Assembly: GCA_947258975.1 (NCBI GenBank)
Contig: CAMYKK010000038.1
Coordinates: 1 to 39,445 of the forward strand
Length of the DNA: 39,445 nucleotides
Source of the DNA: an uncultured Gammaproteobacteria bacterium
GTDB lineage: Bacteria; Pseudomonadota; Gammaproteobacteria; Arenicellales; JAANXG01
Reading direction: 5' to 3'
Below the pieces are notes generated by a model. The model ran no database searches. It worked only from the letters and a program-made list of their open reading frames with translations, and had not been told where the DNA came from. Made by a program: the position numbers and the translations under genes. Below, piece by piece: positions 1 to 39,445 of the stretch (position 1 is its first letter; every line of letters begins with the position of its first letter).

Positions 1-180
1 TTCTATACGTGGCACTACACTTGAGCAGAATTCAAGATCCGACCATTGATTTTATTGGCCTTTTCCCTGGAGACCGATCTTCCACTGTAGAAGATGAGTC
101 TGAGGCGTTTCGGCCGCACCCATGAAGGGCGTCGCGGCGGGGCGCGGCCTCCGCTTCAACCGTGCGACCACTGGATAAGC

Positions 181-1188
181 CTATGGATTGATGGCGTTCA
201 AGCCCACGAACGTGCCGCCGTTGCGCTCGCTGAGCAGGCGCATCAAGGCCGCGAATCGGACGCCGGTGGTGTCCAATCCGTCGGGACGGGTCAACTGAAC
301 CGGGAAGCCGACCGCATGAATGCGGACCAGGCGGTTGCCCTGCGCATCCTCACGATTAATGCGGTCCACGGTGCTGACCACGTCTGCGATCGAGCCGGAC
401 GAAAACTCGTCACCGAACACGTACAGACTGATTTTCTTGTCCGGGGCGTAATACGTGCGGATGGCGCGGGTGATGCCTTCGACCGGACTGCTGTTGCTGA
501 ACGGGTTCCAGGTGGCGAGTCTACGGCGGATCGCTTTACGCCGCGCGGGCGTATCGACAATCCATTTACCCGCATACTGCGAGAACATGAACTCACCCAT
601 GTCATTCATGACTTGGATGCCCTTGACCTGGGGATAAATGCTCAGCGTTTCCTCGACTTTTCTCAGCATCAGCTCCCAGGCGTAATTGAACATGCTCCCG
701 GAGGTGTCGATGATGAATATGATGTACTCGCTGTCCACCGGGATGCCGCCCACGGTCGCATCCGCAGGCGGGCGTCGGTATCCCGCGCCGAGCAGACGCC
801 GCATCTCAGCACTGAGTTCCTGCTTTGCCGACTGCAGCCGCCCACTGATCGCACGCTGCACGTCCAGATCGCGCTGCGCGGATGCAAACTCGCCGCGAAT
901 AGTGTCCAGATCTCCCATCAACCGCGCAAGCCGCTGCTTGATATCGGACACCTGCTCTTGTTTGCCGTTGAGCTGCCGGTTCAGGATCTGCGTGTCTCCG
1001 CGTATCTCGAAGATTTGCTGGACGAGGTCGGCGACCACCTCTTTGAGGTCGGCGCGTATTGCCTCCAGCACCCGCGGCTCAGCGGTCTTGGACAACACCA
1101 GGACGAGGATAATGGCACCGAATGCACAGCAGATCACATCGAGGAAGGAGATGCTAAACGCCTCCACGGCGCGGCGGCGGCGTCTCAT
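181..1188 (-). CDS. ExbD-like membrane helix + coiled coil + von Willebrand A protein (second VWA of operon)
   Basis: This is a 335-residue predicted inner-membrane protein facing the periplasm. After a basic start (MRRRRRAVEAF) comes one hydrophobic helix at about residues 11-33 containing SFLDVICCAFG. That layout, an Asp at the start of a single N-terminal helix, resembles ExbD/TolR/MotB. Residues about 45-125 look like coiled coil. A VWA domain follows from about residue 150, with the metal-site motif DTSGSM. It is the last gene of the operon. Its ATG overlaps the stop of the upstream VWA gene by four bases (ATGA), so translation is probably coupled. The neighbouring MotA/ExbB-type gene suggests it is one of two stator-arm subunits; that role is inferred. 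The VWA fold and the helix are clear; the ligand is unknown. Confidence 0.88.
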   Translation of the reverse strand: MRRRRRAVEAFSISFLDVICCAFGAIILVLVLSKTAEPRVLEAIRADLKEVVADLVQQIFEIRGDTQILNRQLNGKQEQVSDIKQRLARLMGDLDTIRGEFASAQRDLDVQRAISGRLQSAKQELSAEMRRLLGAGYRRPPADATVGGIPVDSEYIIFIIDTSGSMFNYAWELMLRKVEETLSIYPQVKGIQVMNDMGEFMFSQYAGKWIVDTPARRKAIRRRLATWNPFSNSSPVEGITRAIRTYYAPDKKISLYVFGDEFSSGSIADVVSTVDRINREDAQGNRLVRIHAVGFPVQLTRPDGLDTTGVRFAALMRLLSERNGGTFVGLNAINP

Positions 1189-2297
1189 GGCCAGTCCCGC
1201 GACGGCGCCAAGAATGACCCCGAGGTCGATAATGCCAGTTTCCAGAACTCGCTGGCGGCAAACGGATCGCCTTCTATGGGGAACAATATGGTGTTCACCG
1301 GAACGTTGGCGGGCAGGCGGTCGATGGCGCGGCGGAACAACTTGCGCCGTTGTTCGCCGGAAACCCGTGATCGTGCCGGCTTGGACTTCCCCTGGGTGGG
1401 CAGACCATCGCTGATGAGAAATATGTTGTCAGGCCGCGGTGTCAACGAGCGCGTCACTTCGAACGCGTGGTAAAGACTGGTGCCACCGTCCGGCGCCACC
1501 GCGCGCAGCCGCGCAACCGCCTCATCGAGCATGCCTTTGTCCCGGGTGTCCAACCACTTCCCATCGGTGCCCGCAATCACCGGCCGCGCCTTGGTATTAA
1601 AGGCAAATAATTGATACTGGCCGTTCTCAGGCAGTTGTGCGAGCAGCCATTCGACCGTGCGCACCGCACGCCGCCACTTGGGCGCGTCGCGTTTTAACGC
1701 GTCGGATAGGTTGCGCAGGCGGATGATGTTGACGATGGTTTCCTCCAACATGCTCGCGGAAGCATCCACCAGAATCAGTACGCGCTTACCGCCCATCTTC
1801 AACCCGGTCAAGTATTGACGATCCCCTTCGCCGATAAAACGCCTGACCTTGGCGCCTTGCGCCTTTTCCCGTTCCCGTTCCGCGGCCAGCTTTTGCTGGT
1901 CCTGATCGAGCTTGTTTACATCCGACTTGAGCCGGTTCACGTGCTCGCGCTGAGACTGCGTCTCCTTGGTGAGCGTGGCGATCTCGGGTTGCACCCGTCG
2001 AATGTGATCGAGCACCTCGCGAGACCGGCCTTCGGTGACCACGCGTTCACGCTCGATCTCATCGAGCGTGTTTCGCAGTTCGGCCAGATAGCGTTCGCCC
2101 GCCGCCACCTCGGTCTCGAGACGCGACACCTCGCCGCGCAGATCCTGATGCACTTGCGTGCGCCGCGTCAGGGTATCGGCGTTCACGATCATCACCAATA
2201 GGATGACCGAGCCGAATCCACAGAACATGACATCCAAAAACGAGAGCCCGAAGACGCTGATGTCTCGTCGTTTGGTGCGTTTGCTGAGCGCGGCCAC
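1185..2297 (-). CDS. ExbD-like membrane helix + coiled coil + von Willebrand A protein (first VWA of operon)
   Basis: This 370-residue protein is paralogous in layout to the VWA gene after it. One N-terminal membrane helix (about 14-37) contains SFLDVMFCGFG, then a long heptad-rich coiled coil (about 45-150), then a VWA domain. The metal site is DASASM, a variant of the usual DxSxS pattern that keeps the key Asp and Ser residues. A threonine (DGGTSLYHAF) and an aspartate (ISDGLPTQG) further on fit the other metal-site positions. I chose the GTG start, which lies 21 nt after the proton-channel gene and has a GGGG run upstream. The two VWA proteins are diverged but share the same membrane motif, so they may form a heterodimer. 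This is inference from layout; no closer family name is recognised. Confidence 0.87.
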   Translation of the reverse strand: MAALSKRTKRRDISVFGLSFLDVMFCGFGSVILLVMIVNADTLTRRTQVHQDLRGEVSRLETEVAAGERYLAELRNTLDEIERERVVTEGRSREVLDHIRRVQPEIATLTKETQSQREHVNRLKSDVNKLDQDQQKLAAEREREKAQGAKVRRFIGEGDRQYLTGLKMGGKRVLILVDASASMLEETIVNIIRLRNLSDALKRDAPKWRRAVRTVEWLLAQLPENGQYQLFAFNTKARPVIAGTDGKWLDTRDKGMLDEAVARLRAVAPDGGTSLYHAFEVTRSLTPRPDNIFLISDGLPTQGKSKPARSRVSGEQRRKLFRRAIDRLPANVPVNTILFPIEGDPFAASEFWKLALSTSGSFLAPSRDWP

Positions 2298-2318
2298 CGG
2301 ATCCCCGCGGGGTGATCG

Positions 2319-3131
2319 CTAGCGTCGCAAGCGGCGGATCAGCCGCTGATCGCAATAGCCCTCGGTCTCGAGCACGACCCGCTCCTGGGCAAGTTGCAGT
2401 TGATGCACGAAAAACATGACGACAATGCTGATCACCAGGGCGATAAACGTCGAATTGAACGCCACACCCAGGCTTTGGGTGACCCCGGTGATGTCACCTT
2501 CCACCGCCCGGTGCGCCTGTGACAACGCATCGCTGATGCCGCGCACGGTGCCGATGAACCCGATCGAGGGAATGGCCCAGGCGATATAGCGGATGATCGA
2601 CAATTCCGACTCGAGACGTTCGGCTTCGGACTGACACACCTCGCGTGCGGCTGCGGAAACACTTTGTACATTGTCCGCTGCCGCGAAGCGGTGCAGGGCC
2701 GCGGTCAATGCCCGCGGCAGCAGCAAACCGCGGGCACGCGCCGGCAACGCTTGAATGCGGCGCGACAGACCGTGAGTGTCGTCCTGGGTGATCGGCGCGT
2801 CGCTCGCATCGCCAATGAGATCCGCATCGAGCAAGCGCCGTTCGCGATAGATCAATGTTCCCTTATATCCCATGATCGAAAATGCCCACAGCATGAGTAC
2901 AAAGCATGCTTCCTGCTCGAAGTCGCGTACCACAACGTATAACGACCGTTGCTGTACGTATTGGGGATCGGCTTGCATCCTTTCCGACTCGGCGTACAGG
3001 AACGCCTCGGCGTTGGGTCTGATCATGGCAACATAGAGCGCATGGATTAGGATTACGGCGACGAGTAGTGAAAATATCTGATAGATAAATTCCACGGGAA
3101 TCGCCTTTTTCATGAAGTTCGCACTCATCAT
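2319..3131 (-). CDS. MotA/TolQ/ExbB-type proton channel family protein
   Basis: This 270-residue integral membrane protein has three main hydrophobic segments: about 14-36, about 186-205 (IPSIGFIGTVRGISDAL) and about 225-246 (SLGVAFNSTFIALVIS). The last two carry the glycine-rich and threonine-containing helices typical of MotA/TolQ/ExbB channels. Those proteins conduct protons and drive an associated ExbD/MotB-type subunit. The cytoplasmic loop (about 95-185) is larger than in ExbB. It starts at ATG with AGGA upstream, 10 nt after the small secreted protein, and is followed 21 nt later by two VWA proteins with ExbD-like helices. No exbD, tolR or motB is present, so the VWA proteins are the likely partners. 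Confidence 0.9.
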   Translation of the reverse strand: MMSANFMKKAIPVEFIYQIFSLLVAVILIHALYVAMIRPNAEAFLYAESERMQADPQYVQQRSLYVVVRDFEQEACFVLMLWAFSIMGYKGTLIYRERRLLDADLIGDASDAPITQDDTHGLSRRIQALPARARGLLLPRALTAALHRFAAADNVQSVSAAAREVCQSEAERLESELSIIRYIAWAIPSIGFIGTVRGISDALSQAHRAVEGDITGVTQSLGVAFNSTFIALVISIVVMFFVHQLQLAQERVVLETEGYCDQRLIRRLRR

Positions 3132-3141
3132 TGATCCTCGC

Positions 3142-3369
3142 TCAAATATCAGTAGGAAAGGAAATCACATTGTCAGGAGAAATCTTATCGGTGGGCACAA
3201 ACCGCTCGGGCAGCTTTTCCGCTCGCTGCGGGGATCCGGATGGCAATTTGGGGACGGTCTCGGGCTGCGCTGCCGCGGAATCCGATTCCGGCGCGGTTGC
3301 TGGTGTCTGACCCATCGCCGACGCCGCCAGCATCAACGCGGTCGCTATCATTAGCCGGCTATTCGACAT
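3142..3369 (-). CDS. Small secreted protein of the VWA/proton-channel operon
   Basis: This is a 75-residue protein starting MSNSRLMIATALMLAASAMG, a classic signal peptide with likely cleavage after AMG. The mature part is about 55 residues, rich in Pro, Ala and Glu, and ends with ISPDNVISFPTDI. There is an in-frame ATG 14 codons upstream. I prefer this one because it places the signal peptide at the N-terminus and overlaps the stop of the upstream FHA/SUMF gene by only 11 bases. No domain is recognised. Its fixed position between the FHA fusion and the channel gene suggests an accessory periplasmic subunit. Function unknown. Confidence 0.7.
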   Translation of the reverse strand: MSNSRLMIATALMLAASAMGQTPATAPESDSAAAQPETVPKLPSGSPQRAEKLPERFVPTDKISPDNVISFPTDI

Positions 3370-5704
3370 AACGTGCGATCCGGAATCCAAGATCTTGCCG
3401 TTCTTTGTCACTGTAATCCCGAAAACTCAATCGCAATTCACTGATGGTCGAGTGTTTCCAACCGGCACCGCGCACCACGTGGTGGCGCCCTGACGCGGGT
3501 CCAATCGGGTCGGTTACCACGCGCGCACCGGTGACGTGGACATCGTAGAAGTCGTGGCACCACTCTGCCACGTTCCCACCCACGTCGTGGACGCCCAGGT
3601 GGTTCGGAGGAAAGCTGCCGACCGGGGCGGTGACCGCAAATTGGTCGTTGTAGGTCGAGAGCGTATTGGGAAGCAGGCCGGTAGCCGAGCGGTCGGCGTA
3701 GTTGCCCACCGCACCGACCGGTGGATAACTGTTTCCCCAGTCATACTTGTTGGGGCGCGAACGCTCCGCGTGGCGCGCCGCATATTCCCATTCCGCCTCG
3801 GTGGGCAGACGATAACCGTTTGTGGGCGGCCGCACCGCGACCAGCTTGCCGCCCTGTTCCGCGTATGCCGGGGCCAAACCGTCCTGCTTGCTCAACCAAT
3901 TCAGGTAGGCGGCCGCCTCGTCCCAGCGCATGTTCACCGCCGGTTGCAGGTCGTCGTCGAGACTGCGGCCATAGGCGGCACCGGAGCTGTGCTCCGACTT
4001 GAAACGGCGAAACTGTCCATTGGTGACCTCTTTGATGCCGAGATAGAACGCGCGGGTCAGCGCCACCTGGTGCAATTGCTCGTTTGCCCGTCGGCCCTGT
4101 TCGCGGCGCGATGCCCCCATGGCGAACCGGCCGGGCTCGATCAGCCGCAGCACTTGGCCCGCGCCGGTGGTGACCGTCTTGGCGGGGGTGGCCCTCGATG
4201 AGCTGGCGTTTTGCCGGTTTAGCGTCACCGTCAACTCTTTGCTCACTCCCGCGCGGGGGGTGACGGTCACCCGGTAGGGTTGGTAGCCGGGCTTTCTAAA
4301 TTCCAGCTGGTGCGGCTCGGTGGTCAACTGCATACCTTGGGTCCCCGCACCGCGTTCCTTGCCATCGACGAAGAGCCGTGCATCAGGGGGCTCGCTGACA
4401 ATGAATAGCGCGCCGTACTCGGCGGGCAGCTCGACGTCCAGAGACTCGGTGGCCGCGGGTTGCAGACTCACCGTCTTGCTGACCGTCTTGCGGCCCGACC
4501 TGGCTAACACGATATGATGCTCTTGTCGCGGGCTGAGCGCGAGTTCCAGCGGCGTCACCCCCTGATACCTGCCGTCCATCGTCACCGATGCGCCAACCGG
4601 CTCGCTGCTGACGGCGAGCAGTCCGTTAGACGGTGTGAGCACGAACGGTTCCGGTGTCACCGCCTCACCGGCGACTACGGTAAGCTCGGAGCGGACGGGA
4701 TCGTGCTCAGGCAACCGCAGTTCAACGGCGTGCTTCCCCGAAAGCAGGTCCACCGTTGCGGGTGTCGTGCCTACCTTCTCACCATCCACCCACAGTGACG
4801 CTCCGGTCGGACTCGATGCGAATGATACCGGGGCCCAATCGGGTTGCAGCGTAATGGCAACTTCTTGCGAGCGGCCCATGCCATCGACTTTCAGATCAAG
4901 CGCAACTGGTTGGTAACGAGCCGCAGTCACCTGAATCCGATGCGCGCCGGCACGCAGTTCGAGATCCCGAATCGGCGTGGTGCCCACCGCTTGCCCATCG
5001 ACGCTCACGGTCGCGCCCGACACCGGATCACTGACCAGCGTGATACGACCGGGCAGCTTTTCCATATTGAACACTAACGCCTGATGCGGCCCGCGGCGGA
5101 TGTCGACACCATCGCGCAGCGGCTGATAGCCAGTCTTGCTGGCTACGACCTCATAGGTGCCGGGATAGACCAGATAGCGATCCCGGAACTTAATTGCCGG
5201 CAGCGCGCCGCGTAAATCGAGGCGTTCCGGCGCGGGGGTGATCGTGACCGATACCGAAGTAGCGGTGATCACAAAGACCGCGGCCGCGAGCAAGATTAGG
5301 AACATCGCCAGCACACCGAGCCGCAGCATGCGGCGGCTGCCGCGTCTCACCACCGGGGCTCCGGCAGCGGTCGTGAAGGTTGATGGTTCGGCGCTGCGTT
5401 CCTGTAGTTGCAGCGTTTGCCCCGTAATGACACACACCAGCGTCGCGGCGCCGATTCTGACATGGTCCCCATCCCGCAATGGGGCGGGATCCGTCACACG
5501 CCGCTCATTGAGCAGTACCGTGATCGTCGGCACACCGGGTACCAACCACGGGTGGCCACCCCGGCACTCGACGTATGCGTATTCATTCTGGCTGTGGTCA
5601 CCGGATAAGGGAATATCCGCGGCCACACCGCCCAGACTCAGGCGCTCACCGTCGTCGCAAGACCGGTCTGCCACGTTGGTCCCGGTAATCGTGATCGTGT
5701 TCAA
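3359..5704 (-). CDS. FHA - transmembrane - PEGA(x5) - SUMF (formylglycine-generating-enzyme-like) fusion protein
   Basis: This is a 781-residue protein. Residues about 1-100 look like an FHA domain (phosphothreonine recognition), residues about 125-150 are one membrane helix (LGVLAMFLILLAAAVFVI), about 150-510 hold five PEGA-type beta repeats (for example VSDPVSGATVSVDGQAVG and VSEPPDARLFVDGKERG), and about 525-781 form a SUMF1/FGE-like domain (FAMGASRREQG, EVTNGQFRRFK, GGNVAEWCHDFY). I chose the TTG start. It overlaps the upstream stop (TTGA) and has GAGGAG five bases before it; an upstream ATG at 5719 would discard that site. The C-terminal end (RGAGWKHSTISELRLSFRDY) lacks the paired cysteines of true FGE, so a binding role is likelier than sulfatase activation. 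FHA would face the cytoplasm, PEGA/SUMF the periplasm. Confidence 0.87.
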   Translation of the reverse strand: MNTITITGTNVADRSCDDGERLSLGGVAADIPLSGDHSQNEYAYVECRGGHPWLVPGVPTITVLLNERRVTDPAPLRDGDHVRIGAATLVCVITGQTLQLQERSAEPSTFTTAAGAPVVRRGSRRMLRLGVLAMFLILLAAAVFVITATSVSVTITPAPERLDLRGALPAIKFRDRYLVYPGTYEVVASKTGYQPLRDGVDIRRGPHQALVFNMEKLPGRITLVSDPVSGATVSVDGQAVGTTPIRDLELRAGAHRIQVTAARYQPVALDLKVDGMGRSQEVAITLQPDWAPVSFASSPTGASLWVDGEKVGTTPATVDLLSGKHAVELRLPEHDPVRSELTVVAGEAVTPEPFVLTPSNGLLAVSSEPVGASVTMDGRYQGVTPLELALSPRQEHHIVLARSGRKTVSKTVSLQPAATESLDVELPAEYGALFIVSEPPDARLFVDGKERGAGTQGMQLTTEPHQLEFRKPGYQPYRVTVTPRAGVSKELTVTLNRQNASSSRATPAKTVTTGAGQVLRLIEPGRFAMGASRREQGRRANEQLHQVALTRAFYLGIKEVTNGQFRRFKSEHSSGAAYGRSLDDDLQPAVNMRWDEAAAYLNWLSKQDGLAPAYAEQGGKLVAVRPPTNGYRLPTEAEWEYAARHAERSRPNKYDWGNSYPPVGAVGNYADRSATGLLPNTLSTYNDQFAVTAPVGSFPPNHLGVHDVGGNVAEWCHDFYDVHVTGARVVTDPIGPASGRHHVVRGAGWKHSTISELRLSFRDYSDKERQDLGFRIARYVE

Positions 5705-7131
5705 ATCTGCTCCTCGCATCGCACGTCTATGGTTTGCAAGGCCGGACCGGCCGTGACCGTCCATTCCACGCGCACATCGCGGTATCCCGCTCGCGTCCCG
5801 CGCACGCGGTAGGTGCCGGGCAACAACATCGTCCGCGATTCCGAGAAACGGCCGAAACGGCCGACCCGATCGATGGACACCTCGGTTTCGTTGTCGGAGC
5901 GCAATAACACCGCCACCGGGGTGCTTGTGAGCCTGACGAGTTCCTCGAGGGCAGCGAGTTTTTCCCGCAGTCGCGGCCCGTTATCCGGCAGCGAACGTTC
6001 ATGTGTTAGCAGACGTTCGGCGTTAGCCCGCGGTTCGGGCGACTGCAGGCGATCGGGGGCGTCCAGATATGCATCCAACTGCGCATGGAATTCGGCAAGC
6101 TGCTCGGCGCGCTGCAGCCCCTGCAACGCAAATTGCGCCTGCGCGTCGATCGCCAGCACCGCCTGATACTCGGAAATCACGTCCTGCCAGCGCTCCTCAC
6201 GCTCGCCTCGCTGAGCACGCGCGCGATGCTGCGCAATCGTTGTCGCCTGTCGCGCCCGCGTCAACCGCCGTTGTGCATCGACGACGTCCGCCGATTGCGG
6301 ATTCAGTCCGCGCGCCCGCTCCAGTGCGCGGCGGGCCTCCGGCAGCGCCCCACTTTCAATTGCGGTCAGCGCATCAGACATGGCGTCACGGAATGCGAGT
6401 TGTTTGATTGTCGCCCCTACCCGATCCACACCCGCGCGTGCTTCTCGCGACTCGGGATCCAAGCGTTGCGCCGCGCGATACTGCTCCTCGGCCGATGTCC
6501 ATTGGCGGTTGCTCTCGCGCTCGCGTCCAGACGCCAACAAACCGGCGAGGCGATCGAGGATTTTCGCTCGTTCCGCGCCCCGCCTTGCCTGTGCATGTCG
6601 TGGGTCCACGGCCAGGGCGATCATGAATTGCTTCTGCGCGGATTCAGCGTCGTAGGTCTCGAGTGCGTGCGCCCCCTGTTCCAAGGCCGCAGCCAGCCGG
6701 TCGGCCTTGGAGGCGTCCAGCGCCGCCAACATGGCGGTGACGTCGCGATAGGTATTGGCCGCCGCCGCGAAGTTCCGACTGGCGAACTCGGCGTCGCCCT
6801 CGGCGAGGCGCATGAGCGCTGTTTCATAATCCGTGTCACCCCAGATCCGAACCTGCTGCGCCTCGAGCACGGTCTGACGTTCAAGCAGTTGCTGTAATGC
6901 GTGCTCAGCTTCGCGTTTGTCCCGCGCGAGCTGTATCTGTTCGGCCTTCGGCGCGACCGGTGCGGCCGCGTCGGGAACCGGCCTGTCGCTGGACTCTTCG
7001 ACGACCGCGCGCCGATCCACGATATCCGGAAGCACCCACACCACGAGCACGACGGCGGTCAATAAGATGATGAGCGCCGTGAGCAGTGATATCCGGACCC
7101 AAAGAGGAGCATGCATCCGAGCGCGGGTCAC
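5701..7131 (-). CDS. Membrane-anchored helical-repeat protein with C-terminal PEGA domain
   Basis: This is a 476-residue protein. An N-terminal membrane anchor (about 10-33) precedes an Ala/Arg/Glu-rich helical region (about 55-360). The repeats there are TPR-like, for example FAAAANTYRDV, QFMIALAVDPRHAQA and RAAQRLDPESREA. The C-terminal part (about 385-476) is a single PEGA-type domain (VLLRSDNETEVSIDRVG, then LLPGTYRVRGTRAGYRDV). I used the GTG start because of a GGA six bases upstream; an ATG five codons later is possible. It lies 28 nt after the lipoprotein gene and overlaps the FHA/SUMF gene. PEGA in two neighbours suggests periplasmic contact between them. A scaffold role is inferred. 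Confidence 0.82.
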   Translation of the reverse strand: MTRARMHAPLWVRISLLTALIILLTAVVLVVWVLPDIVDRRAVVEESSDRPVPDAAAPVAPKAEQIQLARDKREAEHALQQLLERQTVLEAQQVRIWGDTDYETALMRLAEGDAEFASRNFAAAANTYRDVTAMLAALDASKADRLAAALEQGAHALETYDAESAQKQFMIALAVDPRHAQARRGAERAKILDRLAGLLASGRERESNRQWTSAEEQYRAAQRLDPESREARAGVDRVGATIKQLAFRDAMSDALTAIESGALPEARRALERARGLNPQSADVVDAQRRLTRARQATTIAQHRARAQRGEREERWQDVISEYQAVLAIDAQAQFALQGLQRAEQLAEFHAQLDAYLDAPDRLQSPEPRANAERLLTHERSLPDNGPRLREKLAALEELVRLTSTPVAVLLRSDNETEVSIDRVGRFGRFSESRTMLLPGTYRVRGTRAGYRDVRVEWTVTAGPALQTIDVRCEEQI

Positions 7132-7159
7132 GCCGCTTCCACTCCCTCACCCCTTGGGG

Positions 7160-8392
7160 TCATTTCACCGGCGATGTTTGGGGCTGATCGTCGTCCGCAA
7201 TGTGGATCGCCGGCGCACCGGTCTCGGTTGCATAGATCTCGCTGAGCAGACGGCGCCACTGGTGAAACTGTTGCTCGGCGGATCCAGTCAATTCCACCGT
7301 CTGCCCCTCGACGTTGAGCACCAATGGCGCTACCTCGGCGTTGAACGACTCGCCGAGCTCACGGATCGCATCCTCATGGATCGCTTTCTGTGCACTGATG
7401 TCCATGCCGCGCTTAACGTTATACGCGCCGCCGAGAACCATCACATCCCGCACCGACTCGGTACCAGAGCCTCCACCCATTGCCTCTATCGCGATGGCGC
7501 CAACGATCATCGCGGCACCCAGTAGATAGCGGTTGGCTGCCTTCTGCTTTACTTCGCGCAACGCTTCGGCTTCGTCGCTGCGGGCCTTGCGCCACTCGAA
7601 ATACGGACCCGCCATTTCGGCATTGAAAATATCGTAGTAGCCGTTAACGACATCGATCAACATGTGTTCGCGCTCGCGAACCTTCATCACTCGATCGAGC
7701 ATCGGATCTGCTTGCGCGGGCAGCCTTTGTACAAGATAACGGCCGTCGTCAGCGGCGGTAATAAAACCGTCGAACGCTTTCGGCGCCAGTGATTTACCGA
7801 ATCTAAGTTGGGCGACGCGCTGAATTTCCAAGCTCCGCTCCGCCGGCAATCGCGCTTTGTGGTGGTACAGGTCATTGGCGATCCGATTGTAAATATCTTG
7901 AAATATCTCGCTTTCGTCGGCGTCGAGGTAGGCATCAGCATCAACCTGTTTTTCATATACGGTTCGAAACCACCGGTTTCCCGAGGCGTCGGATACCTTT
8001 ATCTCCAATTCCAGAACCTCGCCATCGGAGTCCAGGATCTTTCCTTCCACCATGACATCGACGGCATGGGTTTGCGCCGGCACCACGCGCACGGCCCCCC
8101 AGTGACCCGTTTTCTGCAAGGTATCACGCAGCACGAGTGGCATATAACGCGCCTCCGCCGATCGGATCTCGGTAGTGAGACCCTTCTTGTCCCGGTCCTT
8201 CTCGCTGATCTCTCCGGGATCGAAGACGCGAATGCCGACGTCAAGGAGTTGTTGCTCCTTTAGCTCGGCTTGGGCGTTGATCACCGGCGTGTCTTCGACC
8301 TGTTCGGCAACGGTCATGGTCTGGCATCCCGCGGCCAGCATGGCCGCGATCGCCACCACGATCACCAAACCACTCGATCTCACCGCTGTCAT
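7160..8392 (-). CDS. Large lipoprotein of the VWA/proton-channel operon
   Basis: This is a 410-residue protein. The signal peptide ends in a lipobox (AAMLAAGC), so the mature N-terminus should be a lipidated Cys at about residue 23. The mature protein begins with a beta-rich region (LLDVGIRVFDPG, AVDVMVEGKILDSDG, WFRTVYEKQV) that loosely recalls LpoB/CsgG-like lipoproteins. An unusual hydrophobic stretch (YLLGAAMIVGAIAIEAMGGG) lies at about 300. The chosen ATG overlaps the upstream stop by four bases and places the signal peptide first; an ATG-like start 15 codons earlier would bury it. Position suggests an outer-membrane-anchored component of the same complex. No specific family is recognised. 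Confidence 0.8.
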   Translation of the reverse strand: MTAVRSSGLVIVVAIAAMLAAGCQTMTVAEQVEDTPVINAQAELKEQQLLDVGIRVFDPGEISEKDRDKKGLTTEIRSAEARYMPLVLRDTLQKTGHWGAVRVVPAQTHAVDVMVEGKILDSDGEVLELEIKVSDASGNRWFRTVYEKQVDADAYLDADESEIFQDIYNRIANDLYHHKARLPAERSLEIQRVAQLRFGKSLAPKAFDGFITAADDGRYLVQRLPAQADPMLDRVMKVREREHMLIDVVNGYYDIFNAEMAGPYFEWRKARSDEAEALREVKQKAANRYLLGAAMIVGAIAIEAMGGGSGTESVRDVMVLGGAYNVKRGMDISAQKAIHEDAIRELGESFNAEVAPLVLNVEGQTVELTGSAEQQFHQWRRLLSEIYATETGAPAIHIADDDQPQTSPVK

Positions 8393-9318
8393 TGCGCCTG
8401 CACCTTGCCTGACTTGTATCGCTTGTACTCTTGCCATAGCTTCTCTCGAAGTTCGGGGTCGGTCTCGTTCTCCGCCGCTTCGCGTAGCTGTCGCGCGACC
8501 ACGTCGTCGTCACCGGCATCGGGCACATCGTCCCTAACCACCGCGCCGCGTCGTTTGGCGTCTTTCTGCGCACCAGCGTGATCAACCTTCGCGGTTTGAC
8601 CCGCTTCGCGGACACCACCGGTGGTAGTCCGGTCCGACGACGCTTCCGAGGTGGTCCCGGCGCCGCTGTCAACTGCGCTATCGGTTTGGTCTCCCGGTTT
8701 TTCGCTACGCGCCGCTTGATGATCACCCGCGCCCGCACCGCCCTGCTGTCCTCCGGTTCCCGATCCGGAGCCGTTCCCGGCGTCGGGCGACCCGCTTTGC
8801 GTGCGCGCCAGTTGCTCCATCTCGCGCAGCAGCATGTCATCGAATTCTGACAGCGACGAACCCAGTCGCCGCTCCAGTGCCGCTATACGTTCACCTTCGG
8901 TCTGCTCGTTGGGGTACGACAGCGGCCCTTGGTTCTTGAGCGCGCCGCGATCACAGTTGGGTTCGGGCGCAGTGTCGCCGGTATTTTCCTTGATACGCGA
9001 CACCGCTTGGCAATTCACTCGGACCATCCGCTCCAGGCGGCTCAGGAAAGTGCGGTAGTCATCTGATTCAGCCGGCGATAATGTGCCCGTTTGCCGCAGC
9101 CTCTGGTATTCCGCCGTGGCACGCGCCTCGGCGGCAAGCGCCGCTTGCAGCGCCTGCCGCGCTGCCGGCAAGTCCGTCGATGCGTCCTCCGCCGCGGCGG
9201 CGGCGCCCGCCAGCAATCCCAACAAGGGCCACAACATCGCGGACAACACAGTTAGGGAAGCGTTATTACCCATGCCCTTATTCGAGACCGCACGCGAACG
9301 GAAGTTCAGCTTGCCCAT
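8389..9318 (-). CDS. Secreted coiled-coil / low-complexity protein, first gene of the VWA operon
   Basis: This is a protein of about 309 residues with a signal-peptide-like segment (LTVLSAMLWPLLGLLAGAAAAAED) after a basic region. A helical region (about 45-110, Ala/Arg/Gln/Leu rich) follows, then a strongly hydrophilic Gly/Ser/Gln/Thr-rich stretch likely to be disordered, and a charged helical C-terminus (LREAAENETDPELREKLWQEY). The start is uncertain. ATGs at 9345, 9318 and 9273 are all compatible; I chose 9318 because GTGGA lies six bases upstream and the signal peptide stays near the N-terminus. It overlaps the lipoprotein gene (ATGA). No family is recognised. Confidence 0.68.
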   Translation of the reverse strand: MGKLNFRSRAVSNKGMGNNASLTVLSAMLWPLLGLLAGAAAAAEDASTDLPAARQALQAALAAEARATAEYQRLRQTGTLSPAESDDYRTFLSRLERMVRVNCQAVSRIKENTGDTAPEPNCDRGALKNQGPLSYPNEQTEGERIAALERRLGSSLSEFDDMLLREMEQLARTQSGSPDAGNGSGSGTGGQQGGAGAGDHQAARSEKPGDQTDSAVDSGAGTTSEASSDRTTTGGVREAGQTAKVDHAGAQKDAKRRGAVVRDDVPDAGDDDVVARQLREAAENETDPELREKLWQEYKRYKSGKVQAQ

Positions 9319-9345
9319 AACAAATCCACGACCCTTACTTAGCAT

Positions 9346-9648
9346 GGTATTGCGCCTGATTACCTTAGATCGCAAGAATACCACCGGCCTCGCCTGGAAA
9401 GCAGTGGGATCGGTCAAAGACTGTGAAAAACGACGTCCTTTATAGTTGCGGCAAGGTCGCGAGCCGACGCTAATAAATGTATTTATTTCAAATAGTTATG
9501 CAGTATTTGCGCACGGACGCATGGCGGCGGGTCGGACCCCTGGATGCAGAGGGCTCCGCCCCCCATGCTTAGGGATTCAGAGGGGGCACAGCCCCTGTTC
9601 AGGAGGTCTGACTCCGTGGCATCGGGGGAAATCAGCCCCCCGGCGGCA
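9346..9648. other. Intergenic region upstream of the VWA operon
   Basis: No convincing gene is seen here. It separates the start of the VWA operon from the end of the PLA2-like lipoprotein gene and must hold the operon promoter, but I could not pick a well-spaced -35/-10 pair. Between about 9540 and 9645 it is GC-rich with short G/C inverted repeats (GGGGC-ACA-GCCCC, and GGGGG pairing with CCCCC) that could fold after the upstream lipoprotein gene. None is followed by a T run. Confidence 0.4.
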
Positions 9649-10086
9649 TCAATTGTCGTATCCCGCCGGATAGGAGCGGCCGAAACCCCAGCGCCAGTGA
9701 AACGGAACGATGTGATGACCGCCGATCCGCGTGCCAAGATACATCAACGTACCGATCCACGCCGCGGAACGATTCGCAACACACGCACGCAATTGCCGAT
9801 CGGCATCCCGGCGCTGTTGGGCGCTACCGCCGCACCAATACGGAATGTCGTGCGCCACGCAACATTCTACCCACTGCCCATCCGGCCATAGCGAACAACC
9901 GTCGGTAATGAAGGGCGTGGCCGGTGGTTCCACATTTCCGCTTTGTCGACAGACCTGTTCCGCGCTGCGCTGCAGTTGCGCCGCGCTCTGTGTATCGCTG
10001 CGATAGGGCTCCACCGTGTGTCGCGGGGGCGCGCACCCATTGAGCGCCAATGCCGACAAGGTTACGGCTACGTAAACAGGTTTCAT
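9649..10086 (-). CDS. Putative lipoprotein with phospholipase A2-like CCxxHD motif
   Basis: This is a 145-residue protein. The N-terminus MKPVYVAVTLSALALNGC is a signal peptide ending in a lipobox-like LNGC; Asn at -2 is unusual. The mature part contains DGCSLWPDGQWVECCVAHDIPYWCGG. Two adjacent cysteines followed by His-Asp is the active-site signature of secreted phospholipase A2 folds, and the Gly-rich segment before it could be a calcium loop. Nine or so cysteines suggest disulfides. The rest (RRDADRQLRACV) fits the helix carrying the second catalytic Asp. Enzymatic activity is not certain; it could be a structural relative. It stands alone between repeats. Confidence 0.72.
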   Translation of the reverse strand: MKPVYVAVTLSALALNGCAPPRHTVEPYRSDTQSAAQLQRSAEQVCRQSGNVEPPATPFITDGCSLWPDGQWVECCVAHDIPYWCGGSAQQRRDADRQLRACVANRSAAWIGTLMYLGTRIGGHHIVPFHWRWGFGRSYPAGYDN

Positions 10087-10111
10087 AAACTTTCAACTGT
10101 TGTTGTCATCC

Positions 10112-10167
10112 CGCGCCACAAGCGGCTGCCTTGCCTCCCCACAGCCGGGGGAAAGCCGCTCCCACAG
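10112..10167. repeat. REP-like inverted sequence
   Basis: Upstream of the lipoprotein gene, GCCACAAGCGGCTG and GAAAGCCGCTCCCACAG face each other around a GC-rich spacer. The right half contains AGCCGCTCCCAC, which recurs twice between 11.7 and 11.85 kb, so this looks like a degenerate member of the same REP family. Confidence 0.5.
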
Positions 10168-10243
10168 ACAATCTATCAATGTGGGAGTGACATCCTCCCC
10201 TGCTGCGCGGGGACAAGTGTCACGATATTCACGGTGACCACTA

Positions 10244-11008
10244 TTAACGCGGTTGCATGCGTGCGCCACCGTCGAGGCGGATTACCTCGCCATTGATCAT
10301 TTGATTGTCAATAATGTGCAGCACCAGCTTTGCGTATTCGTCGGGGCGACCGAAACGTTTTGGAAACGGTGCCTGCTGGGCGAGGCTTTCCTGGACGTCC
10401 TCCGGCATCCCCAGCAACATCGGCGTGGCGATGAATCCCGGGGCAATGGTGACCACGCGGATTCCCTTACCGGACAGATCACGCGCCGCCTGGATGGTCA
10501 ACGCCACCAAACCCCCTTTGGATGCGGTGTACGCAGCCTGTCCCACCTGTCCCTCGTAGGCGGCAACCGACGCGGTGTTGACAATCACGCCGCGTTCCCC
10601 GACGTCATCGAGAGGCTCCTCCGCGTACAGGTCCGCCGCCACCAGGCGCAGCACATTGAACGAGCCGATCAGGTTCACATCAATGACTTTTTTGAAATCC
10701 TCCAACGGCATCGGTCCGTCACGGCCCACAATGCGCTTTGCCGGCGCAATTCCGGCGCAGTTCACCAGGATCCGGGCGGCACCATGGGCATTTTTCGCTG
10801 CGGCGACTGCGGCCTGTGCACTATCGCTGCTGGAAACATCGCATTCCACCGCCAGCCCGCCAATGTCTTTCGCCACGCCATCCAATGCCTCCTTGTTCAC
10901 GTCCATGACCGTGACTCTGGCGCCGGCCGCGGCCAAGGCGCGGGCGGTCTCGGCCCCCATCCCGGATGCGCCGCCGGTGACTATCGCGGATTGTCCCGCT
11001 ACGTTCAT
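10244..11008 (-). CDS. SDR-family dehydrogenase, HSD10 / 3-hydroxyacyl-CoA dehydrogenase type-2-like
   Basis: This is a 254-residue cytoplasmic NAD(H)-dependent short-chain dehydrogenase. It has the cofactor motif TGGASGMG near residue 11, an Asp at the end of strand 2 (MDVN) that favours NAD over NADP, the N(C)AG motif, Ser in NTASVAAY, and the catalytic YTASK. The overall pattern (NLIGSFNVLRLVAADL, a GERGVIVNTAS loop, PGFIATPML) is that of the HSD17B10/FadB2-like group acting on 3-hydroxyacyl-CoA or 3-hydroxy-2-methylbutyryl-CoA in fatty acid or isoleucine breakdown. Its start has AGGAGA eight bases upstream. A hotdog thioesterase lies 150 bp upstream on the same strand, consistent with acyl-CoA metabolism. 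The exact substrate is inferred. Confidence 0.88.
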   Translation of the reverse strand: MNVAGQSAIVTGGASGMGAETARALAAAGARVTVMDVNKEALDGVAKDIGGLAVECDVSSSDSAQAAVAAAKNAHGAARILVNCAGIAPAKRIVGRDGPMPLEDFKKVIDVNLIGSFNVLRLVAADLYAEEPLDDVGERGVIVNTASVAAYEGQVGQAAYTASKGGLVALTIQAARDLSGKGIRVVTIAPGFIATPMLLGMPEDVQESLAQQAPFPKRFGRPDEYAKLVLHIIDNQMINGEVIRLDGGARMQPR

Positions 11009-11158
11009 TTTTATGTTCTCCTATTCAAGCAGTCCGGTTAGTGATTGTTGGTTACCGTAAGCGCTCACTGCGCTTTTCCATCGCCGCGTATGGCGTCGAT
11101 CGATACTCCAAGCTGCATGGTAACAACGGAGGCGGGGCGCGTTGAAGCAATATGCGGA

Positions 11159-11575
11159 TTAGAGGTTCACATACAGAATCATTTGCGTACAGCGAAACAA
11201 AGCAATCGTTTTGTCGGTTTTTTCGTGTTTTACCACCGCGTCCCACACCTGAGTGGCGCGCCCACCGTGACGCAACACCGCGTCGCAAGCAATCGTCCCC
11301 TCGGTGGCGGTCCCCAAAAAATTGGCTTTGAGTTCGATCGTCGTGAAGCTATGCGCTCCCTCCGGCAGGCTGGCCAGTGCACCGAAACCACAACAGGTAT
11401 CGGCCAACGCGATCACGCTCGCCGCATGGAGGAAATTGTTGGGCGCAAGGTGTGTAGTTTGCACATCTATATGCGCCCGTGCATGGGCTGGTTCGACTTG
11501 ATCGAATTCGAGCCCCATAAGCTCCACCAGCGTCCCTCTTGCGCGCTCGGTCACCTCTTCGAGGCTGTTTATCAT
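11159..11575 (-). CDS. PaaI-type hotdog-fold thioesterase
   Basis: This is a 138-residue single hotdog domain. The segment NNFLHAASVIALADTCCGFG corresponds to the catalytic loop and central helix of PaaI/YbgC-type acyl-CoA thioesterases, and TTIELKANFLGTATEG is the typical following strand pair. It starts at ATG with GGAG six bases upstream. It probably hydrolyses an acyl- or aryl-CoA in the cytoplasm. It is followed by the HSD10-like dehydrogenase on the same strand after about 150 bp, so shared transcription is possible but not shown. Confidence 0.82.
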   Translation of the reverse strand: MINSLEEVTERARGTLVELMGLEFDQVEPAHARAHIDVQTTHLAPNNFLHAASVIALADTCCGFGALASLPEGAHSFTTIELKANFLGTATEGTIACDAVLRHGGRATQVWDAVVKHEKTDKTIALFRCTQMILYVNL

Positions 11576-11665
11576 CGTTGTCTCCTAGCCCGTATCTGCA
11601 ACTGACTGATACGGCTCGGTGTGGACGTAGCGCGTAACCATATAATAAAACCGGGACTTTTAACA

Positions 11666-11850
11666 TTTGTGGGAGCGCCTTGGCCGCCCGAATGAAAAGT
11701 CGCGGCTATAAGCCGCTCCCACAACGGATCTGGCTCTGCAAAAGATGCCGCTGACATGGGTGGGAGAGACTTGGAGGCTCGAATGAAAGACCGCGGCTGT
11801 AAGCCGCTCCCACAACGGATCTTGCTCTGTAAAAGATGCCGCTGACACTT
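11666..11850. repeat. Two tandem REP-pair (REPIN-like) units upstream of metY
   Basis: Two consecutive units of about 90 bp share nearly the same layout. Each has GTGGGAG at the left, then a CGAATGAAA spacer, then CGGCTATAAGCCGCTCCCAC or CGGCTGTAAGCCGCTCCCAC, then CAACGGATCT and AAAAGATGCCGCTGACA. The GTGGGAGCG and CGCTCCCAC ends are inverted, so each unit can fold. This is the arrangement of REP doublets mobilised by RAYT transposases. No RAYT gene is present in the window. Confidence 0.75.
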
Positions 11851-11875
11851 AAATGTCAACTCAGGAGGGACACCG

Positions 11876-11977
11876 ATGATATTCTCCCTTAAACTTGCGA
11901 CCCGCCACTTGGCACCAACGACATCACCACAGGGCACATTATGGCTGGTCCCCGATACCCCCGTTTCGACACCCTAA
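11876..11977 (+). CDS. Possible 33-codon leader ORF overlapping the metY start
   Basis: An ATG with a strong AGGAGGG six bases upstream opens a short frame that starts MIFSLKLATRHLAPTTSPQG and stops at TAA at 11975-11977. It runs past the metY ATG (11941) in a different frame. The ribosome site is better than that of metY itself (AGGG, six bases). The peptide has no Met or Cys run that would suggest a classic attenuator. It may couple or limit metY translation, or be coincidence. Confidence 0.35.
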   Translation: MIFSLKLATRHLAPTTSPQGTLWLVPDTPVSTP

Positions 11978-13233
11978 CCCTTCACGCCGGGCAACGGCCT
12001 GATCCCGCCACGGGCGCCCGCGCGGTGCCGATCTTTCAAACCACGTCTTATGTGTTCAAAGACACTGATCATGCGGCAGCGATTTTCAACGGTGAGCGCC
12101 CCGGGCACGTATATTCGCGCATCTCCAATCCGACCAACGCCGTGCTCGAAGAGCGCATCGCGGCTTTGGAAGGTGGGGTCGGCGCAATCGCCACCGCCAG
12201 CGGCCAGGCGGCGATGCATTTGGCGATCACCACACTCATGGGTGCCGGGTCGCATATTGTTTCGTCGCGGTCATTGTACGGCGGTTCCCACAACCTGCTG
12301 AGCTACACCCTGCCCCGCTTCGGCATCGAAACCACCTTCGTAGACCCGCGCGCACCGGCGGCGTTCGCCGACGCACTGCTGCCCAATACCCGCTTGATTT
12401 TTGCAGAGACACTCGGCAATCCGGGACTGGATGTGTTGGACATTCCAGCCATCGCGGATATTGCCCATGACGCCGGGATACCGCTGTTGATCGACTCCAC
12501 GTTCACCACCCCCTACTTGTGCAAACCCTTCGAACACGGCGCCGATCTATTGTTTCATTCAGCCACCAAGTTTTTGGGTGGACACGGAATCGCCATCGGC
12601 GGCCTGTTGGTCGACAGTGGCCGCTTCGACTGGCCGGGCACGGACAAGTTTCCGACGCTCACCGAACCGTATGCAGGCTTTCACGATCTGGTGTTCGCGG
12701 AAGAGTTCGGGCCGGCCGCCTTCATCGCTCGGGCGCGCAAAGAGGGCGCGCGGGATTTCGGCGCTTGCATGAGCCCAACGACGGCGTTTCACATCCTGCA
12801 AGGCATCGAGACTTTGCCGCTGCGCATACAGCGACACATCGACAACACCCGCAAGCTGGTGGCCCATTTGGACGCGCATCCGGCGGTGGACACCGTGATC
12901 TATCCGGAGCTTGCCGGACACCCCGATCACGAATTGTGCAAGCGCTTGTTACCTCGGGGTGCGGGGGCCGTATTCAGCTTCGTTATCAAGGGGGGGCACA
13001 CCGCGGGGCGCAAGTTTATCGAGGGCCTGCAGGTATTTTCACATCTCGCCAATGTCGGCGATGCGAAGTCGTTGGTGATCCACCCGGCGAGCACCACCCA
13101 CCACCGCATGGACACCGATGCGCTCCACGCGGCCGGAATTTCGGCAGGTATGGTGCGCTTGTCGGTCGGGCTGGAAGACCCGGACGACTTGATGGAGGAC
13201 CTCGATCGGGGCCTGTATGCCTCACAAAAATAG
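11941..13233 (+). CDS. metY: O-acetylhomoserine sulfhydrylase (MetY), copy 1
   Basis: This is a 430-residue PLP enzyme of the Cys/Met metabolism family. It makes homocysteine (or cysteine) from O-acetylhomoserine (or O-acetylserine) and sulfide. The PLP lysine is K210 in HSATKFLGGHG. Other family marks are YSRISNPTNAVLEERIAALEG, SLYGGSHNLL, ETLGNPGLDVLDI, IDSTFTTPYLCKP and the C-terminal FSHLANVGDAKSLVIHPASTTH. Length is normal (about 425-435). The insert with FPTLTEPYAGFHDLVFAEEFG is typical of MetY rather than MetB/MetC. It has its own AGGG site and a possible leader ORF. A second MetY lies at 18.1-19.4 kb. The alpha/beta hydrolase downstream is too short to be MetX. Confidence 0.95.
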   Translation: MAGPRYPRFDTLTLHAGQRPDPATGARAVPIFQTTSYVFKDTDHAAAIFNGERPGHVYSRISNPTNAVLEERIAALEGGVGAIATASGQAAMHLAITTLMGAGSHIVSSRSLYGGSHNLLSYTLPRFGIETTFVDPRAPAAFADALLPNTRLIFAETLGNPGLDVLDIPAIADIAHDAGIPLLIDSTFTTPYLCKPFEHGADLLFHSATKFLGGHGIAIGGLLVDSGRFDWPGTDKFPTLTEPYAGFHDLVFAEEFGPAAFIARARKEGARDFGACMSPTTAFHILQGIETLPLRIQRHIDNTRKLVAHLDAHPAVDTVIYPELAGHPDHELCKRLLPRGAGAVFSFVIKGGHTAGRKFIEGLQVFSHLANVGDAKSLVIHPASTTHHRMDTDALHAAGISAGMVRLSVGLEDPDDLMEDLDRGLYASQK

Positions 13234-13349
13234 ACACGCACGGGGCGGTGGTTGTCTCGCCAACGCTTATGCTGCTTTACGATCCAGCTGCGCAACCATC
13301 GATCCCAACGTATCCGTGGGCGTTTCCAAGACCGGAGACATTGCTGTAG

Positions 13350-14153
13350 ATGAAACTCACAATTAACAACGAATCCATTTACGTATACACCGGCGCCAAA
13401 AGTTTGGCCCCCGACCGGGACACCATTGTGTTCATTCATGGCGCCGGACTCGATCACACGGTATGGCTGCTCCAGAGCCGGTATTGCGCCCATCACGGAT
13501 GGAATGTAATGGCGCTGGATCTGCCGGGACACGGCCGCTCAAACGGACCGGCACTGACCGATATCGAATCGATGGCGGATTGGGTGGTACAGCTACTGGA
13601 CAGCTTGGATATCGAGCAGGCCGCAGTGGTCGGGCACAGCATGGGATCTTTGGTGACTTTAGAAACCGGTGCGCGGCACCCGCAGCGGGTGACCCGAATC
13701 GCGCTGCTCGGCACATCACTACCGCTTGCCGTGAGCGAACCCCTGCTGACTGCGGCTCAAACCAATGATCACCATGCCTTTGACATGATTACTCTGTGGG
13801 GCCACGGCCATGCAGCACGCTTGGGCGGTCATCCGGTGCCGGGGATGTGGATGATCGGCAACACTCTGCGGCTCCTGGAGCGCTCTCGACCAGGCGTGTT
13901 GTATGCAGACTTACGTGCCTGCAACCAGTACCAAACTGGTCTTGATAGCGCCCAGCAAATTTCCTGCCCGGTGCTGCTGGTGATGGCGCGCCAAGATCGC
14001 ATGACACCGGTCGCCGTCGCTGAGGAGCTGATTCACAGTATTCGCAATCCGCACACCGTAATCTTGGATGATTGCGGTCACCTGATGCTAGCCGAGCAGC
14101 CCGATCAAGTGCTCGATGCGCTCAAGTCCTTTCTCAGCGCAGGACCAAACTGA
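13350..14153 (+). CDS. Alpha/beta hydrolase
   Basis: This is a 267-residue alpha/beta-hydrolase-fold enzyme. The oxyanion motif is IHGAGLDHTVW, the nucleophile elbow VVGHSMGS (Ser near residue 97), the likely acid MARQDRMTP and the catalytic His DDCGHLMLAEQP. The region ALDLPGHGRSNGP is typical of esterases, lactonases and C-C hydrolases. It begins about 115 bp after metY on the same strand, so co-transcription is possible, although it lacks a strong ribosome site. The substrate cannot be told; homoserine acetyltransferase is unlikely on length and motif. Confidence 0.85.
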   Translation: MKLTINNESIYVYTGAKSLAPDRDTIVFIHGAGLDHTVWLLQSRYCAHHGWNVMALDLPGHGRSNGPALTDIESMADWVVQLLDSLDIEQAAVVGHSMGSLVTLETGARHPQRVTRIALLGTSLPLAVSEPLLTAAQTNDHHAFDMITLWGHGHAARLGGHPVPGMWMIGNTLRLLERSRPGVLYADLRACNQYQTGLDSAQQISCPVLLVMARQDRMTPVAVAEELIHSIRNPHTVILDDCGHLMLAEQPDQVLDALKSFLSAGPN

Positions 14154-14254
14154 ATTCCGTTCCCGGCCCGCGTCGTTCCAGCCCATCTTCCGCTATCCAA
14201 CCCGCATGGCACCTAGCCCCACATTGCTCACCGGGAATCCCGGATGCTGGCGCA

Positions 14255-14331
14255 CACTGCGACTAGGCGCAGCACAAGGGACTCGTGCAGCTGAGCCCCC
14301 TGCTGTGCTTGTGCTGCGCGTAGTCGCAGTG
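14255..14331. repeat. Near-perfect 24-bp inverted repeat between convergent genes
   Basis: The left arm (14255-14278, starting CACTGCGACTAGGCGCAG) and right arm (14308-14331, ending CGCGTAGTCGCAGTG) are inverted with a single mismatch around a 29-nt loop. A related arm (GCACGTAGTCGCAG) occurs at about 17958-17970. Both copies are preceded by ATCCCGGATG-TGGCG and followed by a terminator-like hairpin, so this is part of a repeated element. Confidence 0.8.
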
Positions 14332-14367
14332 CGGGGACAGAGTCTGTGACTCCGACCCCGTTTTTTT
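14332..14367 (+). terminator. Rho-independent terminator-like hairpin
   Basis: CGGGGACAGAGTC and GACTCCGACCCCG pair (11 of 13) around a TGT loop, followed directly by seven T on the plus strand. It lies between the convergent hydrolase and LysR genes and would end plus-strand transcription from metY/hydrolase. It is nearly the same as the hairpin at about 18.0 kb. Confidence 0.7.
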
Positions 14368-14395
14368 GGCGGGGCGTAGTGGTGCAGTGTGCAGG

Positions 14396-15307
14396 CTACG
14401 CCTCTCGCTCCCAGGGTGGAGCCGGCGTGAATTTATCACTGAGAAAGTCCACGAACGCCCTCACCTTGCTAGACAAATGCCGGCGATGAGGGTACACCAC
14501 CAGCAACGAAGATCTGTCGTGCACGTAGTCGGTCAACAACGGCACCAGCCGGCCGGCGGATAGATCGTGGCCAACCAGAAACGTCGCCAGCCGCGCCACA
14601 CCGATTCCGGCCAACACCGCTTCATACAACGCCGTCGCACTGTTGGCCTCAAAGTTTCCGGAGACATGCAGTACCTTGGTGCCACTCGGGCCCGCGAATT
14701 CCCAGTCGTTAAAATGGACGAATGAGGAGTGGGTCAAGCAGTTGTGCTCGAGTAGATCATCCGGCGTTTGTGGGATGCCGTGCCGATCGAGATAAGCAGG
14801 CGCCGCGCACACCAAGCGGCGATTGGTGAACAATTTTTTTGCCACCAGTGATTCGTCATGGATCATCTCGCTCAGCTGCAGCGCGACGTCGGCTCCGGCA
14901 TCGATCAAGTCCACGGACCGTTCACTAAGTCGAAGCTCGACCCTGAGCTCCGGATACCGTGCCATGAACTCGGGGAGCATGGGCAGCAAACGAGCGCGTG
15001 CAAACGCGGCAACCGCCACCACCCGCAGCATGCCCCGCACCTGTCCATGCAGGTCCGACACCGCCTGCTCCGCTTGTTGGATCTCATCCAACAACGCTAC
15101 GCAGCGCTCATAGAATGCGCGGCCTTCCTCGGTGAGGCTCAATCGCCGGGTGGTGCGGTGAAACAGGCGCGCACCGAGCCGGTCCTCCAGACGGCTGATC
15201 TGTTTACTCACCGCTGAAGGCGTGAGCTGTAATTCACGCGCGGCCGCTGAGAACCCGCGCCGGTCCACCGCATATACGAAGGCGGTCATCTCCTCGAGCT
15301 TATTCAT
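14396..15307 (-). CDS. LysR-family transcriptional regulator
   Basis: This is a 303-residue protein starting MNKLEEMTAFVYAVDRRGFS. The N-terminal winged helix-turn-helix is unmistakable (FSAAARELQLTPSAVSKQISRLEDRLGARLF, then RRLSLTEEGRAFYERC). The effector domain (about 90-300) follows the usual pattern (LPEFMARYPELRVELRLSE, TALYEAVLAGIGVARL, LVPLLTDY). It belongs to the large CrgA/DmlR-like group. I trimmed 28 upstream codons because they precede the conserved start. It is divergent from a small plus-strand gene at 15457, and the 150 bp between them is the likely operator region. The target is unknown. Confidence 0.92.
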   Translation of the reverse strand: MNKLEEMTAFVYAVDRRGFSAAARELQLTPSAVSKQISRLEDRLGARLFHRTTRRLSLTEEGRAFYERCVALLDEIQQAEQAVSDLHGQVRGMLRVVAVAAFARARLLPMLPEFMARYPELRVELRLSERSVDLIDAGADVALQLSEMIHDESLVAKKLFTNRRLVCAAPAYLDRHGIPQTPDDLLEHNCLTHSSFVHFNDWEFAGPSGTKVLHVSGNFEANSATALYEAVLAGIGVARLATFLVGHDLSAGRLVPLLTDYVHDRSSLLVVYPHRRHLSSKVRAFVDFLSDKFTPAPPWEREA

Positions 15308-15456
15308 CCAGTCTATCTGTGAATTATATTCAAAAGTATTGTTACAGAATGATGGATTATAAACTCCGTGGCAATAAACTACACTTCCCATTAGTCAAGG
15401 CAACCCCATCCATGCGGGCGGCCTTTAGGAAACAAACTGAGTACAGGAGAATTGTG

Positions 15457-15660
15457 ATGAACACGAAACACGACAGGACACCCGACGAGATGACGTTCGA
15501 GAACATCGAACGCGCCATTCAGCGCGCCCGCAGGATGCGCGGCGAAGCGATAGCCGATATGGGGATCGCGTTGCGGTCTGCCGTGCAGAGCTGGGTTCAC
15601 TGTGTGCTGTTGCACGTGCGTGCCGCGGTCAGTGGCAACACGGCAGAGAAATGCGCCTGA
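15457..15660 (+). CDS. Small helical protein of unknown function
   Basis: This is a 67-residue protein with a good ribosome site (AGGAG seven bases before ATG). It is rich in Arg and Ala and predicted largely helical: FENIERAIQRARRMRGEAIADMG, then a more hydrophobic segment SAVQSWVHCVLLHVRAAV that could lie on a membrane. The layout loosely resembles small Arg-rich DUF1127-like proteins, but the signature is absent. Divergent from the LysR gene, so it may be that regulator's target. It ends 56 bp before the convergent universal stress gene. Confidence 0.55.
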   Translation: MNTKHDRTPDEMTFENIERAIQRARRMRGEAIADMGIALRSAVQSWVHCVLLHVRAAVSGNTAEKCA

Positions 15661-15716
15661 ACAGCAGTACAGCGGTCGGTGGCGGGCACGGCCACCGGCC
15701 CCGGCAGCAGCGTGAA

Positions 15717-16205
15717 TCAGGCTTCGAGCGGTACCATTAACACCGGCAGCCGACTTCGATGGACGACCTGGTGGGCGACCGATCCCAGGAACATCTCGCT
15801 CACCCCCGTACGGCCGTGGGTACCCATGACGATCACATCGGCTTTTACGTCGGCGGCCTGAGTGAGGATGGTGGACGCGATTCGCCCCTCGACGACACGG
15901 GCATCGGCAATGACCCGGCAGTCGTCCGGCTCCATACCCAGTTCGTCTTTGCAGAACTGTTTGAGACGCCCTTCAATCTTGTCACGTACCCGTTGCATCC
16001 CCTCCTGACGTAACGATTCCGGCATTCCCTCGGGAAGCACACTGGCAACCAATGACTGAGCCGATGGGCTGAGCGGCTCGATAACGTGAAGCAACACGAT
16101 CGTCGCGCTGTAACGCTCAGCTAGACTGACGGCATGACGAAACACCGGCCGGGCATGCGGTTCGAGATCGGTGGCGTACAGGATTGTCTTTAGTGTAGGA
16201 AGCAT
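15717..16205 (-). CDS. Universal stress protein (UspA family)
   Basis: This is a 162-residue single Usp domain. It starts MLPTLKTILYATDLEPHARP, the usual beta-1 and loop with Asp. The nucleotide-binding motif G-2X-G-9X-G(S/T) is present as GTHGRTGVSEMFLGS near the C-terminus, so it is of the ATP-binding type. The strand DVIVMG precedes it and SRLPVLMVPL ends the fold. A CGGTGGC/GCCACCG hairpin at 15677-15697 lies just after its stop. It sits beside 3-hydroxybutyrate dehydrogenase, a pairing often seen near polyhydroxybutyrate metabolism. Confidence 0.93.
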   Translation of the reverse strand: MLPTLKTILYATDLEPHARPVFRHAVSLAERYSATIVLLHVIEPLSPSAQSLVASVLPEGMPESLRQEGMQRVRDKIEGRLKQFCKDELGMEPDDCRVIADARVVEGRIASTILTQAADVKADVIVMGTHGRTGVSEMFLGSVAHQVVHRSRLPVLMVPLEA

Positions 16206-16299
16206 CGTTAATGTCTTTCCATCTGTTAATGGGACCCGAATCTTTCCTCAGGCAAGTATGATTTCAGCAAACGTTTCCGGTTCGCGCACAGTGCTATAT

Positions 16300-17082
16300 T
16301 TACTGCGCCACCCAACCTCCGTCAATATTGATCGCCGCACCACGCATCTGCGCGGCGTCCGCGGAGCAGAGAAAGACGGTTAACGCGGCGATTTGTGCCG
16401 GCGTCACGAACTCCTTCGAGGGTTGTTTTTCCGACAGCAGCAGTTCCTTGGCCTGTTCGAGCGGGAGGCTGTCGCGCGCGGCGCGATCATCAACTTGCTT
16501 TTGAACCAGGGGCGTGAGTACCCAGCCCGGGCAAATGGCATTGCAGGTAATCCCGGTGGTGGCGGTCTCGAGTGCGACAACTTTGGTCAAACCCAGTACG
16601 CCGTGCTTGGCCGCAACGTATGCCGCCTTGGTTGGCGAGCCTACCAGACCGTGAGCAGACGCAACGTTGATGATACGCCCCCAGTTGCGTTGCTTCATCC
16701 CGGGCATCGCCGCGCGGATGGTGTGAAAATTGGAGGAAAGATTAATGGCAATAATCGCGTCCCATTTTTCGACCGGAAACTCCTCGATTGCTGCGGTATG
16801 TTGAATTCCCGCATTGTTAACCAGAATGTCCACACTGCCAAATGCGGTGCCTGCCTGGTCAATCATGGCATAAATTTCATCGGGTTTGGACATGTCGGCA
16901 CCGCTGTAAAGCACATCCACCTTGCAAGCTTCGGACATTGCCACTCTTGTCTTTTCGATCTGCCGCGCATCACCAAACCCATTGAGCATGATGCGTGCCC
17001 CCTGTTTCGCCAGCCCACGTGCGATCTCGAGACCGATGCCGCTGGTAGAGCCGGTCACAATCGCGTTTCGTCCATTCAGCAT
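16300..17082 (-). CDS. bdhA: 3-hydroxybutyrate dehydrogenase
   Basis: This 260-residue SDR enzyme interconverts (R)-3-hydroxybutyrate and acetoacetate with NAD, in the cytoplasm, during polyhydroxybutyrate or ketone-body use. Visible motifs are TGSTSGIG (cofactor), NNAGIQHTAAIEEFP, NVASAHGLVGSPTKAAYVAAKHG with the catalytic Ser/Tyr/Lys, and the BDH-typical CPGWVLTPLVQKQVDDRA with KQPSKEFVTPAQIA. The length matches the family. It is preceded on the same strand by another SDR gene (77 bp gap) and followed by the stress gene. Assignment is strong. Confidence 0.93.
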   Translation of the reverse strand: MLNGRNAIVTGSTSGIGLEIARGLAKQGARIMLNGFGDARQIEKTRVAMSEACKVDVLYSGADMSKPDEIYAMIDQAGTAFGSVDILVNNAGIQHTAAIEEFPVEKWDAIIAINLSSNFHTIRAAMPGMKQRNWGRIINVASAHGLVGSPTKAAYVAAKHGVLGLTKVVALETATTGITCNAICPGWVLTPLVQKQVDDRAARDSLPLEQAKELLLSEKQPSKEFVTPAQIAALTVFLCSADAAQMRGAAINIDGGWVAQ

Positions 17083-17158
17083 GATTGTGCCACTCCCCCG
17101 CTAAGGCTCGCGCACAATCCAATCGAGAAATAGTCCAATCTGGGGTAAATGATAGCCA

Positions 17159-17899
17159 TTATTGCTCCTGCTGCGTCGGTCTGAGTACGATCTCATTAAT
17201 GTTTACGTGAGCCGGTGCCTGCACGGCGTAGAGGATCGCCGCGGCGATATCTTCGGCCTGCAGCGCCTCGATGCCTTTGATATGTTTCTGGAATGATGCC
17301 AGATCCGGATCGGTGATGGCATCGGCCAACTCGGTGGCGACGATGCCGGGTTGAATACATGTCACGCGGATATTCTTTCTCGCACTCAACTCCAGCCGCA
17401 GGGCATCGCTGAATGCGTTGACGGCGAATTTTGTGGCACAGTACACGCTACCCGAAGGGATGACACGCTTACCGGCAATGGAGGAGATATTCACGATATG
17501 CCCCGTTCCCCGCGCGAGCATATGTGGCAATGCGGCGGCGGTACAGAATAACACTCCCTTGATATTCACGTCGATCATGCGCTCCCACTCGTCAACCTGC
17601 AAATTCTTTACCAGGCTCAACGGCATAATGCCGGCATTGTTAATCAGGACGTCAACACCTCCCCAGCGCTCGATCCCCGCCTGCAGCAGTGCCTCGCAGT
17701 CATCGCGCACGGTGACATCGCAACGCAGCGCGAGGGCCTCGCCGCCGCGCGCAATAATCTCATCTTTGACGGCCAGCAGGCGATCCTCTCGCCGCGCACC
17801 CATCACCACCTTTACTCCGGCGGCGGCCAGCGAGCCGGCCGCCGCCGCACCGATGCCGCTGCTGGCGCCGGTTATCACCGCGACTCGTCCGGTCAGCAT
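17159..17899 (-). CDS. SDR-family NAD(P)-dependent oxidoreductase (YdfG-like)
   Basis: This is a 246-residue classical short-chain dehydrogenase. The cofactor motif is TGASSGIG, followed by GARRED, whose Arg favours NADP. NNAGIMPLSLVKNLQVDEW, NISSIAGKRVIPSGSVYCATKFAV (Ser, Tyr, Lys) and IQPGIVATELADAI are typical of the YdfG/serine 3-dehydrogenase group. The C-terminal AEDIAAAILYAVQAPAHVNINEIVLRPT is conserved there too. Substrate unknown. It precedes bdhA on the same strand and follows a bidirectional terminator-like hairpin, so it probably has its own promoter. Confidence 0.9.
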   Translation of the reverse strand: MLTGRVAVITGASSGIGAAAAGSLAAAGVKVVMGARREDRLLAVKDEIIARGGEALALRCDVTVRDDCEALLQAGIERWGGVDVLINNAGIMPLSLVKNLQVDEWERMIDVNIKGVLFCTAAALPHMLARGTGHIVNISSIAGKRVIPSGSVYCATKFAVNAFSDALRLELSARKNIRVTCIQPGIVATELADAITDPDLASFQKHIKGIEALQAEDIAAAILYAVQAPAHVNINEIVLRPTQQEQ

Positions 17900-17984
17900 C
17901 GGCCTGATCCATAGATCGCACCAAGGATCCCGGATGATGGCGAAGGGACTTGCGCCGCACGTAGTCGCAGGGTCGGGCGGCAGT

Positions 17985-18026
17985 AAAAAAATGGGTTCGG
18001 AGTCTGTGACCCCGACCCCATTTTTT
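17985..18026. terminator. Bidirectional terminator-like hairpin
   Basis: AAAAAATGGGTTCGGAGTC and GACCCCGACCCCATTTTTT are inverted (17 of 19) around a TGT loop, with an A run on the left and a T run on the right. It can terminate in either direction. It lies between the second metY (ending 18117) and the SDR gene (starting 17899), both on the minus strand. It closely matches the hairpin at 14332-14367. Confidence 0.75.
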
Positions 18027-18116
18027 GGATAGTTTCAATTCTATGAAATAACAATATCAGATTCTCCGGTCTATTTAGCGAGAATAGTGGCGGGACGCCT
18101 TGGTACAACACACGGG

Positions 18117-19403
18117 CTAATCCTGCGATCTGGTCAACGCCTGGTCCAGATCCCACAACACATCGTCCAGGGTTTCGAGACCGACCGAGATGCGAATCAT
18201 GTCCGGCGTCACACCGGCGGTGCGTTGTTCCGCTTCCGACAACTGGCGGTGGGTGGTCGAGGCGGGGTGAATCACCAGCGTCTTGGCATCGCCGACGTTG
18301 GCTAAGTGACTCAGGAACTGCACCGATTCAATAAATTTAGCGCCCGCCTGTTGGCCGCCCTTGACGCCAAAGGTGAGAATCGATCCCGGCCCCTTGGGGA
18401 GATATCTCTTCGCCAACTCGTAATACTTGTTGTCCGGTAATCCCGCGAACTTGACCCAACTCACCGCCGGATGATCAACAAGAAATTCCGCGACCGACTG
18501 GGCGTTGGCACAGTGGCGATCCATGCGCACGTGCAATGTCTCCAGGCCCTGCAGGAACAAGAACGCGTTGAACGGGCTGAGGGCGGGACCCAGGGTGCGC
18601 AAGGTCTCGCAGCGGGCCTTCATTGTGAAGCCGAAATCCCCAAAGGTTTCGTAGAATCGCACGCCATGATAACCCCGTGATGGTTCGACCATACCGGGAA
18701 ACTTGCCGTTGTCCCATGGGAAGCTTCCCGATTCCACCAACACCCCACCGATGGAGGTGCCGTGCCCGCAGATGAATTTAGTCGCCGAATGCACGACAAT
18801 GTCGGCCCCATGGTCGATGGGCCGGCACAGGTAGGGCGTGGCAAAGGTGTTATCGATCACCAAGGGTACACCCGCATCTCTGGCCACCGCAGCGACGCCT
18901 TCGATATCCAGGACATTGTTGAGCGGATTGCCGATGGTCTCCGCAAAGATCGCCTTGGTCTTGCCGGTGATCGCCTGAGCAAAGTTCTCGGGTTCGTCCG
19001 GATCCACGAAGTGCGTGTCGATTCCGAGCCTGCGGAAATTGACATCGAACTGCGAGTAAGTGCCACCATATAGCGTGCTGGCCGACACGATCTCATCGCC
19101 CTGCTCGAGAATCGTCAACAGCGCGGTCATCTGTGCAGCCATGCCGGAACTCACCGCAACCGCGGCACGGCCCCCCTCCAATGCCGCCATGCGCTCTTCA
19201 AACACGGCGTTGGTGGGGTTCGTCAATCGCGTGTAGATGTTGCCAAAGGTCTGCAGATTGAACAAACTCGCGGCGTGGTCGGTGTCATCAAACACGTAAG
19301 CCGCGGTTTGATAAATCGGCGTGGCGCGCGAGCCGGTGGCCGCATCCGGCAGCTGTCCGGCATGCAGGCAGAGGGTCTCAATACCGAAGTCTCGATCCGC
19401 CAC
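18117..19403 (-). CDS. metY: O-acetylhomoserine/O-acetylserine sulfhydrylase (MetY), copy 2
   Basis: This is a 428-residue PLP enzyme of the same family as the protein at 11941-13233. The PLP lysine is K209 in HSATKFICGHGTSIGG. It also has YTRLTNPTNAVFEERMAALEG, STLYGGTYSQF, ETIGNPLNNVLDI, IDNTFATPYLCRP and FLSHLANVGDAKTLVIHPASTTH. The sequence is clearly diverged from copy 1, so this is not a recent duplication. It follows the CoA-binding-domain gene by 17 nt, which suggests an operon. One of the two copies may serve homocysteine and the other cysteine or reverse reactions; the sequence does not decide which. Confidence 0.94.
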   Translation of the reverse strand: MADRDFGIETLCLHAGQLPDAATGSRATPIYQTAAYVFDDTDHAASLFNLQTFGNIYTRLTNPTNAVFEERMAALEGGRAAVAVSSGMAAQMTALLTILEQGDEIVSASTLYGGTYSQFDVNFRRLGIDTHFVDPDEPENFAQAITGKTKAIFAETIGNPLNNVLDIEGVAAVARDAGVPLVIDNTFATPYLCRPIDHGADIVVHSATKFICGHGTSIGGVLVESGSFPWDNGKFPGMVEPSRGYHGVRFYETFGDFGFTMKARCETLRTLGPALSPFNAFLFLQGLETLHVRMDRHCANAQSVAEFLVDHPAVSWVKFAGLPDNKYYELAKRYLPKGPGSILTFGVKGGQQAGAKFIESVQFLSHLANVGDAKTLVIHPASTTHRQLSEAEQRTAGVTPDMIRISVGLETLDDVLWDLDQALTRSQD

Positions 19404-19420
19404 GTTACTGCTTTAAATGA

Positions 19421-19891
19421 CTAGTGCGGCACCCACAGCGGGCGTTTGGATGAAATCAGCTTGGTGTTGACGCCGACGAAACTCAGTCCGCCGAACAAGC
19501 GCGCGTATTCGATCTTCATGCAACGATCCATGACCACCTCCAGGCCCGCGGCGCGGGCCTTGCGCGCCGACTCCTGGTGGACGATGCCGAGCTGCATCCA
19601 TACCACCTTGGCGCCAATCTTGATCGCCGCATCGACGTGTGGCGGGACATCCGCAGCCCTTTGGAACAGATTCACCACGTCCACCGGCTCCGGGACATCC
19701 TCCAAGCGCGCATAGCATGGCTCACCCAGGATCTGCTGATAAGTCGGTGTTACCGGGATCACACGAAAACCATGATCCTGCAGGTACTTGGCGGCGAAGA
19801 AACTCGGGCGGTACCAGTTGGCTGACAAGCCGACCATCGCCACGGTCCGGTTTTCTTTCAGTATCCTGCGTATCGTTTGAATGTCGGGCAC
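19421..19891 (-). CDS. CoA-binding domain protein (YccU-like)
   Basis: This is a 156-residue protein of the CoA-binding/Rossmann family. It has IQTIRRILKENRTVAMVGLSANWYRPS at the N-terminus, then HGFRVIPVTPTYQQILGEPCYARLEDVPEPVDVVNLF and KVVWMQLGIVHQESARKARAAGLEVVMDRCMKIEY, the diagnostic C-terminal block. I chose the GTG start at 19891. The frame stays open 78 codons further, but those do not resemble the family and would overlap the divergent dehydrogenase at 20097. It lies 17 nt before metY copy 2. Ligand and role are not established. Confidence 0.82.
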   Translation of the reverse strand: MPDIQTIRRILKENRTVAMVGLSANWYRPSFFAAKYLQDHGFRVIPVTPTYQQILGEPCYARLEDVPEPVDVVNLFQRAADVPPHVDAAIKIGAKVVWMQLGIVHQESARKARAAGLEVVMDRCMKIEYARLFGGLSFVGVNTKLISSKRPLWVPH

Positions 19892-20096
19892 GGGTTGTCT
19901 CTTGCTGCTCGGCACCACAGCGTAAACAAAACCCCGACACGCGGCAACTTTATAGTGGTTTACAAAGGTGAAGCCAGTCCGTAGATTATCGTCCCTGTAA
20001 CCTTTTCCACTGCAAGATTTCCTGAACCCCGCCCCAAGGTCCGCGTTACCTTGGAGCAGACTGGATTCACAGCTGCGAATCTGTAATGAGTCGACA

Positions 20097-21062
20097 ATGA
20101 GCAAAAAACCGACCGTGCTGGTCACAAGAAAACTCCCCCCAGCAGTAGAGGAGCGTCTGGCGCGGGACTATAAACCGCATTTCAATACGCATGACCGTTT
20201 GTACGGCGCCGATGAACTGGTAACCCTCGCTAACGGCGCGCAGGCCCTGCTCGCTTCGCACACCGAACATCTGTCCGCGGATGTGATGGCACAGCTGTCC
20301 CGCACCGTCAAGGTGATCGCCAATTTCTCGGTTGGCGTCGATCACTGTGATCTTGCCGCGGCCGAGAAGCACGGCATCATTGTGACCAACACACCCGACG
20401 TGCTCGCCGACGCCACCGCCGAACTCACCATGCTGCTGATACTCGGCGCCGCGCGGCGCGCCAGTGAGGGTGAACGGCTGATACGGGCTCGCAAGTGGGA
20501 CACGTGGAGTCCAACGTTCATGTTGGGGACCCAAGTCACCGGCAAACGGCTGGGCATTATCGGGCTGGGCCGCATCGGACGAGTGACCGCCCAACGCGCA
20601 CGTGGTTTCGGCATGGAGATCCATTATCACAATCGCTCGCGGCTGGATGCCGCACGGGAAGCGGGCGCAATCTATCACCACACGCTGGACTCGCTACTCC
20701 CGCAGTCCGAATTCCTCGCGCTGCATTGCCCCAACACCCCGGACACCCAGAATCTATTCAACGCCGAGCGTATCGCGCAATTACCGAACGGCGCGATCGT
20801 GGTGAACTCCGCGCGCGGCAACATTGTCGATGAAGACGCGCTGATCGCCGCGTTGCGCTCCGGCAAGATCCGGGCCGCGGGTTTGGATGTTTACAAGGAC
20901 GAGCCGTATATCCGCCCCGAGTTCGCGGAACTGGATAACACCTTCCTGCTCCCGCATCTTGGCAGCGCCACTCACGAGACGCGGGACGCCATGGGGTTTC
21001 GCGCTTTGGACAATCTTGACGCGGTGTTCGCCGGTCAGGAACCCAGAGACCGGGTCGCCTAG
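20097..21062 (+). CDS. D-isomer-specific 2-hydroxyacid dehydrogenase (glyoxylate/hydroxypyruvate reductase-like)
   Basis: This 321-residue cytoplasmic NAD(P)-dependent dehydrogenase reduces 2-keto acids such as glyoxylate or hydroxypyruvate to D-2-hydroxyacids. The substrate-domain marks are NFSVGVDHCDLAAAEKHGI and TNTPDVLADATAELTM. The nucleotide motif is GLGRIG, followed by YHNRSR, whose Arg favours NADP. The catalytic residues are Arg in NSARGNIVDEDAL, Glu in DVYKDEP and His in LLPHLGSATHETR. It is divergent from the CoA-binding gene. There is no clear ribosome site before the ATG. The nearest named groups are GyaR/D-glycerate dehydrogenase. Confidence 0.92.
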   Translation: MSKKPTVLVTRKLPPAVEERLARDYKPHFNTHDRLYGADELVTLANGAQALLASHTEHLSADVMAQLSRTVKVIANFSVGVDHCDLAAAEKHGIIVTNTPDVLADATAELTMLLILGAARRASEGERLIRARKWDTWSPTFMLGTQVTGKRLGIIGLGRIGRVTAQRARGFGMEIHYHNRSRLDAAREAGAIYHHTLDSLLPQSEFLALHCPNTPDTQNLFNAERIAQLPNGAIVVNSARGNIVDEDALIAALRSGKIRAAGLDVYKDEPYIRPEFAELDNTFLLPHLGSATHETRDAMGFRALDNLDAVFAGQEPRDRVA

Positions 21063-21185
21063 CGAACGATGCCCAATCCTTGAATTTATCCGGGCTCCCA
21101 ACTTCGCACTGCGAACTTGCGGATCCTATATGGTGTCAGACCTTAGTAGGGTTAACCAAGCGGCATCAACCTCGGAGTCAACCCG

Positions 21186-21398
21186 ATGTACTCGAAAGTG
21201 ATCCCCATTGAAGATGCGATCGCCGACGCCTACATGGATCTCGTCAAGTACGTCGAACAAAACTATTACATCAAGGTGTCACGATACACGACCAGCAGTT
21301 TTCTCAGCGTTAAACTGGGTAAGGAGTTGGGGAAGCGCGCCGTTACCTCTCAAGTCTTCGCGTCGGACGAGGAGGCGCGGATCAATGTGCGGCGATAA
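21186..21398 (+). CDS. Small protein of unknown function
   Basis: This is a 70-residue protein starting MYSKVIPIEDAIADAYMDLV with GGAG eight bases upstream. It has mixed helix and strand, many Lys and Tyr, and no signal peptide or membrane segment. It follows the 2-hydroxyacid dehydrogenase by 123 bp on the same strand and converges on the EamA transporter gene. I do not recognise it. The ribosome site and even composition make it plausible. Confidence 0.5.
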   Translation: MYSKVIPIEDAIADAYMDLVKYVEQNYYIKVSRYTTSSFLSVKLGKELGKRAVTSQVFASDEEARINVRR

Positions 21399-21428
21399 AG
21401 CACGCGCGGCAAGCGTCGCGTCATGCAG

Positions 21429-22376
21429 TCATACTGCCCGACTGTGGATGTTCGTCAGGCGCTCCCAGTTCATCTCCACCAGTACCGCGCCGCAGATGAC
21501 CCCTATCGCCGCCCATTGCATCAGGGTAACGGGCTGACCGAGAAACAACAGCGTCAGGCCCACCGCAATCGCGGGCTTCAAAAAGAACAGATAGCTGCCC
21601 CGGGTGATATCCGGAACGGCAGCCAACCCACCGATCCACAGGAACTGCGTGATCGCGGTATTCCAAAGAGCAATGGTGATCAGCGCGCTGACCTGCTGTG
21701 CCGGGCGTTCGAACAAGGTCGCCGGATTCACCCACACGTCCCAGCTGACGCCGACGACCAACCAAAGCCCCACCGAGCCCAGCGCCAAGGTGATGGCGGT
21801 GATGCGCAACGCACCGTATTCGGCGATCAACGGTCGCACCCACACCGTGAATGCCGCAACGGTGGCGGCGCAACCCATAGCCAGCAGGACACCGAACAGG
21901 TTGTTCACATTACCCGCCAGCCTTGCCAGATAGCCGTCGGTGAGCAATAACGCCACTCCGATGACCGCTGCAATACCGCTCACCCAACGGCCGCCGGTTA
22001 TCGGCTGCCGGTTGATCCACAGATTCGCCAAGGCGACGAAGATCGGAATCGTCGTGACGGTGGTGGCCACTTGGGGGACGGTGGCGAAATCCAGCGACCA
22101 GTGAAACAGGAGATAACCAATGGTGATGCCCAACACCGACAACCCAACCAGGCGCGGGCCATGAGCTTTGATGGGCGCCAGCAGGTTGCGGCTGTCGGCA
22201 AACAACAGCGACAACACGATCAATCCCACGCTGCCCAGCGTGAACCGCCATACCGACAGCTCCGGCCCCGACACCCGCGACACCACCGCCACGAACTCGC
22301 TCGAGGCATGACCGCAAACACCGAGGAACACCGCGAGGTAGGCGAGCCAGGCGTGCCGCCGCCACAGTGACGTCAC
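21429..22376 (-). CDS. EamA/DMT-family transporter
   Basis: This 315-residue inner-membrane protein has about ten predicted helices in two EamA repeats. The first repeat starts LAYLAVFLGVCGHASSEFV and the second near NNLFGVLLAMGCAATVAAF. WRFTLGSVGLIVLSLLF and QPVTLMQWAAIGVICGAVL are typical drug/metabolite exporter segments. I chose a GTG start that overlaps the upstream hydrolase stop (GTGA) with GGAG five bases before it, rather than an ATG 16 codons upstream. It is the third gene of a HAD / hydrolase / transporter set. Substrate unknown; an amino-acid or metabolite exporter is usual. Confidence 0.88.
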   Translation of the reverse strand: MTSLWRRHAWLAYLAVFLGVCGHASSEFVAVVSRVSGPELSVWRFTLGSVGLIVLSLLFADSRNLLAPIKAHGPRLVGLSVLGITIGYLLFHWSLDFATVPQVATTVTTIPIFVALANLWINRQPITGGRWVSGIAAVIGVALLLTDGYLARLAGNVNNLFGVLLAMGCAATVAAFTVWVRPLIAEYGALRITAITLALGSVGLWLVVGVSWDVWVNPATLFERPAQQVSALITIALWNTAITQFLWIGGLAAVPDITRGSYLFFLKPAIAVGLTLLFLGQPVTLMQWAAIGVICGAVLVEMNWERLTNIHSRAV

Positions 22377-23182
22377 AGGCGCTCCGCGAAGTCGACGAGC
22401 GTATCGATCAGCCACCGGGGACACTCGGCAGGCAACATATGTCCCCCATCGGGCTGGTCTTTCCGCGCGACGTTGGGGATGCGCGACACCAACGCCGCGA
22501 CGTCGTCCAAATCCAGAAATACGTGGTCCTGAAGCCCGGTCAACACCAGCGTCGGCACTGTCAAGCGCTCGTAGGGCAGGTCCCAGTCAGCGGCGGCCGC
22601 GTGTTGCAATAAATGATAGATGCCGCTGGACCGATCGATCGGAGGATAACTATCCTGCACCAGGAACTTCGCGCGGTTTTCGGCCTGCCAACCCTCGTTG
22701 AACAACAGCGGACAAAACAAATCGCGAAACAGCTCCAGGCCGCCAACCTCCGCGCAGCGCACCAGCGCGTCGTTGATCCACCGCAGCCGCGGACCGTTGC
22801 GCCGCAAGGTGTTGATGAGCACCAACCCGTCCGCGCCGGCACCGCGTATCATCGCATGCGCGGCAAACAATCCTCCGATCGACAGTCCCACTAATATCGG
22901 TTTGGCCGGATTAATTTCGCTCAACAACCGTCTCGCGTCGCCGATGATGTGGTCACAATCCAAAGATTGGGGATCGCTGAACGGACTGTTGGCCTGGCCC
23001 CGCAGGTTATAGGTCAACGTGCCGTACCCCCGCTGGTTCAGCGCCGGGACCACCTCCGCATTCCACATGCCGACGTCGCCGGTCAGGGCATTGAAAAACA
23101 CAAACGTGTTGCGAGCTTCCTGTGTTGGGGGCTGGTGTTCGTAATAAAGGGTATTGTCAGCACCGAGTTCGAGAGCACTCAT
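22373..23182 (-). CDS. Alpha/beta hydrolase
   Basis: This is a 269-residue alpha/beta-hydrolase enzyme. The oxyanion region is VFFNALTGDVGMW, the nucleophile elbow VGLSIGG, the acid LTGLQDHVFL and the catalytic His DGGHMLPAECP. The ATG at 23182 is used (AAGG just upstream); an earlier in-frame start adds 17 unconserved residues. It overlaps the EamA gene and follows the haloacid dehalogenase gene by 57 bp, forming a three-gene set. The substrate is unknown. The companion dehalogenase and exporter hint at a detoxification role, which is inference. Confidence 0.84.
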   Translation of the reverse strand: MSALELGADNTLYYEHQPPTQEARNTFVFFNALTGDVGMWNAEVVPALNQRGYGTLTYNLRGQANSPFSDPQSLDCDHIIGDARRLLSEINPAKPILVGLSIGGLFAAHAMIRGAGADGLVLINTLRRNGPRLRWINDALVRCAEVGGLELFRDLFCPLLFNEGWQAENRAKFLVQDSYPPIDRSSGIYHLLQHAAAADWDLPYERLTVPTLVLTGLQDHVFLDLDDVAALVSRIPNVARKDQPDGGHMLPAECPRWLIDTLVDFAERL

Positions 23183-23239
23183 GATCCTTGATTCCGTAAC
23201 ATCTGTATGTCGCGTTGTGAGCCGCGAAACCACTGAATA

Positions 23240-23932
23240 TCATTCGAGCCCGAGCAACGGCGGCAACTCATCCAGCGTATTCAACTCCGCGTCCGGCTGC
23301 GCGGTGAGCCGTTCGCGCCGCTGGCCAAAGCGGTTTACCCACGCCACCCGCATGCCGAACGTCGCTGCGGCCACCGCATCCCACGCATTGGACGATTGGA
23401 AACTGATCTGCGCCGCGGGGACCCCGAGCCGATCCACAGCCAATTGGTACACCCTGGGATCAGGTTTGTAGATGCCGACATCTTCGATCGACAACACCGC
23501 ATCGAGCAGATCCGCGATCCCGGCGCTGGTCACAGCGGCGTCCAACATCATCGGGGAACCGTTAGAGAGAATCGCGGTGCGCATACCGTGTTGCTTCAAT
23601 CGCTGCAACACCGTCGTCACCTCCGGGTAGGTGTTCAGATTGAGATACGCCTGCATTAGATCGTTACGTAACGCCGCATCGTCCACATCATGGGCGTCCA
23701 GGGCATAGTCCAGGGCATCGCCGGTGACCTGCCAGAAATCTACATGATGTCCCAGCAGGCTGCGTAGCCAGGTGTATTCGAGTTGTTTGGTTCGCCACAG
23801 TGCAGAGACCGCGTCGGCGTGTGCCCCCAACCGCTGCTGGTGCCGGCCTACCGCGGAATGGACATCAAACAACGTACCATAGGCGTCGAATACACACGCC
23901 TGAATGTGGGAAAACCGCTCGTTTGCCATCAT
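23240..23932 (-). CDS. Type II (S)-2-haloacid dehalogenase-like HAD hydrolase
   Basis: This is a 230-residue HAD-superfamily enzyme. Motif I is FDAYGTLFDVHS (nucleophile Asp), with an Arg-containing cap region, motif II ILSNGSP, Lys in YKPDPRVYQLA and the family motif SFQSSNAWDAVAAATFG. That last block (SSNxWD) marks L-2-haloacid dehalogenases, which convert L-2-haloacids to D-2-hydroxyacids with release of halide. It starts at tandem ATGs after GAGGA. First gene of the set with hydrolase and EamA. A non-dehalogenase phosphatase role cannot be excluded from sequence alone. Confidence 0.92.
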   Translation of the reverse strand: MMANERFSHIQACVFDAYGTLFDVHSAVGRHQQRLGAHADAVSALWRTKQLEYTWLRSLLGHHVDFWQVTGDALDYALDAHDVDDAALRNDLMQAYLNLNTYPEVTTVLQRLKQHGMRTAILSNGSPMMLDAAVTSAGIADLLDAVLSIEDVGIYKPDPRVYQLAVDRLGVPAAQISFQSSNAWDAVAAATFGMRVAWVNRFGQRRERLTAQPDAELNTLDELPPLLGLE

Positions 23933-24003
23933 GGGTGTCCTCTGCGTTACAGATACAAGAAATTAAAACCGTATACCAGCACGCGGCGATGTTCTATCCA
24001 GTG

Positions 24004-24438
24004 TTAAGGCGCCTCATCGCCGTATTCCGGCGGGATCGAATAAGTTGCGGTCACATGGGCCACCATATCGTCATCGTCTTCGAGAAACAACGCGACCTCG
24101 CCGACCGCCAGCCGCTTGCCCAATTTCAACAACTTGGCCTCGGCAATAATATCTCCCGGCAACGGGCGTCGGAGAAAGTTGATGTTCAAATTGGTGGTAA
24201 CCGCAAGTTCGACCGGGCCGATCTTACTCAGTACCGCGGCGTACAGCGCGAGATCGGCAAGCGCCATCATCACCGGACCGGAGATCGTGCCGCCGGGGCG
24301 AATAAAATCGTCACGAAACGGCAGCCGCAGCCGCGCGTCGCCGGCACGGATGTCCTCCACGATCACACCCAACTGCCCGACAAAGGGCACTCGGTCCCGG
24401 GTGATATTTTCGAATTCTTCTGCGCTGATTCGCGACAT
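24004..24438 (-). CDS. PaaI-type hotdog-fold thioesterase
   Basis: This is a 144-residue hotdog protein. The catalytic loop and helix are RPGGTISGPVMMALADLALYAAVL, where PGGTISG is the HGG-like segment. The strand TTNLNINFLRRPLPGDIIAEAKLLKLGKRLAVGEV matches PaaI/YigI-type acyl-CoA thioesterases. It lies 71 bp upstream of the haloacid dehalogenase on the same strand and is divergent from the DsbA-fold gene. It is the second PaaI-type protein in the window and is not closely similar to the one at 11.2 kb. Confidence 0.88.
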   Translation of the reverse strand: MSRISAEEFENITRDRVPFVGQLGVIVEDIRAGDARLRLPFRDDFIRPGGTISGPVMMALADLALYAAVLSKIGPVELAVTTNLNINFLRRPLPGDIIAEAKLLKLGKRLAVGEVALFLEDDDDMVAHVTATYSIPPEYGDEAP

Positions 24439-24515
24439 CAGTCGCTATTGTTTGACGTCTTTGGCGTGGCCACTCAGTATAAACCCTGTCGCCCCCTGGA
24501 TTGCAACTTCATGCC

Positions 24516-25160
24516 ATGAAACAGGCCGAATGGTTCTTCGACTTCATTTCCCCGTACTCTTATTTCCTATGTGAACGCTGGCATCGCCTGCCGGCGGGGC
24601 TGGCGGTCCAGTGCCGCCCGGTGCTGCTCGCGGCCTTGCTGAATCACTGGGGTCAAAGCGGTCCGGCCGAGATCGCACCCAAGCGAGTCTTCATTTACCG
24701 CCAGCTGCAGTGGTGGGCCGCACAACACGGCATTCCGTTGCGTTTCCCTAAGGGTCATCCCTTCAATCCGCTGCCACTATTGCGGCTCGCCATTGCGCTT
24801 GACAGCGACATCGGCGCCATCCGCGAGATGTTCCGTTTTGTATGGCGCGATGGGCACCTGCCCTCAGATCGACAGCCCTGGTCGCGCCTATTGGACCGGC
24901 TGGGGGTAACAGACGCGGAGGCGACACTGGAATCGCCCACCGTCAAACAGCAACTTCGCGATAATGGCGAACGGGCGATCGAACTCGGCGTGTTCGGGGT
25001 GCCCACCTTCGTGGTCGATGACGAATTGTTCTGGGGCGCGGATGCTCTGGATTTTTTTCTCGATTACCTGCGCAATCCCGATCTCTTGAACGATCCCGAG
25101 ATGAAGCGAGTCAGCAACCTTCCGGTCGCCGCGGCTCGAAAACCGAAAAAGGACCCGTGA
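24516..25160 (+). CDS. DsbA-fold 2-hydroxychromene-2-carboxylate isomerase-like protein
   Basis: This is a 214-residue protein. It starts AEWFFDFISPYSYF, the signature of the HCCA isomerase / GST-kappa group, in which a Ser replaces the thioredoxin active Cys. The C-terminal GVFGVPTFVVDDELFWGADALDFFLDYL is the cis-Pro and final-helix block. HCCA isomerases act in naphthalene breakdown, but many relatives are general glutathione-dependent enzymes, and no aromatic pathway genes are nearby. I used the ATG at 24516; a TTG five codons earlier is possible. Confidence 0.88.
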   Translation: MKQAEWFFDFISPYSYFLCERWHRLPAGLAVQCRPVLLAALLNHWGQSGPAEIAPKRVFIYRQLQWWAAQHGIPLRFPKGHPFNPLPLLRLAIALDSDIGAIREMFRFVWRDGHLPSDRQPWSRLLDRLGVTDAEATLESPTVKQQLRDNGERAIELGVFGVPTFVVDDELFWGADALDFFLDYLRNPDLLNDPEMKRVSNLPVAAARKPKKDP

Positions 25161-25210
25161 CAATCTTGTAACAGCGGCTAATGTTCATCGTTCTTCGATA
25201 ATCGTCCCCG

Positions 25211-25239
25211 GCCGGTTTTTACTTTCTTAAAAAACCAGC
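25211..25239. terminator. AT-rich hairpin between convergent genes
   Basis: GCCGGTTTTT and AAAAAACCAGC can pair over about ten bases around an ACTTTCTT loop. It lies between the convergent isomerase and multicopper oxidase genes and carries T and A runs on both sides, so it may terminate in both directions. The stem is weak. Confidence 0.45.
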
Positions 25240-25250
25240 AACCCACTAGA

Positions 25251-26663
25251 TCATGTAATCTCCAGCCACGTAGTCATGCCCCCCGCCCGATGCTCAAGCA
25301 TGTGACAGTGCAGCAACCACTTGCCGGGGTTATCGGCAACGAAGGCAATGCTCACCGATTCACCGGGTTGCACCAGCTCGGTATCGCGCCATGCGTCATC
25401 ATCCACGGCACTACCCTCGCGTTCGATCACCTTGAAATGATGCCCATGCAAGTGCATAGCGTGGGGCCAACGGTTCTGATTGCGCAGATCGATGACCACC
25501 GTCTGGCCGCGACGGGCGGAGACCAGGGGAGTATCGGTCATGCCAACAGTCTCGTTGAACGCCCAAACCGCCCCTTGTTTGATCAACTCCTGAATCGACC
25601 GCCGCTCGCCTTTCAGGATCGCGCTTTTCATCCCGCTCATTGCGCCGCCTTCCATGAGCAGCCCGGTTCGCACCGGATCGGTAAGATCCAGCGCGGTGGA
25701 CAAAGGATTGGCGGGCAATCTTGAAATGAGCGGTGCACTCAACTTGGCGTTTGCGTCCCTGGTGTGGCCATACACAAACTCTGCCACCTGAATCACCTCG
25801 CGGCGCGTAATCACGTCAACGGCAGCGGACTCACCGGGATCAGCGGCCATGTCGATAATCAGATCGGCCCTTTGTGCCGGCGCGATAGTCAAGAACTTAC
25901 CGAGCGGCCGGGGCGTCACCGGCTGGCCATCAAAGGCAATTACATGAGGCTTGAGCGCGCCGAAACTGAGCGTGAAGACCCGGGCATTGGCGGTGTTTAC
26001 CACCCTTAACCGCAGGCGTTGTCCATCCTCGACTGAAAACTTCTCGTGTGGCTTGCCGTTGACGGTCAGCCATTGGCCCAAGCGACCGGCATGCGACCAG
26101 TCGTGCAACGAGCCGAGGCTGGCTTCGTGAATCTGCGCATCCTGACCAAGCCGCCAATCGTCGATGACCAAGACATAGTCGTTATCCACGGCAACCGGCT
26201 CGGCCTCGTCAACGATCAGCACCCCATACAGCCCGCGCGCCACTTGTTCCCACGAACGGGTATGTGCGTGATACCAAAAAGTACCCGCATCCGGCACTTG
26301 AAATGCGTAATCGAAGGACTGACCGGGCTTAACCGCATCTTGGGTTAACCCGGACACACCGTCCATCGCGTTATCGATGCGGATGCCGTGCCAGTGAATG
26401 GTAGTTGCCACCGTTAGGCGGTTGGTCAACCGAGCGCGGACCCAGTCGTTCTGTTTCACTCTGATCATCGGACCCGGCACGAGGCCGTTATAGCCCCAGA
26501 TACGCGTACGCGGTCCGCCTTCATCCGCCAGTTGGGCAGTGCCTTCCCGCGCCGTAAGCTCTAGCATCGACCTGCGGCCGGCAGGCACGGCCGCAATGGC
26601 CGCCGGGACCCATGGCAATACACTCAAAAGTGAAGTCTGTTTTAGAAACTCTCTGCGATCCAT
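25251..26663 (-). CDS. Tat-exported multicopper oxidase
   Basis: This is a 470-residue periplasmic laccase-like oxidase that couples substrate or Cu(I) oxidation to reduction of oxygen to water. The twin-arginine signal is MDRREFLKQTSLLSV. All four copper-site motifs are present: HWHGIRIDN, FWYHAHTRSWEQ, HAMHLHGHHFKV and HCHMLEHRAGG, giving type 1, 2 and 3 copper ligands. The length fits three-domain enzymes such as CueO or CumA. No Met-rich copper loop is obvious, so it is not clearly CueO. I used the internal ATG that opens the Tat signal. No copper regulators or efflux genes are beside it. Confidence 0.95.
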   Translation of the reverse strand: MDRREFLKQTSLLSVLPWVPAAIAAVPAGRRSMLELTAREGTAQLADEGGPRTRIWGYNGLVPGPMIRVKQNDWVRARLTNRLTVATTIHWHGIRIDNAMDGVSGLTQDAVKPGQSFDYAFQVPDAGTFWYHAHTRSWEQVARGLYGVLIVDEAEPVAVDNDYVLVIDDWRLGQDAQIHEASLGSLHDWSHAGRLGQWLTVNGKPHEKFSVEDGQRLRLRVVNTANARVFTLSFGALKPHVIAFDGQPVTPRPLGKFLTIAPAQRADLIIDMAADPGESAAVDVITRREVIQVAEFVYGHTRDANAKLSAPLISRLPANPLSTALDLTDPVRTGLLMEGGAMSGMKSAILKGERRSIQELIKQGAVWAFNETVGMTDTPLVSARRGQTVVIDLRNQNRWPHAMHLHGHHFKVIEREGSAVDDDAWRDTELVQPGESVSIAFVADNPGKWLLHCHMLEHRAGGMTTWLEIT

Positions 26664-26803
26664 CGGTGCATTAAAAGTCAATCTTGTAATATCAGTCAAA
26701 TAGCATGATGTGATTATTTCAACATCCAGAATCTATCGCGGTACCAAGTGCCTCATGTTGGCAACCATATTGTGAAATCCACAGCGCTCCGCTATCGGGA
26801 TTG

Positions 26804-27022
26804 GTGACCCCGGTCCCGCGCAACAAAGCAGCGGTTGCCACATCCCCGCTCGTCGCCGCCACGGTCGTGGCGGCCTATTTCATCGTCACGAACCATTATC
26901 CGCCCCTTGAACTGGTTTTCTTGGCGTTCTTTTACTACGAGCTCAACGATTACCTTGAGGCTCGACGTTTAAGACGCCGACTTCGTTCGAGCATCTCCGT
27001 TTCGATTCCTCCGCATGAGTGA
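26804..27022 (+). CDS. Possible small membrane protein
   Basis: A GTG-started frame of 72 codons. It has a hydrophobic stretch (SPLVAATVVAAYFIV) followed by ELVFLAFFYYELNDYLEARRLRRRLRSS. The membrane helix followed by an aromatic/acidic then Arg-rich segment looks like a small anchored protein. Another short frame opens at 27015, overlapping its stop. Ribosome site is weak and I recognise no family. It lies at the border where the coding style changes, so it may be a remnant. Confidence 0.38.
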   Translation: MTPVPRNKAAVATSPLVAATVVAAYFIVTNHYPPLELVFLAFFYYELNDYLEARRLRRRLRSSISVSIPPHE

Positions 27023-27124
27023 AGAGTCCTTTGAAACAACCGGACCCGGCCGCGCCGGCAAAATGCTGATCAGCCAAATCCGTCTTGCCAAGCGTGAATG
27101 CGACCCCGAATCCCCACAACTCTC

Positions 27125-27571
27125 CTATATACCCTCAGAATCCTCTTGAAGGATGCTGAGGGCCTCTTCGCGACCCTCAAGACGGGAACAAGAAGGACAA
27201 TCTATCTCGACCCTTTCTCTGACGTGATTCATGACGGCCAAAAGGTTCTTCCCGTTCGGATCTACAAACCGGATGTCACGATCCTCCGGCTTCCGTAGTC
27301 TCACTGTCCTGCGCAGTCGACCTCGAAAATGGCATTGGCTGTCGTCAGGACGTATGAACCCATCCTTTCGTTTGGGTGGAGACTGTTCCGGTATGTACAG
27401 CAGAAAAGTGCTAACGTTGACAGCGAAAGAAAAGGTCGTGCACTCGATACTTTCCGCACGGTAGCTGTTGAACGATTGAAAATTGATAAGCCATGACAGG
27501 TTGACTTTGTCCGACTGCAGCGTGTCGTTGAACGGAGCCACAACGCAGCAGAAAAACATGACGCCTGCCAC
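27125..27571 (-). CDS. Hypothetical protein, cassette-like
   Basis: This is a 148-residue protein with AGG four bases upstream of the ATG. It has a hydrophobic N-terminal region, then hydrophilic sequence (SPPKRKDGFIRPDDS, RKPEDRDIRFVDPNGKNLL) and a CPSC pair near the C-terminus (IDCPSCSRLEGREE), suggestive of a metal knuckle but only one pair is visible. It begins just after the 55-bp repeat that follows the phosphoesterase gene on the same strand, the position expected of a gene cassette. Not recognised; could be a degraded gene. Confidence 0.42.
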   Translation of the reverse strand: MAGVMFFCCVVAPFNDTLQSDKVNLSWLINFQSFNSYRAESIECTTFSFAVNVSTFLLYIPEQSPPKRKDGFIRPDDSQCHFRGRLRRTVRLRKPEDRDIRFVDPNGKNLLAVMNHVRERVEIDCPSCSRLEGREEALSILQEDSEGI

Positions 27572-27586
27572 CCTTAACGGGCTCGT

Positions 27587-27641
27587 TCAACAACTGGATA
27601 AGATCGTGGATCGCTTCGCTCTCACGAGCTATCCTCATTCG
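27587..27641 (-). repeat. 55-bp dispersed element, copy 1 (attC-like)
   Basis: TCAACAACTGGATAAGATCG begins a 55-bp sequence that recurs at 31283-31337 with about eight substitutions, mostly transitions. In the minus direction it ends CAGTTGTTGA. Both copies follow the stop of a small minus-strand gene (phosphoesterase here, HigA there), the position of an attC site in a cassette array. The copies diverge abruptly after TTGTTGA. Confidence 0.65.
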
Positions 27642-27651
27642 CCAGGCACCA

Positions 27652-28107
27652 TCATACGGCAAGCTCAATCACCTCAGCATCGAGGTGCTGCTCTGAGACT
27701 TCGAGTTTGGCCACAGCAACTGGCAGAGTGAAACGTTGGGGCCCAGCACTACCCGGGTTGAGATAGAGCACGCCATTCTTCTCGCCTACGGTAGGCCGGT
27801 GAGAATGGCCAGAGATAACAACGTCAAACCCTGCCGCTCCCGGATCGAGATCAAGTTCATTCACGTCGTGCAGAATATAGAGGTATCGGTTCTCAACCCT
27901 AAGAACTTCCGTGTCTGGGAGTGAATTCGCCCACTTGTCAATATTGCCTCGGATTACAGTCAAAGGAGCAATCTCTCGAAGCTCATCCAACACACCTGGG
28001 GAGCCGATATCTCCAGCATGTACGATGGCGTCACAGCCAGAGAGCGCATCCTTCGCCTCTGGCCGAACTAAACCGTGGGTATCGGAAATGACGCCAATAG
28101 TTTTCAT
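27652..28107 (-). CDS. YfcE/MJ0936-type metallophosphoesterase
   Basis: This is a 151-residue calcineurin-like phosphoesterase. The metal ligands are visible in order: SDTHG (residues 8-12), HAGDIGS, RGNID, LHDVN and SGHSHRP. The final LNPGSAGPQRF is typical of the YfcE family, which hydrolyse phosphodiesters in vitro; the cellular substrate is unknown. It starts MKTIGVISDTHG with no clear ribosome site, as is common for cassette genes. An attC-like site lies directly upstream and a repeated 55-bp element directly downstream. Confidence 0.9.
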   Translation of the reverse strand: MKTIGVISDTHGLVRPEAKDALSGCDAIVHAGDIGSPGVLDELREIAPLTVIRGNIDKWANSLPDTEVLRVENRYLYILHDVNELDLDPGAAGFDVVISGHSHRPTVGEKNGVLYLNPGSAGPQRFTLPVAVAKLEVSEQHLDAEVIELAV

Positions 28108-28122
28108 GGGCCGAATCTGCGT

Positions 28123-28208
28123 GCCTAACGTTTGAAGTGAACGGCACGCGCGAAACGAGCGTCCGTCCCGCCTTAGGGTCGGACGTACTCGACTGATTTG
28201 TTATGTGC
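28123..28208 (-). repeat. attC-like recombination site
   Basis: On the minus strand the 86-bp segment runs from a TAAC-containing box (CATAAC, 28200-28205) to CGTTAGGC at 28123-28130, matching the R' consensus GTTRRRY. The two flanks are imperfectly inverted (TAACAAATCAGTCGAG against CGTTCACTTCAAACGTTA). An inner hairpin is made of GTCCGACCC and GGGACGGAC (8 of 9). It sits exactly between the stop of the cold shock gene and the start of the phosphoesterase gene, as in integron cassettes. Confidence 0.62.
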
Positions 28209-28215
28209 TCTGTAT

Positions 28216-28422
28216 CTAGATCGGCACAACATTATTTGCACATGGGCCTTTCTGACCTTGGCCAACTTCAAACTCAACCGCCTGACCGTCATTAAGCGTT
28301 GCGTATTCACTGCCGCTTTTTATTTCTGAATGATGAACAAAGAGATCTTTTCCTCCATCTTCGGGTGTGATGAAACCATAACCTTTAGCAGCATTGAACC
28401 ACTTAACTGTACCTTTACTCAT
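28216..28422 (-). CDS. Cold shock domain protein (CspA family)
   Basis: This is a 68-residue single cold-shock domain that binds single-stranded RNA/DNA. It starts [20 protein letters not shown], with RNP1 KGYGFIT and RNP2 DLFVHHS; the end [12 protein letters not shown] is family-typical. I used the ATG at 28422 that begins the conserved core. The 5' region is AT-rich (AATATTGAGAATATTAGAC), which could be a cold-responsive leader. It is followed by an attC-like site, suggesting it was carried as a cassette. Confidence 0.94.
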
Positions 28423-28622
28423 GTCTAATATTCTCAATATTAATGGTGAATCATAATAACAATTCCACATTCGAATTCACCGTTTCGAAGTAGAAATAGA
28501 GTGTCGCCACACAGACACATAATACCTTGCAAAGCCCCTCCCCGAAACACCGTGTATGCTGTCCCGCGGAGGCCGCGTATTTTCGCGACCGGAGTGTACT
28601 TGAGCAACTTGCAATATTCAAT

Positions 28623-28940
28623 TTAATCAGGCATCTGCATCAACTCTGACACCTCAAGTGAACCGCCAATATCAAGAAAAGGGCAACCCTTTGCAATCAA
28701 CAGCGCCGCCTCCATGGAATCAGCTCCAATTATTGTGAAACCGGACATCGACGTTGCGCCTCCAGGGGTAACAGTACCATCAGAGTTTACTGTGCTCGTA
28801 TTCTTAAGCGGATTAGCAGGACTAACCGCTGAGTCGCCCAATGAAGATAACCAGGCGCTATATTTCGACATATGTTGCTTACCTTCCTCTGGGCTAGATG
28901 GCTTATCGCCGCCTAGATAAGCGATAAAGTATTGAGGCAT
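28623..28940 (-). CDS. YCII-related domain protein
   Basis: This is a 105-residue protein of the YCII/DGPF group. It has MPQYFIAYLGG, then the conserved region KQHMSKYSAWLSSLGDS, and a C-terminal IAKGCPFLDIGGSLEVSEL. YCII-like proteins are small dimeric ferredoxin-fold proteins; function is mostly unknown. I used the second ATG because TGGAGA lies six bases before it; the first ATG is inside that site. It sits alone on the minus strand in the cassette-like region, with an inverted repeat just upstream around 28990-29060. Confidence 0.85.
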   Translation of the reverse strand: MPQYFIAYLGGDKPSSPEEGKQHMSKYSAWLSSLGDSAVSPANPLKNTSTVNSDGTVTPGGATSMSGFTIIGADSMEAALLIAKGCPFLDIGGSLEVSELMQMPD

Positions 28941-29090
28941 TTCGTTCTCCATATTTTAGTAATTTGCTCTAGCAATAAACATAATGGTTAAGCTCACCAG
29001 CGCTTGACGGCGAACGACCGAAGCGGCAGTGAAGGCATGAAGCCTCATAGCCCTCATTACGCACGCAGATACCAAAATAGTTTCAATCGC

Positions 29091-29330
29091 TCATAATGAA
29101 TCTAAATAGCGTTTAATTTTGTACTCCTTCCTCCCAACTCCAGCAGCCTAATACCAATGAAGCTCGGCAGTATGCTTAGAACCGTCGTTTAAACGAATCC
29201 GCGGCATCCCTTTTCGCTTAAGCCAACGGCCTCGACCGTAAATCTTGCGAAGGCGTGGAACTTCGCAGATGCTCGAACCAGACGCAAAGGTTTCAACGTC
29301 CGCGATCTCTCCAACAATCTTGAAATGCAT
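29091..29330 (-). pseudogene. Small conserved hypothetical gene interrupted by an amber codon
   Basis: The frame starts MHFKIVGEIADVETFASGSS and continues EVPRLRKIYGRGRWLKRKG, a pattern I recognise from small cassette-borne proteins of unknown function. A TAG at 29148-29150 stops it after AELHWY. Reading through, the same frame continues AAGVGRKEYKIKRYLDSL to a TGA at 29091, which is the usual C-terminus of that family (HWYEAxGIGRKEFKIKRYLD). A single G-to-T change of GAG to TAG explains it. It may be dead or need readthrough. Confidence 0.7.
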
Positions 29331-29484
29331 CTCGTAATTTTACTCTGTCTTGATCATGCAGCATAACGCTGCGCATCCGCGGCAAAGGCAAGCTGGCGTG
29401 ACTTTTGCGGCAGCAAGAGGCATGACGGGTTGTGTTTGGCCACCTGCAGCGCTTTTTGGGGAGCCATTTTCCCAGAAATCCTCC

Positions 29485-29814
29485 TCACTTTGGAGAAAGC
29501 GTGCTCACAAACTGCTCGCAACGCCCTACCCAGGATTCCAGGTCTTCATCTGCCGCAAAACCCTGAACACCAACATATACAAAACCTCGCAAGGGCTTGC
29601 CTGTAAAATCCATTTCTCTCACATAAGGCTCCGTCAATGCCTTGATATATTGCTCGGGTCCCACACGGGCCATTAGTTCTTGTCCGAGCACACCGCAACA
29701 CATATTTCCGGACACCATAAACGCAACACCACCGAACATTTTCTTTTCTACGACATCGGTTCTGTCCGCGAAGATCTCTCGCAGCCTCTGTGCTACACCT
29801 TCGTCAAAAGGCAT
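29485..29814 (-). CDS. TfoX/Sxy N-terminal-domain protein
   Basis: This is a 109-residue protein matching the TfoX N-terminal domain. It has VEKKMFGGVAFMVSGNMCCGVLGQELMARVG and EMDFTGKPLRGFVYV. Stand-alone versions of this domain are common in gene cassettes and soil bacteria; unlike E. coli Sxy they lack the C-terminal half, so a competence role is not implied. It has no strong ribosome site. It lies downstream of the IS1182-type remnant on the same strand. Confidence 0.9.
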   Translation of the reverse strand: MPFDEGVAQRLREIFADRTDVVEKKMFGGVAFMVSGNMCCGVLGQELMARVGPEQYIKALTEPYVREMDFTGKPLRGFVYVGVQGFAADEDLESWVGRCEQFVSTLSPK

Positions 29815-29996
29815 CTAAATTCTGGCTCCCAACGAGCGTGTAGAATAAAGTCGTTGCGGATAGGTTCTTATTGCGTGCACTGTCATTTTCAGGCTGAAGC
29901 GGAACGGTCCGTCAGATGTTGTTGCGAGTCGGTGTTGCCATTGTCATGTTCCGCATACTTCGAACATGGATCCTGCGATAGACTCCGCCCTAATCA

Positions 29997-30681
29997 TTAC
30001 GCAAATCCCGCACCAAACCGATGAATCTTTCCCAGATTGTGCACCATACAGTATAAGTTTCCATTGCACATCCACCTTGCACTGGCCTCGAAGGGTGAAC
30101 CGATCGAGCCGCTTTGTGCTGCGGATGTTCGCAAATACCGGTTCCACCACCCCCAAACGTCGGCCGTAGATCGTGCGACCTATGGTGGAATCAATCTTAC
30201 GCTTCATCTTGGCGGTAAACGTCTCCGGTGCGTTGGCGGCCTGACCTTGGAAAAACGCGACCTGCCGCGTCTCGGTGCGCTCGGGATGTCGTAAACACCG
30301 AGCACGTAATGCACAACCGCGACACGCACCCTTGGGCGCTCGAAACTTCACCGCTTGATATCCCCTAATCATCACATTCGATCCATTCCGGGCCCTCGTG
30401 CCCAATGGCCCAAAAGTTCTCCCGGCACAATCGCTCGATCTCCCGGCTCGTAATCACGCCCCGCGAATACGCGTATAGAATAATCTTCAGCAAAATCGCC
30501 GGGTCGTACGCTGGCGCACCTGTCCCGTCGTTCCGATATCGGGATTCGAATATCGATAAATCGAATTCGTGGTCGATCAGATAATTCAGGGTGTATTCAA
30601 AAGTCCGGGGAGGATCTGCTCTTCGAAACTGACCGGTATCAGCTTCGTCTGCTTGTAATCGTAGTCCTTATAACGCGCCAT
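29997..30681 (-). pseudogene. IS1182-family transposase remnant
   Basis: This is a decayed DDE transposase. It starts MARYKDYDYKQTKLIPVSFE; a one-base loss near 30605-30610 shifts the frame, which then reads FEYTLNYLIDHEFDLS, RYRNDGTGAPAYDPAIL and FWAIGHEGP. An internal deletion near 30390-30412 joins this to a C-terminal part (GYQAVKFRAPKGACRGC, YGRRLGVVEPVFANIRSTKR). A one-base gain near 30053-30057 breaks the end, after which the expected tail VHNLGKIHRFGAGFA is legible in another frame before a TAA. About 60 percent of a normal transposase is gone. No terminal repeats identified. Confidence 0.85.
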
Positions 30682-30761
30682 CCAAAGCTCCTTATTCTTT
30701 GTCATTCACTTCCTCGTATTTTCCCTCCTCAACACCACAACAAGGACTTTTCCTACAGGCT

Positions 30762-30823
30762 TCCGCGGTAGGGATGCCGGTTACCCGGCACCCCCCGCAC
30801 AGTCCCCGGCGTGCAGTTTTCCC
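30762..30823 (-). repeat. Group II intron 3' end (domain V/VI-like), copy 1
   Basis: On the minus strand, GAACCCGGTGCGGGAAAACT and GCACGCCGGGGACT form a domain V-like hairpin (extending to about 30842). GTGCGGGGGGTGCCGGGTAA and CCGGCATCCCTACCG form a domain VI-like stem. It follows the reverse transcriptase tail on the same strand. Its last 62 bases are repeated exactly at 32007-32068. Confidence 0.6.
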
Positions 30824-31269
30824 GCACCGGGTTCCTCGGTCGTACTCTCTTGCGCGCGATTGAAAACTCTATGCATACACCACATGCTGTCGCTTCGCCT
30901 CCGTAATCTGCGGAGCCACACAATGCCGAACCGTTTGATCGCCCGGTTGAAGGCTTTCCAGGTGAAACTCATGCGCTTGCCGCCGCGTCGATTGAACCAT
31001 TTGTACGCACATCGCACGGCCCAACCATAGAAGCGGTACAGCGATCGTGAGCTGCCGCGGAGCCCATAGTAGTTATAGTGACCTCGCAGCCGCCGGTTAA
31101 GATCGTCCATAAACACTTGGCCCTGCAGATGGCGGTTCTCCTTGATCCACGTCTTGATCCGTTTGCACGCACTTTGCAGCTTGTTGCGCGCCGTGCGCCG
31201 CTTGACTCGCGGTACACCCAGGCGGTCTTTACACCTGCATCGACACGAGTGTGTATACCCATGTTGATG
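30781..31269 (-). pseudogene. Group II intron reverse transcriptase/maturase, C-terminal fragment
   Basis: Only the thumb/maturase end remains. The open frame reads GYTHSCRC, RLGVPRVKRRTARNKLQ, KRIKTWIKENRHLQGQVF, then LNRRLRGHYNYYGLRGSSR, SLYRFYGWAVRCAYKWFNRR and MSFTWKAFNRAIKRF. This is the family's characteristic C-terminus. The polymerase domain with YADD is missing. The frame is open above about 31270 but loses similarity there and meets a 55-bp repeat at 31283, so the 5' part was removed by recombination. The 3' intron structure follows. Confidence 0.85.
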
Positions 31270-31282
31270 ATATTCGACGTGG

Positions 31283-31337
31283 TCAACAACTGGACAAGAT
31301 CGCGGATCGTTCCGCTCTCACGATCTACCCTTACTCG
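31283..31337 (-). repeat. 55-bp dispersed element, copy 2 (attC-like)
   Basis: This is the second copy of the element at 27587-27641. On the minus strand it begins just after TTCTAACGAGTAAGGG, contains an inverted AGATCG...CGATCT core, and ends CAGTTGTTGA where it meets the reverse transcriptase fragment. TAAC at the start and GTTG at the end give the outline of an attC site after higA. TTGTT is the kind of sequence targeted by group IIC-attC introns. Confidence 0.6.
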
Positions 31338-31353
31338 TTAGAACTCATTATAA

Positions 31354-31653
31354 CTATGCTGCATGCGGCCTTACTTCTTTATCCAATCGCTTATCCAGTT
31401 CATCCTCTGTCTTAAGGAGATCATAGCGAGACTGCAGATTCAGCCAGAACTGGGCCTCCATTCCGAAATAGCGCCCCAATCGCAGCGCAGTATCTGCGGT
31501 AATCGAACGCTTGCCTTGGGTTATTTCACTGATCCGACGCTGGGGGACACTGATTTCCTTTGCCAGACGATACTGGGAAATATCCATCGGACGAAGAAAC
31601 TCTTCCAAGAGAATCTCACCTGGGTGGATCGGATCAAAATCTCGCTTTCTCAT
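31354..31653 (-). CDS. higA: HigA-family antitoxin
   Basis: This is a 99-residue protein. It starts MRKRDFDPIHPGEILLEEFL, with an HTH of the Xre/HigA type: ISQYRLAKEISVPQRRISEITQGKRSITADTALRLGRYFG. The end QFWLNLQSRYDLLKTEDEL is diagnostic of HigA (VapI group). It neutralises the toxin encoded 9 bp upstream and should bind the operon promoter. Intact, unlike most neighbours. A repeated attC-like element follows the stop. Confidence 0.95.
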   Translation of the reverse strand: MRKRDFDPIHPGEILLEEFLRPMDISQYRLAKEISVPQRRISEITQGKRSITADTALRLGRYFGMEAQFWLNLQSRYDLLKTEDELDKRLDKEVRPHAA

Positions 31654-31662
31654 CTCACACCT

Positions 31663-31944
31663 CTAGTGGTAGTCCACTATTTCCACATCATGGGCGTCTC
31701 CGCTCTTCCATACGAAGCAGATGCGCCACTGGTCGTTTATCCGGATACTATGCTGTCCGGCGCGGTCTCCCGTAAGTTTCTCAAGTCGATTGGATGGAGG
31801 AATTCTCAAGGTTTTCAATTGGCCTGCTGAAGCAAGCATTTCTAGCTTCCGGGCCGCCAATCGCTGAATATTTCGTGGGAGGCGGCGGGAAAATCGCCCT
31901 TGATAGATCCGTTCAGTTTCACGGCACTTAAAGGACTTAATCAC
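31663..31944 (-). CDS. higB: HigB-family toxin (RelE-like)
   Basis: This is a 93-residue protein starting at GTG: MIKSFKCRETERIYQGRFSRR. The typical body is RLAARKLEMLASAGQLKTLRIPPSNRLEKL and the end GQHSIRINDQWRICFVW. The last block holds the Arg and Trp/Phe residues of HigB ribosome-dependent mRNA endonucleases. Toxin-before-antitoxin order is usual for HigBA. The frame is intact with no missing motif. The -10 box lies only six bases before the GTG, so the transcript is probably leaderless. Confidence 0.94.
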   Translation of the reverse strand: MIKSFKCRETERIYQGRFSRRLPRNIQRLAARKLEMLASAGQLKTLRIPPSNRLEKLTGDRAGQHSIRINDQWRICFVWKSGDAHDVEIVDYH

Positions 31945-31950
31945 ACAATA

Positions 31951-31979
31951 ATACTAGCGTTACACGTTACTATTGTCAA
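31951..31979 (-). promoter_or_regulatory. higBA promoter
   Basis: On the minus strand TTGACA (31974-31979), a 17-base spacer and TAGTAT (31951-31956) make a near-consensus sigma-70 promoter. The expected transcription start is at about 31944, the first base of the higB GTG codon. The spacer contains AACGTGTAACG, a possible HigA-binding site. Confidence 0.75.
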
Positions 31980-32006
31980 ACGTTAGCATTGGGACCAAGT
32001 GAGTTC

Positions 32007-32068
32007 TCCGCGGTAGGGATGCCGGTTACCCGGCACCCCCCGCACAGTCCCCGGCGTGCAGTTTTCCC
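32007..32068 (-). repeat. Group II intron 3' end, copy 2
   Basis: This is an exact 62-bp copy of 30762-30823. It holds the domain VI-like stem and the right half of the domain V-like hairpin; the left half is replaced by unrelated sequence (GTTTTTTTGCCAGACGGGG on the minus strand). It lies upstream of higBA, so higBA is bracketed by two intron 3' ends in the same orientation. Confidence 0.75.
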
Positions 32069-32108
32069 CGTCTGGCAAAAAAACTCCAACTGATTGAAAT
32101 AGCATAGT

Positions 32109-32507
32109 GTGTCCAATGCGACACCACGCATGGAATTCCCTTATTACGTGTTGTGCTTTATCCATCTCGAGAGTCGCAGAGTTGGGGTTTCGGGTATCAC
32201 ACCGCATCCGAATGAACGATGGATGAAACAAATCGCCAGAAACGTGACCATGGATGAGTGGGGTTTTCTCGATAATTGCCGTTACCTCGTCCATGACCGC
32301 GATACGAAATTCACGGACATTTTTTGCGCGATCGTGAAATCGAACCAGGTCGAGCCACTAAAGCTTCCAGCCCAGAGCCCGAAAGGCAAAGACAACTTAC
32401 TGTTATTTCCGACCGCGACGAAAGCAATGAATCGTGTTGGCGGTTCAGTCGGCTGTAAAGAACGCTTGGGTGGGCCGTTGAAATATTATCATCGGGAAGC
32501 AGCATGA
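32109..32507 (+). pseudogene. DDE integrase-type transposase fragment (rve domain)
   Basis: This is a remnant of an integrase-core transposase. YYVLCFIHLESRRVGVSGIT and CRYLVHDRDTKF are the middle of the catalytic domain, with the second catalytic Asp in HDRDTKF. After LPAQSPK the next conserved block (N-A-E-R) is missing and the frame resumes with GGSVGCKERLGGPLKYYHREAA, the usual C-terminal end of that family. So the N-terminal domain, the first Asp and the Glu helix are lost by 5' truncation and internal deletion. It is inactive. Confidence 0.82.
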
Positions 32508-32516
32508 ATATTTTGA

Positions 32517-33286
32517 CCCCACGCCGAGCAATTAATCACTACCGAACCTAAGCCGATTGCAAACGACCAGTGGCAAGCGCTGTGGCGGTTCGGCGGGTTT
32601 CCGGAACCGTTTCTCAAATCGAATCAACGTTTTTATAACCGCTGGCGCACGCTGCGCACAGCGCAGCTACTCAAGGAAGACCTGCGCGATCTGACGCGAA
32701 TTCAGGAACTGGGTCAGGTCGAAATGCTGGCTGAACTGCTGCGCACCCAGGTGGGACAGCTCACCAGTTATTCCTATCTCGCGAAGAATGTCCGGGTATC
32801 GGTGGATACTATACGGCGTTGGATAGCCACGCTGGAATCTTTGTATTTCTGCTTCGCGGTCAAACCCTGGCACCGGAATGTCGCCCGGGCGCTGCGCAAG
32901 GAGCCCAAGTACTATCTGGGGACTGGTCACAGGTAGGCGATCCTGGTCCCCGCGGCGAGAATCTCGTCGCCAGCGCCTTGCTCAAGGCAGTGCACTGGTG
33001 GACCGAAACAGGCCAGGGAGAGTTTGATTTGCGCTTTATCCGTGACAAACAAAAACGGAAGGTGGATTTCCTAATCACGCGTGATCAGAAACCTTGGATA
33101 CTAGTCGAGGTTAAGAGCAATGAAAAAGCGGATCTGTCCGCGTCACTGAGCTATTTTCAGCAGCAGACTCGAGCCGAACATGCGTTTCAGTTAGCGATGG
33201 ATGCCGGCTTCATCGAGCGCAATTGCTTTGAACATCATGCTCCGATCATTGTGCCGACCCGGACGCTTCTCGCACAACTCGTGTAG
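32517..33286 (+). pseudogene. AAA-14/DUF4143 ATPase, truncated and frameshifted
   Basis: Only the C-terminal half of a DUF4143-type ATP-binding protein is present. The first frame reads QALWRFGGFPEPFLKSN, LLKEDLRDLTRIQELGQVEML, SYSYLAKNVRVSVDTIRRW and ESLYFCFAVKPW. Near 32917-32921 a one-base loss (CTGGGGAC for an expected CTGTGGGAC) ends it, and the other frame continues DWSQVGDPGPRGENLVASALLKAV, KVDFLITRDQKPWILVEVK (PD-D/ExK-like nuclease motif) and YFQQQTRAEHAFQL. The P-loop half is absent. It abuts the transposase remnant, which may have truncated it. Confidence 0.85.
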
Positions 33287-33405
33287 TTCCACGCCGGCCG
33301 GTGAAGAACAGTACGGCGTTGAGTTCTGAAGAGAGTGTCCTTAATAGCGATGTCTTTAAATTATTTTATTGTCGCGTAGGGCTCTCTCAAAATGCGCTTT
33401 AAACA

Positions 33406-34711
33406 TTAGCCGGTTGTTAGGCGCTGTAACCGCTCCTCTATACCGCCGGTGATGGAATCTCGCAAAGCTTGCGGGAACACTGCCGGCAACGCGTTGCGCA
33501 CGGTATCGATCGCGAGCGGCACTTGTGAACGCAGCTCCTCGACGATGTCTGGTATGACCGCTGGGTACATTCCAGCCTTTGCTGCAGTTTGCGCGAAGTG
33601 CCGTGGCGTGATGTCATGGACTCGATAATGGCGGTTATCACCGACAGCCATGGCAAGGCGCATTTGGTTTCTGCGGGGCTGCCCGGTATCGAACAAGGGC
33701 TGCGTTGACATGACATCATAGAGTGGCGTGGATCGAAAGCCGCCACCGGGATCAAGAAAGACACTGAAATTCTTGGCATGACCGTCGGTTGCACCCATAA
33801 ACCAAAACACAATCTGGGTCTTTATGAAAAGAGTTTGATCGCGCCCTGGATCATCACTGCCTTTTAATAATTCGAGAATGTCGACGATACCTGGTCCTCC
33901 ATCACTTTCATAATTTACGGGAGGGCGGAACCGATAGCGCCTGACAGCAATCCTCCTGCGGGAGACGCAACAGCCGGTGATCACTTGTCCGGTGTCGGTC
34001 GAACCGCTCAACCACCAGCGCACGCTGGCCGTCAAAGTCCGCAATGCGGGTCTGAGTCGTCGGGAGACCCAGAGCATCGAGTATCTGCATACATAGATAT
34101 TCATTCTCGACACTTTGCGACAGATCGACACCGGCCTGCTGCCCGATTTGCGGTTTTAGAATATGAGTTGTTGCGGTCGTGCCGTGTGGCCTATGCCAAC
34201 CATCTTTCCAGTAAAGAAACGCTGTTTTTTCCTGCACGCCGGCAAGAGAAATCCGGAATTTCTCATCGTCTCCAAGACCAAGCGGCGCACCTTCGAGACC
34301 GGCGAGTATCTCGGCAATGACCGTATCGGTGATCGCTTCGGCTTTAACCAAGCCGGACGGGTCGGGTTCACAACCATCAGGAAGAAATTGCAGCGCCCCG
34401 ATGCAATCCCGACCGATCGCCGATAGCAGGCTGTAGGGATCGGTGCCGCCAGCATCCATGCGCGCAGCGACGCGGCGGCGGATGTCATCGTTATCGGGAA
34501 GCAGATTGTCGAAGACGGCGATCACCGGTTCACCGATAAAGCGATCTTCGCGCAGCAGTAAAGAGAGTGACACCGGAAAACCGTGTTCCCACTCAAGCCA
34601 GGTGGGATCGTACTGAAAGTCGATAGCCCCGGAGGTCTCACGCCTGAGCCACCCGACCAACCGGGCGTTAAGATAAACATTCAGGGGTATGCGAGTACGC
34701 GTCCGGGCCAT
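33406..34711 (-). pseudogene. hipA: HipA-family serine/threonine kinase toxin with one-base frameshift
   Basis: The full coding length (about 435 codons) is present in two frames. The first (34711-33908) has LNARLVGWLRRETSG, HGFPVSLSLLL, FDNLLPDNDDIRRR, KFRISLAGVQEKTAFLYW and ENEYLCMQI. It runs to RLPQEDCCQALSVPPSRK, then stops. An extra base near 33911-33916 is the cause; the other frame continues YESDGGPGIVDILELLKG, WFMGATDGHAKNFSVFL (catalytic Asp and Asn) and PLYDVMS. HipA phosphorylates glutamyl-tRNA synthetase in E. coli. Its ATG overlaps the hipB stop (ATGA). A sequencing error must be ruled out. Confidence 0.88.
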
Positions 34712-34962
34712 CAGAACAGGCGTTCGATCTCATCCACTGAGGTTTTGCCGCGTTTATCGATAAGGACTTCCAGGCCTAGTGCGGCCAGGGTGTCGAGAAA
34801 CGTGCGCAGCTGTGTCGCCGGCTCGCCGGCTTCCAACTTGGATATGGTAGCCTGGCGCAGACCGATCTTTGCCCCGAGCTGGGTTTGGGTAAGACCCAGC
34901 CGTCGGCGCTCGCGTCGGATGATGGCGCCAAGTTGCTTGGTGGTCCGAGCTGTTTGCTTCAT
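34711..34962 (-). CDS. hipB: HipB-family antitoxin
   Basis: This is an 83-residue Xre-type HTH protein. It starts MKQTARTTKQLGAIIRRERR, then LGLTQTQLGAKIGLRQATISKLEAG, then TFLDTLAALGLEVLIDKRG, the dimerisation strand of HipB. It normally represses the operon and neutralises HipA. I trimmed 26 upstream codons that run into the operator. The palindromes directly upstream are suited to autorepression. Since hipA is broken, the antitoxin may now be orphaned. Confidence 0.93.
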   Translation of the reverse strand: MKQTARTTKQLGAIIRRERRRLGLTQTQLGAKIGLRQATISKLEAGEPATQLRTFLDTLAALGLEVLIDKRGKTSVDEIERLF

Positions 34963-34972
34963 GAATAAACCT

Positions 34973-35005
34973 ATACGCTGATGCGTATATATTGATAATA
35001 TACGC
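34973..35005 (-). promoter_or_regulatory. hipB operator palindromes and promoter
   Basis: Two overlapping palindromes are seen: ATACGC-N4-GCGTAT (34973-34988) and a perfect GCGTATAT-N7-ATATACGC (34983-35005). They share one half-site. On the minus strand TTATCA, 17 bases, TATAGG (34970-34975) is a plausible promoter, so bound HipB would cover the -35 and -10 region. The TSS would fall close to the hipB ATG. Confidence 0.65.
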
Positions 35006-35604
35006 GGCCGCGCATGAGAGTGCGGATGGATTCGAGACACAGGATACGCACGCTCAATCGTTATGAAAGGATAAGGTGTCTGTCCCGAAAAAGCGTGTCA
35101 GTTGATTATATTGAAGTGCTCCGTGCAATACGTAATCCTTGCTCACATGGCCTCACTGAGAGGCTGCATGACTGTTCGGGACCCACAGGCGGTCCGCCTT
35201 GCAGCTGCGATCATCCCGGGGGTCGTGGTCAATCGATCCAAGCACCGTCATAATACTCCTGGCCCAACACATTGAGAATGTAGTGTCGGGACCTGCCTTT
35301 ATGGTTGGCAACGTCGCAAGCCCCCACCGCTGCGCGGAATTTCTGGAAGTGGTCTACCTGAATGTGCCGATATGAAGACATGAGCCCCGAGATCGGGTGG
35401 TCAAGGGTGACTTTTTTTGGACTTCATGAGACGGTACATTGACGACTCCCCTCGCGCTCGAGATCGGATGCGCTGTCAGGGCCACCGGTCATGGCGTGAG
35501 CCCAGGAATTCTTAGCAATAAAAGGAACGACATCCCCCGCTGCTTATTCCGATTGAAGTACGGACCCGGAACCTAGGCCTCCACAGGCCCGAAAATTTCC
35601 AGTC
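35006..35604. other. Mostly non-coding stretch upstream of tRNA-Phe
   Basis: Apart from the short ORF at 35229-35381 I see no gene here. The GC content varies along the stretch and there is a seven-T run at 35412-35418. No terminal repeats, transposase pieces or RNA structures could be recognised. It separates the hipBA remnant from the tRNA/integrase junction. Confidence 0.4.
35229..35381 (-). CDS. Short ORF, possibly the 3' part of a homopolymer-frameshifted gene
   Basis: This is a 50-codon frame starting MSSYRHIQVDHFQKFRAAVG and ending GQEYYDGAWID. It is protein-like and stays open 15 codons upstream (VTLDHPISGL before the Met) until a run of seven A. With six A the frame would join an ATG at 35427 to give MKSKKVTLDHPISGL. 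So a one-base slip may have broken a 65-codon gene. No family is recognised and no good ribosome site is seen. Confidence 0.35.
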   Translation of the reverse strand: MSSYRHIQVDHFQKFRAAVGACDVANHKGRSRHYILNVLGQEYYDGAWID

Positions 35605-35635
35605 TTGACCCCGCTGCCCGGTGCAAGTCTAATAT
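35605..35635 (+). promoter_or_regulatory. Likely tRNA-Phe promoter
   Basis: TTGACC (35605-35610) is followed 17 bases later by TCTAAT (35628-35633), or 19 bases later by TAATAT (35630-35635). GC-rich sequence follows (GCGACACCGCACC), resembling a stringent discriminator. The start would be about 30 bases before the mature tRNA. Confidence 0.55.
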
Positions 35636-36795
35636 GCGACACCGCACCGTCGCACACATCTCCTCATGGCCAGGTAGCTCAGTCGGTAGAGCAGGGGACT
35701 GAAAATCCCCGTGTCGGCAGTTCGATTCTGTCCCTGGCCACCCATTTGCCGACCGTGACCAAAACGTGACACATTATCCAAGCGTGCCACCGCAGCGCGC
35801 ACATTTTCCGGTGCCAGATGCGCATATCGCTCGGTCATCTTCACCGTGCTGTGCCCTAGAAGATCACGTACTTCTGTTAACGGCACACCCGCTGAAACCA
35901 ACCATGCGGCGCATGTGTGCCGAAGATCATGAATACGAAAGTCTTCAATGCCTGCCCGCTTACACGCGGTCATAAAGCTATTTCGCACCAGACCTATCCG
36001 CTCTCCCTTCTTGTTACAAAACACCCAAGGGCTTGTTGGACAATATTCCGCGCGAAAACGTGCGCGGTTTATCAACGCCCTTCGCGCGTTCTGGTTCAAC
36101 GGAATGCTGCGCCGTCTTCCTGTTTTGGTGTGTTCTCCTTCCAGATAAAACAAACCACCGGCCAGATCGACCCGCTTCCATTCCAACCACAGTAACTCAC
36201 CTGACCGACATCCTGTGTGCAATGCCAACCGGATGAAATCCGGTAGATGCCGTGCCTTGGATTCAATCCCCGCAGCGCGTATCAGTGCACCCGCTTCCTG
36301 CTGGGTGAGCCAACGTGCCCTACCCTCGCCCTCCTTAAGCTTCCGTCCCTGAATGACGTTTGGTAGCTCCCAGTCCCACTCTCGGTTCGCGTAGTTAATC
36401 GCCGCCGACAGCAACGATAGTTCCCTGTTGATGGTCGAGTTCTTCTTGCCTTCGGATTTACGAAAAGCAATATATGCCCGCACATCCTTGGGGCTAAGCT
36501 CGTTCATCACCCGTCCCTTTAAGAACCGCCGTAAGTTTCGTGTCCGACCACGATCCTTAAGGTGCGTCCTTTTCTCATTTCGCGTTGCCTTGAGATACGC
36601 AACCATCAACTCTTCGAAACTCCGCGATGGCTGTGCGTCCCATTGCTTGACGCGAAACGCCTCCAGCTTCCATTTGGCCTCTAAGGCCGCGGCTTCCCTG
36701 CGGTTGTCTGTCCCAGTAGAGCGTCTAATTCTCTTGCCGCTTGGGTCGGCGAAACTGACCCACCACGCGGCTCCGTCTTTGCGCTTGTATGGCAT
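35629..36795 (-). CDS. Tyrosine recombinase (phage-type integrase) at tRNA-Phe
   Basis: This is a 388-residue site-specific recombinase. It has an N-terminal Arm-type region (MPYKRKDGAAWWVSFADPSGKRIRR), a core-binding SAM-like domain (SFEELMVAYLKAT, STINRELSLLSAAINYA), and the catalytic domain with Arg in HTGCRSGELLWLEW, Lys near EHTKTGRRR, HDLRHTCAAWL, LLGHSTVKMT and Tyr in ERYAHL. The last 45 residues (GQGQNRTADTGIFSPLLYRL) are antisense to the tRNA-Phe gene, so the C-terminus was made by integration. It lies to the right of the tRNA, pointing at it, so the element extends rightwards. It would integrate and, with the excisionase, excise the element. Confidence 0.94.
   Translation of the reverse strand: MPYKRKDGAAWWVSFADPSGKRIRRSTGTDNRREAAALEAKWKLEAFRVKQWDAQPSRSFEELMVAYLKATRNEKRTHLKDRGRTRNLRRFLKGRVMNELSPKDVRAYIAFRKSEGKKNSTINRELSLLSAAINYANREWDWELPNVIQGRKLKEGEGRARWLTQQEAGALIRAAGIESKARHLPDFIRLALHTGCRSGELLWLEWKRVDLAGGLFYLEGEHTKTGRRRSIPLNQNARRALINRARFRAEYCPTSPWVFCNKKGERIGLVRNSFMTACKRAGIEDFRIHDLRHTCAAWLVSAGVPLTEVRDLLGHSTVKMTERYAHLAPENVRAAVARLDNVSRFGHGRQMGGQGQNRTADTGIFSPLLYRLSYLAMRRCVRRCGVAY
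35668..35740 (+). tRNA. tRNA-Phe (GAA)
   Basis: This is a 73-nt tRNA without an encoded CCA. The acceptor stem is GGCCAGG/CCTGGCC, the D arm AGCTCAGTCGGTAGAGC, the anticodon arm GGGGACTGAAAATCCCC with anticodon GAA, and the T arm ends with TTCGATTC. The discriminator is A, followed by CCC rather than CCA. The 3' half is the likely attachment site of the integrative element on its right. Confidence 0.95.
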
Positions 36796-37016
36796 GTGCT
36801 ACCTCCTTCACGCACAGCCGGCCCCGCGCAGCCGCTATTATTCGGGATCGCGGTGCAGGTTTCCACCCACGATTCCAATGCGGCCACTGGGATCCGGACT
36901 GCGCCTCGTACTCGTACGACCGGCAGCTCCTGTCGTTCAATCATGCGGCGTATGGTCCGCGCCGATACGCTAAGCTGCTGGGCCGTATCTGCAATCGATA
37001 ACAACAACCGGTTCAT
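36681..37016 (-). CDS. Excisionase-like HTH (MerR/HTH_17) DNA-binding protein
   Basis: This is a 111-residue protein. Residues about 1-55 are a helix-turn-helix of the excisionase type: LSIADTAQQLSVSARTIRRMIERQELPVVRVRGAVRIPVAALESWV. The second half is low-complexity and reads across the start of the integrase gene in another frame (115-bp overlap), so the useful part may be only the HTH. Position directly upstream of the integrase is usual for recombination directionality factors. The ATG at 37016 begins the conserved part. Confidence 0.82.
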   Translation of the reverse strand: MNRLLLSIADTAQQLSVSARTIRRMIERQELPVVRVRGAVRIPVAALESWVETCTAIPNNSGCAGPAVREGGSTCHTSAKTEPRGGSVSPTQAARELDALLGQTTAGKPRP

Positions 37017-37031
37017 TACCCGAACCTCCAT

Positions 37032-37895
37032 TCAACGCCCTAGGTAGACGTTGACGATGTCAATGCGGCTGTGACCCAGTTCCTGCGTGACCTGCATTCT
37101 GGCCCGAAAGTCGGTCTCTCGTTGCATTTCGGTAAGTGCCGCCCTAAACGGCCCGCCCGCCGCCGGTGATTTCCAGCCGGTGAGTTCTTCGTACCGGCTT
37201 TGCGCGTAGGCGTGTCGCAATCCATGTGTTCTGGAGATCCCCGCCTTGGTGGTCTCGTATTGCCACTTCGCCAGGTGCTCCCGGTAGGATTTGTGCGGCG
37301 GAATCATCGAGTTATTCCCAGCCAGGCGTTTCGCCTCGTCGAGGACCACCCGTTGCGCCGGGGTGCGGATCGGAATCTGCCGTTCCCGGCCGCCTTTGCA
37401 CCACGAACGCTTGAGCTGCAGATAGCTGCCACAATCGGCCCACACCGGTTGCAGCTTCATCGCCTCTTCTCGGCGCAGACCAAACTGCTGCTGGAGCTTG
37501 AGCGAGATTTGCGTGTGCGTATCCTTGACCAGTGCGATCTTGGCCTCCGATCCGTTGATAGCCTTGGAGACGTTGGTCTTGTAGGCTCGCTTGCCGATCC
37601 CAAGCTCGGCATTGGTGCGCGGGACGATGTTGGGTTTGTCTATTTTCTCGGCCGTCCAGCGTAAGAACGCTAGTCGGTTCTTGAGCGTGGCGTCACAGGC
37701 GGTCTTTTTCCAAGTTTCGACCGCCGCCAAGATGTGTTTCGGTTTAATGGAGCGTTCGTTTTGGATCGTAAATCCAGCCTTGTGGACCGCGCGCGCAAAC
37801 AAAGATGCCATGCGCCGTCGATCGGCCTGGGTGACCTTGGACCCGTCTCGGTTGCGTCGGACCAGCCTGATCAGTCGATATTCCAGATCGTTCAT
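37032..37895 (-). CDS. Integrase-domain protein (Integrase_1-like)
   Basis: This is a 287-residue protein with the layout of the Integrase_1 (PF12835) group. A helical N-terminal domain (about 1-110) is followed by a catalytic-like domain: FGLRREEAMKLQPVW (Arg), RSWCKGGRERQIPI (Lys region), RTHGLRHAYAQSRYEELTG, and QVTQELGHSRIDIVNVYLG with the final Tyr. The ATG at 37895 follows GAGGAG. It lies 15 bp upstream of the excisionase-like gene on the same strand, so the three genes may be one operon. It may act with or independently of the other integrase. Confidence 0.88.
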   Translation of the reverse strand: MNDLEYRLIRLVRRNRDGSKVTQADRRRMASLFARAVHKAGFTIQNERSIKPKHILAAVETWKKTACDATLKNRLAFLRWTAEKIDKPNIVPRTNAELGIGKRAYKTNVSKAINGSEAKIALVKDTHTQISLKLQQQFGLRREEAMKLQPVWADCGSYLQLKRSWCKGGRERQIPIRTPAQRVVLDEAKRLAGNNSMIPPHKSYREHLAKWQYETTKAGISRTHGLRHAYAQSRYEELTGWKSPAAGGPFRAALTEMQRETDFRARMQVTQELGHSRIDIVNVYLGR

Positions 37896-38556
37896 TAGAT
37901 CTCTCCTCGTTCTCGAGGCCCTCTTTGCAAACACCGAGATATTCAAAGTGTGAAGAGCAAGTCGGTTAGTGTTGATCCGCCATTGTTCGGCCGTAGCACA
38001 AGAACAATCTTTATCGGCGGGTTCGGTCGCTCACACGGCACGACCGTGTCCGTTATGGACCGCCAATGTGGGTTTTCTTGTGAAAACCCAGCATCGACCT
38101 TTCGGTTTCTCAGTGTTTTACGTCGATAGCCTCCTTTTGATTGATGAAAGGGTTTAACGAGAGACGTCCAATACACGAGGAGTGCTCGATCGGATGCAGA
38201 CGCACGAATGCGCGCATCGTCGATCGACACTCGACATCGCGAATGGATGATGGAAGAAATCCGCCGCAGCACGAGCGCATCGACCAATGCTTAGGCTCGG
38301 GTCCGTCCCTTAATCCTAAATGAAAGAGATCCGGTTGGCTTACGCCAGAGGACGCCTTACAACCAGCATGACGTCTCGCCGATTTTGCCCCGATAGGAGC
38401 CACGATCGTGCAGCGTGTTTAGAAATCGGTCAATCCGGCTTGCGCCAGATTGGCGTTACTTTATGCCCATAGAAAATGCCTGACAAGCCCTATATCGTCA
38501 CTTACTCGGCGCTCTTTATTTTGACCTCCAAAGCCGCGCCACACTTACGTTTCCCA
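37896..38556. other. No gene recognised
   Basis: Several short frames exist on both strands, but none has a ribosome site plus protein-like composition. The stretch is inside the integrative element. It should include the promoter of the integrase operon near 37900-38000 and possibly attP-arm sites for the recombinase. Nothing more can be supported. Confidence 0.4.
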
Positions 38557-38593
38557 GCGCGTCACTACCCGCTGAGGCTGGGTAGTGACGCGC
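38557..38593 (-). terminator. Perfect 14-bp inverted repeat after the DUF429 gene
   Basis: GCGCGTCACTACCC (38557-38570) and GGGTAGTGACGCGC (38580-38593) are perfectly inverted around a nine-base loop. It begins at the base after the DUF429 stop codon. On the minus strand it is followed by TGGGAAACG, not a T run, so it is not a classic rho-independent terminator. It could be an RNA end-protecting hairpin or protein site. Confidence 0.6.
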
Positions 38594-39370
38594 CTACCAC
38601 ACACCAAGAATCCAGCCTTCGAGCTGACACCGGCGCCGCTCCGACAATGTCAGCGGCGGCTGAAAGTAATTATCTAAGGCCCCAATCGAATCCATCGATT
38701 TCATCCACGCAGCAATAGACCAAGCGTCGTGCTCATCGACCGTTCTGTCTTCGCGCGGAAAGCGACGTCGGAAGATGGAGGGATACACCTCCGCCACAAC
38801 GGACTTATCGGCGGGGATCTCGAATCCGTCGAATGGCCAAAAGTGGAGTTTATCCCTAAGCCGCGGGTCCTCACGTAGGTAGAGAAGCCACGGAATCCCC
38901 GCGTGGGTCGACTTACCGACGGTGCCCTGGCCATCCAGTTGGAAGACGCTTTTCGTAGAAGAAGTCCACTTCTCACAGAGACGAAACTCGCTCGAATCAC
39001 CGATTCGCCGATTATCCTCGATGAGGAAATCCACATAGGTGTGGTCATCCGCCGTCGGCCAGTGCATTAGAAAGTCTCGCAGGAACTGGTCCCAGCCCTC
39101 GATCCCATAACGCTGCATGTAAGTGACCGGGAATGAGAAACCGTGATCTATCCCGATGATTCCCCGTTCATCCTCAGCCAGCTTCTCCGCGCACCACTGC
39201 GCGATTTCCTTTCGGGTCCAGTTCTTCGCGCCTTGTGTCGGTGTCCTTAGGATCGCTGGTTGCGAGTCTGGGTCAGCCATGCAAATCTTCAAACCTTTGA
39301 GTCGACTCGTCGGTGTTTCGGCACCCGAGTAATCAATACCTATGTGCACTGCTGTCCCGTTAACTTTCAC
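38594..39370 (-). CDS. DUF429-family protein (RNase H-like fold)
   Basis: This is a 258-residue protein. It starts MKVNGTAVHIGIDYSGAETP, where the Asp in GIDYSGA is the first acidic residue of an RNase H-like core. GIIGIDHGFSFP and VVAEVYPSIFRRRF follow, and DEHDAWSIAAWM gives later acidic residues, the DUF429 pattern. DUF429 proteins are predicted nucleases of unknown role, frequent on islands. It is cargo of the integrative element. The 14-bp hairpin lies right after its stop. Upstream sequence runs to the window end without another gene visible. Confidence 0.85.
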   Translation of the reverse strand: MKVNGTAVHIGIDYSGAETPTSRLKGLKICMADPDSQPAILRTPTQGAKNWTRKEIAQWCAEKLAEDERGIIGIDHGFSFPVTYMQRYGIEGWDQFLRDFLMHWPTADDHTYVDFLIEDNRRIGDSSEFRLCEKWTSSTKSVFQLDGQGTVGKSTHAGIPWLLYLREDPRLRDKLHFWPFDGFEIPADKSVVAEVYPSIFRRRFPREDRTVDEHDAWSIAAWMKSMDSIGALDNYFQPPLTLSERRRCQLEGWILGVW

Positions 39371-39445
39371 AGCAAAGGCATCTGATTGATGGCGAATTGA
39401 TTATCGCGGAGAGGATTACCTCGTAGCAAGGCCATCAGGTCCCGT

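Follow-up and report, generated by a model that had tools for sequence, protein, structure and literature searches.

Introduction

Few envelope motors driven by the proton-motive force (pmf) are understood, and the flagellum, Ton, Tol, gliding/T9SS and Zorya have each opened a field. In motors of the 5:2 type, the B subunit is defined by a single membrane helix with a conserved Asp (PMC9389320, in excerpt). The closest described systems are the TPH-vWA/TolQ-like motors of PMC12204202 (Mol Biol Evol 2025), the excerpted text of which presents AlphaFold3 models of a TolQ-like channel with two different vWA proteins and no TolR, places this second vWA family in Proteobacteria and Verrucomicrobia, and assigns it no function. 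VWA is not mentioned in the excerpt of PMC12505986, which deals with MotAB relatives. The T9SS motor, PorKLMN/GldKLMN, combines a 5:2-type pmf motor with a docking hub of FGE fold that lacks the catalytic cysteines, as described in a section of PMC12421860.

It appears that a widely shared bacterial gene set builds a proton-driven, envelope-spanning motor whose axle is an unusual gripping protein. The window analysed here, 39,445 nucleotides from an uncultured Gammaproteobacteria bacterium, is an entire contig, so that the gene neighbourhood past position 181 is visible in relatives and not in this genome. Likened by description to the TPH-vWA/TolQ-like motors of PMC12204202, the locus shares with them a tolQ-like gene and a heterologous pair of membrane-anchored vWA proteins with an Asp in the membrane helix; it differs in its FGE-like, lipoprotein, peptide and Hsp70-like genes, which the excerpt of section 8 of that paper does not name for that vWA family. 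The best reading, and one that we consider probable, is a pmf-driven motor of the 5:2 type that drives an assembly of a pseudo-FGE domain, PEGA repeats and a lipoprotein. Its motor core is well supported, and we infer its output.

Results

The preliminary description had placed eight tightly spaced genes on the minus strand at 181-9318, and an ORF check of the window bears this out, with eight intact ORFs packed closely on that strand. ORFs 181-1188 and 1185-2297 overlap by 4 nt, and gaps of 21 nt and then 10 nt precede ORFs 2319-3131 and 3142-3411. ORF 3142-3411 overlaps 3359-5764, which itself overlaps 5701-7131; a 28-nt gap follows before 7160-8437, and this overlaps the ORF annotated at 8389-9318, for which the longest possible start is 9417.

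Relatives' loci were collected by similarity to the product of ORF 181-1188 (VWA-A), and the best 80 of 585 were retained. This putative axle gene is present in the genomes of hundreds of species from several phyla (585 relatives). Record labels of the best 80 span Gammaproteobacteria to Planctomycetota, with no Bacteroidota among them, and the cassette is testable because it occurs there in named cultured strains of Microbulbifer, Parahaliea, Seongchinamella and Pseudohalioglobus. That the gene order would be kept in other genomes was confirmed: the seven large genes stand in identical order in 61 of the 74 loci, window included, that have 8.7 kb upstream of the last gene. The channel and VWA-B genes share the strand of VWA-A in 85/86 loci. 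Pairwise distances of six cluster proteins correlate with r = 0.90-0.96 over 69 loci, as against a maximum of 0.26 in a permutation control (200 permutations per pair), a correlation also expected from simple vertical inheritance in loci gathered via VWA-A similarity. Since the order recurs in distant genomes and the protein distances correlate, the cluster is more than a chance association.

The rows are distinct by VWA-A sequence in 105 of 106 cases. The VWA-A of L129 is identical to that of L039, and the peptide tail of L130 to that of L040; L129 and L130 were retained in the motif, gene-order and peptide-frame counts and left out of the distance and peptide comparisons, as were five stand-alone loci (L122-L126) of a phylum sampled around a Kiritimatiellia record, in which the channel and VWA genes lie together without envelope genes on the same strand. 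In L038, the closest relative found, the likely gene that follows VWA-A lies on the opposite strand. A downstream module of two lipoproteins and an M48-type protease (in 41, 38 and 34 loci) was excluded from the system because it is absent from L038.

VWA-A (181-1188, minus strand) is predicted from alignments, AlphaFold2 and Foldseek to have a membrane helix with Asp17 (codon 1138-1140), a helical stalk to about residue 123 and a periplasmic VWA head with a DxSxS motif. By sequence it falls below the Pfam VWA threshold (13.5 vs a cut-off of 27), and its profile gave coiled coils and an integrin at E 0.74 among solved structures; we therefore drew its fold from the AlphaFold2 model (mean pLDDT 76.8), in which one helix (residues 15-123) precedes a VWA-like C-terminal domain that matches VWA structures (Foldseek best E 2.6e-7). 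VWA-B (1185-2297, minus strand), assigned by Pfam (VWA_2, 36.8 vs a cut-off of 27) and motif counts, has a putative membrane helix with Asp22 (codon 2232-2234), a coiled coil, a VWA head (DxSxS, Thr273, Asp297) and a C-terminal Trp-Pro. The membrane Asp is conserved in 106/106 VWA-A proteins, 103 by pattern and the rest by inspection (L091, AFIDVISC; L117, SFLDCVCC; L134, SFLDTITC), and Asp17 is invariant in 67/67 aligned proteins, some with long upstream extensions having been left out of the alignment. In VWA-B, the pattern finds the Asp in 101 of 105; the exceptions are three truncated proteins and L123, which keeps it (SFLDCICC). DxSxS is present in 106/106 VWA-A and 100/105 VWA-B proteins, while the WP end is found in 102/105 of the latter; VWA-B of three intact divergent loci, L123-L125, has no such metal motif.

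The third gene (2319-3131, minus strand) encodes a channel of the TolQ/ExbB/MotA family, the A-subunit family of such motors (PF01618, 58.9 bits vs a cut-off of 22.9), with Thr195 (2547-2549) and Thr228 (2448-2450) in the motifs PSIGFIGTVRGI and AFNSTF. Both threonines are invariant in 10/10 aligned channels, and the motifs recur in 92/92 and 91/92, the one exception (L134) reading TFNSTL with the Thr kept. The channel profile found no relative at E <= 0.1 among solved structures. An ion channel or scaffold that does no mechanical work, its VWA heads serving to sense or bind a ligand at the surface, is in our view unlikely. That VWA domains act as binding modules, that DxSxS is kept in 106/106 VWA-A proteins and that a motor function is deduced here from genes and predicted folds would all suit such a role; however, the channel Thr motifs and the axle Asp are kept across distant genomes, which would be unlikely without ion coupling. 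The VWA membrane Asp could also serve assembly instead of ion transfer.

The preliminary description regarded the ExbD/MotB partner of the channel as missing, and in this it was mistaken: each VWA protein begins with an ExbD/MotB-like membrane helix that carries a conserved Asp in a SFLD..CGFGA-type motif, and both thus have the single helix and Asp of 5:2-motor B subunits. The Pfam ExbD model (PF02472) is blind to these helices, with no match listed for VWA-A or, among the best 25 of 34 families, for VWA-B, so it is by position and motif that they resemble ExbD/MotB. A quite improbable alternative is that the VWA proteins are side-bound transducers, akin to TonB or TolA, around an axle of ExbD/TolR encoded elsewhere. 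The escape from the Pfam model and the five ExbD genes found by a profile search of the genome would fit this, as would another vWA family with a TonB-like SHLS motif, predicted to be a side-bound transducer in the excerpt of PMC12204202. Against it, both VWA helices carry the motif and Asp just described, all five ExbD genes adjoin other channel genes, and the same excerpt itself places the tolQ-only, paired vWA kind at the axle. PF02472 has no match on this contig, and no ExbD/MotB family is listed by Pfam or NCBIfam for the eight products (for VWA-B, among the best 25 of 34 Pfam families). The paired vWA genes beside a tolQ-like gene (85/86 loci), with no tolR, exbD or motB (ExbD absence being judged in the window's genome), are the arrangement of TPH-vWA motors.

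The fusion protein (3359-5764, minus strand) comprises, by Pfam and alignments, an FHA-like cytoplasmic region (49-105), a membrane helix (approximately 149-170), PEGA repeats and, at 541-798, an FGE-like domain that lacks the catalytic pair of Cys. The FHA-PEGA-SUMF fusion proposed earlier therefore stands in its PEGA (154.6) and FGE-sulfatase (160.7) parts; its FHA region scores 14.4 bits, below the Pfam cut-off of 20.7. In 39 fusion proteins aligned for completeness and spread, the C-terminal stretch, where we take the catalytic Cys pair of FGE to lie, contains no Cys in 34 and a single one in 5, so that none has the pair. Cytoplasmic input through the window's FHA, also proposed at the outset and taken here as a phospho-input, is not supported: the match is sub-threshold, and by our reading a comparable N-terminal region is present in only 21/68 fusion proteins. 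A ninth gene, weakly Hsp70-like with a C-terminal FHA, is present in 58/74 loci and absent from this lineage; among 33 of its products, picked for completeness and spread, Pfam detects FHA in only 14. Some lineages (L030-L034, L036, L037) have neither the FHA-like N-terminal region nor the ninth gene.

That the locus is a T9SS/gliding motor (GldKLMN/PorKLMN) of Proteobacteria, or closely homologous to one, is very improbable. Of the NCBIfam models, GldK is the one closest to the last domain of the fusion protein (E 1.9e-30), and this domain, like PorK in the excerpt of PMC12421860, is without the FGE cysteines; yet GldK scores 106.5 bits vs a curated cut-off of 350, the eight proteins have no GldL, GldM or GldN family listed, and the axle head is a VWA domain, so that independent recruitment of the same pseudo-FGE domain is the more likely explanation. 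Unlike T9SS, the FGE-like domain here sits on a membrane-anchored PEGA-repeat protein. A search of the genome for the SprA/Sov translocon gave no match, as was also the case for the control genomes.

Between the channel and fusion genes, ORF 3142-3411 (minus strand) encodes a short, putatively exported peptide, whose true start probably lies inside the ORF. Frame scans and inspection by eye point to a signal-sequence-like start, a variable linker and the tail ISFPTDI (FPTDI, 3145-3159). The peptide ends in P-x-D-I at 79/79 tested loci: 65/70 were found with a 50-residue minimum and 76/79 with a wider frame scan, and the other three, inspected again with limits widened further, read FPVDI (two) and LPVDI (one). 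As a control, the same loci hold 22,112 stop-to-stop frames of at least 40 residues, of which 87 end in [FY]PxDI, and 85 of these 87 adjoin the channel or fusion gene. The stand-alone loci, which have no fusion gene, contain no ORF of at least 40 residues ending in P-x-D-I. We rejected conservation of the tail merely at the DNA level, as a sequence preceding the channel gene, because synonymous codons are used freely at its invariant residues (Ile ATT/ATA/ATC, 27/25/24). A role of the peptide Asp as metal ligand in the VWA heads became less likely, since DxSxS persists in VWA-A of all five peptide-less loci (and in VWA-B of 2/5); the peptide is thus not a necessary partner of the VWA-A head.

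The remaining three genes, all on the minus strand, encode envelope proteins. Weak, sub-threshold TPR and CarboxypepD_reg matches (Pfam), a PEGA likeness seen by eye and a conserved position suggest that the product of 5701-7131 is TPR-like and membrane-anchored, with a C-terminal domain that resembles PEGA. The lipoprotein (7160-8437) has its Cys38 in at least 90% of 57 aligned sequences. In its AlphaFold2 model (pLDDT 84.3), a domain at residues 55-198 is followed by a long hairpin of helices, the tip of which is modelled at low confidence, and structure comparison, which concerns mainly this domain, gave Z scores of 11.6 for FlgT, 10.5 for PelC, 9.5 for CsgG and 8.8 for TolB-N. The best Foldseek match has only E 6.6e-4 (TolB), and the profile found no convincing relative among solved structures (best E 0.062). 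The predicted fold of the globular domain is shared with ring-forming FlgT/PelC/CsgG-like lipoproteins; it is common among lipoproteins and by itself no proof of a ring, and LptE and PqiC have it but are not known to form such rings. The secreted protein (8389-9318) has a low-complexity middle, a conserved C-terminal segment of about 42 residues and no Pfam or NCBIfam family.

Discussion

We suggest that the locus encodes a trans-envelope motor driven by protons (or sodium). Five channel copies would encircle a VWA-A/VWA-B heterodimer, a geometry predicted in print for such pairs (PMC12204202, in excerpt), and the Asp of each VWA membrane helix would bind and release the ion opposite the channel threonine ring, so that the axle turns or tilts. 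A helical stalk of about 90 residues would transmit this motion to the two periplasmic VWA heads, which may act on the membrane-anchored PEGA/TPR proteins, one of them with an inactive FGE-like docking domain at its end. These would pass the action on to a lipoprotein in the outer membrane, the fold of which is often ring-forming. In true FGE, a groove accommodates a short peptide that contains Pro. The exported peptide would dock via its P-x-D-I end, and the groove of the inactive FGE is the most plausible site for this. Ion flow, rotation, the contacts, the peptide dock and the outer-membrane site of the lipoprotein are what we infer from these parts. In the cell, the motor most likely performs mechanical work on the outer membrane, with moving or opening the lipoprotein assembly and exporting a surface component about evenly balanced.

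The VWA-headed, ion-driven motor of the preliminary description was a good reading, and the excerpt of PMC12204202 contains the same core idea as an independent prediction. Its claim to an undescribed system is accordingly divided: the motor core is in print since 2025, and the machine inherited with that core seems undescribed. We found no published account of the pseudo-FGE domain, lipoprotein, P-x-D-I peptide or ninth gene of the cluster; the text of PMC12204202, as searched, has 0 matches to PEGA and has 'FHA' only within FhaC. It is possible, though we hold this tentatively, that all of these form one distinct machine, with the VWA heterodimer as axle of a pmf-driven 5:2 motor, a pseudo-FGE/PEGA scaffold, an outer-membrane lipoprotein ring, an exported peptide docked by P-x-D-I and, in many lineages, the Hsp70-like FHA protein as cytoplasmic control, and that it is a proteobacterial counterpart of the T9SS motor made from different parts. 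If an inactive FGE has been reused independently next to two motor heads that are unrelated, this would demonstrate a general route by which such motors are coupled to envelope cargo. A short and directly testable handle on mechanism is offered by the P-x-D-I end, which is invariant and which the excerpted description of the motor core in PMC12204202 does not mention.

Two known systems share the type of channel. ZorA of Zorya and this channel have the MotA/ExbB domain in common (E 0.00026), and a VWA-headed pair occupies the place of ZorB here; we rejected an identity with Zorya, as this domain alone matches, other PADLOC matches to the VWA proteins are coiled coils, and ZorB, ZorC, ZorD and ZorE have no match among the seven proteins scanned (all except the short peptide). 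Like TolQRA-TolB-Pal, the locus has a TolQ-type channel and a lipoprotein domain in the TolB-N fold class; unlike it, none of the eight proteins has a listed match to a TolR, TolA, TolB or Pal family, and TolB is encoded elsewhere in the genome, near another channel/ExbD pair.

Gene Content and Conservation

Our ORF survey found eight intact, closely spaced minus-strand genes at 181-9318 of the window, as the preliminary description had stated. The first in transcription order, 8389-9318, encodes a secreted protein; a lipoprotein gene (7160-8437) follows, then genes for a TPR/PEGA-like protein with a membrane anchor (5701-7131) and for a fusion protein (3359-5764). Next come a short exported peptide (3142-3411) and a channel of the TolQ/ExbB/MotA family (2319-3131), and the two VWA genes close the series, VWA-B (1185-2297) before VWA-A (181-1188). 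The channel, VWA-B, PEGA and FGE-like domains all score above Pfam cut-offs. VWA-A falls under its cut-off by sequence; its AlphaFold2 model (mean pLDDT 76.8, pTM 0.55) has a single helix at residues 15-123 and then a globular domain, whose top structural matches are VWA domains (E 2.6e-7 to inter-alpha-inhibitor heavy chain and E 1.4e-6 to a bacterial VWA protein).

When the VWA-A alignment was searched against one genome per species, at least 585 relatives were found among at least 594 pattern matches, and the best 80 were kept. These 80 carry the record labels Gammaproteobacteria (many Halieaceae and Microbulbifer), Desulfobacterales, other Deltaproteobacteria, Acidobacteriota, Myxococcales, Planctomycetota and Kiritimatiellia, although individual labels may be wrong because many records are metagenome bins. 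We compared 106 loci (the window and relatives L029-L117 and L122-L137), 105 of them distinct by VWA-A. The expectation that gene order would be conserved outside this genome was borne out: among the 74 loci that reach 8.7 kb or further upstream of VWA-A, the seven large genes stand in the same order in 61. L134 also keeps all seven, its channel gene relocated behind VWA-A, and 12 lack some. Of those 12, some, such as L054 and L100, have genes cut off where the fetched sequence ends; L122-L126 have motor genes alone on the VWA-A strand; L061 encodes its envelope genes on the opposite strand; and L073 and L080 are without some genes. Where 3.6 kb of upstream sequence was available (86 loci), the channel and VWA-B share the VWA-A strand in all but one, L080. 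For six of the proteins, pairwise distances across 69 loci are correlated (r = 0.90-0.96; permutation maximum 0.26), which demonstrates co-inheritance but not contact. Occurrence is patchy: 48/109 genomes in the order and 28/369 in the class (centre genome counted), and, own centres included, 3/198, 15/194 and 2/199 in the phyla around the Desulfobacterales, Kiritimatiellia and Planctomycetota records, respectively.

The window is the entire contig, and the downstream side of the cluster is visible only to 181. L038 is the nearest relative found (VWA-A 87% identical); there the next likely gene 3' of VWA-A is on the opposite strand. L045 (10971-13770) and its counterparts among other Halieaceae and Microbulbifer loci carry further genes 3' of VWA-A: two lipoprotein-like genes, in 41 and 38 loci, and an M48-type metalloprotease gene with a HEIGH motif, in 34 (opposite strand in L041). 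Neither the pair nor the protease was found in L038.

The Proposed Motor Core

A missing ExbD/MotB-type partner had been proposed for this cluster. Instead, both VWA proteins open with a helix of the type SFLDV.CCGFGAIILL that bears a conserved Asp. In VWA-A this residue is present in 67/67 aligned sequences and 106/106 overall (103 by pattern, 3 by eye); in VWA-B the pattern finds it in 101/105, three exceptions being truncated and the fourth, L123, keeping the Asp. Pfam's ExbD model finds no match in the helices, so their likeness to ExbD/MotB is one of position and motif. In the channel, the PSIGFIGTVRGI-type motif is found in 92/92 sequences and the AFNSTF type in 91/92, the exception (L134) still keeping the Thr. 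All five ExbD genes of the genome lie on other contigs, adjoining other channel genes, and a TolB gene is near one such pair; an ordinary Tol system is therefore probably also present. Two more weak MotA/ExbB-family genes (G000:C57:19637-19903 and G000:C18:56244-56522, both in the window's genome) have none of the five nearby.

The VWA-B metal motif is absent from three intact divergent loci (L123-L125), so metal-dependent gripping by its head would not be universal. The VWA-B terminus (window 1185-1193) is a nearly invariant Trp-Pro, in 102/105 loci. In L122-L126, which come from the phylum sampled around a Kiritimatiellia record, the channel, the ninth gene described below (4/5), VWA-B and VWA-A occur without envelope genes on the same strand; the opposite strand of L123 and L125 gives a weaker TPR/PEGA-like match. 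Given these loci, the motor may serve other outputs.

The system had been put forward as a candidate for an undescribed one, but the idea of its core was already predicted. PMC12204202 (Mol Biol Evol 2025) describes heterologous vWA gene pairs that accompany tolQ-like genes in the absence of tolR, in Proteobacteria and Verrucomicrobia and of unknown function, with an Asp in a 'transpore helix' that AlphaFold3 models put inside the pentamer. By that description our system is alike in its paired vWA genes, tolQ-like gene, missing tolR and helix Asp. The cassette as a whole was not found in print in searches of open-licence PubMed Central papers.

Possible FHA Input

Cytoplasmic input through FHA had also been suggested. 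A ninth gene, present in 58/74 loci (47 of the 61 with ordered genes) and usually between channel and VWA-B, encodes a product with weak N-terminal Hsp70 similarity (E 0.001) and a C-terminal profile match to solved FHA domains; Pfam recognises FHA in only 14/33 of these proteins. The gene is absent in the window and its close relatives L038-L040 and L128. The fusion protein starts with an FHA-like region in 21/68 cases by eye, including the window and L038-L040. In the window this region is under the Pfam cut-off and, by eye against the FHA consensus, is missing the usual phosphopeptide residues. Phospho-input may thus be real in many lineages, but is doubtful in the window; nor would it be universal, since neither gene nor region was seen in relatives L030-L034, L036 and L037.

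Envelope Proteins and Exported Peptide

The fusion protein's FGE-like domain is without the catalytic cysteine pair of FGE: the C-terminal stretch in which that pair lies has no Cys in 34/39 sequences and one in 5/39. According to PMC12421860, T9SS PorK likewise lacks both cysteines, and its fold serves as a docking hub.

Family searches with the lipoprotein gave no convincing match. Its predicted model (pLDDT 84.3) has TolB as best Foldseek match (E 6.6e-4), with low overall TM-scores. In structure comparison, domain 55-198 matches FlgT (Z 11.6, rmsd 3.6, 129 aligned), LPHT ring entry 8z5n (Z 11.2), PelC (10.5), CsgG (9.5) and the TolB N-terminal domain (8.8). Several of these matches form rings, as some of the entry titles state, but the same fold is also in PqiC (Z 9.0) and LptE (Z 7.2).

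The short peptide gene sits between the fusion and channel genes. Its linker is unconserved, and in some lineages, L036 among them, little is left by eye beyond a signal-like sequence and the tail. Nevertheless, P-x-D-I stands at the extreme C-terminus in all 79 loci tested, preceded by F or Y in 78, while synonymous codons for the tail vary freely. Of 22,112 frames of at least 40 residues in the same loci, 87 end [FY]PxDI, and 85 of these adjoin the channel or fusion gene; no such ORF in the L122-L126 stretches ends P-x-D-I. A second, inverted tail copy at the very end of the L056 contig (minus strand, base 5) is probably an assembly artefact.

Proposed Mechanism

The analysis establishes gene content, conservation and predicted folds, whereas the passage of ions, the movement, the contacts between parts and the role in the cell are inferred. 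Most likely, the channel pentamer encloses a VWA-A/VWA-B heterodimer as axle, a 5:2-type geometry predicted in PMC12204202. Ion binding at the two membrane Asp residues would move the axle, and the stalks would pass the motion to the VWA heads, which would act upon the PEGA/pseudo-FGE scaffold and the outer-membrane lipoprotein. The groove of true FGE accommodates a short peptide that contains Pro; because of this precedent, and because the peptide and fusion genes are neighbours and the peptide was not found without the fusion gene, the P-x-D-I peptide probably docks into the pseudo-FGE groove. The cassette is of real interest, since it occurs widely, can be tested in bacteria that grow in culture and provides, in this peptide, a concrete handle.

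Other Features of the Window

A small lipoprotein-like ORF at 9649-10086, to which Pfam gives no confident match, carries a CCVAHD motif reminiscent of phospholipase A2 active sites. Two ORFs at 35629-37946 resemble phage-type integrases by eye. A tRNA-Phe gene (35667-35744) on the opposite strand overlaps the first of them, marking a possible integration site.
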